Part shown: positions 1 to 64,000 of the stretch, one piece after another
Layout of the letters: the number at the start of each line of letters is the position of its first letter
Position numbering within the stretch: the first letter of the stretch is position 1
Assembly: GCF_016592575.1 (NCBI RefSeq)
Contig: NZ_AP017470.1
Coordinates: 248,001 to 312,000 of the forward strand
Length of the DNA: 64,000 nucleotides
DNA from: Thermotomaculum hydrothermale
GTDB lineage: Bacteria > Acidobacteriota > Holophagae > Thermotomaculales > Thermotomaculaceae
Direction of reading: 5' to 3'
Position numbers and translations under genes: made by a program
The notes under the pieces: model-generated
Told to the model about the DNA's origin: nothing
Seen by the model: only the letters and a program-made list of their open reading frames with translations
The model's database searches: none

Positions 1-1
1 A

Positions 2-229
2 GTTTTAATAAACATCTTTGGCGGAATTGTTAGGTGCGACATGGTTGCAGAGGGTATTGTCCAGGCAGCCAAGAATGTTGGTGTAAATGTTCCAATAGTT
101 ATAAGGCTTCAGGGTACAAACGCAGAACAGGGTGCTGAAATTCTTAAAAATTCAGGCCTTAACTTTGAAGTTGCAACAGGTTTGAAAGAGGCTGCCGAAA
201 AGGTTGCCGCCATTGTTAACGGAAAGTAA
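2..229 (+). CDS. sucC: Succinate--CoA ligase beta subunit, C-terminal part
   Basis: Only the last 75 codons lie in the window; the frame is open from base 2 and the gene starts upstream of it. The visible part reads [19 protein letters not shown] near its start, a signature of the C-terminal ligase domain of the ADP-forming succinyl-CoA synthetase beta subunit. The enzyme interconverts succinyl-CoA and succinate with nucleotide phosphorylation. It sits 12 nt upstream of sucD, so the two subunits are co-transcribed. An internal ATG at 41 should not be taken as a start because the conserved reading continues upstream of it. Confidence 0.95.
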
Positions 230-241
230 TGGAGGGATAAA

Positions 242-1114
242 ATGGCTGTCCTTGTAAATAAAGATTCAAGAGTTTTGGTTCAGGGGATTACAGGTAAAGA
301 GGGAAGATTCCACACTGCTCAGTGTATTGCTTATGGAACAAAGGTTGTTGCTGGTGTTACTCCAGGGAAGGCAGGAGAAACTGTTGAAGGAGTTCCAGTA
401 TTCAATACTGTTGCTGAAGCGAGAAAGCAAACTGGGGCAAATGTATCATTAATTTTTGTTCCCCCTGCATTTGCTGCAGACGCTATTATGGAAGCAGCTG
501 ATGCTGGAATGGAATTGATTGTTTGCATTACTGAGGGAATTCCTGTTCTTGATATGGTAAAGGTAAAAAATTATTTAAAGGATAAAACTTCAAGGCTTAT
601 AGGCCCAAACTGTCCTGGTATTATCACACCAGAAGAGGCAAAAATAGGCATTATGCCAGGTTTTATCCATAAAAAGGGTTCTATAGGTGTTGTTTCAAGA
701 AGTGGAACCTTGACTTATGAGGCTGTTTATCAGTTAACAGAAAGAGGGCTTGGCCAGTCAACCTGTATTGGTATTGGTGGAGACCCTGTTAATGGTACAA
801 ACTTTGTTGATGCACTTAAACTCTTTCAGGAAGACCCTGAAACTGAAGGCATTGTAATGATAGGCGAAATCGGTGGAACAGCGGAAGAAGAGGCTGCTGA
901 ATATATAAAACAGCATGTAACAAAGCCTGTTGTCTCATTTATTGCAGGCCAGACAGCGCCTAAGGGCAAGAGAATGGGACATGCAGGGGCTATTATCGCA
1001 GGCGGTAAAGGAACAGCCAAAGAAAAGATGGAAGCACTTGCAAATGCAGGCGTCCATGTTGTAAAAAGCCCTGCAGAGATAGGCGAGACAATGCTGAAAG
1101 CATTGAAGAAATAA
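242..1114 (+). CDS. sucD: Succinate--CoA ligase alpha subunit
   Basis: A 290-residue protein of full family length. The N-terminal CoA-binding Rossmann part carries [11 protein letters not shown] (about 15-25); [10 protein letters not shown] lies at 121-130. The phosphohistidine is in GHAGA, His247, followed by the glycine-rich [13 protein letters not shown] segment. A GGAGG Shine-Dalgarno lies 6 nt before the ATG. With sucC it forms the heteromeric cytosolic enzyme. The korDABC genes follow directly, so the operon holds the two consecutive steps between 2-oxoglutarate and succinate, which can run oxidatively or reductively. Confidence 0.97.
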
Positions 1115-1125
1115 GGAGTTTAACA

Positions 1126-1410
1126 ATGACAGGCGAAGATAGAAAAATAAATGAAGAGGCACTAAAAAGACGTAAAAAACCGAGTAAGGTTCACCACAGG
1201 GTTCATGTTTATGAAAATCTTTGCAAGGGATGCGGTATATGTGTTGCCGTATGCCCGACGGGGACATTGCAATTAGTAAACAACAAGTATTCTGTTTACG
1301 GCGTTGTTGCAAAGGTTGATGCAGAGGAATACTGCATAGGTTGCAAAACCTGTGAAATGAGATGCCCCGATTTTGCTATTCGTATAGACGAGGAGGAAAC
1401 AAATGAGTAA
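1126..1410 (+). CDS. korD: 2-oxoglutarate:ferredoxin oxidoreductase delta subunit (2x4Fe-4S ferredoxin)
   Basis: A 94-residue ferredoxin-like protein with two 4Fe-4S motifs, CKGCGICVAVCP and CIGCKTCEMRCP, about 35 residues apart. The N-terminus is basic (many Lys/Arg before the first cluster). In KOR/OOR complexes a separate delta polypeptide of this type passes electrons from the thiamine-pyrophosphate centre to external ferredoxin. It lies 11 nt after sucD and its 3' end overlaps the alpha-subunit gene by 8 nt, which supports assignment to this complex rather than to a free ferredoxin. Confidence 0.9.
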   Translation: MTGEDRKINEEALKRRKKPSKVHHRVHVYENLCKGCGICVAVCPTGTLQLVNNKYSVYGVVAKVDAEEYCIGCKTCEMRCPDFAIRIDEEETNE

Positions 1411-2545
1411 AAGAAAAGGGGTATATACAGGAAACGAACTTATTGCTCTTGCGGCAATTGATGCAGGGTGCAGGTTTTATGCCGGTTACCCAATTACCCC
1501 ATCATCAGAGATTATGGAGGTAATGTCCAAAGAGATGCCAAAGGTTGGTGGCGGTTTTATCCAGATGGAAGATGAAATTGCTTCAATGGCTGCTGCAATT
1601 GGTGCTGCATGGACAGGGGTAAAATCAATGACTGCATCTTCAGGTCCTGGAATTTCCTTAAAATCAGAAAACTTAGGTCTTGCTTGTATTACCGAAACTC
1701 CAGTGGTAATTGTTAACATTATGAGAGGTGGCCCGTCAACTGGATTCCCAACTGCACCAAGCCAATCTGATGTTATGCAGGCTAAATGGGGAACTCACGG
1801 AGACCACCCTGTTATTGCCCTTGTACCGGGTAATGCAAAGGAAATGTATTATGAAACAGTTAGGGCTTTCAATTTGGCAGAAAAATTCAGAACTCCTGTG
1901 TTTATATTAGGCGATGAAACATTAGGCCACATGAATACAATGGTTGAATTGCCAGACCCATCTGAGCTTGAGATTGTTGAAAGGGAAATATACCAGCCGA
2001 AAGAAGGTGAAAAATATAAACCCTTTGATATGAGCAAGGGAGATGTCCCTCCAATGGGTGCATTCTTTAGAGGTTACAGATTTCACCTTACAGGTTTGAA
2101 CCACGATGAATACGGTTATCCTACAATTGACAAAGAGATGATAAGGAAACAGCAGGAAAGAATGATGAAAAAGGTTGAAAACCACGCTGATGAGATTGTT
2201 AAAAATGAGCTTTTTATGATGGATGACGCTGAATACATTATTTTTGCTTATGGTTCAACGGGAGCAGCTTCAAAACTTGCTGCAAAAAGGTTGAGAGAAA
2301 AGGGTAAAAAGGTGGGTGTATTCAGACCTATTACAATATGGCCATTCCCTGAAAAGCAGCTTGATGAGGTTATTGCGACAGGCAAGTACAAGGGAATTAT
2401 GGTTGCAGAGGCAAACTTAGGGCAGATTATATTTGAAGTTGAAAGGGTAAACAAGGGAAGGCTTCCACTTAAAGACTTACTCAAGGTTGATGGAACACCT
2501 GTTTCACCTACGGATATTGTTACCCGTTTTGAGGAGGTATTCTAA
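1403..2545 (+). CDS. korA: 2-oxoglutarate:ferredoxin oxidoreductase alpha subunit
   Basis: 380 residues, full length for the family. The N-terminal pyrimidine-binding domain has FYAGYPITPSSEI, the QMEDEIAS segment and TASSGPGISLKSE; domain II lies at the C-terminus (PITIWPFPEKQL). The QMEDE/RGGPSTGFPTAPSQSD pattern fits 2-oxoglutarate or general 2-oxoacid enzymes better than pyruvate enzymes, though substrate cannot be proven from sequence. GAGGAGG precedes the ATG. The stop overlaps the next start by one base (TAATG), implying coupled translation with korB. Confidence 0.93.
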   Translation: MSKRKGVYTGNELIALAAIDAGCRFYAGYPITPSSEIMEVMSKEMPKVGGGFIQMEDEIASMAAAIGAAWTGVKSMTASSGPGISLKSENLGLACITETPVVIVNIMRGGPSTGFPTAPSQSDVMQAKWGTHGDHPVIALVPGNAKEMYYETVRAFNLAEKFRTPVFILGDETLGHMNTMVELPDPSELEIVEREIYQPKEGEKYKPFDMSKGDVPPMGAFFRGYRFHLTGLNHDEYGYPTIDKEMIRKQQERMMKKVENHADEIVKNELFMMDDAEYIIFAYGSTGAASKLAAKRLREKGKKVGVFRPITIWPFPEKQLDEVIATGKYKGIMVAEANLGQIIFEVERVNKGRLPLKDLLKVDGTPVSPTDIVTRFEEVF

Positions 2546-3366
2546 TGGCTGGTTATATAAATTACGAATATTACTTAAGGCAGGATTATAGAAACCTGCA
2601 ATGGTGTCCTGGTTGTGGAGACGGTGCAATTTTGCAGGCATTTTTAAGGGCGGTTCATGAACTTGAAATATCTAAAGACGATGTGGCTGTTGTATCAGGT
2701 ATTGGCTGTTCAGGCAGGATAAGCGGTTACATAGATTTCAACACAATGCACACAACCCACGGAAGGCCTGTTGCATTTGCAACAGGGATAAAGCTTGCTG
2801 CACCTGACAAGTATGTTGTCGTGTTTGGCGGTGACGGAGACCAGACAGCAATCGGTGGAAATCACTTTATCCACGCCTGTAGAAGAAACATTGATTTAAC
2901 AATAATTGTTATCAACAACAATGTTTACGGAATGACAGGAGGACAGTACTCTCCAACAACACCTAATGGATTTAAAACTCAAACAACACCATACGGAAAC
3001 TACGACAACCAGTTTGATATTGTTAAATTAGCAACTGGAGCAGGTGCCACCTATGTTGCAAGAGAAACAGTTTTAAAGCCTGTTATTTTAACAAAGTACA
3101 TAAAAAAAGCATTGCAGCATAAGGGTTGCTCTGTGGTTGAGGTAATTTCAAACTGCCACATTAACCTTGGAAGAAGGAATAAGATGAAATCACCTCACGC
3201 ATTGCTTGACTGGATAAAAGAGCATACCGTGCCTATGTCAAAGGCAAAGAAAATGAGCGAAGAAGAGTTAGTCGGCAAAGTTGTAACCGGTGAATTTGTT
3301 GAAATAGACAAGCCGGAATTTACCGAGCAGTATTATAAACTTTGTGAATCTTTAAAAGGGGAGTAA
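2545..3366 (+). CDS. korB: 2-oxoglutarate:ferredoxin oxidoreductase beta subunit (TPP-binding)
   Basis: 273 residues. It has CPGCGDGA near residue 23 (Cys residues of a possible Fe-S site and TPP contacts). The canonical TPP/Mg motif is GDGDQTAIGGNH, followed by a run of Asn residues (INNNVYGMTGGQYSPTT). It pairs with KorA to form the thiamine-dependent active site that decarboxylates the 2-oxoacid to its CoA ester. Its start shares one base with the korA stop and its stop is 3 nt from korC. Confidence 0.94.
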   Translation: MAGYINYEYYLRQDYRNLQWCPGCGDGAILQAFLRAVHELEISKDDVAVVSGIGCSGRISGYIDFNTMHTTHGRPVAFATGIKLAAPDKYVVVFGGDGDQTAIGGNHFIHACRRNIDLTIIVINNNVYGMTGGQYSPTTPNGFKTQTTPYGNYDNQFDIVKLATGAGATYVARETVLKPVILTKYIKKALQHKGCSVVEVISNCHINLGRRNKMKSPHALLDWIKEHTVPMSKAKKMSEEELVGKVVTGEFVEIDKPEFTEQYYKLCESLKGE

Positions 3367-3369
3367 GGT

Positions 3370-3912
3370 ATGTCTTTTCATTTTGAAGCAAGGTTTGGAG
3401 CAATAGGCGGTCAGGGTATTATTACAGCAGGTGCATTCCTTGCTACTGCCGCTATTATGCAGGGGCTTAACGCTGTTCAAAGCCCGACATATACATCCCA
3501 GGTTAGGGGAGGCCCCACAAAGGTTGATGTAATTATCAGTGAAGACGAGATTCTCTTTAACAAGGCAACAAAACTTGACCTGTTTTTAGCAACCGCACAG
3601 AGGCCATACGACCTCTATTACACAGATTTAAAGGATGATACCCTTGTTATTCTTGAAGAAAATTTAGTTAAAAATGTGAGAGATGACGGTAGAAAGATAA
3701 TAAGGGTTCCTATAATTGAGCTTGCTGAAAAAGAGATTGGTTTAACTGTTACAACCTCTGTTATTGCAACAGGTATTGTTGTTGCTGTTACTGAAATTGT
3801 TAAGCCAGATTTAATGAAAGAGGCTATTTTAAGCAGGGTTCCAAAGGGGACTGAAGCAATCAACATTAAGGCTTTTGAGTTAGGTTACGAAGTAGGGAAA
3901 AAATATAGATAA
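3370..3912 (+). CDS. korC: 2-oxoglutarate:ferredoxin oxidoreductase gamma subunit
   Basis: 180 residues. The start of the protein has the glycine-rich GAIGGQGIITAG of the 2-oxoacid oxidoreductase gamma/catalytic domain, followed by QSPTYTSQVRGGPTKVDVIIS, also typical of this subunit. It completes the D-A-B-C gene order known from Campylobacter-type oor operons. GGGGAG, just upstream and overlapping the korB end, serves as ribosome binding site. The four subunits would form a cytosolic heterotetramer reducing ferredoxin. Confidence 0.93.
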   Translation: MSFHFEARFGAIGGQGIITAGAFLATAAIMQGLNAVQSPTYTSQVRGGPTKVDVIISEDEILFNKATKLDLFLATAQRPYDLYYTDLKDDTLVILEENLVKNVRDDGRKIIRVPIIELAEKEIGLTVTTSVIATGIVVAVTEIVKPDLMKEAILSRVPKGTEAINIKAFELGYEVGKKYR

Positions 3913-3927
3913 GGAGTGGAATTAGAG

Positions 3928-4341
3928 ATGGAAAGAACACTTGGGATTATTAAACCTGATGCCGTTTCAAAGGGTTATGCAGGAAAAATTCTGGCAATTA
4001 TTGAGGAAAATGGATTTAACATTGTTGGTTTAAAAAAGATTAGGTTGACAAAGGAAAAGGCTGAAGGTTTTTACTATGTACACAAAGACAAGCCTTTCTT
4101 CAATTCTCTTACAGATTTTATGTCTGAAGGCCCAATTATTGTTATGGTGCTTGAAAAAGAAAATGCAATAGCAGATTGGAGAAAGTTAATGGGTGCAACA
4201 AACCCTGAAAACGCTGAGGAAGGCACATTGAGAAAGATGTTTGCGGAAAACATTGAGAGAAACGCAGTTCACGGGTCAGATTCTCCTGAATCCGCTAAAT
4301 ACGAAATCTCATACTTTTTCAACGCATTAGAGCTTGTCTAA
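3928..4341 (+). CDS. ndk: Nucleoside diphosphate kinase
   Basis: 137 residues from the ATG at 3928. An in-frame GTG at 3916 is unlikely because it lies inside the AAGGAG ribosome binding site (3911-3916). The protein begins [13 protein letters not shown], the classic NDK start, and the phosphohistidine is His115 in RNAVHGSDS. It transfers the terminal phosphate between nucleoside triphosphates and diphosphates. It is last in the sucCD-korDABC operon and is followed by a strong terminator; the link to succinyl-CoA synthetase is sensible because that enzyme yields ATP or GTP. Confidence 0.96.
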
Positions 4342-4370
4342 AAGAATTTAACAAAAATTTGAATAATTTA

Positions 4371-4397
4371 AGGGAGGCAATTAAGCCTCCCTTTTTT
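4371..4397 (+). terminator. Rho-independent terminator after ndk
   Basis: An 8-bp stem AGGGAGGC / GCCTCCCT with a 6-nt loop, followed by a T run on the + strand. It lies 29 nt after the ndk stop and touches the stop codon of the convergent flippase gene. The - strand side lacks a good T tract, so it mainly serves the + operon. Confidence 0.9.
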
Positions 4398-5802
4398 ATT
4401 TTCGTGTGCCGTTTAGTATTGGCAAATAATGTTTGAAAAACAGTGCAGTTTCAACTATCAGGAATAAAATTATTGAAACAGCAGGAAGTTTCAGGGAGAG
4501 AAGGCCTAACACAATTAAGAGAAAACTGTTTGAAATCCACATAAGTTTATTTTTTTCTAACTTCAAGTTTTTGTTTACAAATACAAAGGAGTAAAACGCT
4601 TTTATAAAAAAGTAAATATCAACGCTTACAGAGATTGAAATTGCAGGTTTCAGGTTTAATTTGTATAAAATAAAAAATGTTATAAAAAGCCCCAAAACAC
4701 CAGCAAACTCAATATATGTTTGAATAGGTTTTTCATCCATAGAGTGAATAATGCTTCTAAACATAACAAAATAAAAGTAAAAGAAAACCCCAGGCGACAT
4801 TATTTGAAGTATAAATATTGAAGGGTAAAACCTTTGAGGCAACCAACTTAAGATAAGAAATTTAGATAGAGAAAACACTAAAAACCCCCCTAATAAACCG
4901 ACAAAAATTACTAAATCCTGAAAGGGGGAGAGTGATTGTTTCAATAATTTAAAATCCTTTTCTGCAACCTTTTCTGCAATTAATGGCATGAAAATAATGT
5001 TGAAAGCATAGGTTACAATCTCAACAATTCTTAATATCCTTGATGTAATTGTAAAGTCAGCAGCAACTGTATATGAGTAAAAGTAAGTTGCAAGCAAAAC
5101 GCTTGCAGAAAGTGCAAGCCCTGAAAGAAAAACCGATATACTCCTTGGTATTGCAAAGTAAGAAATCTCTTTAAACCTGAATTTTCTCACAAAGTTTTCT
5201 TTTATAAGTTTTGCTAAAATAACCACAGGGATAAATTGAAAAAAGCCTATTAAAAAGGCTATTAAATGTATTGATGTTATTGTTTTGGTAATTATAAATA
5301 TGGCAATAATTATGTTACCTAAAAAGTATGAAAAAAATTGTAAAAGGTTTGCCTTGGGTATCTCTTTCTTCCCCTGATAAAATGTATAAACAATCTTGTA
5401 AATTCCCATTGAAAAAAGAGAGAATACTGTTGCTAAAAACATTAAAAAATCGTTTTTCAGAAACCTGTCTGTTAAAAAGGTACCGAATAAAAACAATATT
5501 GCAGTGGAAAAAATGCTTGAGACAATAAACAGTACAACAACTGTTGAGAAAACCTCTTTTTGAGCTTCATTGTCTTTTGAGTAAGTGCCTAAATACCTTG
5601 CAAGGGCGATGTCAAATGCCATTGTGTATAAGACAAATAATACCTGAACAAGCCCTCTGAAATTTCCGTAAAGGCCAACATCTTCTTTTGGAAATATGTG
5701 TGCAATTGAGCCAATAAGAACAAAAAATGATAATGCCACCAGCACCTGAAGGATTGAGAGGTAAACAACATTTTTTTTGAAAAAGCTGTCGAATAAACTC
5801 AT
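4396..5802 (-). CDS. Polysaccharide/lipid-linked oligosaccharide flippase (MATE/MOP superfamily)
   Basis: 468 residues from the ATG at 5802 (MSLFDSFF). Longer in-frame starts up to 5913 would run into the divergent aspartase gene and its promoter. Hydropathy shows about 12-14 membrane segments spread over the whole length (for example VVYLSILQVLVALSFFVLIG and LLGGFLVFSLSKFLILSWL). The pattern resembles Wzx-like flippases that move lipid-linked sugars across the inner membrane. No biosynthetic genes are adjacent; fcl, gmd and a glycosyltransferase lie 50 kb away. A TATAAT ends 6 nt before the ATG with no Shine-Dalgarno, suggesting a leaderless mRNA. Substrate unknown. Confidence 0.8.
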   Translation of the reverse strand: MSLFDSFFKKNVVYLSILQVLVALSFFVLIGSIAHIFPKEDVGLYGNFRGLVQVLFVLYTMAFDIALARYLGTYSKDNEAQKEVFSTVVVLFIVSSIFSTAILFLFGTFLTDRFLKNDFLMFLATVFSLFSMGIYKIVYTFYQGKKEIPKANLLQFFSYFLGNIIIAIFIITKTITSIHLIAFLIGFFQFIPVVILAKLIKENFVRKFRFKEISYFAIPRSISVFLSGLALSASVLLATYFYSYTVAADFTITSRILRIVEIVTYAFNIIFMPLIAEKVAEKDFKLLKQSLSPFQDLVIFVGLLGGFLVFSLSKFLILSWLPQRFYPSIFILQIMSPGVFFYFYFVMFRSIIHSMDEKPIQTYIEFAGVLGLFITFFILYKLNLKPAISISVSVDIYFFIKAFYSFVFVNKNLKLEKNKLMWISNSFLLIVLGLLSLKLPAVSIILFLIVETALFFKHYLPILNGTRK

Positions 5803-5808
5803 GGCATA

Positions 5809-5814
5809 ATTATA
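5809..5814 (-). promoter_or_regulatory. -10 box of the flippase gene, likely leaderless
   Basis: On the - strand the sequence TATAAT ends 6 nt before the ATG of the flippase gene, which puts the expected transcription start at or next to the start codon. No clear -35 element and no Shine-Dalgarno are visible. Confidence 0.5.
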
Positions 5815-5843
5815 CATAAAATACTTTGATTTTTTTAATTTGC

Positions 5844-5849
5844 TATAAT
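5844..5849 (+). promoter_or_regulatory. -10 box of the aspartase gene
   Basis: TATAAT on the + strand, 29 nt before the ATG at 5879 and 17 nt before the GGAGGGGG ribosome binding site. The -35 region is AT-rich without a clear TTGACA. It is divergent to the flippase -10 box about 30 bp away. Confidence 0.5.
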
Positions 5850-5878
5850 TTATATTGAAAAAGCTGGAGGGGGATTGT

Positions 5879-7747
5879 ATGGACGACAAAATAAATATTT
5901 TAAAGGAAAACATACTTTTTAAGGATTTAGATGATGAAAACCTTGAATATATTGCTTCATTTTTTGAGTGGGAAGAGTATAAAAAAGGTGAATACCTTTT
6001 TTTTGAAAATGCTCCCAGAAAAAAGTTTTTTATAATTGTTGATGGAGAGGTTGAGATTACAAAAAATCAGCCGGCAGGTGAAAAGAGATTAACAAGGCTT
6101 GCTTCAGGGGATTTTCTTGGAGAGGGAATTTTTCTTGATGATTATCAGCATACTGTAAACGCAAGAGCAGTGACAGATGTTAAAATTCTTAGTTTTTATG
6201 TTGATAAACTCAATGTTTTAAAGAGAGAAAAACCCTTTATCTATTATTTTATGATGAAGGGAATATCAAAATTGTTATCAAAAAGGTTAAAGTATTCAAT
6301 CTCTGTTATAGCCGGGAAAGATGATTTCTATACAGGTGGCAAATATAGGGTTGAACATGATTTGTTGGGGGAAAGGGCTGTCCCTGATTGTGCATACTAT
6401 GGGATTCAAACATTAAGGGCTATAGAAAATTTTCCGATAACAGGAATCCCTATTTCCCATTTTCCTAATTTAATAAAAGCACTTGCAATGGTAAAAAAGG
6501 CTGCTGCTATTGCCAATAAAAAATTAGGATTTTTAGAAGAAGAAAAAGCAGATGCAATTGTTAAGGCATGTGATGAGATAATTGATGGTGCTTTGCATAA
6601 TCATTTTGTGGTTGATGTTATACAGGGTGGGGCGGGCACCTCAACAAATATGAATGCAAACGAGGTTATAGCAAACAGGGCTCTTGAGATTTTAGGATAC
6701 AAAAAGGGGCAGTATGAAATAATCCATCCAAACAACCATGTAAATCTGTCTCAGTCGACAAATGACGCTTATCCAACTGCAATTAAATTAGGGCTAATTT
6801 TCTCAATTGAAAGCCTTGAAGTGGCATTAAACCACCTTGCAAATGCCTTCAGGGTTAAAGAGCAGGAATTTGCAGATGTAATAAAGATGGGAAGAACCCA
6901 GCTTCAGGATGCTGTACCAATGACTTTGGGACAGGAATTTGGAGCATATGCCACAATGCTTGAAGAGGATTTAAAAACAATTCATGCAACAAAAGATATG
7001 TTAACTGAAATAAACATGGGGGGTACTGCTATTGGCACTGGAATAAATGCAGACCCAGATTATCCTCCACTTGTTGTGGAAGAATTAAGAAAAATTTCTG
7101 GATTTGATTTTAAGCTTTCAGAAAACCTTGTTGAAGCAACTCAGGATACAGGTGTATTTGTTCATCTCTCAGGTGTATTTAAAAGACTTGCTGTGAAACT
7201 TTCCAAGATTTCAAATGATTTAAGGCTTCTTTCTTCTGGCCCGAGAGCAGGATTACACGAAATAAACCTTCCAGCAGTCCAGCCTGGTTCTTCAATAATG
7301 CCAGGTAAGGTAAACCCTGTTATACCTGAAGTTGTCAACCAGGTGGCCTTCCAGGTTATAGGTAACGACCTTGCTATTACCTTCGGGGCTGAAGCTGGGC
7401 AGCTTGAATTGAATGTAATGGAACCTGTTATATCCTTCAACCTTTTTCAGTCAATAGATATTATGAGAAATGCTATGATTACTTTGGCAGATAAATGTGT
7501 AATAGGGATTACTGCAAATAGGGAAGTGTGCAGGAAATATGTTGAAAATAGTATTGGTATTGTAACTGCATTGAACCCATACATCGGCTATGAAAACTCA
7601 AGCGCAATTGCAAAAGAGGCTTTGAAAACTGGAAAGAGTGTTTATGAACTTGTTCTTGAAAAAGGCTTGTTAACGAAGGAAGAACTTGATAAAATACTTT
7701 CACCTGAAGAGATGGTAAAACCAAGGCATTTAAGAAAAAAGCGTTAA
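5879..7747 (+). CDS. aspA: Aspartate ammonia-lyase with N-terminal cyclic-nucleotide-binding-like domain
   Basis: 622 residues from the ATG at 5879, chosen because GGAGGGGG lies 5 nt upstream; a TTG at 5855 is unsupported. Residues 1-140 form a CRP/cNMP-type beta-roll (IIVDGEVEI at 52-60, GDFLGEGIF at 77-85, NARA at 94-97) with a helical hinge. The usual phosphate-binding Arg appears replaced (His91 region), so cAMP binding is uncertain. Residues 156-622 are a complete aspartase: ERAVPDCAYYG, GGAGTSTNMNANEV, MGRTQLQDAVP and the active-site loop GSSIMPGKVNP. The reaction is L-aspartate to fumarate plus ammonia. Normal aspartases are about 470 residues and lack the N-terminal domain, so this is a fusion that may sense a ligand. 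Fumarate hydratase is the alternative, but the sequence matches aspartase throughout. Confidence 0.92.
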   Translation: MDDKINILKENILFKDLDDENLEYIASFFEWEEYKKGEYLFFENAPRKKFFIIVDGEVEITKNQPAGEKRLTRLASGDFLGEGIFLDDYQHTVNARAVTDVKILSFYVDKLNVLKREKPFIYYFMMKGISKLLSKRLKYSISVIAGKDDFYTGGKYRVEHDLLGERAVPDCAYYGIQTLRAIENFPITGIPISHFPNLIKALAMVKKAAAIANKKLGFLEEEKADAIVKACDEIIDGALHNHFVVDVIQGGAGTSTNMNANEVIANRALEILGYKKGQYEIIHPNNHVNLSQSTNDAYPTAIKLGLIFSIESLEVALNHLANAFRVKEQEFADVIKMGRTQLQDAVPMTLGQEFGAYATMLEEDLKTIHATKDMLTEINMGGTAIGTGINADPDYPPLVVEELRKISGFDFKLSENLVEATQDTGVFVHLSGVFKRLAVKLSKISNDLRLLSSGPRAGLHEINLPAVQPGSSIMPGKVNPVIPEVVNQVAFQVIGNDLAITFGAEAGQLELNVMEPVISFNLFQSIDIMRNAMITLADKCVIGITANREVCRKYVENSIGIVTALNPYIGYENSSAIAKEALKTGKSVYELVLEKGLLTKEELDKILSPEEMVKPRHLRKKR

Positions 7748-7765
7748 AACCTTACACAACGATTG

Positions 7766-7791
7766 GCAGGTGCATTAGCACCTGCTTTTTT
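7766..7791 (+). terminator. Rho-independent terminator after aspA
   Basis: A perfect 8-bp stem GCAGGTGC / GCACCTGC with a 4-nt loop and a run of T. It isolates the aspartase gene from the following peptidase pair. Confidence 0.9.
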
Positions 7792-7855
7792 TATCTCAAC
7801 TTTTTTAAAAAGTTATCGTAAAATTTATTGTTAAATAAAATGCGGGGGTTGATAA

Positions 7856-9343
7856 ATGATTAAAAAAATTGGTTTTTTTTGTGCGTTGTTGCTATTTTTT
7901 CTACCCTCTTTTTCCATGTCGGAGAAAGAGTTTGAGAAGAATCTAACTATTTACAAGCTTGACAACGGGCTTACCTTTCTTCTCTATGAAAGACACGATG
8001 CACCTGTTGTTTCTTTTCATACTTATGTTGATGTTGGTTCAGTAAATGAAACCTATGGTATAACAGGTATTTCCCATATGCTTGAGCATATGGCTTTCAA
8101 AGGGACAACCACAGTTGGTGCAAAAGACCTTAAAAAAGAGTTAAAGCTTTTAAATGAAATTGACAAACTTTTTGAAAAGCTTTATTACCTTGAAGACAAC
8201 AATGGTAGCAAAGAAGAAATTGCTAAACTAAAAAAAGAGATTGCAAGGCTTCAAAAAGAGGCTGAAAATGCTGCAAATATAGGTGAGTTTGACAGAATTG
8301 TAACTCAAGCAGGAAGCCCCGACTTAAATGCTTTTACAACCTGTGACGCTACTCAATATCACTACTCTTTGCCTTCCAATAAAATAGAATTATTCTGTTT
8401 TCTTGAATCTGATAGGTTTATGAACCCGGTTTTCAGGCAGTTTTACAAAGAAAGAAATGTTGTTGCTGAAGAGAGAAGAATGAGAACAGAATCAAATCCA
8501 TTTGGTAAACTCTTAGAAGAATTTCAGGCTCTATGTTATAAATACCACCCTTATCAGATTCCGACTATTGGGGCAATGTCTGACATTCAAAGGTATACAA
8601 GGAAAAAAGTTGCAAATTACTTTAAAAAATACTATGGCCCTCAAACAATGACAATTGCTATTGTAGGTGATTTTGATACTGAAAAGATTAAGCCAATGCT
8701 TAAAGAGTACTTTGGAAGGTTGCCTGTTGGTGAAAAACCTGCAAAGATTGTTACAAAAGAACCTGAACAAACCGCAGTTAGAAAAGTTATTTTAAGAGAA
8801 AAGAGCCAGCCTGTTTACCTTGTTGGCTATCACAGGCCTTCTGCAAAAGACAGAAAGGCGGATGTTGCTTTCAAGGCAATAGCCCAGATCTTAGGTAATG
8901 GAAGGACATCAAGGCTATATGAAAGGCTTGTAAAAAAAGAGAGAAGAGCTGCCTATGTTGGCTGTTTTAACGGCTGGCCTGGGGATAAATATCCCTCAAT
9001 GTTTTTAATCTATGCTATTCCAACACCAGGCACATCACTTGACCAGATTGCAAAAGAGATAGATGAAGAGATTGAAAGATTGAAAACAGAGCCTATCAAA
9101 GAAGAAGAATTAAAGAAGGTAAAGTCTCAGGCTAAGGCAGACTTGATTTACGAACTTGATTCAAATCCTGGAATTGCAATGCTTCTAACAAATTACTATG
9201 TGAAGCTTGGAGACTGGAGAGAGATATTTAGAGAAGTTGATATGATTGAGAAACTTACTCCAGTTGAAATACAGGAATATGCTAAAAAGTATTTAAGGCA
9301 AAATGGTAAAAATATCGGTGAAATTATTCCCGATTTTAAATAA
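7856..9343 (+). CDS. M16 family zinc metallopeptidase, catalytic subunit
   Basis: 495 residues with an N-terminal signal peptide (hydrophobic 5-20) and a G-rich ribosome binding site. The inverted zinc motif HMLEH is at 74-78, with the third ligand probably Glu205/206 in NVVAEERR. Between them, about 92-145, an extra Glu/Lys-rich coiled-coil is inserted, so the motif spacing is wider than in typical M16B peptidases. The second M16 homology half is at the C-terminus. It probably acts in the periplasm or cell envelope on peptides. The next gene, 10 nt downstream, encodes the non-catalytic partner, as in heterodimeric M16B enzymes. Confidence 0.9.
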   Translation: MIKKIGFFCALLLFFLPSFSMSEKEFEKNLTIYKLDNGLTFLLYERHDAPVVSFHTYVDVGSVNETYGITGISHMLEHMAFKGTTTVGAKDLKKELKLLNEIDKLFEKLYYLEDNNGSKEEIAKLKKEIARLQKEAENAANIGEFDRIVTQAGSPDLNAFTTCDATQYHYSLPSNKIELFCFLESDRFMNPVFRQFYKERNVVAEERRMRTESNPFGKLLEEFQALCYKYHPYQIPTIGAMSDIQRYTRKKVANYFKKYYGPQTMTIAIVGDFDTEKIKPMLKEYFGRLPVGEKPAKIVTKEPEQTAVRKVILREKSQPVYLVGYHRPSAKDRKADVAFKAIAQILGNGRTSRLYERLVKKERRAAYVGCFNGWPGDKYPSMFLIYAIPTPGTSLDQIAKEIDEEIERLKTEPIKEEELKKVKSQAKADLIYELDSNPGIAMLLTNYYVKLGDWREIFREVDMIEKLTPVEIQEYAKKYLRQNGKNIGEIIPDFK

Positions 9344-9353
9344 GGGGTGAATT

Positions 9354-10910
9354 ATGAGAAAGATAAGCTTAATAATAATCTTTGCACTATTTTCAATATA
9401 CTCTTTTTCCATTGTTAAAAATTACAAGGAGATAAAGTATCCTCCTTTAAAGGTACCTGAAAAGGTTACACCTGAAAAGATAGAACTCAATAATGGCTTG
9501 ACAGTTTTAATCCTTGAAGACCACGAACTTCCTGTTGTAAGCGGTGAAATTATGTTTCATGCAGGTAGTGTTTGTGACCCTGATGGCAAGGAAGGATTAA
9601 GCGAGTTGTTTTCAAATGTGTTAAGAACAGGTGGTAATTCTTTAATGAATGGGGATGAAATGGATGAATTCCTTGAAGGCACGGCTTCAAGCATTGAGGC
9701 ATCATCGGACGATACATCTATTTCAGTCTCCTTTGATTGCTTGAAGGAAAACTTCCCAAAGGTTTTTGACCTTTTTGTAGCCACATTAACAAGTCCTGAA
9801 TTTGAACAGCAGAAGATTGAAATTGCAAAAGCGCAGATGAAAGCAATGATTGTAAGGAGAAACGATGACCCTAAGGCAATTGCAAGAAGGGTGTTTTCAA
9901 GAAGGATATATGGATTAACTTCCCCATTCTCAAAACAGGCTGAACTTGCAACTGTAAGTGCAATAACAAGGGAAGATTTAATAGCTTACAGAGAAAAATA
10001 TTTCTGTGGCAAAAACGCGGTAATGTATATTTATGGGGATTTTAATGCAAAAGAGGTAAAGAAACTTTTAAAAGATAAACTTGCAAAATCCCTTAAAACT
10101 GGAGAAAAGGCTCAACTTCCTTCTAAAATAAAGCCTGAAAAAAGTGGTATTTATTTTGTCCAGAGGGAAGGGGTTACACAGTCTAACATTGTATTTGGTA
10201 ACCTTGTAAAGATGAAGAAAGACAATCCAGATTACCCTGCCGCAGTTATATTTTCAAGGATTTTAGGGGGTGGGTTTTCATCAAGGTTTATGAAAACTAT
10301 AAGAAGGGATATGGGACTTTCTTACTCTCCTCACGCGTACATTTATGCCCCTTATAATTACTATGGCTTCTTTATGGGTGCAATTAACACAAGGCTAAAC
10401 GCAACTGGAAAGGTTATAGAAACTGCCCTCTCAATAATTAAAGACATCCAGGAAAACGGAGTAACAGAAGAGGAATTAAAACAGGTAAAAGATGAATTCT
10501 TAAACTCATATGTTTTCCAGTTCGACAGCAAAGAAAAGCAGATTGCCAAAGTGGCTTACTACACATTCTATGGTTATCCCGTTGATTTTAACGAAAGATT
10601 CTTCAATGCGGTAAAAAAGGTTACAAATGAGGATATAAAAAGGGTGGCAAACAAATACATTGATTTAAATAATCTGACAATAGCCGTTGTTGGGGACTCT
10701 TCAAAGTTTGATATGCCTTTGACAAAGTTTGGCAAGGTTTACCCTGTTGATGTGACAATTCCTGGGTTGAAAGAAATGCAGATGAAAAGAATGCAGATGA
10801 TGAAAATGATGAAGGAAAAAATGAAGAAAAAGGGTGAAAAAGTAAAGAAACATAAGGTACTTAAAAAGAAAAAAATGGAGAAAATAAAGCAAAAAACAAG
10901 CTCTAAATAA
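9354..10910 (+). CDS. M16 family peptidase-like, non-catalytic subunit with Met/Lys-rich tail
   Basis: 518 residues with a signal peptide (about 1-20). The fold matches M16 (NGLTVLILEDHELPVV, then the MFHAGSV strand), but the zinc motif is lost: the HxxEH positions read E84, S87, N88. The R/Y pair region near the C-terminal half (FSSRFMKTIRRDMGLSYSP) that binds substrate is kept. It should therefore dimerise with the preceding catalytic subunit. The last 48 residues are a disordered tail with 20 Lys and 9 Met (KRMQMMKMMKEKMKKK and on), not part of the peptidase fold. A terminator follows. Confidence 0.88.
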   Translation: MRKISLIIIFALFSIYSFSIVKNYKEIKYPPLKVPEKVTPEKIELNNGLTVLILEDHELPVVSGEIMFHAGSVCDPDGKEGLSELFSNVLRTGGNSLMNGDEMDEFLEGTASSIEASSDDTSISVSFDCLKENFPKVFDLFVATLTSPEFEQQKIEIAKAQMKAMIVRRNDDPKAIARRVFSRRIYGLTSPFSKQAELATVSAITREDLIAYREKYFCGKNAVMYIYGDFNAKEVKKLLKDKLAKSLKTGEKAQLPSKIKPEKSGIYFVQREGVTQSNIVFGNLVKMKKDNPDYPAAVIFSRILGGGFSSRFMKTIRRDMGLSYSPHAYIYAPYNYYGFFMGAINTRLNATGKVIETALSIIKDIQENGVTEEELKQVKDEFLNSYVFQFDSKEKQIAKVAYYTFYGYPVDFNERFFNAVKKVTNEDIKRVANKYIDLNNLTIAVVGDSSKFDMPLTKFGKVYPVDVTIPGLKEMQMKRMQMMKMMKEKMKKKGEKVKKHKVLKKKKMEKIKQKTSSK

Positions 10911-10914
10911 AATT

Positions 10915-10939
10915 AGCCCCGAGAAATCGGGGCTTTTTT
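10915..10939 (+). terminator. Rho-independent terminator after the M16 pair
   Basis: An 8-bp stem AGCCCCGA / TCGGGGCT with a GAAA loop and a T tract. It is followed within 3 nt by the -10 box of the next gene. Confidence 0.93.
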
Positions 10940-10941
10940 AG

Positions 10942-10947
10942 TATAAT
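10942..10947 (+). promoter_or_regulatory. -10 box of the YjdF-like gene, likely leaderless
   Basis: TATAAT ends 7 nt before the ATG at 10955, leaving no room for a Shine-Dalgarno. The -35 position falls inside the preceding terminator and has no consensus match. Confidence 0.5.
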
Positions 10948-10954
10948 TGAGTTT

Positions 10955-11554
10955 ATGAAAGATAAGAGTTTTTTGGATTTACCTAAATTGTTACTAATTG
11001 TTTATATTGTTTTGTTTGTTGTTTGCGCGATTAATCCAGTTGACAGAAAAGTCTGGTTTTTTGAAAATATCACAGTTTTAATTGTTGTTGTTCCCCTTGT
11101 TTTAACATATAAGAAATTCAGATTCTCAAATACAGCTTATATTCTAATGTTTGTCTGGATTGTAATGCACACAATAGGTGGTCATTATGTATTTAAAAAT
11201 GTGCCGTTTGATTTTGTTAACAATTTATTTGGATGGGAGAGAAACAATTACGACAGGGTGGCACATTTCTCTGTCGGCTTTTACGCCTTTGCCATTGCAG
11301 AATTACTTGATAGAAAAAAACTTGTTAACTCAAAAATTGTCCTTTTTCTATTCCCTATTTTTGCAATATTTACAGTTGCTTCTGTGTACGAAATAATTGA
11401 ATGGATTGCCGCAGGAAATTTAAGCCCCAAAGAAGCACTATACTATGTTAGTGCTCAGGGGGATATCTGGGATGCACAGAAGGACATGCTATGCGATGGT
11501 TTGGGAGCGATTCTTGCAACATGTTTTTATTTTTTGCAAAAAAGGTTGTTTTAA
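10955..11554 (+). CDS. DUF2238 / YjdF-like inner membrane protein
   Basis: 199 residues with about five to six membrane helices. Conserved family motifs are ERNNYDRVAHFSVGF around 95-110, the helix ending in YEIIEW, and GDIWDAQKDMLCDGLGA near the C-terminus. These match the DUF2238 (E. coli YjdF) family, whose function is unknown; the conserved acidic residues, His and Trp in the membrane suggest a buried polar site. The gene stands alone between a terminator and the kinase operon and seems to be translated from a leaderless message. Confidence 0.82.
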   Translation: MKDKSFLDLPKLLLIVYIVLFVVCAINPVDRKVWFFENITVLIVVVPLVLTYKKFRFSNTAYILMFVWIVMHTIGGHYVFKNVPFDFVNNLFGWERNNYDRVAHFSVGFYAFAIAELLDRKKLVNSKIVLFLFPIFAIFTVASVYEIIEWIAAGNLSPKEALYYVSAQGDIWDAQKDMLCDGLGAILATCFYFLQKRLF

Positions 11555-11622
11555 AAAAGCAATTAGCCTATTTTTTTAATTTTTTTTCTTTATTATGTTA
11601 GCACCTAAACTTTTTCAATATA

Positions 11623-11648
11623 TTGACAATTAAGCGTTTTAATACTAT
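11623..11648 (+). promoter_or_regulatory. Possible promoter of the kinase operon
   Basis: A consensus TTGACA (11623-11628) is followed after 14 nt by TACTAT (11643-11648). The spacing is short for sigma-70, so this is tentative. It is the only promoter-like sequence upstream of the long run beginning at 11661. Confidence 0.3.
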
Positions 11649-11660
11649 CCTTATTGCAGG

Positions 11661-13619
11661 ATGAAACATCTTCAAACAGTTGGTAGATATAAAATTGAAT
11701 CAATCTTAGGTGAGGGTGCAATGGGGGTAGTGTATAAAGCACATGACCCCATTATCAAAAGGACTGTCGCTATCAAACTAATTAAGGTTGACGAGGGTAT
11801 TTCAGAGCAAGAGAAAAAGGAATTTTATGAGAGGTTTTACAGAGAAGCTCAGATTGCAGGTACATTAAACCACCCTAATATTGTGGGTATTTATGACATA
11901 GGAGAAGAACAGGGAATTCCTTACATTGCTATGGAGTTTGTAGAGGGAGAAACCCTTTCTTCAATAATTGCTAAAAAGGGAAGGTTAGACCTTGAAACCT
12001 GTGTAAAAATTGTTTCTCAGCTTGCGTCTGCACTTGATTATGCGCATAAAAAAGGGATTATACACAGGGATATAAAACCAGGAAATATCTTAATTGATCA
12101 AGAATTAAAGTGTAAAATAATGGATTTTGGAATAGCAAAACTTCAAAACTCTTCCCTGACTCAAACAGGCACCTTTCTTGGTACCCCCAGTTATGCCTCA
12201 CCAGAGCAAATTATGGAAGGGAAGGTTGACCATCGCTCAGATATTTTTTCTTTAGGTATTGTTACATATGAGATGCTCACAGGGAAATTGCCTTTTAAAG
12301 GACAGACTTTGTCTGCAATTTTATACAAAATTGTTCATGAGCCTCCAGAGCCTGTTGAAAATGTTCATGAGATTGGGTTTACCGAAGAATCGTGGAATGA
12401 AGTTTTTAACAGAATTTTTGCAAAAAATCCAGATGAGAGGTACCAGTCGGCAAAACAATTTTCTAATGATTTAATAAGGGCAGTTAAATTAACACGCTCT
12501 CAAAAATCAAGGATTAAAGATTTGCTTTCAGATACAGGGCTTGATAGCTCAGTTTCAATGATTGAGAAGGAACTTGCGAGAAATGAGTATGAATTAATAC
12601 GGGCAAAAGAGATAACAGAAAAAAAACAGTCAAGCAAAAAAGGGTTGTTTTTTATTGTCTTTTTGTTTGTATTAATTGGAGCTTTTGCAGGGGGGTATTA
12701 TTATACAAACGGAGAGATACTAAACAATATAAATGAAGGATTGAGCCAGATTCTTCCTTTTGGAATAACTAAAGAAGTAAGAATTGAGTCAGACCCTTTA
12801 GGCGCTGATGTTTATATTAACGACAGTTTTGTAGGCAAAACACCAATAACAGTTAAACTTTCCGGGAAAAATGGAGAACAAAAGAGAATTGTTTTAAAAA
12901 AAGAAGGTTATAAGCCTGTGAATAAGACCTTTTTCTTTTCAAAAGATACTAACAATTTGAAATATAAACTTGAATCACTTTTTACCACAATGTCAATTGT
13001 TACTGAACCGCCACAAACAACTGTGTTTATAAATGGAAAGGAAAGTTGCGTTACCCCCTGTGAAATAAAGATAAATACTTCAAAGAAAAATATCCTGCTC
13101 TTTAAAGCTGAAGGATATAAAGACAAAACAATTGTGTTAAATCCTGGGGAGATTTTAACAAGTAAGGTTGTTTTGGAGGTTATAAAACAGCCTTCTTATT
13201 TGGTGATTGATACCGAGTTTCCTGTCAAACTTTATATTAGAAGAAATGGAAAGTGGAAGTACTTAGGAGAGTTTACAAATGGGAAAAGCATTAAACTTGA
13301 AGCAGGTACAGTGAAGTTGAAAGTGGAAAATATGAAATATTTTTATCGTCAGATTTTTGTTGAAGAGTTGATTGGGAACAAAAAAACAGTTTTGAAACTT
13401 CCACCACTTGGTATTATTCATAAAATAGATGTTGCGCCCTTATATGCGGAGGTTTATATTGATGGTATAAGTGTGGGTGAAACGCCAATTTTTAATGTGA
13501 AAATTGTTGCGGGAACTCATAAGATAAAGTTTGTGAGCCCTGGTGATAATAAAGTAAAAGAGATATCTGTTGAGGTTAGGGCAGATAAAGAACTAAATAT
13601 TAAGGAAAAACTATTATGA
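11661..13619 (+). CDS. Membrane-anchored Ser/Thr protein kinase with PEGA domains
   Basis: 652 residues. The kinase domain at 8-275 is complete: glycine loop GEGAMGVVYKA, Lys39, HRDIKPGN (catalytic Asp137), DFG at 155-157 and the activation segment GTPSYASPEQ. A short coiled segment leads to one transmembrane helix at about 328-347, so the kinase is cytoplasmic. The extracytoplasmic part has at least three PEGA repeats (about 372-440, 444-505, 585-650), each with VYINDSFVGKTP-like cores; PEGA repeats in such kinases are thought to bind the envelope. It overlaps the next gene by 4 nt (ATGA). The two downstream genes are exported proteins with TPR, PEGA and PDZ parts, possible partners on the outside. 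Confidence 0.92.
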   Translation: MKHLQTVGRYKIESILGEGAMGVVYKAHDPIIKRTVAIKLIKVDEGISEQEKKEFYERFYREAQIAGTLNHPNIVGIYDIGEEQGIPYIAMEFVEGETLSSIIAKKGRLDLETCVKIVSQLASALDYAHKKGIIHRDIKPGNILIDQELKCKIMDFGIAKLQNSSLTQTGTFLGTPSYASPEQIMEGKVDHRSDIFSLGIVTYEMLTGKLPFKGQTLSAILYKIVHEPPEPVENVHEIGFTEESWNEVFNRIFAKNPDERYQSAKQFSNDLIRAVKLTRSQKSRIKDLLSDTGLDSSVSMIEKELARNEYELIRAKEITEKKQSSKKGLFFIVFLFVLIGAFAGGYYYTNGEILNNINEGLSQILPFGITKEVRIESDPLGADVYINDSFVGKTPITVKLSGKNGEQKRIVLKKEGYKPVNKTFFFSKDTNNLKYKLESLFTTMSIVTEPPQTTVFINGKESCVTPCEIKINTSKKNILLFKAEGYKDKTIVLNPGEILTSKVVLEVIKQPSYLVIDTEFPVKLYIRRNGKWKYLGEFTNGKSIKLEAGTVKLKVENMKYFYRQIFVEELIGNKKTVLKLPPLGIIHKIDVAPLYAEVYIDGISVGETPIFNVKIVAGTHKIKFVSPGDNKVKEISVEVRADKELNIKEKLL

Positions 13620-14980
13620 AACTATTAATGGCTTTGTTATTAATTGCAAATTTTACAACTTCAACTGATTTGAGGATTTATGAAAGCGGAATGGCTTTTT
13701 TATTGAATAAAAATTATAGCGAGGCTATAAAAGAATTCCAGACTCTGGTTGAACAATACCCGCAATCAGAAAAAGCCGATGAGGCACTTTTGGAAATAGG
13801 AAAGTATTACTATTTAATAGGAGAAAAAGATAAAGCTTTAAAGTATTTTGACAGAGTCATAAACGATTATAAATCAAGCAATAGTTATGACAATGCACTT
13901 TATTACAAAGGGATGATAATGCTGGACAATCAGGATATAGATTCTGCTTATGGGATCCTTTCTAAAATAAAGGCAGGTATCCCTGATTCAGAGATTCTTG
14001 ATAAGGTTTACTATAAATTAGGAGAAATATGTGGGCTTAAAGGAAACTATAAACAGGGATTGTATTTCCTATCAAAGGTATATATGAGATTTCCAGAAAG
14101 CGAAGTTTTTGACGAGTCCATGGAATTGGCTTCTTACTTTTATTACAAATTAAACAACCCTGGAGAAGGGTTAAAGATGTTATCATTTATTACTCTAGAA
14201 AATATTAAAGATAATAATGTCCCTTTTTTAACCACAAATCTATTAAGGTTTTATTTAAACAAAAAATACAAAATCCATAGAACTTATTATCAAATTTCAA
14301 AGCCTGGGGTAATAATTACCGATAAACGAGGTACTTTGTATGCATATTCAAAGAAAGAAGATGCGTTTTATCTTATAACAAAAGGGAAGATGAGGAAATT
14401 TTCAACCCCATCAGAGGTTACCTCTATTTTTTATAGCAAAAGGTTTGGCTTTTACTATTCAACTTCAAACAGGGTTTTTAATAAAACAGAAGGAATTTCT
14501 AAATCCTTTACAGACGGAGGGGAGCCATTAAGCAATATTGTTTCTATTGCAATAGATTACTTTGGCAATTACCTTATTTATGACAAAGATAAAGCAGTGG
14601 TTTACAAGTTTGATAAAACAGGGAAATTGTTAAAAAAGATAGTTGCTCCTGCTGATTATATAAAAATCAGGAAAGACGGTAAGATCTTTATAGTGAGAGA
14701 TTCAAGAAATGTAATTGATGTAAGGGATTTTGAAGGAAAACTTATTAAAACTTTTGCCAATTATTCGAAGATTGTTGATTTAGACTTTGACAATTACGAT
14801 AACATTTATATGCTTGTGGATAAAGGTAAAACTCTTGTCATTTTAAAGGAGGATTTTTCACTGTTTCAAAAGATTGATATATATAACCTTTTAGGTGGGA
14901 AATTTTACCATATGACGGTTGATGGAGATGGAACAATTTTTCTCGCTGATAAGTCTTCATCTATAGTGAGGTTTAACTGA
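13616..14980 (+). CDS. Exported TPR-repeat protein with C-terminal beta-propeller-like region
   Basis: 454 residues with a short N-terminal signal (KLLMALLLIANF). Residues about 20-200 are tetratricopeptide repeats (AIKEFQTLVEQYPQSEKADEALLEIGKYY pattern, the BamD/YbgF type). From about 235 onward short repeated beta segments (GTLYAYSKKEDAFY, GNYLIYDKDKAVVYKFD, GTIFLADKSSSIVRFN) suggest an NHL-like propeller. No enzyme motif is seen. It starts inside the stop of the kinase gene and its own stop shares one base with the next start, so translation is coupled through three genes. Likely a periplasmic scaffold working with the kinase sensor region. Confidence 0.75.
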   Translation: MKLLMALLLIANFTTSTDLRIYESGMAFLLNKNYSEAIKEFQTLVEQYPQSEKADEALLEIGKYYYLIGEKDKALKYFDRVINDYKSSNSYDNALYYKGMIMLDNQDIDSAYGILSKIKAGIPDSEILDKVYYKLGEICGLKGNYKQGLYFLSKVYMRFPESEVFDESMELASYFYYKLNNPGEGLKMLSFITLENIKDNNVPFLTTNLLRFYLNKKYKIHRTYYQISKPGVIITDKRGTLYAYSKKEDAFYLITKGKMRKFSTPSEVTSIFYSKRFGFYYSTSNRVFNKTEGISKSFTDGGEPLSNIVSIAIDYFGNYLIYDKDKAVVYKFDKTGKLLKKIVAPADYIKIRKDGKIFIVRDSRNVIDVRDFEGKLIKTFANYSKIVDLDFDNYDNIYMLVDKGKTLVILKEDFSLFQKIDIYNLLGGKFYHMTVDGDGTIFLADKSSSIVRFN

Positions 14981-17043
14981 TGAAAAAGTTAATAACTATA
15001 CTGGCAGTATTTCTTATTTCATTAAATTCTTTCTCTATAGACTATGTTTCCACCTTCAAACAGGGAGAAGACATATTCTTTAACTCTGATAATCAGGTAA
15101 ACGCCATTCCTGTTTTTGAGAGTATTGTCCAGTCTTACGAGTTAGGGGAATTGCCGCAGGAAGCTTATCCTTACTATATGAAAAGCCTTGAATACCTCTG
15201 TCTTTTGTATTTGAAGAAAGGTGATCAGAAAAGTTCAAAGGATATGCTTGTGAAAATTATTAAAACAAATCCAGCACACAAATTGAATAGCGCAATATTT
15301 CCCAGAAAATTAAGAACCCTTTTTGCCAACCTTAAAAAGGAGCTTGTTGGATATATAGATGTAAAATGCCCGGAAACAGACTTTAAGTGTATTGTTGACG
15401 GAAAAGAGGCTGAAAGAGATGAAACAGGAAAGATACCTGTTCTTGAAGGGAAACATACTGTTGAAATTACAAAACCTAATTTTTCAACAATTTCAAAAGA
15501 ATTTGAAATTAAAGTAGGGGAGACGATAACAGTTGATGCCCCTATAATAAGAATAAAAGCATCAGCAACAATCTTAACATCTCCTCCCAATGTGAAGGTT
15601 TATCTGGATGGAGTTTATGTGGGTGAAACCTCAGGAACAGCCCCTCTTGATTATTTAAAAGAGCATGTTGAAACAATTCAAGAATTGGGGATAACACCTT
15701 CTGAACTTTCAAACTATTTTGTAATTAATAACCTTGACAAAGGAGAGCATGAACTTGAGCTTAAAAGAGATTGCTATAAAACTGAGAAAGTGATTTTAAA
15801 TATTGAAGAGTTAAAGGATTACTTTTACAAACCTTTTGTTTTAGAGAGAAGCATAGGATATTTAAATATTGAAACCACAATTTTTGGTTTAAACGGCGAT
15901 GTGTTTGTTGATGGGAGAAGGGTGGGAAATTTACCAGTAAAAAAATTGGAAGTGTGTTCAGGTAGCCATAGTGTTAAAGTAGCATTTCCCACAGGTTTTT
16001 TTATAAAAACGGTAGAAGTTAATAGTGATGAAATTGTTAAAGTAAATGCAGTACCTAAACCATCACTTCTTTATGTAGGGACAAAACCACTTAAAAACGG
16101 AGTGGTGAATTTTACCAATTTTGAAAATAATTTAATTACTGCATTGAAAGAGATAAAGATTTTCAATGCTTCAAGTAATAGGGAGTATTTAAGTTCAGTT
16201 GATAATCTTCTAAATGGGGATAGAAAAACTATTGAAAAAATCAAAGAAGATTATGGAGAATCCCTTGTCCTTTTTGGAATTGAGAAGAGGGTTAGGTTGA
16301 GGAGGATTATTGATTTCTACATATTTAACACAGACTTTTTTAAACCTGAAAAAATAACAGTTAATCCAACAGATGCAGAGAGTATGAAAAAATTGATAAA
16401 TTTCATCAACAGTATTCCTCAAATTGTTGAATATACTGCTGATATAACTGTGATAAATGACCCGGAAGAAAATAAACCTGTAATTATTGATAGTCACAAT
16501 GAATTGTTGAAGAGAGGGGATGTTGTTCTTGCTATAAATGATAAAGAGGTGTTTACAGAGAAAGATGTTTATTCACTTTTGAAAGCTCCATCGGTAAAAA
16601 TTAAAGTTGAGAGAGGGAAAGAAATATTGGAGTTTGATGTTAAAGTTGTTAAAAGGCCTCTGCAAATAAGGCAAAATTTAAATTCTCTCTGCTATAACTC
16701 TGCATATCTATATTTTAAATCAAATATTAACAACCCGGATTTTGATGAGGTTGAAGTAAATGCTTTAAAACTTAATTTAGGAATTTGCTTTTTGAGATTT
16801 GGAATGTTTGAAAATGCTTATGATGTTTTTTCTTCAATAAAACTTCCTGATACGCCAGGGATATCTGCTGGTACAATACTGTTTTTAAAGGGTGTTTGCT
16901 ATCAGGAGATTGGTTTGTGGTCTGATTTGCAAATGCTTTACAACCAGTACAATTACAATGAAAACGCAACAATAATAAATTCTCACGGATTTAAAGTAAA
17001 AGATTTAATAGATTTTACGAAAGCTTACTTACAGGCACATTAA
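14980..17043 (+). CDS. Exported PEGA/PDZ/TPR protein
   Basis: 687 residues with a signal peptide (about 1-19). After a helical N-terminal part come PEGA-like repeats: KCIVDGKEAERDETG near 135, VKVYLDGVYVGETSG near 208, GDVFVDGRRVGNLP near 306. A segment around 505-560 (ELLKRGDVVLAINDKEVFT, then VKVERGKEILEF) reads as a PDZ domain that could bind C-terminal peptides. The C-terminus is TPR-like. The PEGA type matches that of the upstream kinase, suggesting that both bind the same envelope component. Function not known; no catalytic motif found. Confidence 0.75.
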   Translation: MKKLITILAVFLISLNSFSIDYVSTFKQGEDIFFNSDNQVNAIPVFESIVQSYELGELPQEAYPYYMKSLEYLCLLYLKKGDQKSSKDMLVKIIKTNPAHKLNSAIFPRKLRTLFANLKKELVGYIDVKCPETDFKCIVDGKEAERDETGKIPVLEGKHTVEITKPNFSTISKEFEIKVGETITVDAPIIRIKASATILTSPPNVKVYLDGVYVGETSGTAPLDYLKEHVETIQELGITPSELSNYFVINNLDKGEHELELKRDCYKTEKVILNIEELKDYFYKPFVLERSIGYLNIETTIFGLNGDVFVDGRRVGNLPVKKLEVCSGSHSVKVAFPTGFFIKTVEVNSDEIVKVNAVPKPSLLYVGTKPLKNGVVNFTNFENNLITALKEIKIFNASSNREYLSSVDNLLNGDRKTIEKIKEDYGESLVLFGIEKRVRLRRIIDFYIFNTDFFKPEKITVNPTDAESMKKLINFINSIPQIVEYTADITVINDPEENKPVIIDSHNELLKRGDVVLAINDKEVFTEKDVYSLLKAPSVKIKVERGKEILEFDVKVVKRPLQIRQNLNSLCYNSAYLYFKSNINNPDFDEVEVNALKLNLGICFLRFGMFENAYDVFSSIKLPDTPGISAGTILFLKGVCYQEIGLWSDLQMLYNQYNYNENATIINSHGFKVKDLIDFTKAYLQAH

Positions 17044-17055
17044 AGGGGTTAAAAA

Positions 17056-17724
17056 ATGAAAAACGCATTGATAATAATAAATGAAAAAGGTGATACTTCT
17101 CTGTCAAAATTTCCTTTATTGAAAGAGTTGCCGTTGGAGGCTGTTAGAAAACTCTCTTTCATTTTTATGGATGAGGCATTGTCAGAAGGATTCCCGGTTG
17201 AAAAAGGTTATTCTATTTTTCTTGTCAATTTTTCTGAGAAGGATAAAAATGACCTCTCTTTAAGGTACAACAATTTTGTAAAACAATTGATTGTTGAGGG
17301 CAAAACTTATCCAGAATTGATTAAAAATACCGTTAAACAAATAGGGGAGTACGATAGTTATCTTTTTGTTCGTTCAAATATAATTCCGTATACAGAGACT
17401 CAGTTTAACAACTTTTTTGAAAGGCTTGAAACACACGATATGGTTTTCGGTGCTTTTGATGAAGATGAATTTTTTATTTTAGGTTTTAACAATGAAATAA
17501 AGAACATTGTTCAGTCTTTAAAAGAATTTACAGAAGAAAGCCTTGAAACTATTGCTGTATCAGAAAACCTGGATATTTACTATTTACCTGAAAAAGCTGT
17601 GGTTACAAGTCTGGAATCGCTAACTGAGTTAAGACAAAAACTTAATAATGATTCAGGGCTCGCCAGAAAAATAGACAACCTTATTTTAGAAATTACACGC
17701 TACCACGAGGATAACCTTGAATAA
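17056..17724 (+). CDS. Uncharacterised protein, distant DUF2064 (TIGR04282-like) similarity
   Basis: 222 residues, cytosolic, with AAAGGGG before the ATG. The order of features resembles DUF2064 glycosyltransferase-like proteins: an N-terminal strand NALIIINEKG, a central helix pair, and HDMVFGAFDEDEFFILGF at the place where the family has a DVVLGP.DGGYYLIGL-type motif. Here the GP and GG residues are replaced, so catalysis is doubtful. It overlaps thiL by 8 nt. No other family is recognised; treat the assignment as a weak structural guess. Confidence 0.45.
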   Translation: MKNALIIINEKGDTSLSKFPLLKELPLEAVRKLSFIFMDEALSEGFPVEKGYSIFLVNFSEKDKNDLSLRYNNFVKQLIVEGKTYPELIKNTVKQIGEYDSYLFVRSNIIPYTETQFNNFFERLETHDMVFGAFDEDEFFILGFNNEIKNIVQSLKEFTEESLETIAVSENLDIYYLPEKAVVTSLESLTELRQKLNNDSGLARKIDNLILEITRYHEDNLE

Positions 17725-18652
17725 TTTAGAAAAAGAGATTATCTCTCTCCTTGAAAAAAAGCATAAATTTATAGGGGATGATTGTGCCGTCTTTGACGAT
17801 TTTGTAATTACCACAGACAGCCTTGTTGAGCATGTGCATTTTGATTTGAATATTTCAACCCCTTATCAGGTTGGAGTAAAAACTGTCTGTGCCAATTTAA
17901 GTGATATTGCAGCAATGGGGGCAAAGCCTGAATATTTTTTAACATCTCTTTCCCTTCCCCCCGCCTGTCCTTTCTTTATTGAGGGGTTTTTGCAGGGGAT
18001 AGAGGAAACACTTTCTCGTTTTAATGTGGAATTAATAGGGGGGGATACAACAGGCTCAAAAACCTTTGTTTTTATAAATGCAGTGGCTATTGGCAAGGTT
18101 ATAAACAAGCCTGTATTTAGAAGCGGTGCAAAGGTGGGTGATAAGATTTACCTTGCCGGTGTACCGGGATACTCTGCTATAGGCTATTACCTGATTAAGA
18201 ACAATATTGAAATAAAAGACCCCAACTATGCTTATGCGGTAAAAAAACACCTTGAGCCACTTCCCCAGGTTGAAGAGGGAATAATTATAGGGAAAAACAA
18301 TCTTGCAACAGCAATGATTGACATATCTGATGGATTGTCTAAAGAAATAGGGGAAATTTGCAGGTTAAGTGGCACAGGCTGCATTCTTTACTCGCAATTA
18401 TTTAAGCTTCCAGAAATTGATCTGTTTGAAGAAAAGGATTTATTGAATTACTTTCTCCACAGTGGAGAGGAATATATTTTGTTATTTACTTCCCCACTTG
18501 AAGAAGATGAGATAACTGAATTTCTGCCAGAAGCCTATGTTATAGGCGAGATAACTGATGAGAGAGAGGTTCTCCTTGAAGTGGGCTATTCTCTTGTTAA
18601 ATTAAAGGATTTAACCTATAATCATTTTGACAACAGGAAGGGACTGTATTAA
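17717..18652 (+). CDS. thiL: Thiamine-monophosphate kinase
   Basis: 311 residues from a TTG start with GAGG 6 nt upstream, overlapping the previous gene by 8 nt. ThiL/PurM-family features: GDDCAVFDD (Mg/ATP site), TTDSLVEHVHF, the ANLSDIAAMGAKP segment and IGGDTTGS. It phosphorylates thiamine monophosphate to thiamine diphosphate, the cofactor of the KOR and IOR complexes encoded nearby. A YjbQ-type gene linked to thiamine phosphate metabolism lies two genes downstream. Confidence 0.95.
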   Translation: MNNLEKEIISLLEKKHKFIGDDCAVFDDFVITTDSLVEHVHFDLNISTPYQVGVKTVCANLSDIAAMGAKPEYFLTSLSLPPACPFFIEGFLQGIEETLSRFNVELIGGDTTGSKTFVFINAVAIGKVINKPVFRSGAKVGDKIYLAGVPGYSAIGYYLIKNNIEIKDPNYAYAVKKHLEPLPQVEEGIIIGKNNLATAMIDISDGLSKEIGEICRLSGTGCILYSQLFKLPEIDLFEEKDLLNYFLHSGEEYILLFTSPLEEDEITEFLPEAYVIGEITDEREVLLEVGYSLVKLKDLTYNHFDNRKGLY

Positions 18653-18654
18653 CA

Positions 18655-19164
18655 ATGGCAAGAAAAAAATTCAAAGATGTTTTGAGGGATATAAAAAAAG
18701 CCCTATTTAATGAAGAAATCACTCCTCATGACAGGGCATTATCAGCAGCAATAGGTATGTTTATCGCATTCAGCCCATTTTTAGGCTTCCACAATTTGAT
18801 GGCAATCAGTATTGCCCTGCTTTTTAAAAAAATTGATAAGATTCTCATAATAGGTTTCACCTGGGTAAACAATCCCTGGACCACAGTGCCAATGTACCTT
18901 GCCGGATTAAAATTAGGGGAATTGATTTGTTGCCCAAATAATCCATTTAATTTAGCTGCAATTAACTGGCACATATTTACCCTTGCAAACTTTATTAATG
19001 GCAAAGCCTGGCATTACCTTGTAAACGATTTAAAGGCAATAATCTTTCCCTTTTTTATAGGAAGTACTATTTTAGGTATTGTTGCAGCTTTAATAACCTA
19101 TATTGTGATTTTAATTTTGCTTAAAAGGAGAGAGGGAAATGGCACAGTCAGTGTTAACTGTTAG
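18655..19164 (+). CDS. DUF2062 membrane protein
   Basis: 169 residues, starting 2 nt after thiL. A basic cytosolic N-terminus ([14 protein letters not shown]) is followed by two to three membrane helices. DUF2062 signature: [23 protein letters not shown] and later [23 protein letters not shown] (GTxxxNPxT-like). The family often accompanies glycosyltransferases or transporters but its role is unknown. The 3' end overlaps the YjbQ gene by 26 nt. Confidence 0.82.
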
Positions 19165-19540
19165 CACTTCTTCAAGAAATGAGATGATTGACATAACCCA
19201 TAAAATAGAGGGATTTTTACAGGAAAACGGTTGTAAAAACGGAATTTTAACTGTTTTTGTCCCGCACACAACAGCGGCTGTAACAATTAATGAAAATGCA
19301 GACCCGTCAGTTAAAAGGGATATTCTAACCTATCTCTCAAAGCTAATACCTCAAAATGCTGATTTCAGGCATTTAGAAGGGAATTCCGATTCTCACATAA
19401 AATCAACCCTTGTTTCACCATCTATTACAGTTATTGTTGAAAACGGGAGAATTGTTTTAGGCACCTGGCAGTCAATCTTCTTTTGCGAGTTTGACGGCCC
19501 CAGGACAAGAAAAGTGTATTTAAAATTTATTGAAGGATAA
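19139..19540 (+). CDS. yjbQ: YjbQ/UPF0047 family, secondary thiamine-phosphate synthase-type protein
   Basis: 133 residues, the typical family size, with an AGGAG ribosome binding site. Motifs include [20 protein letters not shown] (conserved His and Asn near the metal site), [12 protein letters not shown] and [16 protein letters not shown]. coli YjbQ has weak thiamine-phosphate synthase activity and the family is annotated TIGR00149. Finding it two genes from thiL supports a real role in thiamine monophosphate supply here, though that is inference. Confidence 0.88.
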
Positions 19541-19553
19541 AGTGAGGTGTAAA

Positions 19554-20679
19554 ATGAGCACAATGGGTATTGAAGAGTTAAGGGAAAGGTTTGACTCTCT
19601 TAAAGAGAGGATAGTTCCTATAAGGAGTTATCTTTGACCCGCAGAGGAAAAAGCTTGAGTTAACCAAACTTGAAGAGCAAACATCTGCACCTGATTTCTG
19701 GAACGACAATGAAAAAGCTCAGAAAGTATTGAAAAAAATTTCTGCTGTAAAAGATGAAATTGCTCTTTCAGAAAAGCTAAACTCCCTTGAAGAGGACATA
19801 GATGTTTTATTTGAATTCTTTAAAGAGGGGGAGGATGTTTTAGGGGAAATTGCAGAAAAGATTGAAGAACTTGAAAAAACTGTATCAGATGCTGAAATAA
19901 AAATGATGCTAAGTGGCCCTCACGATAGAAACAATGCAATTCTAACTATTCATTCAGGCTCAGGAGGAACCGAATCCCAGGATTGGGCTCAGATGCTTTT
20001 CAGAATGTACTCAAGATATATTGAAAAAAAGGGATTTGAGAAGGAGATAATAGATTATCAGCCAGGGGATGAAGCGGGGATAAAGAGTGTAACAATGCTT
20101 GTTAAAGGGGACTTTGCTTATGGCTTATTGAAGGCGGAAAACGGGGTTCACAGACTTGTTAGAATTTCCCCCTTTGATGCAAACAAGAGAAGACACACAT
20201 CTTTTGCATCAGTGCTTGCTATCCCTGAACTTGATGATGAGATTGATATTGAGATAAATGAAAAAGATTTAAGAATAGATACTTATCGTTCATCAGGGGC
20301 GGGAGGACAGCATGTAAATACTACAGATTCTGCGGTTAGGATTACCCATCTGCCAACAGGGTTGGTTGTATGCTGTCAGAATGAAAGGTCTCAGATTAAG
20401 AATAGAGAAGTTGCAATGAAGGTGTTGAAGGCGAGACTCTATGAGCTTGAACTTGAAAAGCAGAGGAAGAGGCAGGAAGAGTTGACAGGGGAAAAGAAGG
20501 AAATAACATGGGGAAGCCAGATTCGTTCCTATGTTCTTCATCCATACAGAATGATTAAAGACCATAGAACAGGCTATGAAACAGGGAATGTTGACCCTGT
20601 GCTTGATGGTGAACTTGACGAGTTTATAAAGGCATACCTTGTTATGACTGCAAATAGTAAATCAGGCGAAAAGGCATGA
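19554..20679 (+). CDS. prfB: Peptide chain release factor 2, programmed +1 frameshift
   Basis: The gene starts at ATG 19554 (GAGGTG upstream) and runs 27 codons to an in-frame TGA at 19635-19637. The site reads AGGAGT TAT CTT TGA C: an internal Shine-Dalgarno three bases before CTT-TGA, the classic prfB autoregulatory slip. After skipping T19635 the frame continues from 19636 to 20679, giving about 374 residues. The RF2 stop-recognition motif SPF (ISPFDANKRRHTSF) and the catalytic GGQ (SSGAGGQHVNTTDSAV) are intact. RF2 ends translation at UGA and UAA; low RF2 favours the shift and so more RF2. Not a pseudogene. The TGA overlaps the next ATG. Confidence 0.96.
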
Positions 20680-21500
20680 AAATAGCGGTAATAATTCTTT
20701 CTATCCTTTTAATTGGGGCAATAGGGATAATAATTTTTTTGTATACAAAACTGAAACAAACAGGGAAAATAACCAAAAAAACAAAAGACTTATCTGAGGC
20801 AGGTATTCTTGCAAGCGGGCTTGCCCACGAGATTAGAAACCCCTTAAACTCAATTAAAATAAATGTTCAACTTTTGCAGGAAGACATAGAAGACGCTATT
20901 GAAGATGAAGAGTTAAAAAATGATTTCAGGGAGACAATTTCCTCAATAACCTATGAAATAGCAAGACTTAACGAGTTAATGACTAACTTTTTAACCTATG
21001 CAAGGCCCACACAGTTGCAAAAGGAGGACTTTAATCTGTCGGAATTTTTAAGCGATATGGTCAACTTTATGAAGGTTGAGGCTGAAAACAAGGGGATTGT
21101 TATTGAGTATTCCTTTCCAGAAGAGGATTTGATTTTTAACGGTGATAAGCAGAAGTTAAGGCAGTCTTTGATGAATATCCTTAAAAATGCAATCCAGATA
21201 TTAGGTGAAGGTGGAAAGGTAAAAATAACACTAAAAAATATGAGAGACTTATACCTTATTGAGATTGAAGACAACGGGCCTGGAATGACTGAAGAGTTTT
21301 TAAAACAGATTTTTGTTGCATTCAGCAGTCAGAGAAAAGGCGGTACAGGATTGGGGCTTTCAATAGCCAAAAAGTTTATAGATGCACACGGTGGGGGCAT
21401 AAAGGTTGAAAGCAAGGTTGGAGTTGGGACAAAGTTTACAATAATCCTTCCTGCAAGCGGTAATGCAAGTTTAAATAACGGAGAGGAAGATGAAGGTTAA
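20676..21500 (+). CDS. Membrane-anchored sensor histidine kinase
   Basis: 274 residues. One N-terminal transmembrane helix (about 3-24) with no periplasmic sensor domain; then the DHp H-box LAHEIRNPLNS (phospho-His near 51), N-box LMNILKNAIQI, G1 DNGPGM and G2 GGTGLGLSIA. It resembles the NtrB/ZraS-type cytosolic core. No response regulator is adjacent, so it is an orphan kinase in this window. A sigma-54 promoter further on (28433) suggests that NtrC-type regulators exist in the genome, but a link is speculative. It overlaps prfB by 4 nt and the next gene by 11 nt. Confidence 0.88.
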   Translation: MKIAVIILSILLIGAIGIIIFLYTKLKQTGKITKKTKDLSEAGILASGLAHEIRNPLNSIKINVQLLQEDIEDAIEDEELKNDFRETISSITYEIARLNELMTNFLTYARPTQLQKEDFNLSEFLSDMVNFMKVEAENKGIVIEYSFPEEDLIFNGDKQKLRQSLMNILKNAIQILGEGGKVKITLKNMRDLYLIEIEDNGPGMTEEFLKQIFVAFSSQRKGGTGLGLSIAKKFIDAHGGGIKVESKVGVGTKFTIILPASGNASLNNGEEDEG

Positions 21501-23115
21501 ATTTTTGCTTTTTGCTTTTCTTTTATCTTTTTCCCTCTTTGCTTCTGAAAATTTACAGGTAAAAGAGTCAATAGAGGTGACTGCTGAAAAGGGAAATGAA
21601 AACGCAGTTCAATACATAGACAAATCTCTAATAGATGCTTTATCAATAAACTCAAACGATGAGATACTCTCACTTTTCCCCTCTGTTTTTCTCTCTGTAA
21701 GGGGATTAAACGGAGTGCAGGCAGACATCTCTTTCAGAGGCTCAAGGGGAAATCAGGTGGGAGTTAGCATTTTAGGTGTGCCATTAAACAATATGCAAAC
21801 CTATCACCACAACTTTGATATTCCCCTTGCACCGGAGGATGTGAAAAGCGTTGAGGTTGAGCCTTCAACAAACGCAAACCTGACCCCATATTCATTTTCA
21901 GGAAATATAGATTTTGAACCTGGGGAAAATCAAAAAGAGTTCAACCACCTTGCCTATGGAAGCGACGACTATTACCATATTTACGCAAGGGAAAACGGTT
22001 TATCCTATATGTTTGAGGGAAGTTCTGGCTACATTGAAAACTCAAAGTATAATAAATCAAATGTAACCTATCAATTTAAATACAAAGGGGTAAAATTCTT
22101 TACAGCCTTTAACTCAAAACACTTTGATGCAAAGGATTTTTATGCGCCATACCCCTCTTATGAGAGGACTCAAACTTCCCTTTTTATTGCAAGTTTAGGT
22201 AAAACAAAGTTTTATACCACAAGGCATTACGATATCTTTACCCTTGACAAAAACAATCCTGATTTATTCAGAAACATAACAGAAACATACAAAAGTGGGT
22301 TTAAAACAGGATTGGAAAACAGGTTTGGCTTTTGGGGATTAAACATAGAGTTTAATTCAATGGATAGTAAGACAATGGGAGACCATAATCTAACAACCTC
22401 AATTTTGAAATATGCAAAGGTATTTAACTTTTTTGGTTTTAACTTTAGAGGTGGTGCAAACTATTTTTCAGCAACAAACAGGGGAAAGTATTTACTTCCT
22501 TTTTTATCAGTGGTAAAACCTTTGGGAAAATTTAACTTTTCATTTGATTTTTCTGAGAGTGTAAGAGTACCGGATTTTACAGAACTTTACTATAATTCAC
22601 CTGTAAATCACGGAAATGAGAATTTAAAAGAGGAAAAGAGTGAGAATTATCAGGTTTCACTTGGTTTTAAAAATATTAAAACTGTATTCTTTTATAGAAA
22701 TGAGAAAAATTTGATTGATTGGGTAAGGAGTGGTGAAGAGTGGCAGGCTGAAAACACAGGGGATAGCGATGTTTACGGCTTTGACTTCTTTTATACCTTT
22801 AAAAAACTTACAATAGGCTATGAACACTTACATAAAACGAATACTGAATATGAAACAAAGTATAATTACTATTACCCGAAAAACAAGTTAACCTTAATTT
22901 ATAAAGGCAAGGACATATCCCTTGATTACTCTTACCTTGACATAAACAATCTTGATAAAGCCTCTGTCTTAAACATTACATTCTGGGGAGAGGGATTTTA
23001 TCTAAAAATTTTAAATGCCTTTGACGAAGATTACCAAACCTATCCGGGCATCCCGATGCCGGGAAGAGTGGTTATCTTCGGTTATAGAATGAGGGGCCCT
23101 CTTATTCCTGATTGA
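21490..23115 (+). CDS. TonB-dependent outer membrane receptor
   Basis: 541 residues, short for the family (usually 600-900). A signal peptide (about 1-18) is followed by a Ton-box-like ESIEVTAEK and the plug domain: FLSVRGLNGVQADISFRGSR, VSILGVPLNN and DVKSVEVEPS. The rest is alternating beta-barrel sequence rich in Tyr/Phe/Asn. The C-terminus has the usual GR.V.FGYR pattern but ends in RGPLIPD without the terminal aromatic residue. The last 14 nt overlap the convergent EamA gene. Substrate unknown (siderophore, cobalamin or other); the last gene of a ten-gene run. Confidence 0.88.
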   Translation: MKVKFLLFAFLLSFSLFASENLQVKESIEVTAEKGNENAVQYIDKSLIDALSINSNDEILSLFPSVFLSVRGLNGVQADISFRGSRGNQVGVSILGVPLNNMQTYHHNFDIPLAPEDVKSVEVEPSTNANLTPYSFSGNIDFEPGENQKEFNHLAYGSDDYYHIYARENGLSYMFEGSSGYIENSKYNKSNVTYQFKYKGVKFFTAFNSKHFDAKDFYAPYPSYERTQTSLFIASLGKTKFYTTRHYDIFTLDKNNPDLFRNITETYKSGFKTGLENRFGFWGLNIEFNSMDSKTMGDHNLTTSILKYAKVFNFFGFNFRGGANYFSATNRGKYLLPFLSVVKPLGKFNFSFDFSESVRVPDFTELYYNSPVNHGNENLKEEKSENYQVSLGFKNIKTVFFYRNEKNLIDWVRSGEEWQAENTGDSDVYGFDFFYTFKKLTIGYEHLHKTNTEYETKYNYYYPKNKLTLIYKGKDISLDYSYLDINNLDKASVLNITFWGEGFYLKILNAFDEDYQTYPGIPMPGRVVIFGYRMRGPLIPD

Positions 23116-23956
23116 TTTCTTTTGATTTAAAATTTGATATTAGCATCCCTGAAAATACAAGGAATCCGCCTATTATTCCCTTTTCAGGGAGTTTTTCGCT
23201 TAAAATTAAAAATGAGAAAAATAGGGCAAATACAGGCTCCATTGAATAGATAATGCCCGCCCTTACTGTAGTGGTCTCTTTCTGATACTTTCCCTGCATT
23301 AAAAGTGCAAGTGCTGTGGCAAAAACGCCGGTTACAATAACGGCAACTATTAAGGGAATGTCAATCCTGAAATTCCATTTTTCTGTTAATGTTGATGCAA
23401 TAAAACTAAAAATAAATGTTGACGCAATTTGAAAGAATACAATTGTATCTCCGTTATACCTTGTTGTGGAGTGTTCTATAAAAATTACCTGAAAGGCAAA
23501 GAACCCAGCGCTTAACAGTGTTAAAAAGTCGCCTATGTTGAATCCCCCTCCCTCAGGGCTTGATAGAAGGTAAAGCCCACCTAATGCAAGAAAAACTCCT
23601 ATAATGGCAAATATTGTTGGCTTTTTTTTAAAGATAAGGTAATCAAAGAGGGGAACAAGAAAAACAAGAAATCCGGTTATAAATCCAGAGCGGGATGCCT
23701 TTGTATACATCAGGCCTATGGTCTGGCAGGCCATTCCTGCAAAGAGGAAAAAGCCTATAATCAATCCCCACTTTACATTCTTTTTGTTAAACTCAGGCTT
23801 TAAAAAAAAGGATAGAACAATTACGGCAAGAAAAAACCTCATTGAAAGAAATGCAAAAGGTGGAACATAGGCAACAGCCCCTTTTATCAGGGGAAAGGTT
23901 AACCCCCATATTGCAGTCATTGTAAGGAGTATAAATTCAGCCTTTGTTAATTTCAA
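23102..23956 (-). CDS. EamA/DMT-family transporter
   Basis: About 284 residues with ten membrane helices in two EamA halves (LTMTAIWGLTFPLIKG at the start; AIIGVFLALGGLYLL; a second half with MEPVFALFFSFLIL). The start chosen is the TTG at 23956 with GGGGG 5 nt upstream; a TTG at 23968 is possible but overlaps that site. Drug/metabolite superfamily proteins export amino acids or other small metabolites; substrate not deducible. Convergent with the TonB receptor, with 3' ends overlapping. Confidence 0.88.
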   Translation of the reverse strand: MKLTKAEFILLTMTAIWGLTFPLIKGAVAYVPPFAFLSMRFFLAVIVLSFFLKPEFNKKNVKWGLIIGFFLFAGMACQTIGLMYTKASRSGFITGFLVFLVPLFDYLIFKKKPTIFAIIGVFLALGGLYLLSSPEGGGFNIGDFLTLLSAGFFAFQVIFIEHSTTRYNGDTIVFFQIASTFIFSFIASTLTEKWNFRIDIPLIVAVIVTGVFATALALLMQGKYQKETTTVRAGIIYSMEPVFALFFSFLILSEKLPEKGIIGGFLVFSGMLISNFKSKEINQE

Positions 23957-23971
23957 CTCATCCCCCAAAAT

Positions 23972-23997
23972 AAAAAAGACAGCCCTTTCAGGCTGCC
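23972..23997 (-). terminator. Rho-independent terminator after iorB
   Basis: On the - strand, a 7-bp stem GGCAGCC / GGCTGTC (one G-U) with a 6-nt loop is followed by six T. It ends the iorAB transcript just before the EamA start. Confidence 0.85.
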
Positions 23998-24033
23998 TTA
24001 AAATTACAATGAATTTATTTTATTTTCAAGAAA

Positions 24034-24615
24034 TTATTTTCCCATTAACTCTCTTCCCTTATTAAATGCTTTAATGTTTACATCAACAACCTTTTTAGGC
24101 ACGGCCTCTTTGATAACCTCAAGCCATTTTTCTGGCTCAAAGTCAAACATTGTGGAGAGAGCCCCTATCATAATTACATTTGTAACCTTATCGTTGCCCA
24201 ACTCTTTTAGTGCTGAAACAATGTCAAGTATTTTAGCATCAGGCCTTTCGGCTAAAACCCTTTCCTCAACATCTTCAGGGTATTCAAAGGCACCGGTGCT
24301 AACAATAGGTGGCACCATCTTTACATTTGAGGAGACAATAACACCGTCTTTTTTTACATAGTAAAGCCACCTTAATGCTTCCATCTTTTCAAAAGAAAGC
24401 ATAATGTCGGCATTGCCCTTTTCAATCATTGGGGAGTAAACCTTTTCCCCAATTCTTACATGTGAGGAAACAATCCCACCCCTCTGTGCCATTCCGTGCA
24501 CTTCGCTTTTTTTAACATCGTAACCCTGTCTTTTGAAAAACTCGCTCATTATTTCAGAAGCAAGGACAATTCCCTGCCCGCCAACACCTACCAGAAGAAT
24601 GTTTTTGCTTTCCAT
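24034..24615 (-). CDS. iorB: Indolepyruvate oxidoreductase beta subunit
   Basis: About 193 residues from the ATG at 24615; a GTG at 24624 lies within the AAGGGTGAG ribosome binding site. It has NILLVGVGGQGIVLASEI, the gamma-domain glycine motif of 2-oxoacid oxidoreductases, then HGMAQRGGIVSSHVRIG. With IorA it converts aryl pyruvates (from Trp, Phe, Tyr transamination) to aryl-acetyl-CoA while reducing ferredoxin. It lies immediately after iorA with touching reading frames. Confidence 0.92.
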   Translation of the reverse strand: MESKNILLVGVGGQGIVLASEIMSEFFKRQGYDVKKSEVHGMAQRGGIVSSHVRIGEKVYSPMIEKGNADIMLSFEKMEALRWLYYVKKDGVIVSSNVKMVPPIVSTGAFEYPEDVEERVLAERPDAKILDIVSALKELGNDKVTNVIMIGALSTMFDFEPEKWLEVIKEAVPKKVVDVNIKAFNKGRELMGK

Positions 24616-24616
24616 T

Positions 24617-26392
24617 TTACTCACCCTTCCTGCTTATTGGTCTTATAGCATCAAACTTACACATCTGGATACACAACCCGCATCCAGTGCAAAGTGTTGT
24701 GTCAATATTCCATTTAAACCTTCCCTTTTCTGTTTTCTCTGTTGTTCTGTAAATTGCTTGACACCCGATTTTAGAGCACATTGCACAGGCGGTGCAGTTT
24801 TCAAGTTCTGTATAGAATTTTTCCCTTTTAACCTTTTGCGGATAGAGAACACACGGCCCCTGGCTTATAATTAATGAAAGATGGTCTGCTTCCAATTCCC
24901 TTTTAACAATTTTGTAAGTTTCATCCATCTTTGTTGGGTCAACAACATAGACATGTTCAACCCCTATTGCCCTTGCAACAACCTCAAAATCCATTTTGCC
25001 AGTCGGTTCGTGATTGCAGGTAAAACCACTCCTTGCGTCAGGCTGCCCACCTGTCATTGCTGTAATTGAGTTGTCTGATATTACAATTGTGATGTTGCTT
25101 TTATTGTAAACAGCCTCAACAAGCCCTGTTAATCCTGAGTGAACAAATGTTGAATCACCAATAACTGCGGCAATTCCCTTACCTGAACCTAAAACCTTTT
25201 CCATTCCAATTGCGTTTCCAATAGATGCACCCATGCAAACACAGGTGTCCATCATTTCAAAAGGCTTGATTGCTGCAAGTGTATAGCATCCAATATCCCC
25301 TGTAACAATTTTTGCCTTTGCTTTTTTCAATGCATAGAAAATACCAAGGTGTGGGCATCCCGGACAGAATACCGGTGGCCTTGGAATTGCCTTGTCTTCC
25401 GCTTCAACCTTATTTTCTTCCTTTAAAACTCCAGCCTTAACGAGGCCATTCCTTACAACCTCAGGGGAGAATTCTCCAATCTCAGGGAAGAATTCCTTGC
25501 CGTAAACCTTTATCCCTTCAGCCTTTATTTGCTCTTCAATAAACGGGTCTAACTCTTCAACAACAAAAACCTTATCAAACTTGCTAACAAAGTCTTTGAT
25601 TTTTTTCATTGGTAGGGGATATGGGATTCCTATCTTTAAAACAGGTGCATCCGGTAAAACCTCTTTTAAGTGCTGGTATGAAATACCGCAGGTAATAAAG
25701 CCGATATTTCCCTTTCCCTCTTCAATCCTGTTTAAATCAGTTTCTTCAACAAACTCTTTTAACTTCTTTTCTCTCTCTGCAACAACAACCCTTCTCTTTC
25801 TTGCATTCATAGGAAGTGCCACATACTTTGAGAAATCCCTCTCAAAACCTCTTTCAACCTTTGATTCAATCCTGTCTCCTACCTCAACAAGCCCCTTTCC
25901 ATGTGAGGTTCTTGTTGTCATTCTCAAAATGACAGGTGTGTCAAACTTTTCTGAAATTTCAAACGCTTTCCCTACAAAATCCTTTGCTTCCTGAGAGTCA
26001 GATGGCTCCAGTACAGGGATTTTTGCAAACTTTGCATAGTTTCTGTTATCCTGCTCATTTTGTGAAGAGTGCATTCCAGGGTCGTCTGCTGAAACAAGGA
26101 TAAATCCCCCTTTTACCCCTATGTAGGTTAAAGTCATTAAAGGGTCTGCGGCAACATTTACCCCAACATGCTTCATTGCGCACAATGCCCTTCCACCTGC
26201 AAACGATGCACCTATTGCAACCTCAACAGCAACCTTCTCATTTGGAGACCACTGGCATTTAATCTCTTTATAATGGGTTACATTTTCCAGTATCTCTGTG
26301 CTGGGAGTTCCGGGGTAGGCAGATGCGAACACACAGCCGTATTCATACGCACCTCTTGCGATTGCTTCATTTCCTGAAAGTAAAACCTTCAA
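24617..26392 (-). CDS. iorA: Indolepyruvate ferredoxin oxidoreductase alpha subunit
   Basis: 591 residues from a TTG start with AGGAGGT 5 nt upstream. The N-terminal pyrimidine-binding domain has FASAYPGTPSTEILE; the TPP-binding half has CPGCPHLGIFYAL, TGDIGCYTL and GDSTFVHSG; the C-terminal ferredoxin domain has CTACAMCSKIGC and CTGCGLCIQMCKF. Domain order and length match IOR alpha. It supports fermentation of aromatic amino acids by an anaerobe. It begins the iorAB operon, divergent from htpG. Confidence 0.95.
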   Translation of the reverse strand: MKVLLSGNEAIARGAYEYGCVFASAYPGTPSTEILENVTHYKEIKCQWSPNEKVAVEVAIGASFAGGRALCAMKHVGVNVAADPLMTLTYIGVKGGFILVSADDPGMHSSQNEQDNRNYAKFAKIPVLEPSDSQEAKDFVGKAFEISEKFDTPVILRMTTRTSHGKGLVEVGDRIESKVERGFERDFSKYVALPMNARKRRVVVAEREKKLKEFVEETDLNRIEEGKGNIGFITCGISYQHLKEVLPDAPVLKIGIPYPLPMKKIKDFVSKFDKVFVVEELDPFIEEQIKAEGIKVYGKEFFPEIGEFSPEVVRNGLVKAGVLKEENKVEAEDKAIPRPPVFCPGCPHLGIFYALKKAKAKIVTGDIGCYTLAAIKPFEMMDTCVCMGASIGNAIGMEKVLGSGKGIAAVIGDSTFVHSGLTGLVEAVYNKSNITIVISDNSITAMTGGQPDARSGFTCNHEPTGKMDFEVVARAIGVEHVYVVDPTKMDETYKIVKRELEADHLSLIISQGPCVLYPQKVKREKFYTELENCTACAMCSKIGCQAIYRTTEKTEKGRFKWNIDTTLCTGCGLCIQMCKFDAIRPISRKGE

Positions 26393-26521
26393 AAACCACC
26401 TCCTCCTCTAAATTTAAAGCCCTTTTACCTATAAAGTTTAGCACAAAAAAATTAAACAATGAGGAGTTAACTTTTAATGAACAATCTTTTTTGTTAGGGT
26501 GAATGTTTTGTTTTTAGTGAC

Positions 26522-26550
26522 TTGCAAATTTTTTTCTCCTTTTTTAAATT
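26522..26550 (+). promoter_or_regulatory. Possible sigma-70 promoter of htpG
   Basis: TTGCAA (26522-26527), a 17-nt spacer and TAAATT (26545-26550), about 39 nt before the ATG. No CIRCE-type inverted repeat (TTAGCACTC-N9-GAGTGCTAA) is present, so HrcA control is not suggested. Confidence 0.4.
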
Positions 26551-26588
26551 ATAGTTGCTGTGTTTAAACTTTTACGGAGGTGAATGAT

Positions 26589-28424
26589 ATGGCAAGAAGA
26601 ATAAAGTTTAAATCTGAGGTGGGAAGGCTTCTTGATATTGTTATTCATTCCCTTTACAAACATAGAGATATTTTCTTGAGGGAGTTAATCTCAAACTCTG
26701 TTGACGCTTTGAATAAATTGAAATTTAAACAATTGCAGGGAGAGGAGATTGCCGACGGTGAATTGGAACACAGGATTGACATAAAGGTTGACCAAAATGA
26801 AAAAACAATTGAGATTATAGACACTGGAATTGGAATGACTGAAGATGAGATTATTGAAAATTTAGGAACAATTGCCCATTCAGGAACTAAAAAATTCCTT
26901 GAATTGCTTGATAAAAAAGACAATGTAACCGAGGAGTTAATAGGGCAATTTGGGGTTGGTTTTTACTCTGTTTTTATGGTTGCTGAAAAGGTTGAGGTTG
27001 TTTCTAAAAGTTATTTAAAAGATGCTTATCCGGTAAAATGGATTAGCGAGGGGAAAGAAAGGTTTACAGTTGACACTGTTGAAGGAGAGGTTAAGAGGGG
27101 AACTTCTGTAAAGATTTACCTTAAAGAAGATGCACTTGAGTTTTTAAGCGAGTCAAGGATTGAGGCTATTGTTGACAGGTATTCAAAGTTTGTCCCCTAT
27201 CCAATCTATTTAAATGGAAGAAAGTTAAAACAGGTAAAGCCTCTCTGGCTTGAAAATCCAAATAGTTTGAAAAAAGAGGATTACGAAGAGTTTTACAAAT
27301 ACCTTACAAAGTCTGAATTAAAGCCGTTAAGCTATCTTCATATTTACTCCGACGCACCGGTTGATTTAAAATCCATAATCTATATCCCGCCATTTTCCCT
27401 TGTTAAATTTGGTATTGAGGATGATACAGGCATAAGGCTTTACAATAGAAAGGTTTTGATTGACGAGAAAACAGAGGAGTTGGTGCCTGATTATTTAAGG
27501 TTTTTAAAGGGAGTTGTTGATTCTGAAGACATACAGTTGAATATTTCAAGGGAGACAATTCAAAACGACCCTGTTGTTTTAAGGCTTAAAAAGACAATAA
27601 CTTCAAAGTTTATCAAACATCTAAAAGACTTTTTAAAGAAAGACAGGGCAAATTATAATCTCTTTTTTGACGAGTTTGGAGTGTATTTAAAAGAGGGTAT
27701 TGTTAAAGACTATCCAGAAAAGCAGGATTTAGCAGAGTTGTTACTCTTTGAATACACAGACGGTAATGAAAAGATAACACTTTCAGAGTACCTTGAAAAA
27801 ACAGATTACAAAGATTCAATCTATTACATTGTGGGAGAAGACAGAAAGACAATTGAAAAATCACCTTACCTTGAACAGTTTTACCAGAAAGGCGTCCCTG
27901 TTTTAATACTGACCCAGGTGCTTGATGAGACTGTTATTGAGCATATAGGCAAATTTAAAGAAGCAGAGTTTAAACTTATAACAAGGGAAGATATAACCCT
28001 TGAAAAGGGGGAAAAGGCTGAAAAAACGATTGAGGAAGAGGATAAAAAATTTCTTGAGAAGGTAAAGGAGATTTTAAAAGATAGAATATTTGATGCAGTA
28101 ATATCCACAAGGCTTGTTAAATCCCCTTACTGCCTTGTTTCCCAGAAAAATTCTCCCTCATCTCAGATGGAGAGAATGATGAATGCATTGAACAAATTTT
28201 ATGTTCCGTCAAAGAAGATACTTGAGTTCAACCCCTCCCACCCTGTGTACAAAAATTTAAAGAGATTTATTTTAAATTCCAATGACAAAGAACTTAAAGA
28301 AACCTTATTAAATTCAATTGTTGACGCGGCAGAGTTGTCAGAAGGTTTTCTTTCTGATATTCCATCATCTGTTGAAAGGTACAATCAGTTAATTGAAAGG
28401 TTTCTTGAATTGGACAAAAAATAA
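26589..28424 (+). CDS. htpG: HSP90-family molecular chaperone HtpG
   Basis: 611 residues from the ATG at 26589 (ACGGAGG 8 nt upstream; the GTG at 26580 lies in that site). GHKL ATPase motifs: FLRELISNSVDALNK, DTGIGM and the GQFGVGFYS loop. The middle domain has the ISRETIQNDP stretch, and a C-terminal dimerisation region is present. Cytosolic ATP-driven chaperone for folding and stress. Single gene with its own promoter region; 58 nt separate its stop from the next start, and that gap contains a sigma-54 promoter. Confidence 0.96.
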   Translation: MARRIKFKSEVGRLLDIVIHSLYKHRDIFLRELISNSVDALNKLKFKQLQGEEIADGELEHRIDIKVDQNEKTIEIIDTGIGMTEDEIIENLGTIAHSGTKKFLELLDKKDNVTEELIGQFGVGFYSVFMVAEKVEVVSKSYLKDAYPVKWISEGKERFTVDTVEGEVKRGTSVKIYLKEDALEFLSESRIEAIVDRYSKFVPYPIYLNGRKLKQVKPLWLENPNSLKKEDYEEFYKYLTKSELKPLSYLHIYSDAPVDLKSIIYIPPFSLVKFGIEDDTGIRLYNRKVLIDEKTEELVPDYLRFLKGVVDSEDIQLNISRETIQNDPVVLRLKKTITSKFIKHLKDFLKKDRANYNLFFDEFGVYLKEGIVKDYPEKQDLAELLLFEYTDGNEKITLSEYLEKTDYKDSIYYIVGEDRKTIEKSPYLEQFYQKGVPVLILTQVLDETVIEHIGKFKEAEFKLITREDITLEKGEKAEKTIEEEDKKFLEKVKEILKDRIFDAVISTRLVKSPYCLVSQKNSPSSQMERMMNALNKFYVPSKKILEFNPSHPVYKNLKRFILNSNDKELKETLLNSIVDAAELSEGFLSDIPSSVERYNQLIERFLELDKK

Positions 28425-28432
28425 CACATTAA

Positions 28433-28448
28433 TGGCACGCTTTTTGCT
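28433..28448 (+). promoter_or_regulatory. Sigma-54 (RpoN) promoter
   Basis: TGGCACG-N4-TTGCT: GG at 28434-28435 and GC at 28446-28447 with exactly 10 nt between them, a full match to the -24/-12 consensus. The expected start is about 28459, 13 nt before the GGGAGG ribosome binding site of the FecR-like gene. Such promoters need an NtrC-type activator. Confidence 0.8.
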
Positions 28449-28482
28449 ATTCTTAAAGGCAAAAGGGATTTGGGAGGTGGTT

Positions 28483-29832
28483 ATGAAACTAAAAGGTTTA
28501 ATGGTTTTAATACTAACGGTTTTACTTGCATTGCCTGGTTATTCTGCAAACAATGATCTTTCACATATGACAGCAGGCAGAGTGAGGTTTGCTATTGGCA
28601 ATCCTGAGCTCTATTTTAATGGCAAGGCATATAAGGTGGGATTTGATTACCTTGTGTTATTGGGCTCAACTTACGATACAAAAGACGGCAGGCTTGAACT
28701 TGTTGATTTCAACAACTCAACCTACTGGTTTGACAAAAACACAAAGTTTCACTTTGAGACAATTGATATAGGTGGAGACAAAACAACTTTATACTTTGGT
28801 AAAGGGAAGGCTGTAATTGAAACAAAAAAACCTGTGGTTCTTTCCCTTGCTTCATCATCGGTTTTTTTGAGGGAAGGTGGAACATACCTTGTAATGAGGG
28901 ATATTGAAGGAAAAGATAATGTTTATATAACAAAGCTTTCAGGAAAAGAAAGACCGTCTATTATTAAGAGAAATAAGATTTTTACAAGGGTGCATTTTAA
29001 CACAAAAACAGATAACGAATTTGTTTCATGGGTAAAACAGAGAAAGCACGACTGGGCTTTAACAAAATCAAGAATGCTGCTTAACTCTATGGTTGATAAA
29101 CTTCCTCCTGTTTTGGCTTATACAGACGAATCAGGTAAAACTCGCTGGTACAGGGTAAGCTATGTTAAACCGATTCACCAGATTTCTAATGTTTTGCACG
29201 ACAACTGGTATATTTTTAATCCAGAGTTAACACATGCTTATGGGTTGCTTTCCCCTTCAACCATCTATATGACTGATTATGCTCTATGGCTGTGGTTTTC
29301 TGTAAACAGATGGAATTCAATTAAATGGGCATGGGATCCATTTCACGGCTGGCATGCAGAGTTCTACTATGACCCACTTGCAGGTTTTGGTGCTGAATAT
29401 GGATTTTCTTATGATTATGTTGAATGGCAATTGTCATTGTCTGATTATTTAGCGAGAGCAGGTTATTATTGCGATTACCATTGTATCTACCGCAACACAC
29501 GCAGAGGTATTGTAAAACCTTTACCTGAAGTAAGGGAGAGGGTTTTCAGGTATGTTAAAAAACCTCTCGCTATAAGGGCAAGACTTAACACAGACCCTGA
29601 AATAAGGGATGCAAGGGTTGCCGCAAAGGTTGGTTTAAGGGAAAGTGATTATAGAAGGCTTGATTACTATGCTGAAGGTGGTGGAAGGCGTGGAGTTCCA
29701 GGACATGCTATTTCAACTGGTGTTGGAAGAAACCATTCTATAAATATTCCTGGAAGACCAATTTACACCATTACACCTGTAAAGGTTATACACACTGATA
29801 CAGGTAGAAAAGTTAGAAGTAATGTTAAATAA
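28483..29832 (+). CDS. Exported FecR-like protein with aromatic C-terminal region
   Basis: 449 residues from the ATG at 28483 (GGGAGG 5 nt upstream); upstream in-frame codons would overlap the sigma-54 promoter. It has a signal peptide (about 1-20). Residues 25-150 resemble a FecR-type beta domain (RVRFAIGNPELYFNGKAY, DGRLELVDFNNSTYWFDKNT, VFLREGGTYLV), which often binds envelope glycans. Residues 225-345 are very rich in Trp, Tyr and Phe, and the C-terminus is basic (many Arg). No enzyme motif is seen. It stands alone between the sigma-54 promoter and a terminator, so expression is probably condition-dependent. Confidence 0.7.
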   Translation: MKLKGLMVLILTVLLALPGYSANNDLSHMTAGRVRFAIGNPELYFNGKAYKVGFDYLVLLGSTYDTKDGRLELVDFNNSTYWFDKNTKFHFETIDIGGDKTTLYFGKGKAVIETKKPVVLSLASSSVFLREGGTYLVMRDIEGKDNVYITKLSGKERPSIIKRNKIFTRVHFNTKTDNEFVSWVKQRKHDWALTKSRMLLNSMVDKLPPVLAYTDESGKTRWYRVSYVKPIHQISNVLHDNWYIFNPELTHAYGLLSPSTIYMTDYALWLWFSVNRWNSIKWAWDPFHGWHAEFYYDPLAGFGAEYGFSYDYVEWQLSLSDYLARAGYYCDYHCIYRNTRRGIVKPLPEVRERVFRYVKKPLAIRARLNTDPEIRDARVAAKVGLRESDYRRLDYYAEGGGRRGVPGHAISTGVGRNHSINIPGRPIYTITPVKVIHTDTGRKVRSNVK

Positions 29833-29850
29833 ATGTTAAAAAATAATTGT

Positions 29851-29880
29851 AAAAGCGCTCGTAATTCGGGCGCTTTTTTT
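29851..29880 (+). terminator. Rho-independent terminator after the FecR-like gene
   Basis: A 9-bp stem AAGCGCTCG / CGGGCGCTT (one T-G wobble), 5-nt loop TAATT, then a run of T. Confidence 0.93.
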
Positions 29881-29952
29881 GTTGTACAGAACAAATATTC
29901 ATTTCACAAACCACTTATATTTTTCAATTTGCCACAATTTTTTAATATAAAG

Positions 29953-29980
29953 TTGTCTTTTAATATTATTTGCTTATAAT
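29953..29980 (+). promoter_or_regulatory. Sigma-70 promoter of the ppiD-like/feoA operon
   Basis: TTGTCT (29953-29958), 16-nt spacer, TATAAT (29975-29980). The predicted start near 29987 leaves a 5' leader of about 95 nt before the ATG at 30082. No structured element is obvious in that leader. Confidence 0.6.
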
Positions 29981-30081
29981 TTTGGATTCCTTTCTTGATT
30001 TTTAAATTATTGCTTGAAGAAACGGGCATTTTCCTTTAACATATTGAAGATTGAAGAACAAGGCATAAAGGAGAGTTGTGT

Positions 30082-32043
30082 ATGTTAAAGAAAATGAGAG
30101 AGGGAACAAAATCTATTTTTGCAGGCGCATTGCTGTGGGCAGTAATTATTGCGCTATCAGTTTATGTGTTTGTTAATTGGGGAGCAAAAGGACAGATAGG
30201 TACACCAACTTCTGTCATAGCATGGTTTGACGGAAATGAGATACAGTTTCAGGAATATGTTAGAAAGGCAAGAGACCTTGAAGATTACTATAGAAGAATG
30301 TATGGGAAAGCATGGAGTTCTCAGCTTGCAAAGGCTTTCAGGATTCAGAGAAGGGCTTTTGATAGTATTATTAACAGAAGGGTGGAACTTTATCACGCAA
30401 AGCAGATGGGAATAAGTGCTTCAAAAGAGGAAGTGGCAAAAAGAATTTTAAGTTACCCTGTATTTGTTGACAAAAACGGGAATTTTATAGGTTTTGATAA
30501 GTATAAGAGGTATTTAAACGCTTATGGCTACAGGGTTTCAGATTTTGAAAGAGGAGTGAAGGAAGACATTATTATAGAAAAACTTGAAAACCTTTACAGA
30601 GAGTCTGTTCAATTTTCAGTTGATGAATTAAGAGATATTTACGAAAAACAGAATGTTTCAATTGCTTTTGATTACGCAGTTTTTAACCCGAAAAATTATG
30701 TAAATAAAGTTAAAGTCAATTTTACTGATGAGCAAATGAAGAAGTATTACGAAAACCATAAAGATAAATACAAAACACCTTTAATGAGAAGGATTAAGTT
30801 TGTTGTTTTCAACCCATTTGTTGTTGGTGCTAATGTAAAGATAAGTGATGCTGAAATCAAAGATTACTATGAAAAAAATAAGGATAAGTATACACAGGAA
30901 GAGCAGGTAAGGGCAAAACACATATTGATTAGCTCCTCTGCGAAAAAGATTAGCGATGCAGAGGCTAAAAAGCTTGCAGAAAAGATTTACAATCAACTTA
31001 AAAAGGGTGCAGATTTTGATAAACTTGCGAAAAAGTATTCAGATGACCCTGGTACAAAAAATAAGGGTGGAGACCTTGGATTCTTCCCAAAGGGAAGAAT
31101 GGTTAAACCGTTTGAAGACGCTGCATTTTCCCTTAAGGTTGGCCAGATTTCAAAGCCTGTTAAAACAAGATATGGCTATCACATAATTAAAGTTACAGGG
31201 AAGAAAAAGGCAAAGACTTTTACCCTTGATGAGGTTAAAGAAGAGATTAAATCTATTTTAAAAGCAAAAAGAACTCAGGACCTTGCTAATCAGAAGGCAA
31301 AAGAGTTTGAAGAGCTTGCTAAAAAATATAAGAGTATTGAAAAAGCAGCAAAGGAAATGAAGATAAAAGTTAATGACAGCGGTTTCTTTGAAAACTCTCC
31401 TTCAGCAAACATTAAAGGGCTTGGGACAGCAGGATTTGTTGCAAACTATGTTTTCTCTATGAAGAAGAATGAGATTTCAAATCCTTTAAGAACTGCGGAA
31501 GGTTTTGTTGTTTGCCAGATGGTTGAAGAGAAAAAGCCAGAAACACCTGCATTTGACCAGGTAAAAGACAAAGTGCTTGAAGACTTAAAAATTGAAGAGG
31601 CAAGAAAAATTGCTTTGAAAGAGGCTGAAAAATTTAGAGCAAAGGTTACCTATAAAAACTTTGATAAGGTTGCAAAGAAAAATAAACTCTCTATTAGAAA
31701 GCAGAGAAAAATTACAATGGAACAGGTTAATTCTGCCTTTATTTTAAAGCCTGCTTCAGATGAGGTTAAGAAGCTTTTTAAATATGATAAAGATCAGATT
31801 ACAGAGCCTCTCCTTGATAAAAACGGAAATTATATTGTATGTAAAATCACAGAAAAGGTTAACTTTGACCAGAAAAAGTTTATGAAAGAACTTCCATCTT
31901 TAAGAGAAAGAATAAGAAACGAAGAGGCTATGAAGCTTGTTACTTCAATGGTCGCTAATTTAAGAAAGAAACTTACAGAAGAGGGTAAAATAGAAGTTAG
32001 GCCTGAATTTTTACAACGCCTTAGGGAGGCTGAATCTAAATGA
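30082..32043 (+). CDS. PpiD/SurA-like periplasmic peptidyl-prolyl isomerase
   Basis: 653 residues from the ATG at 30082 (AAAGGAGAG upstream; a TTG at 30076 is unsupported). One N-terminal transmembrane anchor (about 13-33) with a cytosolic basic start, then a SurA-N-like helical region. A parvulin domain lies at about 270-370 ([43 protein letters not shown]); further chaperone-like helices follow, with a second degenerate PPIase region ([10 protein letters not shown]). It resembles E. coli PpiD, a membrane-tethered folding factor for exported proteins, in line with the many secreted proteins here. It overlaps feoA by 4 nt. Confidence 0.88.
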
Positions 32044-32267
32044 CATCCCTTCTTGAACTTGAGCAAGGAGATAAGGCAATAATAAAGGGCTTTATAGGGG
32101 GATACAGATTCCAGGTTCAGTTAAACAACCTTGGTATTCATGAAGGTGATGAAATAGAGATAAAGAAAAAGGGGGCTTTTGGCCCCCTTCTTATATCTGT
32201 TCACAATTCAAATGTTGCCCTGGGAAGAGGGGTTGCCGCTAAAGTAATGGTTGAAAAGGTAGAATAA
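32040..32267 (+). CDS. FeoA-like SH3-domain protein
   Basis: 75 residues, one FeoA domain: [12 protein letters not shown], the [13 protein letters not shown] loop, [24 protein letters not shown]. FeoA proteins assist the FeoB ferrous iron transporter, but no feoB is adjacent; small FeoA proteins can also be stand-alone regulators. Start ATG overlaps the upstream stop (ATGA). A G5C hairpin lies inside the coding sequence (32169-32189). Confidence 0.85.
32169..32189 (-). terminator. Antisense intrinsic-terminator-like hairpin inside feoA
   Basis: An 8-bp stem AAGGGGGC / GCCCCCTT with a 5-nt loop. On the - strand it is followed by TTTCTTTA, so it fits a terminator in antisense orientation; on the + strand no T run follows. 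Confidence 0.35.
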
Positions 32268-32358
32268 ATTTTTACAAAAGTATTTTTTTGAAAAAGATTT
32301 TTGTCCTTCTTTTTTGTATTTGTATATCCCAATTTTCCTGCATAGATGAAAAACTTTG

Positions 32359-32383
32359 AAATTGAAAAATCTATTTTCAATTT
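32359..32383. repeat. 10-bp inverted repeat upstream of the S8 protease gene
   Basis: AAATTGAAAA and its complement TTTTCAATTT separated by 5 nt, in the 200-nt gap before the protease gene. It lies about 45 nt upstream of the putative TATAAT (32428-32433). It could be an operator or an AT-rich hairpin. Confidence 0.5.
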
Positions 32384-32427
32384 ATTCCCACAGATTTATT
32401 TTAATTTAATTCCAAAATTCTTTGTTT

Positions 32428-32433
32428 TATAAT
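32428..32433 (+). promoter_or_regulatory. -10 box of the S8 protease gene
   Basis: TATAAT 35 nt before the ATG at 32469, with TTTAAT at the -35 position (17-nt spacer), a weak match. Confidence 0.45.
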
Positions 32434-32468
32434 CAAATAGCAAGCAAATTAATTTTAAGGAGTAAGGC

Positions 32469-35300
32469 ATGAAGAAAGTGTTTATCGTATTAATGCTGGG
32501 ATTGCTTTTATTTTTCCCGCTAAAAGCATCAGATGTTTACGAATTCCTTTCCACAACAACAACAGGCGCTAAACAGTTTATTGAGAAAAACCCCGATTGT
32601 GATGGAAGAGGTGTTGTTGTTTTTATTATTGATACAGGTGTTGATGTATCTGTTCCCGGTTTAAGAAAAACCTCAACAGGTGAGGTTAAGGTAATTGATG
32701 TTCAGGATTTTACAGGGGAGGGAGATGTTACTCTTTCAAAGGCTGAAAAAATTGAAAAAAATGGCAAAGTTTACTGGACTTTGAAGGATAGCGACATTTT
32801 TCTTACAAACCTTGATAAATTAAATGGAGTTACAAAAGACACAGAGTTTTATATTGGTGTTTTAAAGGAAAGCCAGTTTAAAAATTCAGAGGTAAAAGAC
32901 CCAAACAATAATGGAAAGTTTGACGATGAGTGGCCTGTAGTTGTATTCAACAAAAAGAATAAAGATGGAAAAGATTTATGGGTTTACTATGTTGATACAA
33001 ATATGAACGGTGATATGGCTGATGAAAGGGAGATGACAAATTATAATGTTCGTTATGATTACTTTTACCTTTCAGGCAGAAAAAACCCAGACAAAAAGGG
33101 GGATATTCTTCCTATAGAGGCAAACATATTCCCGAAAGAGAAAAAGATTGTTTTTCATTTTGATGCCGGGGCACACGGCACACACTGTGCAGGAATTTCA
33201 ACAGGCTACATGATTCACGGGCAGAAAGGATTTAACGGTATTGCACCAGGTGCAAAGGTTATTTCATTAAAAATAGGCCGTTCAAACTTTGCAGGTGGGG
33301 CAACCACAGTTGAGTCAATGAAAAAGGCTTACGATTATATGATTAAATGGCATAAGGAACACCCGGAAACACCGGTCGTATTTTCAATGAGTTATGGCAT
33401 TGATTCAACCTATGCAGGAAGGGCTGACATTGAAAAGTACCTTGACAAAATGTTTAAAGAAAACTTCAATATTGCAGGTTCAACAAGCAATGGAAATTCA
33501 GGGCCTGGGATTAACACAACCGGTATGCCTGCATCAAGTGAAATGATTTTTGCCTGCGGAGCATTACTTCCAAAAACATCTGCAGATGCAGATTATGCAT
33601 CAAAGATTTCAGTTAATAAAATGTTTATATTCTCAAGCAGGGGAGGAATTGTCCCCAAACCTGACGCTGCAGCACCTGGCTGTGCAGCCTCAACTGTTCC
33701 CCACTGGATGAAGGGGGATGTTATGAGGGGCACTTCAATGGCTTCCCCTCAGGCTGCAGGGGTTATGGCTTTAATTCTTTCAAAGGCTAAAAAGGTTTAT
33801 GGCAAAGACTTAAAGTACACCCAGGGAGAGGTGAAAAGGGCTTTGATGAATTCAGCAATCCCTCTCAAAGGCTATACAATGCTTGACCAGGGAAGGGGCT
33901 TGATTAATGTTGAAAAAGCCTGGAATGTTTTAAACTCTCTCTTAAAGAAAAAATCAGTTTTAAACTATTACAAAATTAGAACTGAATCACCTTATTACCC
34001 TGACGGTAAAGGTTATACTGTTTATTTAAGAAGCGGCTACATCCCTGAAAAGCCAGAAGGCTTTACCTTCACTGTTGCGCCAATCTTCAAGCCAGAGGTG
34101 ACAGACAATGAGAAGATGAATTTTTTTGAGGCATACAACCTTGTTTCAACTGCAAAATGGCTTGAGTTAACAAGGACTTCAGCATACATTAAGGGCAAGA
34201 CACCTGCAAAGATTCCTGTTTACTTTAATAAAAAATATATGAGAAAGCCCGGTCTTTACACTGGCAGAGTTATCGCATATTACAAAGGAATGAAAAAGAT
34301 AAATCAAAACATTGCTTTTGATTTGTGGGTGACAATTGTTGTACCAGATTTTGCAGATAAAAAAGGAGTAATTGAAATACCTCAAACTGCACTTACCCCA
34401 TCTCATTATAAAAGGGTATTCTTCTATGTGCCTGAAGGTACTGATGAGTTCACCTTTGTGTTTACTGTCCCGGCAGGAAATTACGGAAAGCTTTACCTTG
34501 AGCTGTTTAACCCTGAGGGGCACAATATAGGAATGGTGAGAATCAAACCTTCAAAAGATACAGTAACGGTAAAAAAACTTACAATTTCCTATCCTGATGT
34601 AATGCCAGGTGTATGGGAGGTTGTACCATTCAGCCACTTTCAGCAAAAGGCAGGGGTGAAATTTTCTGGAAAGATTTATCTTCAGACTGTGAAGGTTGTT
34701 TCCCCAGTTAAGTTTAATTTTAAAGCAGGTGAAAAGCCTGAAATTAAGTTTAATTCATACCTTGAATCAATTAACCGTGAAAAGGTTAATGTTAAAGCAA
34801 AAATTAAAGGATACTTTAAATCTGAAACAGCAGAATTGAAAAACGGCAATTATTCAACAGATTTTACAATAGGAAATGGTGTAAAAGGGGCAAGGTTTGT
34901 AATGTCACTTTCAAAAGAAGACTTTAACCACTTTACCGACATTGCAGTTTGTGTATACGATAGCAATGGAAAGGCTGTAATTCAAACAGGCTTTAATTAT
35001 CAACAACTTACCGTTGACGCATTTGACCTTCCTGAAGGCAAATACACTTTAAAGGTTATGGGTGCATTGTTCAAGAAGGGAATAAAAGGAATTAAACTCC
35101 ATGTTGACAAAATGCTTTATTTGAATAATCCTGTTGTTTTTTCCACAGAAAAAGCTAACCTTTACCCATTTGTTGAAAAAGAGTTTACCCTCAAGGCAAA
35201 CTCAATTCCTCCTGTTTGCCCTGAGGGGTACAGGCTTTTCGGTGATGTTGTTTTTAAATCATCAGATTTAATAATTGGTGTGAAGAGGTTTTTTCAGTAA
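32469..35300 (+). CDS. Exported S8 (subtilisin-like) serine peptidase, TPPII-like architecture
   Basis: 943 residues with a signal peptide (about 1-20) and AAGGAG before the ATG. The catalytic triad is visible: Asp55 (FIIDTGVD), His236 (AHGTHCAG) and Ser423 (GTSMASPQAAG), with the oxyanion Asn in TSNGNSGPG. The 180-residue gap between Asp and His is much larger than in ordinary subtilisins and resembles tripeptidyl peptidase II, as does the long beta-rich C-terminal half (about 510-940). Likely periplasmic or secreted, degrading proteins for amino-acid fermentation. Monocistronic, with its own promoter and terminator. Confidence 0.9.
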   Translation: MKKVFIVLMLGLLLFFPLKASDVYEFLSTTTTGAKQFIEKNPDCDGRGVVVFIIDTGVDVSVPGLRKTSTGEVKVIDVQDFTGEGDVTLSKAEKIEKNGKVYWTLKDSDIFLTNLDKLNGVTKDTEFYIGVLKESQFKNSEVKDPNNNGKFDDEWPVVVFNKKNKDGKDLWVYYVDTNMNGDMADEREMTNYNVRYDYFYLSGRKNPDKKGDILPIEANIFPKEKKIVFHFDAGAHGTHCAGISTGYMIHGQKGFNGIAPGAKVISLKIGRSNFAGGATTVESMKKAYDYMIKWHKEHPETPVVFSMSYGIDSTYAGRADIEKYLDKMFKENFNIAGSTSNGNSGPGINTTGMPASSEMIFACGALLPKTSADADYASKISVNKMFIFSSRGGIVPKPDAAAPGCAASTVPHWMKGDVMRGTSMASPQAAGVMALILSKAKKVYGKDLKYTQGEVKRALMNSAIPLKGYTMLDQGRGLINVEKAWNVLNSLLKKKSVLNYYKIRTESPYYPDGKGYTVYLRSGYIPEKPEGFTFTVAPIFKPEVTDNEKMNFFEAYNLVSTAKWLELTRTSAYIKGKTPAKIPVYFNKKYMRKPGLYTGRVIAYYKGMKKINQNIAFDLWVTIVVPDFADKKGVIEIPQTALTPSHYKRVFFYVPEGTDEFTFVFTVPAGNYGKLYLELFNPEGHNIGMVRIKPSKDTVTVKKLTISYPDVMPGVWEVVPFSHFQQKAGVKFSGKIYLQTVKVVSPVKFNFKAGEKPEIKFNSYLESINREKVNVKAKIKGYFKSETAELKNGNYSTDFTIGNGVKGARFVMSLSKEDFNHFTDIAVCVYDSNGKAVIQTGFNYQQLTVDAFDLPEGKYTLKVMGALFKKGIKGIKLHVDKMLYLNNPVVFSTEKANLYPFVEKEFTLKANSIPPVCPEGYRLFGDVVFKSSDLIIGVKRFFQ

Positions 35301-35315
35301 ATAATACTTATTTTC

Positions 35316-35341
35316 AGGGGGCTTTATTAGCCCCCTTTTTT
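35316..35341 (+). terminator. Rho-independent terminator after the S8 protease
   Basis: Perfect 8-bp stem AGGGGGCT / AGCCCCCT, TTATT loop, T run. Confidence 0.95.
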
Positions 35342-35383
35342 ATTTTGTTGTAAAATCAAGTTATTAAAATTCAGAGATGACTA

Positions 35384-37045
35384 ATGAAAAAAATATCCCT
35401 TTTTTTAATCTTTGTTTTTCTTGTATCCTGTTCTTCCAGAGTGAAAAAAGATTATGTTGAAGCTTTGATTTTAAAAGCGGAAAATGAGAGGAATGCACTT
35501 TTATTGAGGAGAGCATATAATCTTGCTGGGAATGACCTTGATTTAATAAAAAAAATCGCTATTGCAAGCGGGAGAATTCCAGATTTTTATACATTTAGAA
35601 AGTGTGCTGAAGAATTTGGAAACAATAGGGGAATTGCCGACAGGCTTGCTGTTGCTTCGATGTTCACTGGAGTTAATTTTCCTAAAAAAAAGCTTGTAAA
35701 TACTCTTTCATCAATAAGCTTTACAGGGAAAACCGCAGTGGCGCTTTTAAACACAAAAGATGTCACCGGCTTTAACATTGCCTTAAACAGAAACAAGATG
35801 TTAAAAAATAGGTATGGAAAAGAGATTGCTTATAATCTGTGGCGTGCAGGTAATCTTGTAACAGACAAAATATTAAGTGACTTTTATAAAACAAACCCCT
35901 ATGAAACAGTTTACTCACTTTTCAGGCTAAAAAAGAAGGGATTTGCTAAGGCTGAAGATTTGTTAAATGCAGATTTAAACACAAAGTTTTACGGGATGTT
36001 TGTTGTTGATAGCCCTGAAAGATTGCTTGATGAAAACAAATGGCAATTAAAGGTTGCATACATAAAGGCGGTGAACAAAAAGGCAATTGCCAAAAGGTTT
36101 TTAAAAGACAAAAACCCCCTTGTAAAACAGACTGCTATTGAGTATTTTTTGAAAAACAAAGGGAAAATTTCAAAGATTGATTTAAACTCTCTAACCCCTG
36201 CCCAGCTTGAAGTTGCTTTGCCTTATGTGAAAAACAAAAAGAGAATTGTTGAGTTGTTTAAAAAGGGTGGATTTTATGCTTATGTGACCGCACCGTATAT
36301 GCCAGAAGAAGAGGAGCAAAGTGTTTTAAACTCTCAAATTTCCTACTATCAGAAGTTAAAGTTTATTGAGAATATTAAAGGAAGAGATTTTGCGATTAAG
36401 AAGGCAAAGGAGTTGTTTATTCAAAGTAAAAGCAAAGAGGTTTTAAGTTACTTGACTGAAAAACTTGAAGAGGGAATTCTAAAAAAAGAGGAATTTATTG
36501 AACTTGTAAAAAACAATCAAAGGGAGTTTATTTCATTTTTGATAGATGCAGGTTTGTTTCACTATAGACCACAACCTCAACCCTTATCCTATTATCTTGC
36601 TAAATTGAAAGAGGCTGAAAGTTTAAAGAAATTTACAATAGAAACAGATAAAGGAAAACTTGTTTGCAAATTATTCCCTGAATCTGCCCCTTTAACCTGT
36701 TTGAATTTTTACAACCTTGCAGAGAAAGGGTATTACAATGGGATATTTTTTCATAGAGTAATACCAGGCTTTGTTGCCCAGGCGGGAGACCGGGCAGGCA
36801 CTGGATACGGGGGGCCAGATTACTCAATAAGGTGTGAGTACAACCTGTTAACGTACAACAATGAGGGGATGATTGGAATGGCGCTTGCCGGTAAAGATAC
36901 AGGGGGAAGCCAGTTTTTCATAACCCACATAGCAACCCCCCACTTAAACTATAGATACACAATTTTTGCAAAGGTAATTAAAGGTTTTAATAGTCTTTCT
37001 AAAATTACGAAGTTTACAACAATTAAAAGAGTAGATTTTGAATAA
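35384..37045 (+). CDS. Lipoprotein with C-terminal cyclophilin-type peptidyl-prolyl isomerase
   Basis: 553 residues. A lipobox LVSC puts the lipidated Cys at 16. Residues about 20-400 are helical, HEAT/TPR-like and without known motifs. From about 415 a cyclophilin domain follows: FTIETDKGKLVCKLFPESAPLT, GIFFHRVIPGFVAQAGD (catalytic Arg in FHRV) and GSQFFITH; the loop Trp usual in eukaryotic enzymes is absent, as in many bacterial forms. It should act as a membrane-tethered folding catalyst in the periplasm. The domain order, with a large helical lipoprotein front, is unusual. Convergent with the next gene. Confidence 0.88.
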   Translation: MKKISLFLIFVFLVSCSSRVKKDYVEALILKAENERNALLLRRAYNLAGNDLDLIKKIAIASGRIPDFYTFRKCAEEFGNNRGIADRLAVASMFTGVNFPKKKLVNTLSSISFTGKTAVALLNTKDVTGFNIALNRNKMLKNRYGKEIAYNLWRAGNLVTDKILSDFYKTNPYETVYSLFRLKKKGFAKAEDLLNADLNTKFYGMFVVDSPERLLDENKWQLKVAYIKAVNKKAIAKRFLKDKNPLVKQTAIEYFLKNKGKISKIDLNSLTPAQLEVALPYVKNKKRIVELFKKGGFYAYVTAPYMPEEEEQSVLNSQISYYQKLKFIENIKGRDFAIKKAKELFIQSKSKEVLSYLTEKLEEGILKKEEFIELVKNNQREFISFLIDAGLFHYRPQPQPLSYYLAKLKEAESLKKFTIETDKGKLVCKLFPESAPLTCLNFYNLAEKGYYNGIFFHRVIPGFVAQAGDRAGTGYGGPDYSIRCEYNLLTYNNEGMIGMALAGKDTGGSQFFITHIATPHLNYRYTIFAKVIKGFNSLSKITKFTTIKRVDFE

Positions 37046-37066
37046 AAAAAGGGGGCATATGCCCCC
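37044..37066 (-). terminator. Rho-independent terminator of the LVIVD-propeller gene
   Basis: GGGGGC-ATAT-GCCCCC at 37051-37066. Read on the - strand it is followed by a run of seven T (37044-37050), so it serves the gene at 37073-40246; on the + strand the T run is poor. Confidence 0.9.
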
Positions 37067-37072
37067 ACTTTA

Positions 37073-40000
37073 TCAATAAAAAAACGCTTTGGTGAAAAGA
37101 TACCTGTCCTGATTTGAACCGCAAATATTCAGCCCTAAAATAGGTGCAGTTGAAGTTTGTGCTATTACCCTCTCAACAGTTTGCCCATTCAGGTTTGTAA
37201 AAATATTTTCAAGCAAGTCTGCCATTTTTGTATGTGGGTTAAGGTTAACTGTGGCTGTATCTATTACCTGTCCATTTGCATAGGCTTTTAATGTTACTGT
37301 AACGGCTGAATCGTTTGGGTTCATTAAAGCGATTCCCCACCAGGTTAAAACATCTGCCCTGTAAGCTGGCAGGTTTAATGCAAGAAAGTAGCTATGTTCA
37401 TATCCATTGATTAAAAACTCTGCGGTTGCCCCTGTTGAGTTAAACCTGTAAGCAAGCCTTGAAACAAGTTCACTTCCACAGTTTGAAATTTTTCCGCAAT
37501 CAACATTTTTATCTGCGTAATCGTTTAATAGAATTGTTAGATTTGAATTTGCGGGAACAGTTTTGTTCTCGTTTACAACCTCATTACCCTGTGAATAAAG
37601 TATTAGATTTATTGTTATATCTGAATCAGTTGGGTTGTCTAACACAAGGTATGTATTCCAGTATCCTTTAACATCAATGTGAGGAAGATACCTTGTGTCA
37701 TTTTTAAAACTGTCATAAACCGCTGGTGTAAAAAGTAACTGGGAGTTGCCGTTACCTGAAATTGTTAATCCATTGAAAAATCCGTTGGATTCAACCCTGA
37801 CTTTTGCTATATCCTGCCAGTCTGTTTGAGTATAAATGTTGCTTAAAACAGAGGCATACCTTTCCATAGGGTGAGGGACATAATTTGCCCTTTCAAGGAG
37901 ATTGCCTGTATTGTCGTATGCATCCAGGCTTATACCAGGGACATCGTCTTCGCAGTTTGCTGTTGCAAGTCCCATCCATGTTAAATTACTTGAAAGGTAT
38001 TGAGGTGTATAGAGGGTAAAGCTTTTGTCATAAAAATAGTTTAATGTAAATTCAGCTATTCCGTGTTCCTCTGTGTGGTGATAGGAAACCTTAAAAGCTA
38101 AATAAGAACTAAAAGGCATAATTACTTCTCCACATTGGCCTTCAGCCAAAGGTATTGTTTTTTGTTCATAGGGAGATATGTCCGTAGTTTTTTGAACAGT
38201 TTTTATTCCATCTTCAAGGTAGTAGGTAATGTTGTCGTTTCTGTCAGCTATATTGTCAAGTACCAGGTCTGTTTCCCATCCCCAAGTGTTTGCAATGTGG
38301 GGGATTGAAAAGGCAAGTCCAAATAGCGCAAGGGGGGCCTTTCCTATCTGAGATACAAATGCATAGTTTGAACCAAAGGCTATTCCTTTAACTTCAGAAT
38401 CAAGAAAATACCTTATGTCAAATTTTTCATCCCTTGAGTTGTATTTAATTATTACTGTTTTAGGCAGGGTGGCGTTTGTCGCATTAAAAGAGCAGACAAC
38501 CATATCATTCATAGGTAAGTTTTCAGTAAAAAGGTTCATTGAGTATACATAAGAAGCCCCAAGGTATATTGTCTGTACTTCTTCTGGATTTAAAGGGTCT
38601 GTTAATTTTAGTATTTTTAAAGTGTTTGAGGTTGAAGTTGGCCAGCAAAACAAATAGTCATCCAATCCTGTTAATTTTATTGCAGGAGTAGTATCGCTAA
38701 CTACCTGAGGGTTGGCTTTGTCTGATACATCAATAATATATTTCCCAACATAAAGATAATCGTTGTAGTAGTAAATAGAAGCCTGTTGAGAGTCAGTTAA
38801 TTCAAGTGTTGAAACTTGTTGAGGGTTAGAAACATCTGACAGGTCAAATATTGTTATTTCTTTTGAACTGTCATAGTAAACAAAAAGATAAGGCTCAGAA
38901 TAACAATAACTTCTTATATAAGCATTTGTGGAAGAAATAACTGAAGGATTTTCAGGGTCGCTTAAATCTGCTATTACAAATTTATATGTATCGTTAACAA
39001 GAAGATAGTGTTGAGTAGATTTATTAGAGCTTGTTATTGTTATATCTTTCAATCCTGTTGGATTAAAAATAGTATTGTTTAACCTGTCAGTTTTAATTAA
39101 TTCAAGTTTATCGTCTGTCCCAATTCTGTAAATAGCTATTCCTTTACCATAGGTGACTGTATAAAGGTAATTGTTGTAGGTGACTATATCACCGTCATTT
39201 CTAAAATCTTCCCCATTTATGCTGCTTATTCGAGTTATGCTTTGAGATGAGTCATTGATTTCAAAAATTGTTTTGGAATCATAATAGTCTCTGCAAAATA
39301 TTTTGTAAATCCCTCCTCCCATGTCAGTAATGTTGGTGTTTACGCAGTAGAAATCCAGATTATCTATTTTCCAGTTAATATTAGATGGGTTACTAAGCTC
39401 TGAAAGATTGCAAAAGAGAGATTTATTAATATTAAAAATCAAAAGGTTTTGATTTAGGGTAAAGACACCTGTAATGCCTATGTTGTCATTGTAAATTTCA
39501 ACAGGGTCTCCTATATTTTCAGGGTTAGATATGTTAATTAGTTTCAATCTGTAGTTGTCACTAATTATGATGTAATCATTGTTGACAATGTATGCACAAA
39601 TCATTTTGGGTATATCAAACTCTTTTATAAGAACTGGATTATAGACATCGCTTATATCCCAGATTGATAACCCTTCATAAAGAGATGCGGTTATCAGATA
39701 TTTATCGGTAATGTCAACAGATTTTGTAACTCTGGTTGAGTTTGTTTCAACAAGTGATAGTTCAACTGGATTTTCCGGGTCTTCCAGTGAGAGCAGGAGG
39801 GCAGACCGTTTTGAAATTCCACCTAATGCAAGGATATTGCCGTACTTTGCTATAGAGTATACATAAGTGACACTGCCGTCAAGTGGATATGATTTTACAA
39901 ATTTAATTTCTGGAAGTTCAGATAAGTCAAAAATGAGAAGCTTTTGCCTTGTTGGAATATACATATAGTGTTGATAAACAACCGGATTTAAAGAGTAAGA

Positions 40001-40246
40001 AGATAACTTGAAATTGCAGTCTATTGAGTTAACCAACTCATATTCGTTGTTAGACACATCATAGACGCATATTTCCCCATACAGAGACACAGCAATGTTG
40101 TAGTTGTTATAATTGACAGACCCGGCAAAGTACCCGTGGTGAACAGGTTCAAACATTCCTAATTTATAACTTATAGCAAAAGTTGAGGTTGTGAAAAAAA
40201 ACAAAAGAATCATTACAGCCAAAATTTTAGAAAATAAGGTTTTCAT
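37073..40246 (-). CDS. Large exported LVIVD-type beta-propeller protein with two C-terminal modules
   Basis: 1057 residues with GGAGG before the ATG and a signal peptide (about 1-24). Residues 30-640 contain many LVIVD-like blades of the form IWDISDVYNPVLI, IFDLSDVSNPQQV, IIDVSDKANPQVV. Residues 648-853 and 854-1057 are two tandem copies of one module: each begins PHI..W.T.LVLDN, has an inner W.G.A segment and ends with a DRYLFT or SQLLFT strand. The same module is at the N-terminus of the protein at 54686-56512. No enzyme motif is seen; likely a surface or periplasmic binding protein. It is followed by its own terminator. Confidence 0.75.
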   Translation of the reverse strand: MKTLFSKILAVMILLFFFTTSTFAISYKLGMFEPVHHGYFAGSVNYNNYNIAVSLYGEICVYDVSNNEYELVNSIDCNFKLSSYSLNPVVYQHYMYIPTRQKLLIFDLSELPEIKFVKSYPLDGSVTYVYSIAKYGNILALGGISKRSALLLSLEDPENPVELSLVETNSTRVTKSVDITDKYLITASLYEGLSIWDISDVYNPVLIKEFDIPKMICAYIVNNDYIIISDNYRLKLINISNPENIGDPVEIYNDNIGITGVFTLNQNLLIFNINKSLFCNLSELSNPSNINWKIDNLDFYCVNTNITDMGGGIYKIFCRDYYDSKTIFEINDSSQSITRISSINGEDFRNDGDIVTYNNYLYTVTYGKGIAIYRIGTDDKLELIKTDRLNNTIFNPTGLKDITITSSNKSTQHYLLVNDTYKFVIADLSDPENPSVISSTNAYIRSYCYSEPYLFVYYDSSKEITIFDLSDVSNPQQVSTLELTDSQQASIYYYNDYLYVGKYIIDVSDKANPQVVSDTTPAIKLTGLDDYLFCWPTSTSNTLKILKLTDPLNPEEVQTIYLGASYVYSMNLFTENLPMNDMVVCSFNATNATLPKTVIIKYNSRDEKFDIRYFLDSEVKGIAFGSNYAFVSQIGKAPLALFGLAFSIPHIANTWGWETDLVLDNIADRNDNITYYLEDGIKTVQKTTDISPYEQKTIPLAEGQCGEVIMPFSSYLAFKVSYHHTEEHGIAEFTLNYFYDKSFTLYTPQYLSSNLTWMGLATANCEDDVPGISLDAYDNTGNLLERANYVPHPMERYASVLSNIYTQTDWQDIAKVRVESNGFFNGLTISGNGNSQLLFTPAVYDSFKNDTRYLPHIDVKGYWNTYLVLDNPTDSDITINLILYSQGNEVVNENKTVPANSNLTILLNDYADKNVDCGKISNCGSELVSRLAYRFNSTGATAEFLINGYEHSYFLALNLPAYRADVLTWWGIALMNPNDSAVTVTLKAYANGQVIDTATVNLNPHTKMADLLENIFTNLNGQTVERVIAQTSTAPILGLNICGSNQDRYLFTKAFFY

Positions 40247-40363
40247 TTTATCCTCCAGGGTGGTAATAATTACAGTATAAGTAATATTTTGTTTTTTTCA
40301 AGTGAAGCAGGTCACATTTATATTTTTTACACAATTCAGGTAAAATATTTAAAGAGGTTTAAT

Positions 40364-41572
40364 ATGATAATTGTTGAAGGCAAATATTCAAAGGCTAAAA
40401 TAATGATTGATAATGTTGAAAAAGAGGTTTTAAACCAGGTTTACTCTATTGTAAATCACCCTGCTTTTACAGAAAACATTGTAATAATGCCTGATTGCCA
40501 CGCAGGGATTGGCTCTGTTATCGGTTTTACAATGCCTATGACTGATAAGGTAATCCCCAACACAATTGGTGTTGATATTGGTTGTGGGATGGTGCTTGTA
40601 AACATTGGAAAGCCTAAAAAACTAAAGCTTGAAAAGATTGATTCTGCAATAAAATCAAGGATACCATCTGGTTTTTCTATTCACAAAAAACCAAAGGTTA
40701 ATATAGAAACTGCATTTGAGTGGAACAACTTAAACAAAGCATTTGGGAGGGTAAAGAGAAAGATTGAGGAAAAAATAGGAAAAACAAATTATAAACCTGA
40801 AGCCTATTCTCCCTGTTGGCTTAAAAGAAAATCAGCGCAAATTGGTGTTGATTTTGAAAAAACCATAAACTCAATAGGCACATTGGGGGGAGGAAATCAC
40901 TTTATAGAGATTGGCAAGTCTCAAAATTCAGGGGATATATGTTTAACCGTGCATTCTGGAAGCAGGCACTTTGGTTTATGTGTTGCAAACTATCATCAAA
41001 AGGTTGCAAAAAAGTATGTTGAAAAAAAGGGAATAAAGGTTCAAAAAGGGCTTGAATACCTTGAAGGAGAGTTGTTACTTGATTACATTCATGACATGCT
41101 TTTTGCACAGAGTTATGCTCATTTAAACAGAATGACAATTATTGAAACCTTGCTTGAAATCTTAGATTGTGAGGTTTTAGATACAATTGAATCGGTGCAC
41201 AATTACATTGATATGGATGATTTGATTATTAGAAAAGGGGCAATTCGCTCTTACAATGGGGAAAGAATGATTATTCCCTTCAATATGAGAGATGGGCTTC
41301 TTATCTGCACAGGCAAATCAAACTCTGAGTGGAATTTTTCAGCCCCCCACGGCGCAGGAAGGGTTATGGGAAGGAGAGAGGCAAAGAGAAGGTTGTCTCT
41401 TGAAGTTTTTAAAAAACAGATGAAGGGGATTGTTTCCTCTTCTGTGTGCAAATCCACCCTTGATGAAGCCCCTGATGCTTACAAAGACCCTGCTTTAATT
41501 GAACAGGCAATTAAGCCAACTGCTAATATTCTTGATAGGGTAAAGCCTTTGTTGAATGTAAAGGCAACCTAA
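40364..41572 (+). CDS. rtcB: RtcB-family RNA ligase
   Basis: 402 residues from the ATG at 40364 (GAGG 6 nt upstream); the in-frame sequence before it is not conserved. Metal and guanylate-site motifs are present: MPDCHAGIGS (Asp44, His46), GVDIGCGM (Asp71, Cys74), GGGNHF, HSGSRHFG and the guanylylated His in SAPHGAGR. RtcB joins RNA 3'-phosphate or cyclic phosphate to 5'-OH with Mn and GTP, in RNA repair. No archease or rtcA neighbours. The stop overlaps that of the convergent CDF gene by 4 nt. Confidence 0.93.
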   Translation: MIIVEGKYSKAKIMIDNVEKEVLNQVYSIVNHPAFTENIVIMPDCHAGIGSVIGFTMPMTDKVIPNTIGVDIGCGMVLVNIGKPKKLKLEKIDSAIKSRIPSGFSIHKKPKVNIETAFEWNNLNKAFGRVKRKIEEKIGKTNYKPEAYSPCWLKRKSAQIGVDFEKTINSIGTLGGGNHFIEIGKSQNSGDICLTVHSGSRHFGLCVANYHQKVAKKYVEKKGIKVQKGLEYLEGELLLDYIHDMLFAQSYAHLNRMTIIETLLEILDCEVLDTIESVHNYIDMDDLIIRKGAIRSYNGERMIIPFNMRDGLLICTGKSNSEWNFSAPHGAGRVMGRREAKRRLSLEVFKKQMKGIVSSSVCKSTLDEAPDAYKDPALIEQAIKPTANILDRVKPLLNVKAT

Positions 41573-42714
41573 CTTAACGGCGGGTCAACATTTACAACAA
41601 CCCCTGCATTAAACTTTTTTGCAATCACTTTTCTTATCTCTTTAAGCTTTTCGTAATTTTCCCTTGTTTCTTCAAGGTTTATGTCAAAAAGTATGTTAAA
41701 AGTGTCTTTGTCTCCAACAATCCTTATATCGTGTGCTGTTTTTAACTCAGGATATTTATTTGCAAGCTTTTTAATAAATTGTTTTACTTCACTATAACGA
41801 GGATGGTCAGAATTTACAGGGTCAATGTGAACAACTGTCATTCCTTTATACTTTGATTGAATTCTTCTTTCAATATTGTCTGCAAGGGTATGTGCTTCTA
41901 AAATATTCATAGTGTGGGGAATTTCAATGTGGAGGGAGATGTGCCATTTCTCTCCAAACTGATGCACAACTATATCGTGAACATCAATAACTTCAGGGTA
42001 AGACATTGCAATTTGTTTTATTTCTTCCACCATCTCTCTGTCAGGTGCGCTTCCAATTAAAGGATTTGCCGCATCTTTCAACAAATCAATTGCTGTGTGC
42101 ATAATGAAAAGTGCCACTATTAAACCGGCAGCCCCGTCAATCCACTTATATCCATAATTGCTTCCAATCAGCGAAATTATAACAATAACCGTTGATAGTG
42201 CGTCTGAACGATGGTGATGTCCCTCTGCAATTAAAGAGGGTGAGTTTATTTTCTTGCCTAAAAAGAAGGAAAATTGTGCAAGCAACTCTTTGAGCAAAAT
42301 TGTTGAAGCAATTATTAAAATTTCAATGTTGGTTGAGGAAACTATTGATGGATTTTTTATTTTGACTATTGCATCCTTCAAAAATTCAAATCCAACTATA
42401 AGAAGCATTGTTGAGATTATTACAGTTGCAATTAAGTCTATCCTTCCGTGTCCAAAGGGGTGTTCTTTGTCTGCCGGCTTGTCTGAAAGCTTAAAACCGA
42501 TTATTACCACAATTGAAGATAAAACATCTGAAATTGAATGTGCAGCATCTGCAATTAAACTAACAGAGTTTAAGGTAATTCCATAGAATAGTTTTACGAC
42601 AGAAATAACAATATTTACAAAAATGCTGAAAAATCCTTCAAAGTAACCTATTTTCTTTCTTTCATTCTCCTTAATTTTAAAAATTTTAAGGAGAAACTCA
42701 AAAAATCCATTCAT
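41569..42714 (-). CDS. Cation diffusion facilitator transporter
   Basis: 381 residues. About six membrane helices are followed by a cytosolic C-terminal domain with two ferredoxin-like halves. The metal sites are visible: LIADAAHSISD in helix 2 and EGHHHRSD in helix 5. An extended tail of about 80 residues suggests a duplicated C-terminal metal-sensing domain. Exports Zn, Mn, Fe or Co by proton exchange; metal not deducible. A TAGAAT box ends 6 nt before the ATG with no ribosome binding site, so translation may be leaderless. Confidence 0.92.
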   Translation of the reverse strand: MNGFFEFLLKIFKIKENERKKIGYFEGFFSIFVNIVISVVKLFYGITLNSVSLIADAAHSISDVLSSIVVIIGFKLSDKPADKEHPFGHGRIDLIATVIISTMLLIVGFEFLKDAIVKIKNPSIVSSTNIEILIIASTILLKELLAQFSFFLGKKINSPSLIAEGHHHRSDALSTVIVIISLIGSNYGYKWIDGAAGLIVALFIMHTAIDLLKDAANPLIGSAPDREMVEEIKQIAMSYPEVIDVHDIVVHQFGEKWHISLHIEIPHTMNILEAHTLADNIERRIQSKYKGMTVVHIDPVNSDHPRYSEVKQFIKKLANKYPELKTAHDIRIVGDKDTFNILFDINLEETRENYEKLKEIRKVIAKKFNAGVVVNVDPPLS

Positions 42715-42720
42715 ACAAAT

Positions 42721-42726
42721 ATTCTA
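42721..42726 (-). promoter_or_regulatory. -10 box of the CDF gene, likely leaderless
   Basis: TAGAAT on the - strand, 6 nt before the ATG. No Shine-Dalgarno and no clear -35. Confidence 0.4.
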
Positions 42727-42839
42727 TTAAATTTTTATTTTCTATGGAATAAATAAAAAATTTAGTTATAATTTTTATGAACCATAGTTCTTTAAAAGCC
42801 TATAATACTTTTATATAGAATAAAAATGGGAGGGAAGGT

Positions 42840-43316
42840 ATGGCACTGTGTATTATTGCAAGTGTATTGATTACAGCAATTGTTGTTGGGTGGATTTTTG
42901 TTGCTGTTTTAAGGGCAAAGATGATTACAACCGTTAAAAGCAAGTACAACTTTGAAGAAACCTGTAAAAAGATTGAAGAGGTTGTCCCCAAAGGAGAAGG
43001 CTGGGGATTTCCAATTCCTGCATGGGAATTTTATCAATCTCAAATTAAAAAAAACCTCAATTACGATAACATTAAAAATTGCAAGATTTATTTTGTGTGC
43101 AAATCTGTTTATGCAAACAAGGTTGTGAATGATGACCCAAAATGGTCAGGGATTATGCCATGCTCATGGTCTGTTTATGAGATGAAAAATGGAGACACCT
43201 ATGTTGCAAAGATGAATATCCCATTAATGTCAAAGATGTTTACAGGCATTTTAGGAACAGTTATGAAAAAGGTTGCAAAAGAGGAAGAGGAATTTATAAA
43301 AGAGATAAAGGAATAA
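42840..43316 (+). CDS. DUF302-like protein with N-terminal membrane anchor
   Basis: 158 residues with GGGAGGG before the ATG. One transmembrane helix at about 3-26, then a domain with KYNFEETCKKIEEVV, WEFYQSQI, and MPCSWSVYEMKNGDTYVAKMN. The order of a helix followed by LPC/MPC.W.VYE.K.G strands resembles DUF302 (TT1751-like), a small domain of unknown function sometimes tied to sulfur or stress proteins. Monocistronic with a strong terminator. Confidence 0.65.
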   Translation: MALCIIASVLITAIVVGWIFVAVLRAKMITTVKSKYNFEETCKKIEEVVPKGEGWGFPIPAWEFYQSQIKKNLNYDNIKNCKIYFVCKSVYANKVVNDDPKWSGIMPCSWSVYEMKNGDTYVAKMNIPLMSKMFTGILGTVMKKVAKEEEEFIKEIKE

Positions 43317-43318
43317 AC

Positions 43319-43340
43319 GGGGGCAAAAGCCCCCTTTTTT
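43319..43340 (+). terminator. Rho-independent terminator after the DUF302-like gene
   Basis: GGGGGC-AAAA-GCCCCC followed by six T. Confidence 0.95.
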
Positions 43341-43373
43341 ATTTTTCTTTTTCCTGATATTATTTTAAATGTT

Positions 43374-44174
43374 ATGGTAAAAATAGTTGCAAGCGATATT
43401 GGCGGCACTTTAACAAATAATGAAAACAGAATTTCCGATTTTACAAAAAAGGTAATCCACACCCTTCCTGTCCCCTTTTGCTTTGTGACGGGGTTTAACA
43501 GGTTTATAGCCTTTAAATACTTTGATATGGTGGGGAAGGAAGATGCCTATATGATTGCCCAGAACGGGGCTTTTGTTTATCACGGCAGAAAGCTTTTAAT
43601 GTACTCACTGCTTGATAAAAGGTTTGTAAAGGCAATCGTTGATTTTGGACTGGAAAACAATTGCATAGCGAGGGTGTTTTGCACAGACAACAATGTGTAT
43701 TGCTTTGTGCCTGAAGATTACAATGAAGAACCGTTAAGGTGGGATAAGCCGATTTACAGGATTTTCAAGGGAAGTGTTGAAGATTTGCCTTCAGATGTAA
43801 TTCAGGTGGGATTTTTTGAAAGGGTTGAAAAGATTGAGAAAATAACTGAAAAAGCCATTGAAAAATTTGGTGAAATTGTAATGTTTGGCCCCAGACTATA
43901 CGGCACCCACCAGTGGCTTGAGTTTAACAATCCTGGGGCAAAAAAACACATAGCATTTAAAAAACTTGCAGAATACTTAAAGATTGATTTGAAAGATGCA
44001 ATTTACTGTGGTGACAATTACAACGATATTGAATTGTTGAAAATAGTTGGTGAGCCGGTGGTTGTTGGAGATGCAGATGATGAGATAAAGAAGTACGCAA
44101 AACATGTTGTTGATGCAGGTTACAACGACGGGGTGGCAAAGTTTCTTGTTGAATACTTCAACCTTAAAATTTAA
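43374..44174 (+). CDS. HAD-superfamily (Cof-like, IIB) hydrolase with altered motif I
   Basis: 266 residues. Fold motifs: motif I SDIGGTLT (Asp8), motif II FVTGFNR, motif III Lys region (AKKHIAFKKLAEYL) and motif IV YCGDNYNDIELL. The cap region matches class IIB sugar phosphatases. The second Asp of motif I (DxD) is Gly here, which normally provides acid/base catalysis for phosphatases, so activity may be changed or weak. TATTTT ends 7 nt before the ATG and no Shine-Dalgarno is visible. Convergent with the ureohydrolase gene, stops overlapping by 4 nt. Confidence 0.82.
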   Translation: MVKIVASDIGGTLTNNENRISDFTKKVIHTLPVPFCFVTGFNRFIAFKYFDMVGKEDAYMIAQNGAFVYHGRKLLMYSLLDKRFVKAIVDFGLENNCIARVFCTDNNVYCFVPEDYNEEPLRWDKPIYRIFKGSVEDLPSDVIQVGFFERVEKIEKITEKAIEKFGEIVMFGPRLYGTHQWLEFNNPGAKKHIAFKKLAEYLKIDLKDAIYCGDNYNDIELLKIVGEPVVVGDADDEIKKYAKHVVDAGYNDGVAKFLVEYFNLKI

Positions 44175-44881
44175 GAGATAAATTCTCTTCTCAAAACAGG
44201 TGCTTTTGTTAGTGCTTTTAAAAGCATGTTGTTTATCTTTTCGCTTTTTTGAATGTCAAACAGGTTGAAATCATCAGGTTCACCGCAAATATCAGCCCCT
44301 AAAATCTTTTCTTTCGGGATAATTTCAAGCAATTCAACAATCATTTCAGGGGAGAAATTCCCACCGTCCCAGTTTGTTTTAAGGAATTTTTCATCAAGAA
44401 TATCTTTATCAATTGATACATAAATCCTTTTTTCATTCTCCAATTCTTTTTCAAGTGCATCAGGGTTAAAGTCAATCACTTTAATTTTCGTGTTATTGGT
44501 TGATTCAATTTCTGGTTTAATAACTATAATTTTTTTAAGTAAAGGCAAGGTAATTGCATTGTTTAACCACGAACCGCAAGATATAAAATTTTTATCAAAT
44601 ACAGGCTGATTATCAAGGTGATTATCAAAAACAACGAGGGTAAACTCCTCTTTTATCCTTTTCAAAAATAGATAACTTAAATAGTGATAATCCCCTTTGC
44701 CTAAAAAGGTAATTAAGTGTTGTTTTTGTGGCAGTTTTTCTTCAATCCTCTTTAAAGTTTCAAATGTGGCCATTAGTTTTTTTTCAGGAATATCCCTTAA
44801 ATCAACACACTTAGCTTTTTTAAGAATGGATTTTTGCAGCAAGTAAGAGTTTTCTGTGTGCAATATGAGTACTGAAAACAT
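44171..44881 (-). CDS. Arginase/agmatinase-family (ureohydrolase) protein
   Basis: 236 residues, shorter than typical family members (about 290-320). Metal motifs are recognisable: GKGDYHYLSY in place of GGDHS, VFDNHLDNQP in place of DAHxD, and YVSIDKDILDEKF for SxDxDxxDP, with ADICGEPDD near the end. It may hydrolyse a guanidino compound or a related amide; substrate unknown because the specificity loops are short. The gene stands before the accessory island, transcribed away from it. Confidence 0.78.
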   Translation of the reverse strand: MFSVLILHTENSYLLQKSILKKAKCVDLRDIPEKKLMATFETLKRIEEKLPQKQHLITFLGKGDYHYLSYLFLKRIKEEFTLVVFDNHLDNQPVFDKNFISCGSWLNNAITLPLLKKIIVIKPEIESTNNTKIKVIDFNPDALEKELENEKRIYVSIDKDILDEKFLKTNWDGGNFSPEMIVELLEIIPKEKILGADICGEPDDFNLFDIQKSEKINNMLLKALTKAPVLRREFIS

Positions 44882-45042
44882 AACCTATGCCCTCAGTCCC
44901 ATATCCAATTAATTTACCCACTTTTATTTTATTTAAAAAATTATAAAAATCAATAATCTCTAAGATTATTCTCTGTTTAGATGTTTTTTTACTTTCTTTA
45001 GTTCTGGTTAAATATCAGTTTGTTAAAGTTATTTTTTGCTCT

Positions 45043-45059
45043 GAGGGTATTTTACCCTC
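45043..45059. repeat. Small perfect hairpin in the intergenic region
   Basis: GAGGGTA and TACCCTC separated by TTT. Neither strand has a following T tract, so it is not a clear terminator. It could be an operator or part of an RNA. Confidence 0.4.
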
Positions 45060-45121
45060 TCCTTCCCGAAGATGGTTTTTTCTCACTGATACAATTAATG
45101 TTACACTGCCAAAGCTAATAT

Positions 45122-45150
45122 TTGAAGTTGTTATTTGTATAGTGTAAAAT
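45122..45150 (+). promoter_or_regulatory. Sigma-70 promoter of the methylase island
   Basis: TTGAAG (45122-45127), 17-nt spacer, TAAAAT (45145-45150). Start expected near 45157, just before GAGAGGG (45161-45167) and the small ORF. Confidence 0.5.
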
Positions 45151-45172
45151 TAAAACAATGAGAGGGTGAAAT

Positions 45173-45310
45173 ATGTATTTGTTAGAATTTTTAAATATTT
45201 ACAAATGCTATATATGTATGCAACTAAGAGATAAATATGTATTTAAAAATCTATGGGATTACAATGCGGAACATATTGAAATAAAAAAAGTATTAAATAA
45301 TGGCAATTAA
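45173..45310 (+). CDS. Small ORF leading the methylase operon
   Basis: 45 codons, ATG at 45173 to TAA at 45310, preceded by GAGAGGG at fitting distance and by a promoter. The peptide begins MYLLEFLNIYKCYICMQLRD and is rich in Tyr, Asn and Lys. It has no helix-turn-helix, so it does not look like a restriction-modification controller protein. It ends 11 nt before the methyltransferase start and may be a leader peptide or just the 5' leader. Confidence 0.35.
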   Translation: MYLLEFLNIYKCYICMQLRDKYVFKNLWDYNAEHIEIKKVLNNGN

Positions 45311-45321
45311 AGGGTTGTATA

Positions 45322-46587
45322 ATGAGAGTAAATAGTAAGCAATTGACTTATCTAGAATTATTCGCCGGGGCAGGTGGACTGGCCGAGGGCTTTTCAAGTG
45401 CCGGATTTACGCCAGTAGCATATGTAGAAATGGACAGATATGCCTCACTTACTCTTAAAACGCGAATTGTTTATCATTATCTTGTAAAAAAAGGAAAAGC
45501 GGGTATTTACACAAAATATTTGCAAAAGAAAATATCAAGAGAAGAACTTTATGGAATGGTCCCTAATATTGAATTAAACACAGTTATAAATGAAGAAATT
45601 AGTGAAGAAAATATTTACTATTTGATAGGTGTGATTCAGAATAAAATGAAACAGAAAAAAATAGAGAATGTAGATGTGATAGTTGGTGGGCCGCCCTGTC
45701 AGGCATACTCTCTTATTGGAAGAGCCAGGGATCCATACAGGATGAAAAATGATAGAAGAAATTACCTTTATCAGCTTTATGTTAAATTTCTGGAGGTGTT
45801 TAAACCAAAGGTTTTTGTATTTGAAAATGTCCCGGGATTGCTTTCAGCAGGGAATGGGAAACTATGGGAAGATGTGCAAAGGTATTTCAAAGAAGCGGGA
45901 TTTAAAATAGAATATAAAATCTTAAATGCCTATGATTTTGGTGTGTTACAAAACAGAAAAAGGATTATTGTTATTGGGTGGAGGATAGAATTAAATCTAG
46001 AATATCCTGAATTTGAAAAAGATTCCTATGTCGAAAAGTTCAATGTTAAGGAAGTATTTAAAGATCTTCCCCCTCTAAAACCCGGCGAAAAAATGTATAC
46101 TGGTGAATACATTGGAGAACCTTCTGAATATTTAAAATACTATGGGATAAGAAACAATGATGATATTCTCACCCTGCATATTGCAAGAAATCACAATGAA
46201 AGAGACAGGAGAATCTATAAATTATATATTGAAGCATGGATGAAAGAAAAAAGAAGGCCCGAATATAATGAACTGCCGGAAGAGCTTAAAACGCATAGAA
46301 ACAGAAAGGCATTTAAAGATAGATTTAAAGTTGTTGCTCCTGATTTACCATATTCTCAGACTATTGTAGCCCACCTTGGTAAAGATGGACATTATTTTAT
46401 ACATCCGGATATAAATCAACTTCGCTCAATTTCGGTAAGAGAGGCTGCCAGATTGCAATCTTTTCCGGATAATTTTTACTTTGAAGGACCCATGACTGCA
46501 ATGTTCCGTCAGATAGGAAACGCCGTTCCTCCGCTTATGGCACAAAAAATTGCTGAAAAAATAAAGGAGATGATAAATGCTTTATAA
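45322..46587 (+). CDS. DNA (cytosine-5)-methyltransferase
   Basis: 421 residues with all C5-methylase motifs: I (LELFAGAGGLAEGF), IV (VGGPPCQAYS, catalytic Cys126), VI (FVFENVPGLL), VIII (LQNRKRIIVIG), IX (REAARLQSFPD) and X (RQIGNAVPPLMA). The stretch between motifs I and IV is long (about 100 residues with charged helices). It transfers a methyl group from S-adenosylmethionine to cytosine C5 in a target that the variable region (about 240-350) recognises; the target cannot be read from sequence. First large gene of a four-gene operon with a GHKL/histidine-kinase protein, a receiver-like protein and a T:G glycosylase. It overlaps the next gene by 11 nt. No endonuclease gene adjoins it. Confidence 0.95.
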   Translation: MRVNSKQLTYLELFAGAGGLAEGFSSAGFTPVAYVEMDRYASLTLKTRIVYHYLVKKGKAGIYTKYLQKKISREELYGMVPNIELNTVINEEISEENIYYLIGVIQNKMKQKKIENVDVIVGGPPCQAYSLIGRARDPYRMKNDRRNYLYQLYVKFLEVFKPKVFVFENVPGLLSAGNGKLWEDVQRYFKEAGFKIEYKILNAYDFGVLQNRKRIIVIGWRIELNLEYPEFEKDSYVEKFNVKEVFKDLPPLKPGEKMYTGEYIGEPSEYLKYYGIRNNDDILTLHIARNHNERDRRIYKLYIEAWMKEKRRPEYNELPEELKTHRNRKAFKDRFKVVAPDLPYSQTIVAHLGKDGHYFIHPDINQLRSISVREAARLQSFPDNFYFEGPMTAMFRQIGNAVPPLMAQKIAEKIKEMINAL

Positions 46588-48769
46588 AGATGAACTCTCT
46601 TTTAGACCCAGGGCAAGGTTAATTAAGATAATTGGAGAACAACTTATATCCAGTGAGGTCATCGCGCTTGTAGAACTGGTTAGAAATTCTTATGATGCTG
46701 ATGCAACTGAAGTATTTATTAAATTAATTGATATACAGAATCCTGAGAAAGGAAAGATAATAATAGAAGATAATGGAACAGGAATGAGTCTTGAAAAAAT
46801 CAGGAATGTATGGTTAGAACCTGCCACACCTGATAAGAAAATGGAAGAATGCAAAAGATATAGCAAGTGTTTTAACAGAAAATTACTTGGAGAAAAAGGG
46901 ATCGGGAGATTTGCTGTGCATAAACTTGGAGAAAAAGTTAAATTAGTTACCAGAGCAACTATTGACTGCTTTGGAACTCTGGAAAATTATGAAACAGTGG
47001 TAGATATTAATTGGAATAAATTTTCTGAGGATAAGTATCTTGATGAAGTTAAAATAGAAATTGAAACTAGAACTCCTCAATATTTTTTGCAAAGGGGTGG
47101 AGTATATATAGAAATATCGAATATAAATCCATGGAAAGTGTCAACAATAGTAAATACAGTACGAAAACTTAAAGCACTTGAATCTCCTGATATTATTAGA
47201 AGAAGTGATAATTCTGATGGAAGCAAAACCGGTCAATTTAAGATGAAAATAGCGAGTAATAACTCTGAAATTCAGAAAGAAATAGATGCTGTCAAAAGTA
47301 TAAATGTTCTTCTTGAGTCAGCTTTTTATAAAATTCATGGAGTAGTAGATGAACAAGGCATTTTACACTTCACTTATTCATTCAATAGACCAGATTATCC
47401 AGAGCTTTCAAGAAGTATCCCGGGGGGAAAAATTGATTTAAAAGAATTCATCCTAAATTTTTTAGAGGAACTAAAAAAACTTTACGAGTCTAAGAACGAA
47501 ACTAATAAAGAGAAAAATCAAAAGAATTTTTATAAAGATATTTTTCCTGGCAAGTTTTATGTGGATTTTTATGTATGGGATCTTGATTCATCAGCTTTAA
47601 AAGTAGCAGGATTGCAGATGGAATACAAGACTGTTATCAAACCAAATGCAGGCGTTAGGGTTTATCGTGATGGATTCAGAGTTTGGCCTTACGGTGAAGA
47701 AGATGATGATTGGCTTGGGTTAGACCTCAGGAGATTAAACGCCCCAAAGGAAAGATTAATCAGCAGGAATCAAATAGTAGGATTTATAAATATATCTTCT
47801 GAAAGAAATCCACTGCTTATTGATCAGTCCAACAGAGAGGGATTGATAAAAAATACTCAATACGAGGTTTTCTACGAACTTGTGAAAGCTTCTCTAAAGC
47901 ATATGTCCAACCTTCGGAAGCAGGATAAAACAAAGATGGATAAAGCAAAAGAAAAGAGTAAATATGACGATGAGGTTACTCAAACTATTTCTAATCTTAA
48001 AAATAAGTTAAGAAGGAACAAGCATTATGATCTCTATAAAGAGGACGTAGAAAAAATTGAAAAGGTCTACAAAGAAAGAGTAACAGATATTCTGGATAGA
48101 TATATGCAGGCAGCTGCAATAGGAATTAGCTATACACTCCCTGTTCATGAATTGAATATCAGGTTTAAATCAATCAATTCTTTAATAAAAGAAATAGAAA
48201 AGAATCCTTTGTTTTTAAATGATTATATACGAGAACTGGAGAATTTAATTGAAAATACGCAGAATATAGTAAAAGCAATTGGTAATTTGATGCAAAGAAA
48301 GAAACGAAAAGAGGTTCTTCTATTAAAGGTTGTTAAAAATGCTATCAAAATAAAAGAAAGGGAATTAAAAGAATTTGATATTAAAGTTTCAATTGTCGGA
48401 GATCTCCAGCAAAAGGCAGTTATAATTGAGAATCTTGTAGGTACAGCCTTTCTTAATTTGGTAGATAATGCTATTTACTGGATCCGTGTGAAAAGAATGC
48501 AACTAAGAGAAAAAGGGATTTATTACAAAGGTATCATAGAAATAATATTGGGCGAAGAAGATGATAGACCTTTTATTACCATCAAAGATAATGGGACAGG
48601 TATAAAGGATCCAATTGAAATGCTCAAAGAACCTTACTACAGCAGGAAAGAGAATGGTTATGGACTCGGATTATATATTGTGGATAATATTATGACAAGG
48701 CATAATGGAAAGCTAGAAGCAAAAAATTGGAAAGAAGGAGCTGTTTTTAAATTAATATTTGAAAAATAA
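46577..48769 (+). CDS. GHKL ATPase fused to a histidine-kinase core
   Basis: 730 residues. The N-terminal GHKL domain is of the HSP90/MutL/MORC kind: N-box ELVRNSYDADA (34-44), G1 DNGTGM (65-70), G2 GEKGIGRFAVHKLG. A beta-rich middle follows (about 130-470; a transducer-like part with GVRVYRDGFRVWPYG). Residues about 510-580 form a DHp-like helical hairpin with an H-box LPVHELN (His524). The C-terminal HATPase is of kinase type: N-box LNLVDNAIYW, G1 KDNGTGI, G2 GYGLGLYIV. There is no membrane segment, so it is cytosolic. The next gene, 18 nt away, encodes a receiver-like protein, a natural phosphorelay partner. GHKL proteins of the MORC/paraMORC type are known neighbours of restriction-modification genes; the double ATPase is the unusual part. 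Confidence 0.88.
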   Translation: MLYKDELSFRPRARLIKIIGEQLISSEVIALVELVRNSYDADATEVFIKLIDIQNPEKGKIIIEDNGTGMSLEKIRNVWLEPATPDKKMEECKRYSKCFNRKLLGEKGIGRFAVHKLGEKVKLVTRATIDCFGTLENYETVVDINWNKFSEDKYLDEVKIEIETRTPQYFLQRGGVYIEISNINPWKVSTIVNTVRKLKALESPDIIRRSDNSDGSKTGQFKMKIASNNSEIQKEIDAVKSINVLLESAFYKIHGVVDEQGILHFTYSFNRPDYPELSRSIPGGKIDLKEFILNFLEELKKLYESKNETNKEKNQKNFYKDIFPGKFYVDFYVWDLDSSALKVAGLQMEYKTVIKPNAGVRVYRDGFRVWPYGEEDDDWLGLDLRRLNAPKERLISRNQIVGFINISSERNPLLIDQSNREGLIKNTQYEVFYELVKASLKHMSNLRKQDKTKMDKAKEKSKYDDEVTQTISNLKNKLRRNKHYDLYKEDVEKIEKVYKERVTDILDRYMQAAAIGISYTLPVHELNIRFKSINSLIKEIEKNPLFLNDYIRELENLIENTQNIVKAIGNLMQRKKRKEVLLLKVVKNAIKIKERELKEFDIKVSIVGDLQQKAVIIENLVGTAFLNLVDNAIYWIRVKRMQLREKGIYYKGIIEIILGEEDDRPFITIKDNGTGIKDPIEMLKEPYYSRKENGYGLGLYIVDNIMTRHNGKLEAKNWKEGAVFKLIFEK

Positions 48770-48787
48770 TATTGAAAGGGGGCTATA

Positions 48788-50236
48788 ATGATTCCAGGGA
48801 GTGCTCTGATAGTAGATGATAGATTAGAGCAGATAAAAGATTGTCTTAAAAATTCAAAAACTCTACTAAAATCAGAAAAAGAAGATATTAACAAAAAATT
48901 GGAAAACAAAGAATTAAATAAGCTTTTGGAGCTTATTTTGTATCTTAATCGAAAAGGTATACCTGTTACAATGTTTTCTTCAAATGATATTAATAATTTT
49001 GAGAATCTTATTAAAAACACTCGAAATATAAGACTCGTCTTTCTTGACCTCGATATAGACGGCGATGGAAAGGTTACTGATACTGATGAAGAAGTCATCA
49101 AACGTTTCATTGAAATATTAATAAAAAATCAAGGGTATTTCTTCCTATTTATTTTATCCAATCATAAAGAAAAATGGGAAAATGATATAAAGAGTGATTT
49201 AATACAAAAATATGAGTTTTTAAATCATATGAGTGGGGAACTGGACAAACAGGAAGATGTATTTAGTGTTATTTCAAACAAAATAAGAGAATTAAATTCC
49301 TTAAATATTATATATAGTTTTGAAAAAGAACTTAATAAAGCTCGTGATATCGTTGCAAAAAAATTTGTTGAATTTAATAAAGAAACTTGGGAATACCTTA
49401 TTTCTAAACAAAAAAAAGAAGTAGGAGATTTATGGGAATTTGAAATGATTACCTTATTGCTAAATTTGATAAAGCAAAGTATGGAAAAAAGTAAAGTGTT
49501 CTTACGCCACTCTAACAATGATAATCAAGAAAATAATAATAGAGATAATAATAAAGAAGATTATGATAATAATAAGAATAACAATGATAATCAAGAAAAT
49601 AATGGTGATGAATCATATGATATTGAAATGATAAGTAAAATCTATAGAAGTTTTAATTATGTAGAGAATGTACCTAGCACTGTCATTTTTACTGGAAATC
49701 TATACAAAACTAATAAAAATGATGTAGAAAAAGAGTATGCTCTTATTTTGACTCCTGAATGTGACATAGCTCAAAGTAAAAATATAGATAGATATGTAGT
49801 GGTCTATGGATTTAATGTTAATGATAACTTTAACAACTCTTATAATAGAACCGATGATAATGTCCCTATATTTGTTAAGAGGGCTGGAAGGGATAGAAAT
49901 AATTCTGAGAAATGGAAAAGTTTCAACTCTCTCAATAAAATAAAAAATCCAAATCAATATATTTATTTGCTTCCATTTGCAATTGAAGAAGGTAAGAATA
50001 GCAATGGCCAAAAAAAAATCTATAAGCATATAGGATTGGATTTTAGAATAATAGAGTCAATATCTGCAAATAAAATGTATAGCTGGAAATTAAAATTAAG
50101 AGTCAATGACCCATTAATGGTGGATATTCAGAATAAATTCTCAAATCTTTTTAACAGAAAAGGAATACCATCACTATTACCAGAGAAAATGAAATTAATA
50201 TATGAAAAAACAGACGAAGATAAAACAAGTTCATAA
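48788..50236 (+). CDS. Receiver-like protein with Asn-rich linker and unknown C-terminal domain
   Basis: 482 residues with AAAGGGGG before the ATG. Residues 1-150 read as a response-regulator receiver: ALIVDD (Asp10, Asp11), RLVFLDLDI (likely phospho-Asp87), FLFILSN (Ser124). Asp87 is directly followed by DIDGDGKVTDTD, which fits an EF-hand/dockerin calcium loop. The segment between the acid pair and Asp87 is longer than usual. After a helical part, residues about 243-275 are an Asn/Asp/Glu linker with an internal repeat. The C-terminal domain (about 290-465) has ALILTPECDIAQSK, YIYLLPFAIEE, GLDFRIIESI and FNRKGIPSLLP; I do not recognise an enzyme. It is the candidate effector of the locus. 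It overlaps the glycosylase gene by 35 nt. Confidence 0.75.
   Translation: MIPGSALIVDDRLEQIKDCLKNSKTLLKSEKEDINKKLENKELNKLLELILYLNRKGIPVTMFSSNDINNFENLIKNTRNIRLVFLDLDIDGDGKVTDTDEEVIKRFIEILIKNQGYFFLFILSNHKEKWENDIKSDLIQKYEFLNHMSGELDKQEDVFSVISNKIRELNSLNIIYSFEKELNKARDIVAKKFVEFNKETWEYLISKQKKEVGDLWEFEMITLLLNLIKQSMEKSKVFLRHSNNDNQENNNRDNNKEDYDNNKNNNDNQENNGDESYDIEMISKIYRSFNYVENVPSTVIFTGNLYKTNKNDVEKEYALILTPECDIAQSKNIDRYVVVYGFNVNDNFNNSYNRTDDNVPIFVKRAGRDRNNSEKWKSFNSLNKIKNPNQYIYLLPFAIEEGKNSNGQKKIYKHIGLDFRIIESISANKMYSWKLKLRVNDPLMVDIQNKFSNLFNRKGIPSLLPEKMKLIYEKTDEDKTSS
49513..49603 (+). repeat. 25-nt direct repeat in the Asn-rich linker
   Basis: The same 25 nt, beginning TAACAATGATAATC, occur at 49513-49537 and 49579-49603, 66 nt apart and in the same reading frame, with AATAAT-rich DNA between them. 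Loss or gain of one unit would keep the frame. Confidence 0.85.
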
Positions 50237-50870
50237 TAATATTCTGGATTGGTTCAATCAATACGCCCGTGATTTCCCTTGGAGACATACAAAAGATCCC
50301 TATAAAATAATGATTGCAGAGTTTATGCTTCATAGAACAAGAGCGGAACAGGTTGTGCCAGTGTATAATGAATTTACAAAAAAATATCCAGATGTGTTTG
50401 CCCTGGTTTGCGCAAATTCAGATGATATAAGAAAGGTTACTGAGCATCTAGGACTTCACTGGAGAAGTGAACATTTTATAAAGTCTGCAAAATACATTGT
50501 AGAAAAACATAATGGTGAACTCCCTGAAGATTATAAAGATCTAAGAAAAATACCGGGTATTGGTGAATACATTGCTGGTGCTATATTAACAGTGTGTTTC
50601 AATAAACCCACTCCTGTTGTTGACAGTAATATAGCGCGGTTTATAAACAGGTTTTATGGATTGAATCTGAAAGGAGAAATCAGAAGAAAAAAAGAAATTG
50701 TACAGAAAGCTAAAGAAATATTTAATCATGATAACCCTGGTCAGTTACTGTTTGCAATGGTGGATTTTACCGCCCTTGTATGCAAACCACAAAAACCGAA
50801 TTGTGATTCCTGCCCTTTAAAGTTTTTATGCAGTCTAAACAAAGAGCAAAAGATAGTGGAAGAAAGTTGA
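50202..50870 (+). CDS. T:G mismatch DNA glycosylase (Mig/EndoIII-MutY superfamily)
   Basis: 222 residues of the HhH-GPD family. ARDFPWRHTKDPYKIMIAE begins the fold, the helix-hairpin-helix is KIPGIGEYIAGAI, the catalytic Asp is 141 (VVDSNIARF), and the Fe-S cluster is C194-X6-C201-X2-C204-X5-C210. At the position of the EndoIII lyase Lys the residue is Tyr123, as in Mig.MthI, the thymine-DNA glycosylase beside a GGCC methylase in Methanothermobacter; MutY has Ser there and a different MLQQT motif, here MLHRT. It should remove T from T:G pairs formed by deamination of 5-methylcytosine, protecting the host of the adjacent methylase. It starts inside the previous gene. Confidence 0.88.
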   Translation: MKKQTKIKQVHNNILDWFNQYARDFPWRHTKDPYKIMIAEFMLHRTRAEQVVPVYNEFTKKYPDVFALVCANSDDIRKVTEHLGLHWRSEHFIKSAKYIVEKHNGELPEDYKDLRKIPGIGEYIAGAILTVCFNKPTPVVDSNIARFINRFYGLNLKGEIRRKKEIVQKAKEIFNHDNPGQLLFAMVDFTALVCKPQKPNCDSCPLKFLCSLNKEQKIVEES

Positions 50871-50970
50871 ATTAACTATTGATATTTTAGATTTTTGTCT
50901 GTACATAACCTCTAAATTTTGCTTTTTAGATTAAAAGAATTTTGTAGGAATTTATTTGTCAATTTTAAAG

Positions 50971-50998
50971 TTGATATTTTTGAGGATGTTGGTATAAT
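50971..50998 (+). promoter_or_regulatory. Sigma-70 promoter of the tRNA gene
   Basis: TTGATA (50971-50976), 16-nt spacer, TATAAT (50993-50998); transcription would begin near 51005, about 19 nt before the tRNA. Confidence 0.7.
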
Positions 50999-51023
50999 TT
51001 TTCTGGTAGTTATTTGAAAATTT

Positions 51024-51099
51024 GGGCCCGTAGCTCAACTGGTAGAGCTTCCGGCTCATAACCGGACGGTAGCAGGTTCGAGTCCTGCCGGGCCCACCA
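51024..51099 (+). tRNA. tRNA with CAT anticodon (probably elongator tRNA-Met)
   Basis: 76 nt forming a complete cloverleaf: acceptor GGGCCCG / CGGGCCC, D arm GCTC...GAGC, anticodon stem TCCGG / CCGGA with loop CTCATAA (anticodon CAT), T arm GCAGG TTCGAGT CCTGC, and an encoded 3' CCA. The start does not look like initiator tRNA because the first acceptor pair is matched. tRNA-Ile2 with a lysidine-modified CAT is the alternative. Confidence 0.95.
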
Positions 51100-51167
51100 T
51101 TTTGAAGGAAGTGGGAGTGGGTATAACGGATTTTCTGGAATTAACAATTTTAAATTAAATAGAATAG

Positions 51168-51201
51168 GGTGTTCTTCGGTTAAGAAGAACACCTTTTTTT
51201 T
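51168..51201 (+). terminator. Rho-independent terminator after the tRNA
   Basis: A 9-bp stem GGTGTTCTT / AAGAACACC with an 8-nt loop and eight T. The T tract runs directly into the ribosome binding site of the next gene. Confidence 0.92.
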
Positions 51202-51213
51202 ATGGAGGGGACA

Positions 51214-51939
51214 TTGAGAACAATACTTTCAAAACTCTGGGATTATCAAGCGGCTATACTGGAAATTGCAAGGCTTAACAAAGCCTTAAAGACTTATCCT
51301 GAATCAATCAGGACTCTGGAAACAGAAATCAAGACAATAGAAAAAAAACTAACCAAAACCAAAACTGAGCTGGACGAAAATAAGGATACTCAGAAAAAGA
51401 GGGAAGAGTATCTTGAAATGTGCAAAACAAACCTTGAAAAGTATGAAAGCGATTTAATGGAAGTTACAAATCAGAAAGATTATTCGGCTGTTTTAAACGA
51501 GATTGATTACGCAAAAAAGGAAATTCATAACACCGAAGAAGAGTTGATAAAACTTTTTGAAGAAATAGAGAAGAATGAAAAGTTAATTGATGAATTTACT
51601 CAGGTTTTGTCAACAAAGAAAGAAGAACTTGACAAAGCGCTGGAAGATTTTAAAGCAACAAATCAGGAGCAGATAAAGAGAAGGGATGAGCTTCTTGAGG
51701 TTAAAAAGAAGCTTGAGAGCGAAATTCCTTTAAAATATTTGAAAGTGTTTTACAATATCGCCAAAAAGAGAAACGGGATAGGGGTGGCGACAATAGAGAA
51801 TGAAACCTGTTCTGCATGCCACATGAAAATAAGGCCACAGAAGATAAATGAGATAAAGAAGCATCCAGACAGCCTGTATTACTGTGAAAATTGCCAGAGG
51901 ATTCTGGTTTTAATTCCTGAAGATGACAATAGCGAGTAA
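51214..51939 (+). CDS. Coiled-coil protein with C-terminal C4 zinc ribbon (COG1579)
   Basis: 241 residues from a TTG at 51214 with GGAGG 5 nt upstream; the ATG at 51202 lies in front of that site and is less likely. Residues about 10-175 form a long antiparallel coiled coil rich in Lys and Glu, and the C-terminus has a zinc ribbon, CSACHMKIRP then YYCENCQRIL. COG1579 (DUF164) members are thought to bind nucleic acid or act at the cell envelope, but the role is unclear. The start lies just after a terminator, which raises the question of its promoter. It overlaps yggS by 17 nt. Confidence 0.86.
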   Translation: MRTILSKLWDYQAAILEIARLNKALKTYPESIRTLETEIKTIEKKLTKTKTELDENKDTQKKREEYLEMCKTNLEKYESDLMEVTNQKDYSAVLNEIDYAKKEIHNTEEELIKLFEEIEKNEKLIDEFTQVLSTKKEELDKALEDFKATNQEQIKRRDELLEVKKKLESEIPLKYLKVFYNIAKKRNGIGVATIENETCSACHMKIRPQKINEIKKHPDSLYYCENCQRILVLIPEDDNSE

Positions 51940-52621
51940 TATTGAACGAATAAAAAAAAGAGTAAAAGCTGCATGCAAAAGGGCAAATAGAAGCCCTGAC
52001 GAAGTTAAAATTGTTGCGGTTTCTAAATTGCATCCTGTGGAAAAAATAATTGAGGCTTATTCAAACGGATTAAGAATTTTTGGAGAAAACAGGGTTCAGG
52101 AAGCAAAGGAAAAGTTTGAAATTTTAAAGGATTACCAGATTGAATGGCACCTAATCGGGCATCTTCAGAAAAACAAGGTTAAGTATGCAGTTAATATTTT
52201 TGATTTTATCCATTCAATAGACAGTATTGAACTTGCTGAAAAGGTTGAAAAAAGGCTTGAGAAAATAGGAAAAACAATAAAAGGCTTTATTCAGGTTAAA
52301 TTATCTGAAGAGGAAACAAAGCATGGTGTTTTAATTGAAGAGCTTGATAACCTTGCAAGGTTTTGCAGAAATTTGAATTATGTGAAAATAATTGGGTTGA
52401 TGACTGTTCCCCCATATTTTGACGATGTTGAAAAGGTAAGGCCTTACTTTGTAAAATTGAGGGAATTAAGGGACAAATTAAATAAAGAGGTGTTTGAAAA
52501 TAGCTTAACTGAATTATCAATGGGAATGACCCACGATTTTGAGGTTGCAATTGAAGAGGGTGCGACTTATGTTAGAATAGGGACAGGAATTTTCGGAGAA
52601 AGGAACTATGATGGTAATTAA
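51923..52621 (+). CDS. yggS: YggS/PLPBP family pyridoxal-phosphate homeostasis protein
   Basis: 232 residues. PLP-binding Lys is in VAVSKLHP; further family motifs are FGENRVQEAKEKF, WHLIGHLQKNK and the ELSMGMTHDFEVAI stretch with RIGTGIFGER at the end. The protein is a single-domain TIM barrel that keeps PLP and amino-acid pools balanced. It is followed by yggT and divIVA, the same order as in many bacteria, often next to cell-division genes. Confidence 0.95.
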   Translation: MTIASNIERIKKRVKAACKRANRSPDEVKIVAVSKLHPVEKIIEAYSNGLRIFGENRVQEAKEKFEILKDYQIEWHLIGHLQKNKVKYAVNIFDFIHSIDSIELAEKVEKRLEKIGKTIKGFIQVKLSEEETKHGVLIEELDNLARFCRNLNYVKIIGLMTVPPYFDDVEKVRPYFVKLRELRDKLNKEVFENSLTELSMGMTHDFEVAIEEGATYVRIGTGIFGERNYDGN

Positions 52622-52904
52622 TGCTTTTCTTGTTGCGTTATTTTCAGTTGTTTTCATGTTAATAGACCTTTATGTGTGGATTGTGATTATAAGGGCTCTT
52701 GTTACCTGGGTAAATGCAGACCCATACAATCCAATAGTTAGAATACTGTCTCAGCTTGTTGACCCTGTAACAATGAGAATTCGCAGATGGTTGCCATTTG
52801 TAAGGGTGGGTATGGTTGATTTATCCCCTCTTGTTCTGGTTTTTTTCCTTTACTTTGTAAAGGTCTTTTTAAGAATGTTGTTGATAAATATGCATTTAAT
52901 GTGA
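52608..52904 (+). CDS. yggT: YggT family membrane protein
   Basis: 98 residues, two membrane helices. The family signature RALVTWVNADPYNPIVRILSQLVDPV is followed by a basic loop (RIRRWLPF) and a second helix (PLVLVFFLYFVKVFL). Two in-frame ATGs follow each other at 52608 and 52611; either could be used. Role unknown, implicated in osmotic tolerance or factor assembly. Overlaps yggS by 14 nt. Confidence 0.9.
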   Translation: MMVINAFLVALFSVVFMLIDLYVWIVIIRALVTWVNADPYNPIVRILSQLVDPVTMRIRRWLPFVRVGMVDLSPLVLVFFLYFVKVFLRMLLINMHLM

Positions 52905-52911
52905 GGTTATT

Positions 52912-53382
52912 ATGAAATTTACTCCGATGGACATAATCAATAGAGATTTTTCAAAGAAATTAAGGGGATACAACAAAGAAGAGGTTAAGAACTTTCTCTC
53001 AATGGTTGCAGAGGATTTTGAGGAATTGATAAATGAAAATGTTCAGTTGAAAAAAAAGCTGCAGACACTTGAAAATGATTATGAGGATTTAAAAAAGAAG
53101 GAAGAGATTTTAAGGGACACACTTTTAATGGCACAGCAGACAAAAGAGGATATAAAAAACAATGCATTGAAAGAAGCTGAGATGATTGTTAAAGAGAGCG
53201 AAATTCAGGCTGAGAAAATAATAAACAATGCTTATCAGAAAATAGAAGATTTAAAGGGAGAGATAGAAGAGTTAAGGAGAGAGAAATTCAGGCTTGTCTC
53301 TGAGTTAAAGAGGGTGATTGAATTTACTGAAAGGTTTATAGAGGGAATTGAAGAGGGGCAGCAAAATGAGAATACTGATTAA
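52912..53382 (+). CDS. divIVA: DivIVA-domain protein
   Basis: 156 residues. The N-terminus has the membrane-curvature motif MKFTPMDIINRDFSKKLRGYN with YNKEEVKNFL, followed by a long coiled coil (about 35-150). DivIVA-like proteins mark negatively curved membrane at poles or septa and recruit partners. Overlaps hutI by 17 nt, so the two are co-transcribed. Confidence 0.92.
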   Translation: MKFTPMDIINRDFSKKLRGYNKEEVKNFLSMVAEDFEELINENVQLKKKLQTLENDYEDLKKKEEILRDTLLMAQQTKEDIKNNALKEAEMIVKESEIQAEKIINNAYQKIEDLKGEIEELRREKFRLVSELKRVIEFTERFIEGIEEGQQNENTD

Positions 53383-54601
53383 AAATATAAAACAGCTTGT
53401 TTCTCCTGTTAATGAAGATTTTGCAATTCTCTCTGATTTTAAAAGGCTTTCAGTTTATGAGAATGTTTCAATTGTTGTTAACAATGGAATAATTGAGGAG
53501 ATTATTGAAGAGCCTGACCCTGATATTGAAGTTGCAGGGGTAATTAATGCAAGGAATCAGGTGGTAATGCCTGCATTTGTTGACCCTCACACCCACCTTG
53601 TTTTTGCAGGTACAAGGGAAGATGAATTCAATATGCGAATTCAGGGCAAAACATATATGGAAATTGCAAAGGCAGGTGGAGGGATAAACAGCACTGTAAA
53701 AAAAACAAGAGAGGCAAGCGAAGAGGAGCTTTTCAAAACGGCAAAAAGAAACCTTCTTAAAATGATTGAGCACGGTATAGGCACCTTTGAGATAAAGAGT
53801 GGCTACGGGCTAAACATGGAAACAGAATTAAAGCAGTTAAATGTCATTCAAAGATTAAAGGAAACGATGCCTGTTGATATTAAGGCAACTTTTTTGGGAG
53901 CTCACGAGGTTCCCCCTGAGTACAGGGATAATAAACAAAAGTACATTGATTTATTGATTAACGAAATGCTTCCTGCGGCAAAAGAGCAGGGGATAGCAGA
54001 GTACTGTGATATTTTCTGCGAAGAAGGTGTTTTTGATATTGAGGAATCAAGGGAAATACTTACAAAGGCAAAAGAGTTAGGCTTTAAAATAAGAATGCAT
54101 GCAGACGAATTAACACCTTTAGGAGGGGCTGAGCTTGCAGCTGAGTTGGGAGCAAAAAGTGCAGACCACCTTGTTTACATCACAGATAAGGGTATAGATG
54201 CAATGATTTCAAAGAATGTTGTTTTTGTTATGCTTCCAGGGACAACATTTTTCCTGATGTCTGAAAGGTACGCCCCTGCTAAAAAGATTGCAGAAAGAGG
54301 TGGAATAGTTGCCCTTTCTACAGATTTTAACCCTGGCAGTTCTTACACACATTCTATGCCAATGATTATAACCCTTGCATGTTTAAAAATGGGATTGACA
54401 ATTGAGCAGGCAATAAATGCAGCCACAATTAACGCGGCATACTCTCTTGACTTACATAACAAAACAGGTTCAATACATAAAGGAAAGCAGGCAGACTTTA
54501 TTTTCCTTGACATTCCGTCGTATAAATTTTTAGTTTACAATTACGGTGTAAATCACATAACAGCATTGATAAAAAAAGGAAAGGTTGTTTTCCAGAAATA
54601 A
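53366..54601 (+). CDS. hutI: Imidazolonepropionase
   Basis: 411 residues from the ATG at 53366 (GAGGGG upstream); a TTG at 53348 is not supported. Metal-dependent amidohydrolase: VDPHTHLVFAG (His pair), the specific EFNMRIQGKTYMEIAKAGGGI stretch, KSGYGL, FLGAHEVPPEY, RMHADELTPLGG and STDFNPGSS. It opens the imidazolone ring of imidazolone propionate, the third step of histidine breakdown to glutamate. No other hut gene is adjacent. It is followed by a two-way terminator. Confidence 0.96.
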   Translation: MRILIKNIKQLVSPVNEDFAILSDFKRLSVYENVSIVVNNGIIEEIIEEPDPDIEVAGVINARNQVVMPAFVDPHTHLVFAGTREDEFNMRIQGKTYMEIAKAGGGINSTVKKTREASEEELFKTAKRNLLKMIEHGIGTFEIKSGYGLNMETELKQLNVIQRLKETMPVDIKATFLGAHEVPPEYRDNKQKYIDLLINEMLPAAKEQGIAEYCDIFCEEGVFDIEESREILTKAKELGFKIRMHADELTPLGGAELAAELGAKSADHLVYITDKGIDAMISKNVVFVMLPGTTFFLMSERYAPAKKIAERGGIVALSTDFNPGSSYTHSMPMIITLACLKMGLTIEQAINAATINAAYSLDLHNKTGSIHKGKQADFIFLDIPSYKFLVYNYGVNHITALIKKGKVVFQK

Positions 54602-54628
54602 AAAAGGGGGATTTCCTTCCCCCTTTTT
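54601..54628. terminator. Bidirectional terminator between hutI and the exported-protein gene
   Basis: An 11-bp inverted repeat, AAAAAGGGGGA / TCCCCCTTTTT, with a 6-nt loop. The A and T tails make it work on both strands, for hutI and for the convergent gene ending at 54686. Confidence 0.9.
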
Positions 54629-54685
54629 ACAACTTTAAATGTTTTTAAATGGTAATAGAATAGATTATCTTTGCTTTCCCTTTTT

Positions 54686-56512
54686 CTAATAACTTAAAAG
54701 ATTATTTCCTATTAAGGTTTTTTCAATAAGTTTAGTTCGTGAGGTTGCGGAATCAATTTTTTCTTCTTGCAAACCTGTTATTAGAAACATTCCCCAGAGA
54801 TCAATAGCCCCTGTCATTTTGTATGGCATATAGGTATATGTGTATATGCCGCTTGGAAGATTGTTTGAATCAAGCCCCATAATTATACCCTGACTTGTCA
54901 TTCCAGAGTAATAGGGAGAGGTGAATATCATCCAGCTTGCACTGTAACTTGAGCTAAAAGTATATGTAAAGCCTGAATATACGCATGAACCTAAAGGTAG
55001 AAATGTGCCGTAAATGGGGAGAATATTAGCATTTGAAAAGTCAGAGTTAGAGTAAGGAAAAACCAGGGTAAAGAGAGAGTAATAAGATGAGCCAACAACC
55101 GATGTCCCATCACTAATCTTTACTCCAATAACGCTGTAAATGTAATCACCGTTTCCAAAGGCATCAAAGAAAACATTGTCAGTATCGGGATTTAAAGGGG
55201 AATCTGCAAAAATTTTCTTCTCCTCACTACCATCGGGATTGATAAAAATAAATTGGAGTCTATATTTTGATAAATAAATGTATTTCCACGCAAATCCAAT
55301 TTTTCCGTTGTAAACAAATGCTTTGTAAAATCGGCCAGATGACATGAAATTGTTGTTAATGGCTGTTTGTGAACCGTTATTGTCGTTTAATGTAACTATT
55401 GTGCCTGAGTCGGTACTGTGATCATGAAAGGCAACTATAACAGAGCCATTATAAGCACGGCCAACTATATTATTTTCGTCAGTTTCTGCAAGCCATGAGG
55501 TATTGTAATCCCCAACAGCTGTTTGCCAGATAGTATCTCCTTCCGGGCTTACTTTGGCTACAACATATTTCCCATTATCCCCTGTTCCTGCAAGAATAAT
55601 GTTTTCTCCGTCTGAACTTGGGAAAATATCGTATGCAAAAACATTTGTACTCAATTCATACATTGCAAATTTACTGTCAGAATCGCTGTAAATCTTTCTT
55701 AAATAGTATTTGCTGTTATTGTAAACAAAAGTGTAATAATTGTAGTTTACATAAACTATTCCTCTCTGATAGGTAAATCCTTCAAAATACTCTTCGTTAG
55801 AAATAGATTGGTTAGGTACAGAGTTCATAGAAGGAGAAAATAGCAACTTATCGTTATCCATTCCTGAAATAACTATACCTGTTAAAGCCGGAAAATCAGT
55901 GTAAAAAATAACTGAGTCAATGTCACCAAAGCTATTTAATCCAAAAAAGTTATCAAAAAAGTCAACAACTTTTGTGTGAGCATTCATATCAAAGGATTTT
56001 GAAACAACCTGAGTTCCATCTTTATAGCCTTCTGCTGTTACAGTGATATCGTGATCAGAGCCGTTAAAAAGTGCAAAGCCGCTCCAGTTGAGCTTGTCAT
56101 AGTAATTTGAAAGAGTCATTACAGCCTGCATACTTAAACTTTCTGGAAGGGAGAATTCAGCAGTACCTCCCCCTAAATCATCTTTGGCAATATAGCCTAA
56201 CCTCACCCTAACAGGGTATGCCTTTGTTTTAAAAATACCGCTTGTCCCTCCAAATTGTCTTAAAGAAAGCCTGAGTTCTTGATTTTTTGGGATTGTTCCT
56301 GTTTGAGTTGTTACAACATTTCCATTGTCATCGTATAGGGTTAGTTCATAGTAAGCGTTTCCGTATAAAACAGGGTCAACAATTAAATAGGTTTCCCACG
56401 CATCACTTGAAGCATGGATGTGAGGTAAATAAAAAGTGTTAGCAGTTGCTCTCATACAAAATAGAATAAACACAAGAACCATTACTTTAAAAGTAATATT
56501 TTTGAATGCCAT
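54686..56512 (-). CDS. Exported protein: N-terminal 'PHI..W.TYLIVD' module plus propeller-like region
   Basis: 608 residues with AAGGAGG before the ATG and a signal peptide (about 1-24). Residues 29-220 are one copy of the module found twice at the C-terminus of the protein at 37073-40246: PHIHASSDAWETYLIVD at the start, WSGFALFNGSDHDITV in the middle, NAHTKVVDFFDNFF, and DNDKLLFSPSM at the end. Residues 230-600 are repeated beta segments (YVVAKVSPEGDTIWQTAVGD) suggesting a propeller. No enzyme motif. The two proteins have the same two parts in opposite order. Confidence 0.75.
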   Translation of the reverse strand: MAFKNITFKVMVLVFILFCMRATANTFYLPHIHASSDAWETYLIVDPVLYGNAYYELTLYDDNGNVVTTQTGTIPKNQELRLSLRQFGGTSGIFKTKAYPVRVRLGYIAKDDLGGGTAEFSLPESLSMQAVMTLSNYYDKLNWSGFALFNGSDHDITVTAEGYKDGTQVVSKSFDMNAHTKVVDFFDNFFGLNSFGDIDSVIFYTDFPALTGIVISGMDNDKLLFSPSMNSVPNQSISNEEYFEGFTYQRGIVYVNYNYYTFVYNNSKYYLRKIYSDSDSKFAMYELSTNVFAYDIFPSSDGENIILAGTGDNGKYVVAKVSPEGDTIWQTAVGDYNTSWLAETDENNIVGRAYNGSVIVAFHDHSTDSGTIVTLNDNNGSQTAINNNFMSSGRFYKAFVYNGKIGFAWKYIYLSKYRLQFIFINPDGSEEKKIFADSPLNPDTDNVFFDAFGNGDYIYSVIGVKISDGTSVVGSSYYSLFTLVFPYSNSDFSNANILPIYGTFLPLGSCVYSGFTYTFSSSYSASWMIFTSPYYSGMTSQGIIMGLDSNNLPSGIYTYTYMPYKMTGAIDLWGMFLITGLQEEKIDSATSRTKLIEKTLIGNNLLSY

Positions 56513-56699
56513 ATTTTCCTCCTTCGGAAAAATTTTTTAACTTAATGCCAAAAAACTGGTTGATAAATTTAATTGCCTGAATTTTGTTGCTTAAGCTTAG
56601 TTAAAAGATATTCCTTTTTTTCTTCTTTGTAAAGTGATAACACTCACAATTTTTTATTTGTTTAAATTTTGAAAAGTTGATTTTAAAATTAATTTGTAG

Positions 56700-57854
56700 T
56701 TAATTTTTTAAATACCAGTTATATAACTTCTTTATTCCTTCTTCCAGCTCTACTTTGTGTCTCCAGCCTAAGGAATGCAAAACAGAAACATCTGTAAGTT
56801 TTTTATATGTTCCATCTGGTTTTGATGAGTTAAATATTAATTCTCCTTTAAAATTAATAGTATTTTTAATAAGGTATGCCAATTCTTTTATGGAGAGATC
56901 TTTTCCTGTGCCTATATTTATGTGGGTGTTTCTTATTTCAAATTTTGTGTAGTCACTTTTTACATCCTTAACTTCAGGAAATTTTAATTTTACAATATCC
57001 TCAAAATCTATTTTTTCCATTAAGAAAACACAGGCATCTGCCATATCTTCTGACCACAAGAATTCTCTTAAGGGATTTCCTGTTCCCCAGATTTCAACAA
57101 ATGTTTTTTCTCCTTCTTTTTTTATTCCATATTTTGAGAGGATATTTAGTATTTCATTTTCCGGGGAATTCCCATTTATCCTTTCAAGAGGGTATTTATT
57201 AAAATCATCTCTAATTTTTCTCCAATTTCCCTGTTCCAATAGTTTCCCAAGGTGTATTTTCCTTATTAAAGCGGGAAGAACATGTGATTTTTCAAGGTCA
57301 AAGTTATCATTGTAACCATATAAGTTGGTTGGCATTACAGAAATAAAATTTGTTCCGTACTGTAAGTTGTAGCTTTCGCATAGTTTTATACCGGCTATTT
57401 TTGCTATTGCATAAGGCTCGTTTGTGTATTCAAGAGTGTCGGTTAAAAGGTATTCTTCTTTTATAGGCTGTGGGCAATTTTTAGGATAAATGCAGGTGCT
57501 TCCAAGGAATAAAAGTTTTTTCACCCCATATTTGTATGAAAAATCAATAACATTGTTTTGGATTTGAAGGTTTTGAAATATAAAATCAGCTCTGTAAACA
57601 TTGTTAGCCCAAATTCCGCCAACCTTTGCAGCGGCAAGAAAAACATAATCTGGTTTATATGTTTTGAAAAAGTTTTCAGTGTTGGTTTGATTTGTTAAAT
57701 CAAGATTAATCCACTTAGTTTCATCATTATCTGGTTTTCTATCATGGTAGGATGCAATAATGTTATTATATCCTTTTTCTTTTAACCTTCTTATAATTGC
57801 GCTTCCGACTAATCCAGTCCCGCCAGCAACAAATATTTTGCTGTTTTTTTCCAT
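56700..57854 (-). CDS. fcl: GDP-L-fucose synthase
   Basis: 384 residues. Short-chain dehydrogenase fold: VAGGTGLVGSAIIRRL (NADP site), AAAKVGGIWAN, GSTCIYP, and YAIAKIAG (catalytic Tyr/Lys). It is longer than the E. coli enzyme (321), with an insertion of about 40-60 residues around 205-250 as in some bacterial relatives. It epimerises and reduces GDP-4-keto-6-deoxymannose to GDP-L-fucose, and the adjoining gmd supplies its substrate, 9 nt upstream. Confidence 0.95.
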   Translation of the reverse strand: MEKNSKIFVAGGTGLVGSAIIRRLKEKGYNNIIASYHDRKPDNDETKWINLDLTNQTNTENFFKTYKPDYVFLAAAKVGGIWANNVYRADFIFQNLQIQNNVIDFSYKYGVKKLLFLGSTCIYPKNCPQPIKEEYLLTDTLEYTNEPYAIAKIAGIKLCESYNLQYGTNFISVMPTNLYGYNDNFDLEKSHVLPALIRKIHLGKLLEQGNWRKIRDDFNKYPLERINGNSPENEILNILSKYGIKKEGEKTFVEIWGTGNPLREFLWSEDMADACVFLMEKIDFEDIVKLKFPEVKDVKSDYTKFEIRNTHINIGTGKDLSIKELAYLIKNTINFKGELIFNSSKPDGTYKKLTDVSVLHSLGWRHKVELEEGIKKLYNWYLKN

Positions 57855-57863
57855 TAATCTTTC

Positions 57864-59051
57864 CTATAATTCACAGCTTTTAGTTATTTTAAATCCGCAT
57901 TTTTTTAGTACAACATCTCTGTAATTTTTCTCAAGGTCGTTTTCAACCATGTCTCTGATTAAATCATCAACAGTGTGTTTAGGTTCCCAGCCTAATTTTT
58001 CTTTAGCCTTTGAGTAATCTCCCACAAGTATATCAATTTCAGCAGGCCTGAAATATTTAGGATCAACCTCAATAACGCTTTCTCCGATTAATTTTTTAGC
58101 ATTGTTGACAATTTGTTCTATATGTTCGGTGTAATCTACATTTGCACTTTTCAGTTTTTTAGTAAGAGTATTTTCATCAATTCCCACAATAATTCCCTTT
58201 TCCTCAACTCCGCTTCCTTTAAATTCAATTTCCACCCCAAGTTCTTTAAATGATTTTTTAGCAAATTCTCTAACTTCAGAGGTTTTTCCTGTTGCAAGTA
58301 CAAAATCTTCAGGTTCATCCTGCTGTAAAATCAACCACATTCCTTTAACATAGTCTTTTGCATATCCCCAGTCCCTCTTTGCGCTTAAATTTCCTAAAAA
58401 TAGTTTTTTGTCAAGCCCCAATAGTATTCTTGCTGCCCCTCTTGTTATCTTCCTTGTTACAAATGTTTCTCCTCTAATAGGGGATTCGTGGTTGAAAAGT
58501 ATTCCATTGCAGGCAAATAACCCGTATGCCTCTCTATAGTTTACTGTAATCCAGTATGCGTATAATTTTGCGACCCCATATGGGCTTCTCGGATAAAATG
58601 GCGTTTTTTCGTTCTGGGGGATTTCCTGTACCTTGCCGTATAATTCAGATGTTGATGCCTGGTAAATTTTTACTTTATCCTTTAACCCGAGCATTCTAAC
58701 AGCTTCTAAAATCCTTAATGTGCCTAATCCATCGCAGTTTGCTGTATATTCTGGTTGTTCAAAGGAAACTGCAACATGGGATTGTGCCCCCAAGTTGTAT
58801 ATTTCATCAGGTTGAATTTCTCCAATTAGTTTGGTTAAGCTCAAGCCGTCTGTTAAATCTCCGTAATGAAGAAAAAAGTTTACATCTCTTTCGTGAGGGT
58901 CTTTATATAAATGGTCAATTCTTTCCGTATTGAACAAAGAACTCCTTCTTTTTATTCCATGTACCTCATACCCTTTTTCAAGAAGGAATTCTGCAAGGTA
59001 TGCTCCGTCCTGACCTGTGATTCCAGTAATCAGTGCTTTCTTTTTGTTCAT
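57864..59051 (-). CDS. gmd: GDP-mannose 4,6-dehydratase
   Basis: 395 residues from the ATG at 59051 with GGGGGAT just upstream; a TTG at 59072 has no such support. Motifs: [16 protein letters not shown] (nucleotide site), [25 protein letters not shown] and the catalytic [20 protein letters not shown] and the C-terminal [12 protein letters not shown] are family-specific. It turns GDP-mannose into the keto sugar used by fcl. GDP-fucose for surface glycans is implied; the divergent gene at 59386 is a glycosyltransferase. Confidence 0.96.
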
Positions 59052-59385
59052 CAATCCCCCCAAACATAGCAATTTGATATTAGAATGATTTGTTTTTTAG
59101 TAAGCATGAGTCAGGGAATATATTTCTTTCTCACAAAACTTAATTGAAAGATGTGCTTGAATCCAAAATTTTTTCAAATTTACAAAAAAATCCCTTCTTT
59201 TTTTCATGCCAGAAATCATTTTATCATAAATAAAGTGCAAAAGTTTGTCCTTTTGGGAGGAATACTTTTCATTTTTATAAAAATTTTAACAAAATCAACT
59301 CAACTTTTTTTATAAGGTAGATTTTTTACTCCTTCCTGCTAAAATGAATAAGCCGTAGCTATTTTATTTTTAAAGGGGTTATAAA
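59052..59385. other. Intergenic region between gmd and the glycosyltransferase gene
   Basis: 334 nt, very AT-rich, between divergent genes. A TAAAAT box at 59340-59345 could serve the + strand gene, but no -35 element is clear. No hairpin or small ORF with a ribosome binding site was seen. Confidence 0.5.
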
Positions 59386-60303
59386 TTGATTAGCTTTATA
59401 ATGATGGCCAAAAATGTTGAAAATTATATTGCTGATGCAATTATTTCTTTGCAAAAAGAAAACAAGGTTGAGTGGGAATTGATTGTTATTGATGACCATT
59501 CAGAGGATAAAACCTTTGAAATTGCACAGAATTTTGCTCAAAACGATAAAAGAATAAGGATTTACAAAAATAAATACAGGGGCAAGGTTTTAGGTACAAA
59601 TTATGGATTTTCACTATCAAAGGGAGATATTATAAAGTGCATAGACTCTGATGATGTGCTTTTGCCTGATTTTTTCAATTTTTATAAAGAGATGAAAAAT
59701 TATGATGCCCATTGCCACAGCGCTTATATTGTTGATTCAAATCTGAAAAAATTACATCTTTACAATGTAAACCCCCTTTTGCTTCAGAAAGATTACAGTT
59801 TTGTCCTTGAAAACCTGGTAAGTATTCCTAAGTGGTCGTGGTCTTTTAAGAGAGAAATTGCAGAAAAAATTTTCCCTATGCCTGAGTCAATCCCATTTGA
59901 AGATGTCTGGATGTCTTTAAGCATAAAAAAGAATGCGGGAGGCATTTTATTTATTGAGAAACCGCTTTACCTTTACAGGCAACACGGAAATCAGACTTTC
60001 GGGGGTATTGCCAATTTTAGTAAAGATGTGGTTATCTTCCGTGCCAACAGGCTTTTAAGACTGATTGAAGAATTGAAAAAGGAAGAGAGAATAATAAACG
60101 GTTTTAGCCCTGACATTTTTAATAAAGCAATTCTTTTTAACAAACTTATGGCAAAGGAGAAAATTTCTTTTGCAGAGGTGTTAAAAGCAAGTTTGCCATT
60201 ATCTTTAAAATTAAAAATATTGCTTATTAAAAAATTCCCCTTGCTTGCAAGGTATGCAATTGTTTTAAAGTGGAAGATTGATAAATTGGTTTTGAAAAAA
60301 TAG
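59386..60303 (+). CDS. Family 2 glycosyltransferase
   Basis: 305 residues from a TTG start with AAAGGGG 7 nt upstream. GT-A fold motifs: LISFIMMAKNVENYI, VIDDHSEDKTFEIA and the metal/nucleotide site IKCIDSDDVLLPDFF. The C-terminal third has a basic helical part (LKIKLLIKKFPLLARY-like) that may attach to membrane. Donor and acceptor unknown; closeness to gmd/fcl suggests fucose-containing or other surface glycan work. Probably transcribed alone. Confidence 0.88.
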   Translation: MISFIMMAKNVENYIADAIISLQKENKVEWELIVIDDHSEDKTFEIAQNFAQNDKRIRIYKNKYRGKVLGTNYGFSLSKGDIIKCIDSDDVLLPDFFNFYKEMKNYDAHCHSAYIVDSNLKKLHLYNVNPLLLQKDYSFVLENLVSIPKWSWSFKREIAEKIFPMPESIPFEDVWMSLSIKKNAGGILFIEKPLYLYRQHGNQTFGGIANFSKDVVIFRANRLLRLIEELKKEERIINGFSPDIFNKAILFNKLMAKEKISFAEVLKASLPLSLKLKILLIKKFPLLARYAIVLKWKIDKLVLKK

Positions 60304-60395
60304 TTTACTACCATTGTTTTCAAAGAGTTAAAAATTAGATAAACTCGGACAATTTTCTTGAAATAACCCCCTTTTAATCCCTTATTTTTCATTCC

Positions 60396-60424
60396 TTGAC
60401 AGTGAAAAAACCGTGTGTTAACTT
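60396..60424 (+). promoter_or_regulatory. Sigma-70 promoter of the gcv operon
   Basis: TTGACA (60396-60401), 17-nt spacer, TAACTT (60419-60424); transcription would start near 60431, leaving only about 20 nt of leader, too short for a glycine riboswitch. Confidence 0.65.
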
Positions 60425-60452
60425 TGAGTTGAATAAGATAAAGGGGGATGTT

Positions 60453-61544
60453 GTGAAAAAGACTCCACTGTACGACGAACACATAAAATTAGGTGCGAAA
60501 ATGGTTGAATTTGCAGGCTTTAACATGCCTGTACAATATAAGGGTGTAATTGAAGAACACATGACTGTTAGAACAAAGGTTGGTATGTTTGATGTTTCCC
60601 ACATGGGGGAATTCAGGGTTAAGGGAAATCAGGCTTTTGATTTCGTTCAATATTTAACAACCAATGACGTAGCTAAACTGTCTATAAAGCAGGTTCAATA
60701 CTCTGCCTTCCCAACTGAAAAGGGAACAGTTGTTGACGATTTGCTTGTGTATAAGGTAAATGATAACGAATACCTCCTCGTTGTAAATGCCGCAAATATT
60801 GAAAAAGACTTTGCACATCTTTCAAAGTTTGTTGATAAGTTTGATGTTTCTTTAACAAACGAGTCTGATGACACTGCCCAGATGGCTATTCAGGGGCCAA
60901 AGGCTGAAGATACAATGTTTAAAATTTTTGGTGATGTTGTTAGAGAGATGAAGTATTACTGGTTTGACTATGTTGAATTTGAGGGAGAGACCTGCCTGCT
61001 TTCAAGAACAGGCTATACGGGAGAAGACGGGTTTGAAATTTACTGCAAACCTGAGTTGGCATCAAAAATCTGGAACAAAATTCTTGATGCGGGAGAGGAG
61101 TTTGGTATTGAGCCCTGTGGATTGGGAGCAAGAGATACTTTGAGATTAGAGGCAAGGATGAATCTATACGGCAACGACATGGATGAAACAACAACAGTTT
61201 TAGAGGCAGGATTAGGCTGGATTTGTAAGCTTGACAAGGGAGACTTTTTAGGAAGAGATGTTCTTTTAAAGCAAAAGGAAGAGGGTTTGAAGAGAAAACT
61301 TTACGGCTTTGAAATGATAGACAAAGGAATACCGAGACACGGTTACCCTGTTTTCCACAACGGTGAAGAAGTTGGAGTTGTCACAAGCGGGAGTTATGCA
61401 CCATATTTGAAAAAGAATATTGGCCTTGCCTATCTTCCAATTGAACTTGCAAAGGCGGGAAATGAGATTGAAATAGGAATAAGGAAAAAGAGGGCAAAGG
61501 CAATTACGGTTAAAACACCTTTTTATAAAAGGCCTAAAAAATAA
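60453..61544 (+). CDS. gcvT: Glycine cleavage system T protein (aminomethyltransferase)
   Basis: 363 residues from a GTG at 60453, with AAGGGGG 5 nt upstream; the 19 codons of open frame before it overlap the promoter. Family motifs: VKKTPLYDEHIKLGAKMVEFAG at the start, DVSHMGEF, SAFPTEKGTVVDDLLV, SRTGYTGEDGFEIY and LGARDTLRLEARM. It releases ammonia from the aminomethyl-lipoyl H protein and gives methylene-tetrahydrofolate. First gene of gcvT-gcvH-gcvPA-gcvPB. Confidence 0.96.
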   Translation: MKKTPLYDEHIKLGAKMVEFAGFNMPVQYKGVIEEHMTVRTKVGMFDVSHMGEFRVKGNQAFDFVQYLTTNDVAKLSIKQVQYSAFPTEKGTVVDDLLVYKVNDNEYLLVVNAANIEKDFAHLSKFVDKFDVSLTNESDDTAQMAIQGPKAEDTMFKIFGDVVREMKYYWFDYVEFEGETCLLSRTGYTGEDGFEIYCKPELASKIWNKILDAGEEFGIEPCGLGARDTLRLEARMNLYGNDMDETTTVLEAGLGWICKLDKGDFLGRDVLLKQKEEGLKRKLYGFEMIDKGIPRHGYPVFHNGEEVGVVTSGSYAPYLKKNIGLAYLPIELAKAGNEIEIGIRKKRAKAITVKTPFYKRPKK

Positions 61545-61561
61545 AATAAAGGAGATGTGTT

Positions 61562-61948
61562 ATGTATCCAAAAGATTTTCGCTATACCAAAGACCATGAA
61601 TGGATTAAGGTTGAAGGAAATACCGGTATTGTTGGGATTACAGACTATGCTCAAAAACAATTAGGGGATATTGTTTATGTTGAACTCCCTGAAATTGACG
61701 ATGAGTTTTCAAAGGGGGATGAGGTTGCAACTGTTGAATCTGTAAAGGCTGCATCACCTATTTTTATCCCTGTTTCAGGAAAGATTGTTGAAATTAATGA
61801 AGAACTTGAAGATTCCCCAGAGCTGGTAAACCAGGATCCTCACGGAAAAGGCTGGATATTTAAGGTTGAACTTTCAGATGAGAGCGAATTAGAAGAGCTT
61901 TTAACTGCTGAGGCTTACGAGGAATTAATTAAGGCAGAAGGGGAGTAA
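61562..61948 (+). CDS. gcvH: Glycine cleavage system H protein
   Basis: 128 residues with AAAGGAGAT before the ATG. The lipoylated Lys62 is in [12 protein letters not shown]. The protein carries the aminomethyl group between P, T and L proteins. The tail ([13 protein letters not shown]) is typical. Two nt separate it from gcvPA. Confidence 0.97.
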
Positions 61949-61950
61949 CA

Positions 61951-63288
61951 ATGAGCCGCTTCCTTCCTCTCTCTGACAAAGAGAGAGAAGAAATGTTAAA
62001 GGAGATAGGAAGAGAAGATTTATTCTCTCCTATCCCTGAGGAGTTGCGGTTGAAGGATAATTTAAAAATCAAAGCACACTCTGAAAAAGAGGTACTTGAT
62101 TTCTTTAAAAAACTTGCAGATATGAACAAAAACCTCACCTCTTTTGCAGGTGCAGGTATTTACCACCACTTTATCCCATCAGCAGTTGATTATCTTTCAA
62201 TGAGGGAAGAGTTTTTAACAGCATACACTCCATACCAGCCGGAAATATCTCAGGGCACATTGCAGGCTATTTTTGAATACCAGACAATGATGAGCAACAT
62301 TCTCAACATGGAAGTTTCAAATGCCTCAATGTACGACGGGGCAACTGCTTTAGCGGAAAGTATCTTAATGGCAAAAAGGATTGTTAGAAAGAAGAACACA
62401 GTTGCTATCTCAAAGGGAGTGCACCCACACTATTTAAAGGTTGTAAAAACATATTTGAAGAATTTAGGGATAAACATAATTGAACTTGAATTAAAGGATT
62501 ATGCAACAGACATTGAAGGGTTAAAGAAACTCCTCTCTGAAAACGATGATATTTTTGCTGTTGCAGTCGGTTACCCTAACTTTTTTGGAAATGTTGAAAA
62601 CTTAAAAGATATTGTGCCTATTGTTAAGGAATACGATAAAAAGGCAATTGTAATAACCTCAACAACAGAGCCTCTTGCATTTGGATTAATTGCACCTCCG
62701 GGAGATTTTGGCGTGGAGATAGCCTGCGGAGATGCACAATCATTTGGTAATTATCCTGGTTTTGGCGGCCCTCTTTTAGGGTTTCTTACAACCACAATGA
62801 AGCATGTAAGACAGATGCCTGGAAGGGTTGTGGGAAAAACTAAAGATGTTGACGGTAAAACAGGCTATGTTTTAACCTTGTCTGCAAGGGAGCAGCACAT
62901 TAAAAGGGAGAGGGCAACCTCAAACATCTGCTCAAACCAGGGCTGGTGTATGTTGAGGGCAACTATTTACCTTTCTTTGCTTGGTGAAGAGGGATTTAAA
63001 AAACTTGCTTCCTTAAACTATTCTTTAAGCGAATACGCAAAAGAAAAGATAAACAAAACTAAGCACTTTAAGGTTTTAAACACCAAACCAACATTCAACG
63101 AATTCCTTGTGCAAACAGATGTTGACTTTCTCAAATTTAGAGATATGTGCGAGGAAAACGGAATTTTCCCCGGCGTTCGCCTTGCAAAATTTGGCCTTGA
63201 TAAAGACAAGTTTATCCTTACCTGCACCGAGGTAATTACAACTGAAGATATTGACAAACTTATAGAATTGATGGAGAAGGCACAATGA
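61951..63288 (+). CDS. gcvPA: Glycine dehydrogenase (decarboxylating) subunit 1
   Basis: 445 residues, the N-terminal half of the P protein in its split two-subunit form. Motifs: SFAGAGIYHHFIPSAVDYL, TPYQPEISQGTLQ, FEYQTMMSNILNM and the QSFGNYPGFGGPLLGFL stretch. The split form is common in Gram-positives, Thermotogae, archaea and several deep-branching phyla, unlike the single P protein of E. coli. It overlaps gcvPB by 4 nt (ATGA). Confidence 0.96.
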   Translation: MSRFLPLSDKEREEMLKEIGREDLFSPIPEELRLKDNLKIKAHSEKEVLDFFKKLADMNKNLTSFAGAGIYHHFIPSAVDYLSMREEFLTAYTPYQPEISQGTLQAIFEYQTMMSNILNMEVSNASMYDGATALAESILMAKRIVRKKNTVAISKGVHPHYLKVVKTYLKNLGINIIELELKDYATDIEGLKKLLSENDDIFAVAVGYPNFFGNVENLKDIVPIVKEYDKKAIVITSTTEPLAFGLIAPPGDFGVEIACGDAQSFGNYPGFGGPLLGFLTTTMKHVRQMPGRVVGKTKDVDGKTGYVLTLSAREQHIKRERATSNICSNQGWCMLRATIYLSLLGEEGFKKLASLNYSLSEYAKEKINKTKHFKVLNTKPTFNEFLVQTDVDFLKFRDMCEENGIFPGVRLAKFGLDKDKFILTCTEVITTEDIDKLIELMEKAQ

Positions 63289-64000
63289 AAACCTTGAGAG
63301 ATAAAGAAAAACTTATATTTGAATTAAGCGTTGAAGGGAAAACGGGGATTGACATTGATTTTCCTGTTAAAGAAAAGGCTTTTGAGGGTGAATACAAAAG
63401 AGAGGGAGAAATAGGGCTTCCTCAGGTCTCTGAAGTTGAGGTTGTAAGACACTTTACAAGGCTTTCTAAAATGAATTACGGTGTTGACGACGGATTTTAC
63501 CCGTTAGGCTCTTGCACAATGAAACACAACCCAAAAATGAATGAAAAAGTTGCCACAATGGAAGGCTTTTTGTACTCCCACCCTATGTTTTCATACAACC
63601 TTGTTCAGGGAAGCCTAAAGGCAATGAAGGTGTTGCAGGATTACCTCTGCGAGATTACAGGGATGGATTTTTGCACCTTACAGCCTGCGGCAGGGGCACA
63701 CGGGGAATTAACTGGAATGATGATGGTAAGAAGGTATCACGAGAAAAAAGGAAATCCGAGAAAGTATGTTCTAATCCCCGATTCAGCCCACGGCACAAAC
63801 CCTGCAACTTCAACCTTTGCTGGCTATCAGGTAATTGAAATAAAGTCTGATGAAACAGGCTGTGTTGATTTGGAGGCATTGAAAGAGACTGTAAACGAGG
63901 ATGTTGCCGCTTTAATGCTGACAAATCCAAACACATTAGGTGTATTTGAAAAAAACATAAAGCAAATTGCAAATATCCTTCACGAAAAGGATGCACTGTT
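63285..64000 (+). CDS. gcvPB: Glycine dehydrogenase (decarboxylating) subunit 2, N-terminal part
   Basis: The frame is open from the ATG at 63285 to the end of the window, about 238 codons; it has not ended there. It reads MNYGVDDGFYPLGSCTMKHNP, TLQPAAGAHGELTGMM and DSAHGTNPA, all typical of the PLP-bearing half of the P protein; the PLP-binding lysine lies beyond the window. It forms the decarboxylating P protein with gcvPA. Confidence 0.95.
   Translation, partial: MKTLRDKEKLIFELSVEGKTGIDIDFPVKEKAFEGEYKREGEIGLPQVSEVEVVRHFTRLSKMNYGVDDGFYPLGSCTMKHNPKMNEKVATMEGFLYSHPMFSYNLVQGSLKAMKVLQDYLCEITGMDFCTLQPAAGAHGELTGMMMVRRYHEKKGNPRKYVLIPDSAHGTNPATSTFAGYQVIEIKSDETGCVDLEALKETVNEDVAALMLTNPNTLGVFEKNIKQIANILHEKDAL

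What the first reader, a model, noticed from the sequence alone, without database searches (positions are those of the whole stretch)
45322..50870. Possible undescribed defence-type locus: C5 methylase, GHKL/His-kinase, receiver-like protein, T:G glycosylase
Four genes overlap or nearly touch and share one promoter. The sequence shows a full cytosine methylase, a cytosolic protein with two ATP-binding GHKL domains of different kinds plus an H-box, a receiver-like protein, and a Mig-type glycosylase. Known: GHKL (MORC/paraMORC) proteins occur in restriction-modification neighbourhoods, and Mig glycosylase partners a methylase in a thermophilic archaeon. Inference: unmodified or foreign DNA is sensed by the GHKL protein, relayed by phosphate to the receiver protein, which acts as or triggers the effector. 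No standard nuclease is seen.
Basis: partly seen in the sequence, partly recalled or inferred. Interest (0 to 1): 0.9.

Follow-up and report, generated by a model that had tools for sequence, protein, structure and literature searches.

The report
Methylase operon with phosphorelay-gated toxin-like effector
Next to a DNA-marking enzyme, where a sister species keeps a DNA-cutting enzyme, this bacterium carries a sensor kinase and a partner protein whose output end is predicted to fold like the RNA-cutting toxin MazF, which suggests restriction by a signalled self-poisoning switch rather than by cutting foreign DNA.

Summary
Four genes lie head to tail: a C5-cytosine methylase, a GHKL + H-box + HATPase_c kinase-like protein, a receiver-like protein and a Mig-type T:G glycosylase. 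They co-occur elsewhere. One genome of another family has all four in the same order; 27 of 30 relatives with this receiver type have a C5 methylase within 5 kb, and several have Vsr in the glycosylase slot.

[quoted passage not shown] These proteins are divergent members that miss both Pfam models.

Two findings I did not find in the papers searched. (1) The receiver's unassigned C-terminal domain is predicted to have the MazF/PemK toxin fold: two AlphaFold models agree, and all 50 listed PDB matches of the better one have that fold. Its invariant residues are not MazF's catalytic ones. (2) In a same-genus genome the orthologous methylase and glycosylase bracket a BbrUII/HgiDII-type restriction enzyme instead, so the pair occupies the restriction slot.

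Best reading: an R-M-like system whose restriction arm is a phosphorelay-controlled, MazF-fold, probably abortive effector, with the glycosylase repairing deaminated 5mC. The mechanism is inferred, not shown.

The parts
45122..45150 (+). promoter-like hexamers upstream of the operon (TTGAAG-17-TAAAAT)
   Evidence: 9 of 12 matches, number of sites in the region within chance expectation, so weak
45173..45310 (+). 45-codon ORF just upstream of the methylase, no family match; status unknown
45322..46587 (+). C5-cytosine DNA methyltransferase, 421 aa, all catalytic motifs intact
   Evidence: 68-69% identical to the methylases of L044 and L277
46577..48769 (+). GHKL sensor-kinase-like protein, 730 aa (paraMORC/HEF_HK-type architecture HATPase_c_3 + H-box + HATPase_c)
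46661..47017 (+). N-terminal MutL/MORC-type GHKL ATPase domain (HATPase_c_3, residues 29-147)
   Evidence: motif residues E33, N37, D65, G67, G69, G105, G108, G110 invariant
48146..48148 (+). codon of the invariant H-box histidine H524 (VHEL)
48437..48757 (+). C-terminal histidine-kinase-type ATP-binding domain (HATPase_c, residues 621-727)
48788..50236 (+). receiver-like protein, 482 aa: receiver + helical linker + MazF-fold output domain
48788..49222 (+). receiver (REC) domain with D10/D11, D87, S124, K141
49634..50167 (+). C-terminal domain (residues 283-460) predicted to have the MazF/PemK toxin fold; invariant C325, D326, R457, G459 and near-invariant G303, Q329, K331
50202..50870 (+). 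Mig-type T:G mismatch DNA glycosylase, 222 aa, in the slot where relatives carry Vsr
   Evidence: Vsr slot

Best explanation
This is a restriction-modification-like defence operon in which the restriction endonuclease is replaced by a cytoplasmic two-component relay with a toxin-like output. Proposed steps: (1) The C5 methylase marks the host's recognition sites (strong inference from intact motifs). (2) The GHKL protein, alone or on DNA with the methylase, detects unmodified or invading DNA through its MORC/MutL-type N-terminal ATPase clamp (inferred). (3) This switches the C-terminal kinase half, which autophosphorylates H524 and passes phosphate to D87 of the receiver protein (residues shown to be present; transfer inferred). 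(4) The receiver releases or activates its MazF-fold C-terminal domain (fold predicted), which most likely cleaves or blocks RNA and so stops phage production or growth of the infected cell; it could instead act on DNA or on a protein (inferred; the least certain step). (5) The Mig-type glycosylase is the maintenance partner: it removes T from T:G mismatches left by deamination of the methylated cytosines, as Vsr does in related operons (inferred from residues and position).
For: Module swap: in same-genus genome G205 (L277) the orthologous methylase (69% identity) and glycosylase (63%) bracket a 630-aa BbrUII/HgiDII-family restriction enzyme (NF050001 1e-102 over nearly its full length) instead of the kinase/receiver pair. 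In L044 (another family of the phylum) the same methylase (68%) and glycosylase (67%) flank a kinase/receiver pair only 33% and 25% identical to this one, so the flanking genes are conserved and the middle module is exchanged. Kinase/next-ORF linkage 85/95 and methylase linkage 27/30 loci. Of 26 upstream neighbours scanned at loci without a C5 methylase, most match amino-methyltransferase families (N6_N4_Mtase 14, N6_Mtase 8), so the pair goes with DNA methylation of different kinds. H524 invariant in 10 homologues; D10, D87, K141 invariant and S/T124 in all 23 receiver proteins. Output domain: AlphaFold of a compact relative pLDDT 87, pTM 0.84; all 50 listed PDB matches are MazF-fold toxins, probability 0.98-1.00; the top named viral matches are PemK/MazF; the window's own model gives MazF as its top three matches. 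The domain occurs only beside these kinases in 396 genomes of the phylum and in 53 proteins of the collected loci after iteration.
Against: No sequence-level relation to MazF: profile-profile probability below 1%. MazF's catalytic Arg and Thr are not conserved, so RNase activity is not established. Foldseek E-values are modest (best 1e-3), with few sequences in the alignments behind the models. No direct evidence for phosphotransfer, DNA sensing or phage defence. The window proteins miss the curated Pfam models PF19191 and PF19192. The operon could be regulatory rather than defensive.
Confidence: 0.5

Rival explanations
1. Transcriptional or regulatory two-component system: the GHKL kinase senses DNA or nucleotide state and the receiver protein regulates expression (for example of the methylase or stress genes), as Bellieny-Rabelo et al. 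suggested; the C-terminal domain is a nucleic-acid-binding domain, not a toxin.
For: Soluble kinase plus receiver architecture; the 2021 authors speculated on signalling cascades that control R-M systems (PMC8011034). MazF catalytic residues are absent.
Against: The output domain is predicted to have a toxin fold and no helix-turn-helix was found. The pair substitutes for a restriction enzyme between the same two flanking genes, which a pure regulator would not be expected to do. It travels with methylases on prophage-like contigs and plasmids.
Confidence: 0.2
2. DNA-level restriction: the GHKL protein acts as a MutL/topoisomerase-like clamp that gathers or remodels unmodified DNA, and the receiver's C-terminal domain is a divergent nuclease or gyrase-type poison (CcdB shares the MazF fold) acting on DNA.
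For: The N-terminal part matches the GHKL part of BbrUII/HgiDII restriction enzymes (1.4e-17) and MutL. The CcdB precedent in the same fold is general knowledge. The invariant C, D, R and near-invariant Q, K could form a different active site.
Against: The close structural matches are RNA-cutting MazF and CptN; no CcdB is in the list. No nuclease motif was recognised by Pfam, NCBIfam or PADLOC.
Confidence: 0.2
3. Orphan methylase with repair gene: the real unit is methylase plus glycosylase; the kinase/receiver pair is a degenerating or unrelated passenger.
For: Methylase and glycosylase are 63-69% conserved across three loci while the GHKL proteins are 19-33% and the receivers 25% identical.
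Against: Both ORFs are intact with every signature residue kept, are packed with the flanking genes, and the same pair sits beside methylases in dozens of distant genomes.
Confidence: 0.05

Closest known systems
HEF_HK / Response_reg_2 two-component-like pair with R-M genes (Bellieny-Rabelo et al. 2021, PMC8011034)
   Same: Same architecture (HATPase_c_3 + H-box + HATPase_c), adjacent receiver-like gene, C5 methylase upstream, V-gene downstream, soluble proteins
   Different: Window proteins do not reach PF19191/PF19192; the V-gene is a Mig-type glycosylase instead of Vsr; an output domain with predicted MazF fold is identified here, the paper assigned none
paraMORC GHKL proteins in R-M neighbourhoods (Iyer et al. 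2008, PMC2292703) and BbrUII/HgiDII restriction enzymes (NF050001)
   Same: N-terminal MORC/MutL-type GHKL ATPase beside a cytosine methylase; the BbrUII/HgiDII type occupies the same slot in the sister genome L277
   Different: BbrUII/HgiDII and VcSduA-type proteins carry their own nuclease domain; this one has a histidine-kinase half and a separate receiver-effector
Detocs, defensive two-component systems (mentioned in PMC11249213; further details from general knowledge)
   Same: Works alike in outline: a kinase and receiver proteins with a lethal output domain used for phage defence
   Different: Detocs is a three-gene system, best known with a PNP (ATP-degrading) effector and, to my knowledge, no methylase; no sequence comparison with its proteins was made
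MazF/PemK/CptN endoribonuclease toxins
   Same: Predicted fold of the output domain
   Different: No sequence similarity found, catalytic residues differ, fused to a receiver instead of paired with an antitoxin
Mig.MthI T:G glycosylase
   Same: HhH-GPD + 4Fe-4S, no C-terminal MutY domain, Mig residues F, E, R, A, Y kept, beside a C5 methylase
   Different: F184 instead of Mig L187; in a kinase/receiver operon

Membership tests
HEF_HK/Response_reg_2 R-M-associated pair (2021) | kinase-like protein with HATPase_c_3 + H-box His + HATPase_c | tested here: met
HEF_HK/Response_reg_2 R-M-associated pair (2021) | match to Pfam PF19191 (HEF_HK) | tested here: not met
   no match at E<=1; among ten relatives one weak sub-threshold hit
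HEF_HK/Response_reg_2 R-M-associated pair (2021) | match to Pfam PF19192 (Response_reg_2) | tested here: not met
   so described as a divergent relative that works alike, not filed as a Pfam member
HEF_HK/Response_reg_2 R-M-associated pair (2021) | receiver gene adjacent to the kinase, C5 methylase nearby, V-type repair gene | tested here: met
   (the V-type gene is a glycosylase here)
canonical two-component pair | phosphoacceptor Asp, acidic pair, T/S, Lys in a (beta-alpha)5 domain | tested here: met
canonical two-component pair | His-to-Asp phosphotransfer | not testable with these tools
   needs biochemistry
MazF/PemK toxin family | MazF/PemK fold | tested here: met
   two AlphaFold models and Foldseek; a prediction, not a solved structure
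MazF/PemK toxin family | sequence-profile match (PF02452) and MazF catalytic Arg/Thr | tested here: not met
MazF/PemK toxin family | endoribonuclease activity | not testable with these tools
   needs biochemistry
Type II R-M with BbrUII/HgiDII enzyme | GHKL + nuclease in one protein (NF050001 over its length) | tested here: not met
   only residues 18-130 match NF050001; the sister L277 protein matches over its length
DISARM | DrmA/DrmB/DrmC genes beside the methylase | tested here: not met
   methylase hits DrmMII 6e-175 but the eight flanking window genes scanned have no PADLOC match
Mig-type T:G glycosylase | HhH-GPD, Fe-S Cys, Ala (not Val) and non-Gln at the specificity positions, Tyr and Asp in the active site, no C-terminal 8-oxoG domain | tested here: met
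   A48, F184, Y123, D141, E40, R45, F25
Mig-type T:G glycosylase | T:G glycosylase activity | not testable with these tools
   needs biochemistry
Detocs | homology of kinase and receivers to DtcA/B/C and PNP or alternative Detocs effector | not tested
   no DtcABC sequences were compared; no PADLOC match for the kinase or receiver

The most novel reading that the evidence does not exclude
A form of restriction-modification that does not cut DNA: a DNA methylase defines self, a MORC/MutL-type GHKL sensor kinase reads missing methylation, and a His-Asp phosphorelay unleashes a receiver-fused MazF-fold toxin, interchangeable in evolution with an ordinary restriction endonuclease between the same methylase and repair gene.
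Probability: 0.35. Interest if true: 0.9.

Novelty: new variant of a known kind. Interest (0 to 1): 0.7.

Why it matters
The R-M-associated kinase/receiver pair has been known since 2021 without an output function. A predicted MazF-fold output domain, and the finding that the pair takes the place of a restriction enzyme between the same two genes, turn it into a concrete, testable defence hypothesis. If true, two-component signalling and methylation-based self-recognition are joined in one system, and restriction can be abortive instead of DNA-cutting. It would also show Vsr and Mig-type glycosylases exchanging as repair partners of C5 methylases.

Tried and rejected
Receiver protein as a tblastn query in plasmids and in 396 genomes of the phylum: no meaningful matches. 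The protein diverges too fast, so the GHKL gene was used as bait instead.

Single-sequence scan of viral contigs with the GHKL protein: nothing; the alignment query worked.

Profile search of the receiver family against PDB sequences: only weak hits, the best of them receiver domains, and nothing convincing for the C-terminal domain.

Profile-profile comparison with MazF proteins: no support, so the MazF relation rests on fold alone.

DISARM considered because of the DrmMII hit and rejected: no partner genes among the neighbours scanned.

Glycosylase as an effector ('type II nicking endonuclease' in PADLOC): rejected because of its Mig residues, the Vsr slot and its copy beside a nuclease-type R-M.

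Empty-site test: not clean. In G205 the two flanking blocks lie apart, so the operon sits at a rearranged junction.

A PF19192-type receiver (L218) as query found only one plasmid record. Literature searches combining MazF with receiver, kinase and R-M or methyltransferase terms gave no relevant paper.

Full report
1. Observation. The four ORFs are present at the stated places and are tightly packed: methylase 45322-46587, GHKL protein 46577-48769, receiver-like protein 48788-50236, glycosylase 50202-50870. Pfam and NCBIfam identify the first as a C5-cytosine methylase, the second as a protein with HATPase_c_3 at residues 29-147 and HATPase_c at 621-727, and the fourth as a MutY/EndoIII-type glycosylase; the third has no credible match in Pfam, NCBIfam or PADLOC. 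GC content is 26-35% over the operon, against about 34-38% in most of the surrounding window, and no relative of the kinase reached the threshold in two same-genus and three same-family genomes, so it looks acquired. A tRNA-Met gene follows.

2. Relatives. Using the GHKL protein and its alignment as bait gave homologues in genomes of the same phylum, plasmids, named bacterial genomes and virus-like contigs. Neighbourhood parsing shows 95 distinct kinase loci, 85 of them followed within 200 nt on the same strand by an ORF of 150-700 aa. Among 30 loci whose receiver belongs to the same profile as the window's, 27 have a C5 methylase within 5 kb and at least 9 a Vsr gene. L039 also has an annotated vsr that my ORF picker missed. 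Common orders are methylase-kinase-receiver and methylase-kinase-receiver-Vsr (L060, L138). L044 has methylase-kinase-receiver-glycosylase exactly as in the window. Where the C5 methylase is missing, the gene upstream of the kinase mostly matches amino-methyltransferase families.

3. The kinase and receiver carry the signature residues. The H-box histidine H524 and key residues of the ATP-binding motifs of both GHKL domains are invariant in ten homologues. In 23 receiver proteins D10, D87 and K141 are invariant and position 124 is always S or T, and the predicted fold of residues 5-141 is (beta-alpha)5.

4. The output domain. The region after the receiver has its own invariant pattern: C325, D326, R457 and G459 in every sequence, and G303, Q329 and K331 in nearly every one. 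AlphaFold of the window protein (mean pLDDT 66, about 80-90 in the ordered parts of this domain) matched MazF toxins as the best three PDB hits. As a second test I folded the domain of a compact, distant relative (L070, Cloacimonadota; pLDDT 87, pTM 0.84). Its 50 listed PDB matches are all MazF-fold toxins (best E 1.6e-3, probability 1.00, TM-score on target 0.57-0.68 for the leading hits), and its best named viral matches are PemK/MazF proteins. The two models share aligned relatives, so they are not fully independent. There is no sequence-profile support, and the MazF catalytic residues are not kept. The fold is therefore well supported while the activity is open. Iterated profile searches find the domain in 53 proteins of this collection, including the Campylobacter plasmid type (L041); in 396 genomes of the phylum it occurs only beside these kinases. 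The PF19192-positive receiver L218 has a similar 'PVCD' motif, but it was not reached by the profile.

5. The module swap. In a genome of the same genus (G205, locus L277) the orthologous methylase (69% identity) and glycosylase (63%) flank a single 630-aa GHKL protein that matches the BbrUII/HgiDII restriction-enzyme family over nearly its full length (1e-102, though below the curated equivalog cut-off), with weak nuclease-family hits at its C-terminus. In L044 the same methylase (68%) and glycosylase (67%) flank a kinase and receiver that are only 33% and 25% identical to the window's; the L044 kinase is closer (47%) to those of Paenibacillus (L059) and Cloacimonadota (L070). The methylase/glycosylase pair is thus a stable frame into which different modules have been placed. 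This is the strongest evidence here that the kinase/receiver pair is the restriction arm.

6. The glycosylase. It keeps the Mig.MthI residues F27, E42, R47, A50 and Y126 (window F25, E40, R45, A48, Y123) and has F184 where MutY has Gln182 and Mig Leu187 (the position matching was done by hand from the published motifs). It lacks MutY's C-terminal domain and has four cluster cysteines. With its place in the Vsr slot, this makes it a T:G repair enzyme protecting methylated sites (inference; activity untested).

7. Known versus new. The 2021 paper (PMC8011034) already described the kinase/receiver pair, its link to C5 methylases and Vsr, and the paraMORC relation, and speculated about R-M control. 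It reported no other known domain in the receiver proteins. The window proteins miss PF19191 and PF19192, so they are a divergent branch of the same kind. Detocs (PMC11249213) is a precedent for a defensive two-component system with a lethal output; I did not compare sequences with it. In the papers searched I found no report of the MazF-fold output, the swap with a BbrUII-type enzyme, or the Mig-for-Vsr exchange in these operons. Only open-licence papers were searchable, so this is a limited novelty check.

8. Limits. The kinship table (small genomes beside genera of 3-12 Mb) would fit a thermophilic acidobacterium of the Holophagae, but that is recalled knowledge and untested. No activity has been shown for any of the four proteins.

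Noticed in passing
L277 (G205 contig C49) 3742-7608: Same-genus operon with methylase, BbrUII/HgiDII-type GHKL restriction enzyme and Mig-type glycosylase; a PADLOC PDC-S01 ATPase (DUF4143) lies about 2.4 kb further on
   Followed up: partly
L047, L048, L065, L076, L142, L154 and others: Kinase/receiver pairs beside amino-methyltransferases (N4/N6 type) instead of a C5 methylase: a second branch of the same kind of system
   Followed up: partly
L077, L081, L161-L174: Variants with a receiver-only protein (about 200 aa) followed by a separate ORF of about 190-350 aa that may be a stand-alone effector of unknown kind
   Followed up: no
L053, L075, L078, L080, L163: Receiver proteins of 570-646 aa with extra unassigned sequence next to the kinase
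   Followed up: no
window 45173-45310: 45-codon ORF with a plausible ribosome site just upstream of the methylase; L062 and L063 have HTH genes nearby upstream, L044 a 118-aa ORF without a family match
   Followed up: partly
window 49524-49610 (receiver residues about 246-275): Asn/Asp/Glu-rich low-complexity stretch in the receiver protein, predicted disordered and not seen in relatives
   Followed up: no
window 44171-44881 and 51024-51099: The operon lies at a rearranged junction: in G205 the arginase/HAD block and the tRNA-Met/zinc-ribbon block are apart and neither borders the operon
   Followed up: partly

Follow-up and report, generated by a model that had tools for sequence, protein, structure and literature searches.

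The 730-aa protein encoded by the second gene of a four-gene operon is probably a soluble histidine kinase that uses a MORC/Hsp90-type ATPase as its sensor and forms a cytoplasmic two-component system with the regulator encoded by the next gene, as part of a mobile cytosine-methylation cassette. The operon lies in the window, i.e. the whole stretch of 64,000 nucleotides of Thermotomaculum hydrothermale DNA that was analyzed, and consists of genes for a C5 methyltransferase, the hybrid kinase, a response regulator and a MIG/MutY-type glycosylase. Sequence comparison and structure prediction established the domain order of the kinase, its intact active sites and the homology of its core, and likewise the presence of a partner gene and the existence and patchy distribution of the operon. 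The genes and the possible end of the operon are as follows.

45322..46587, plus strand: C-5 cytosine DNA methyltransferase, 421 aa, first gene (DNA_methylase, dcm)
46577..48769, plus strand: hybrid GHKL-ATPase/histidine kinase, 730 aa, open ORF with ATG start
48788..50236, plus strand: response-regulator-like protein, 482 aa (D10, D11, D87 and K141 in alignments)
50202..50870, plus strand: HhH-GPD DNA glycosylase of the MutY/MIG kind, 222 aa (mutY 2.9e-54)
51166..51195, plus strand: terminator-like hairpin with a T run, possible operon end (3 found vs 2.6 expected by chance)

The genes are tightly packed: the kinase gene begins with its ATG within the methyltransferase gene, with which it shares 11 bases, the regulator gene starts 18 bases after the kinase gene, and the regulator gene overlaps that of the glycosylase. 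Promoter and terminator scans gave results near chance level. No separate restriction enzyme is present within the operon. The preliminary description of this DNA, which was confined to the kinase gene, overlooked the other three genes of the operon.

The domains and candidate phospho-acceptor of the kinase could be placed as follows.

46661..47017, plus strand: N-terminal GHKL ATPase domain, residues 29-147 (HATPase_c_3 3e-20; invariant residues)
47054..47854, plus strand: S5/transducer-like middle domain, approximately residues 160-426 (predicted model, Foldseek)
48026..48292, plus strand: DHp helical hairpin, residues 484-572 (AlphaFold2 helices; hhalign)
48293..48766, plus strand: catalytic/ATP-binding (CA) domain, residues 573-730 (HATPase_c 8.6e-19; Foldseek HK853)
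48146-48148, plus strand: CAT codon of the candidate phospho-acceptor H524

The 730-aa protein has two Pfam matches that score far above their cut-offs, HATPase_c_3 over residues 29-147 and HATPase_c over residues 621-727; the chain thus holds a pair of distinct GHKL modules, which chance could not plausibly account for. The boxes of both modules are nearly invariant in 94 full-length homologues, in agreement with the two sets of N, G1 and G2 boxes of the preliminary description. In the N-terminal module the hydrolytic-type Glu is E33, in a Glu-x3-Asn motif with N37, and is accompanied by a DxGxG motif at residues 65-69 (D65, G67 and G69) and by the lid glycine G105. Each of these six residues is present in 94 of the 94 homologues, conservation that for residues 33-41 is partly selected given that the viral scan behind 80 of the 94 loci used EL[VI]KNx[YF]DA as its seed; the conservation of H524 and R420 is unaffected by this seeding. 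R420, located in an NREG motif (codon 47834-47836), is invariant in the same set (94/94), and the motif resembles the phosphate-contacting arginine loop of Hsp90. Judged by its residues, the N-terminal ATPase looks catalytically complete.

An AlphaFold2 model of the 730-aa protein, built from 32 sequences, had a mean pLDDT of 82.9. When this model was compared with solved structures using Foldseek, the N-terminal half matched the ATPase modules of SMCHD1 and MORC2 (E ∼3e-10 over ∼500 columns), which bears out the proposed MORC/HSP90-like ATPase. The arrangement of GHKL motifs I-IV and a catalytic Glu followed by an S5-type domain is that of the paraMORC/GHKL-S5 proteins. Membership of the MORC family proper was rejected, as a regular-expression scan found the GhXhhpXXRhl S5 motif in 0 of 32 sequences.

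The C-terminal region was compared with four canonical histidine kinases of the same genome. Residues 480-730 aligned with these by hhalign at 99.9% probability (E 3.5e-33), and H524 fell on their canonical phospho-His. Given that the score for the whole core could come mostly from the ATP-binding domain, the DHp part was compared separately. Here, a probability of 94.7% and a score of 38.3 were obtained, while the best of 60 column-shuffled controls scored 10.8, with a probability of at most 0.4%. In the AlphaFold2 model, two long helices precede the CA domain: 484-542, on which H524 lies, and 544-572. The DHp stretch has a pLDDT of ∼57-78, i.e. moderate confidence; the model is of a monomer, and a four-helix bundle would need a dimer. 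The best Foldseek match among solved structures was DHp+CA of HK853, from HK853-RR468 complexes (E 4.7e-13). Like Thermotoga HK853-RR468, the protein combines a DHp+CA fold with a His followed by a Glu in the first helix and a separate receiver protein; HK853, by contrast, is a conventional sensor kinase, whereas here a second ATPase occupies the sensor slot.

Residue conservation is consistent with this assignment. The CA domain retains N/G1/G2-type residues at N627, N631, D671, G673, G675, G694, G696 and G698, of which N627, N631, G696 and G698 are present in 94/94 full-length homologues and the remaining four in at least 88/94. H524 is likewise present in 94/94, distant viral-contig members included, and is the sole invariant column between residues 480 and 626 in an alignment of residues 480-730 with 27 relatives. 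The features of a histidine kinase are therefore recognisable, namely the N, G1 and G2 boxes of a CA domain and a predicted DHp hairpin with His in helix 1, and homology of the kinase core to canonical histidine kinases is, as judged from these alignments, real. A Pfam search of the 730-aa protein recognised neither HisKA nor HEF_HK between the two ATPase domains, and the H-box is without the N-P-L that follows His in canonical kinases. The preliminary description had proposed a complete histidine-kinase core with H524 as candidate phospho-His ahead of the second box set, had called for fold prediction and profile comparison, and had named two observations as evidence to the contrary: a prediction that the H-box region does not form a DHp four-helix bundle, and non-conservation of H524 in homologues. 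Both analyses, as given above, support the proposal, and neither observation was made, the predicted fold being that of a single chain.

The protein encoded downstream of the kinase was analyzed as its likely partner.

48788..49222, plus strand: receiver (REC) domain (predicted strand/helix order; Foldseek to ComE and PorX receivers)
49046-49048, plus strand: phospho-acceptor candidate D87 of the regulator
49673..50167, plus strand: C-terminal output domain of the regulator, approximately residues 296-460 (MazF/PemK-like barrel, fold search only)

The N-terminus of this protein shows the predicted alternating strand/helix order of a receiver, with two acidic residues after strand 1, a candidate phospho-Asp after strand 3 and a Lys after strand 5. 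The corresponding D-D-D-K set of D10, D11, D87 and K141 is invariant or at least 90% conserved across 24 sequences that share 15-24% identity. Foldseek matches to the ComE and PorX receivers had a best E of 0.028, none being below 0.001, for a model that is weak overall (pLDDT 64). Pfam Response_reg matches homologues weakly and leaves the 482-aa protein itself unmatched; Response_reg_2 (PF19192) matched neither this protein nor 16 relatives at E ≤ 0.1. In annotations of Campylobacter plasmids, this pair of genes appears as a sensor histidine kinase and a response regulator.

A different role for the kinase fold was considered, in which it would provide dimerisation and an ATP-gated scaffold, with the regulator bound by contact and no phosphate transferred, so that the protein would be a paraMORC machine of a restriction-modification system acting directly on DNA. 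The motif context of the H-box, unlike canonical HisKA, would be compatible with such a scaffold. So would the behavior of related proteins: the paraMORC families of prokaryotes (Iyer, Abhiman, Aravind 2008; PMC2292703) normally act with nucleases in restriction systems (PMC2292703), and VcSduA, a GHKL-Shedu protein (paraMORC3), is a GHKL-nuclease fusion that defends against phage (PMC12137116). The protein described here shares with paraMORCs the N-terminal GHKL + S5-type module and restriction-modification neighbourhoods with Dcm and Vsr, but its C-terminal extension is a histidine-kinase core rather than a nuclease, TIR or HxH (PMC2292703). Similarly, an N-terminal GHKL ATPase is proposed to gate a C-terminal effector both here and in VcSduA, which needs its catalytic Glu E27, but the VcSduA effector is a DUF4263 nuclease whereas here it is a kinase core with a separate regulator (PMC12137116). 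A pure scaffold would need neither H524 nor the CA boxes, which all or nearly all of the 94 homologues keep, and the receiver residues of the partner would be superfluous. Since conservation extends to each of the two active sites in the supposed relay, the scaffold is the less likely arrangement, and we regard it as rather unlikely.

The C-terminal domain of the regulator has an invariant C325-D326 pair and an invariant R457. MazF/PemK structures recur for this domain in searches of both PDB and viral folds (6kyt_J: probability 1.00, TM 0.70 by target length), with no match below E 0.001. Homology to MazF/PemK was rejected at the profile level, since an hhalign comparison with 28 PemK sequences gave a probability of 0.3, within the shuffled null; the predicted likeness can be treated as a lead only. 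The recurrence of these folds would fit a suicide or dormancy defence in which the phosphorylated regulator releases a MazF/PemK-like activity of its C-terminal domain. Such a function is exceedingly improbable, given the fold and profile comparisons and the fact that, by eye, no conserved Arg of the regulator alignment occupies the position of the catalytic Arg of MazF (R29), the invariant residues being those listed above.

The distribution of the system was examined across genomes of the phylum and in mobile elements. With this genome counted, 9 of the phylum's 396 genomes encode a homologue of the kinase, and none of the genus or family relatives examined does so. Homologues are also present on plasmids of many genera and, in an alignment-based scan, on at least 104 viral contigs; the corresponding scan with a single protein returned 0. 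In sister species, sequences corresponding to both flanks are present, the left one as far as 44902 and the right one from 50990 on, but the intervening segment is missing. In the two sister species concerned the flanks are rearranged (G205) or lie on a short contig (G396), and the comparison thus establishes absence of the operon only; a clean empty site was rejected because the exact junction is not visible.

Neighbourhoods were compared at 98 non-redundant loci. A model-recognised regulator adjoins the kinase in 36 of these, a C5-methyltransferase lies within 4 kb in 48 and Vsr within 4 kb in 25; in the 44 closest loci the respective counts are 33, 29 and 17. The full four-gene order with glycosylase was found in only one other genome (locus L025). 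Between that locus and the window the methyltransferase and the glycosylase are each 69% identical, compared with 33% for the kinase and ∼23-26% for the regulator, which implies either that the kinase and regulator genes evolve much faster or that they were exchanged.

The tight operon could also be taken for an ordinary transcriptional circuit of the methyltransferase genes, in which the regulator tunes expression according to a cell state sensed by the kinase (e.g. methylation status or ATP), and which has no part in fending off invaders; nucleotide-level sensing or control of restriction-modification genes was suggested in 2021 for related proteins (PMC8011034). This is quite unlikely. Neither Pfam, the predicted model nor fold search revealed a DNA-binding domain in the regulator, the operon holds no restriction enzyme to be controlled, and spread on phages and plasmids points to mobile-element conflict.

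The fusion of a MORC-type ATPase to a kinase is not new, having been described in 2021 (PMC8011034), and is common in bacteria, plasmids and prophages. Bellieny-Rabelo et al. reported the HATPase_c_3 + DHp + HATPase_c architecture, with both ATPase domains in 174 of 222 sequences, a receiver-like gene adjacent in 91.6% of regions, C5-methyltransferases and, often, Vsr; in their proposal, these proteins descend from paraMORCs and make up a two-component system with a link to restriction-modification (PMC8011034). Among 26 aligned relatives of the present kinase (window included), HATPase_c is found in 26 and HATPase_c_3 in 25. The view taken in the preliminary description, that most family members have only one of the two parts, is contradicted by both sets.

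The HEF_HK/Response_reg_2 elements of that study (PF19191, PF19192; PMC8011034) resemble the operon in domain order, in being soluble, in the adjacent receiver gene, in having a C5-methyltransferase upstream and a repair gene downstream, and in the prediction of a two-component system tied to restriction-modification. They differ in the repair gene, which is Vsr in those elements (PMC8011034) and a MIG/MutY-type glycosylase here. HEF_HK (PF19191) did not match the 730-aa protein at E ≤ 1 and matched 4 of 26 relatives weakly, the three listed singly being below the 24.1-bit cut-off. Given that the profiles miss the pair in the window while distant relatives match HEF_HK weakly, the kinase and its partner are, by these sequence criteria, a diverged branch of the HEF_HK-type kind that lies outside the published profiles.

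The outer genes of the operon were assigned to known families. The methyltransferase matches Pfam DNA_methylase (1.1e-64) and dcm TIGR00675, and its best PADLOC model is DrmMII (580 bits). A DISARM system was nevertheless rejected, as no drmA, drmB or drmC lies nearby: from 41.5 to 54.6 kb the ORFs comprise the operon and genes that do not resemble DISARM parts. With PADLOC, the kinase and the regulator match no known defence system.

The glycosylase matches the G-T mismatch repair enzyme of PDB 1kea at 3.9e-38, with MutY structures scoring above 1kea, and the PADLOC REase_II nicking endonuclease model at 131 bits. It shares the HhH-GPD glycosylase family with 1kea, the MIG thymine-DNA glycosylase of Methanothermobacter, and differs from it in belonging to a kinase/regulator operon. 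Tyr123 occupies the HhH position (IPGIGEY), Asp141 is present and a C5-methyltransferase is its partner; the Tyr and an adjoining C5-methyltransferase recur in a relative encoded on a Caldicellulosiruptor plasmid. MIG of Methanothermobacter likewise has Tyr at the HhH position and a C5-methyltransferase as neighbour. Many related loci carry Vsr in place of the glycosylase (PMC8011034). Given that a second glycosylase of the superfamily, 25% identical, is encoded elsewhere in the genome, the copy in the operon is probably dedicated to it.

For the histidine kinase with a MORC/Hsp90-type sensor favoured here, the following minimal mechanism can be proposed. The DHp helices would hold the kinase dimer. 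On binding ATP, the N-terminal GHKL+S5 module would shut like a clamp, probably around DNA or a complex of DNA and protein. Closing and opening of the clamp would shift the long helices (427-542) and so switch autophosphorylation of H524 by the CA domain; that a DNA clamp directly controls kinase output, as the preliminary description envisaged, is plausible. The adjacent regulator would then take over the phosphate of H524 at D87 and produce the output through its C-terminal domain. The methyltransferase would mark host DNA, and we infer that the glycosylase would repair the T:G mismatches left by deamination of 5-methylcytosine, a task that falls to Vsr in related operons, and that the whole may serve in defence. 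As to the signal, unmethylated or invading DNA is a guess. A restriction-like immunity in which the clamp ATPase senses methylation, foreign or unmethylated DNA triggers H524 phosphorylation and a phospho-activated regulator with a MazF-like barrel responds, the two-component system thereby standing in for the restriction enzyme that would accompany the methyltransferase, is very unlikely.

Fusions of this type sit with DNA methyltransferases, and in the open-licence literature searched no published test of any member of the family was found, be it of phosphotransfer, DNA binding or phage protection. The locus described here is a compact four-gene version in which the operon is without a restriction enzyme, and is thus a convenient test case. 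If the proposed phosphorelay is true, this would be a two-component system that reads the state of DNA rather than small molecules, and it would tell the role of prokaryotic MORC relatives.

When the operon (45322-50870) was compared with that of L025, the locus in another genome that, alone among the loci compared, shares the whole four-gene order, the methyltransferase and glycosylase were found to be 69% identical, whereas identity fell to 33% for the hybrid kinase and about 25% for the regulator. Judged from these sequences, divergence is strongly unequal among the genes of one conserved operon. The position held by the repair gene Vsr in related loci is occupied here by a MIG/MutY-type glycosylase (50202-50870), which matches the PADLOC model for a type II nicking endonuclease. 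On its left, the inserted operon is bordered by the gene for an arginase-family protein (44171-44881, 236 aa), which is conserved in two sister species.

Fold searches with the predicted C-terminal barrel of the regulator (48788-50236, residues 296-460) returned MazF/PemK matches, a likeness that profile comparison of these residues did not support. A C-D pair and R457 are invariant within this region. An Asn/Asp/Glu-rich low-complexity stretch (NNDNQENNNRDNNKEDYDNN...; 49500-49650, residues about 240-285) lies between the receiver and output domains and is absent from the aligned relatives.

Proteins at L138 and L137, loci in other genomes of the phylum, match the output domain only, their receiver half being either absent or diverged past recognition. 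Both adjoin Vsr, and that at L138 also adjoins a kinase of the hybrid type.

Relatives of the hybrid kinase are encoded on at least 104 IMG/VR viral contigs (loci L052-L131 among them), many of them adjoined by C5-methyltransferases. Given this number of contigs, prophages frequently carry the hybrid-kinase system.
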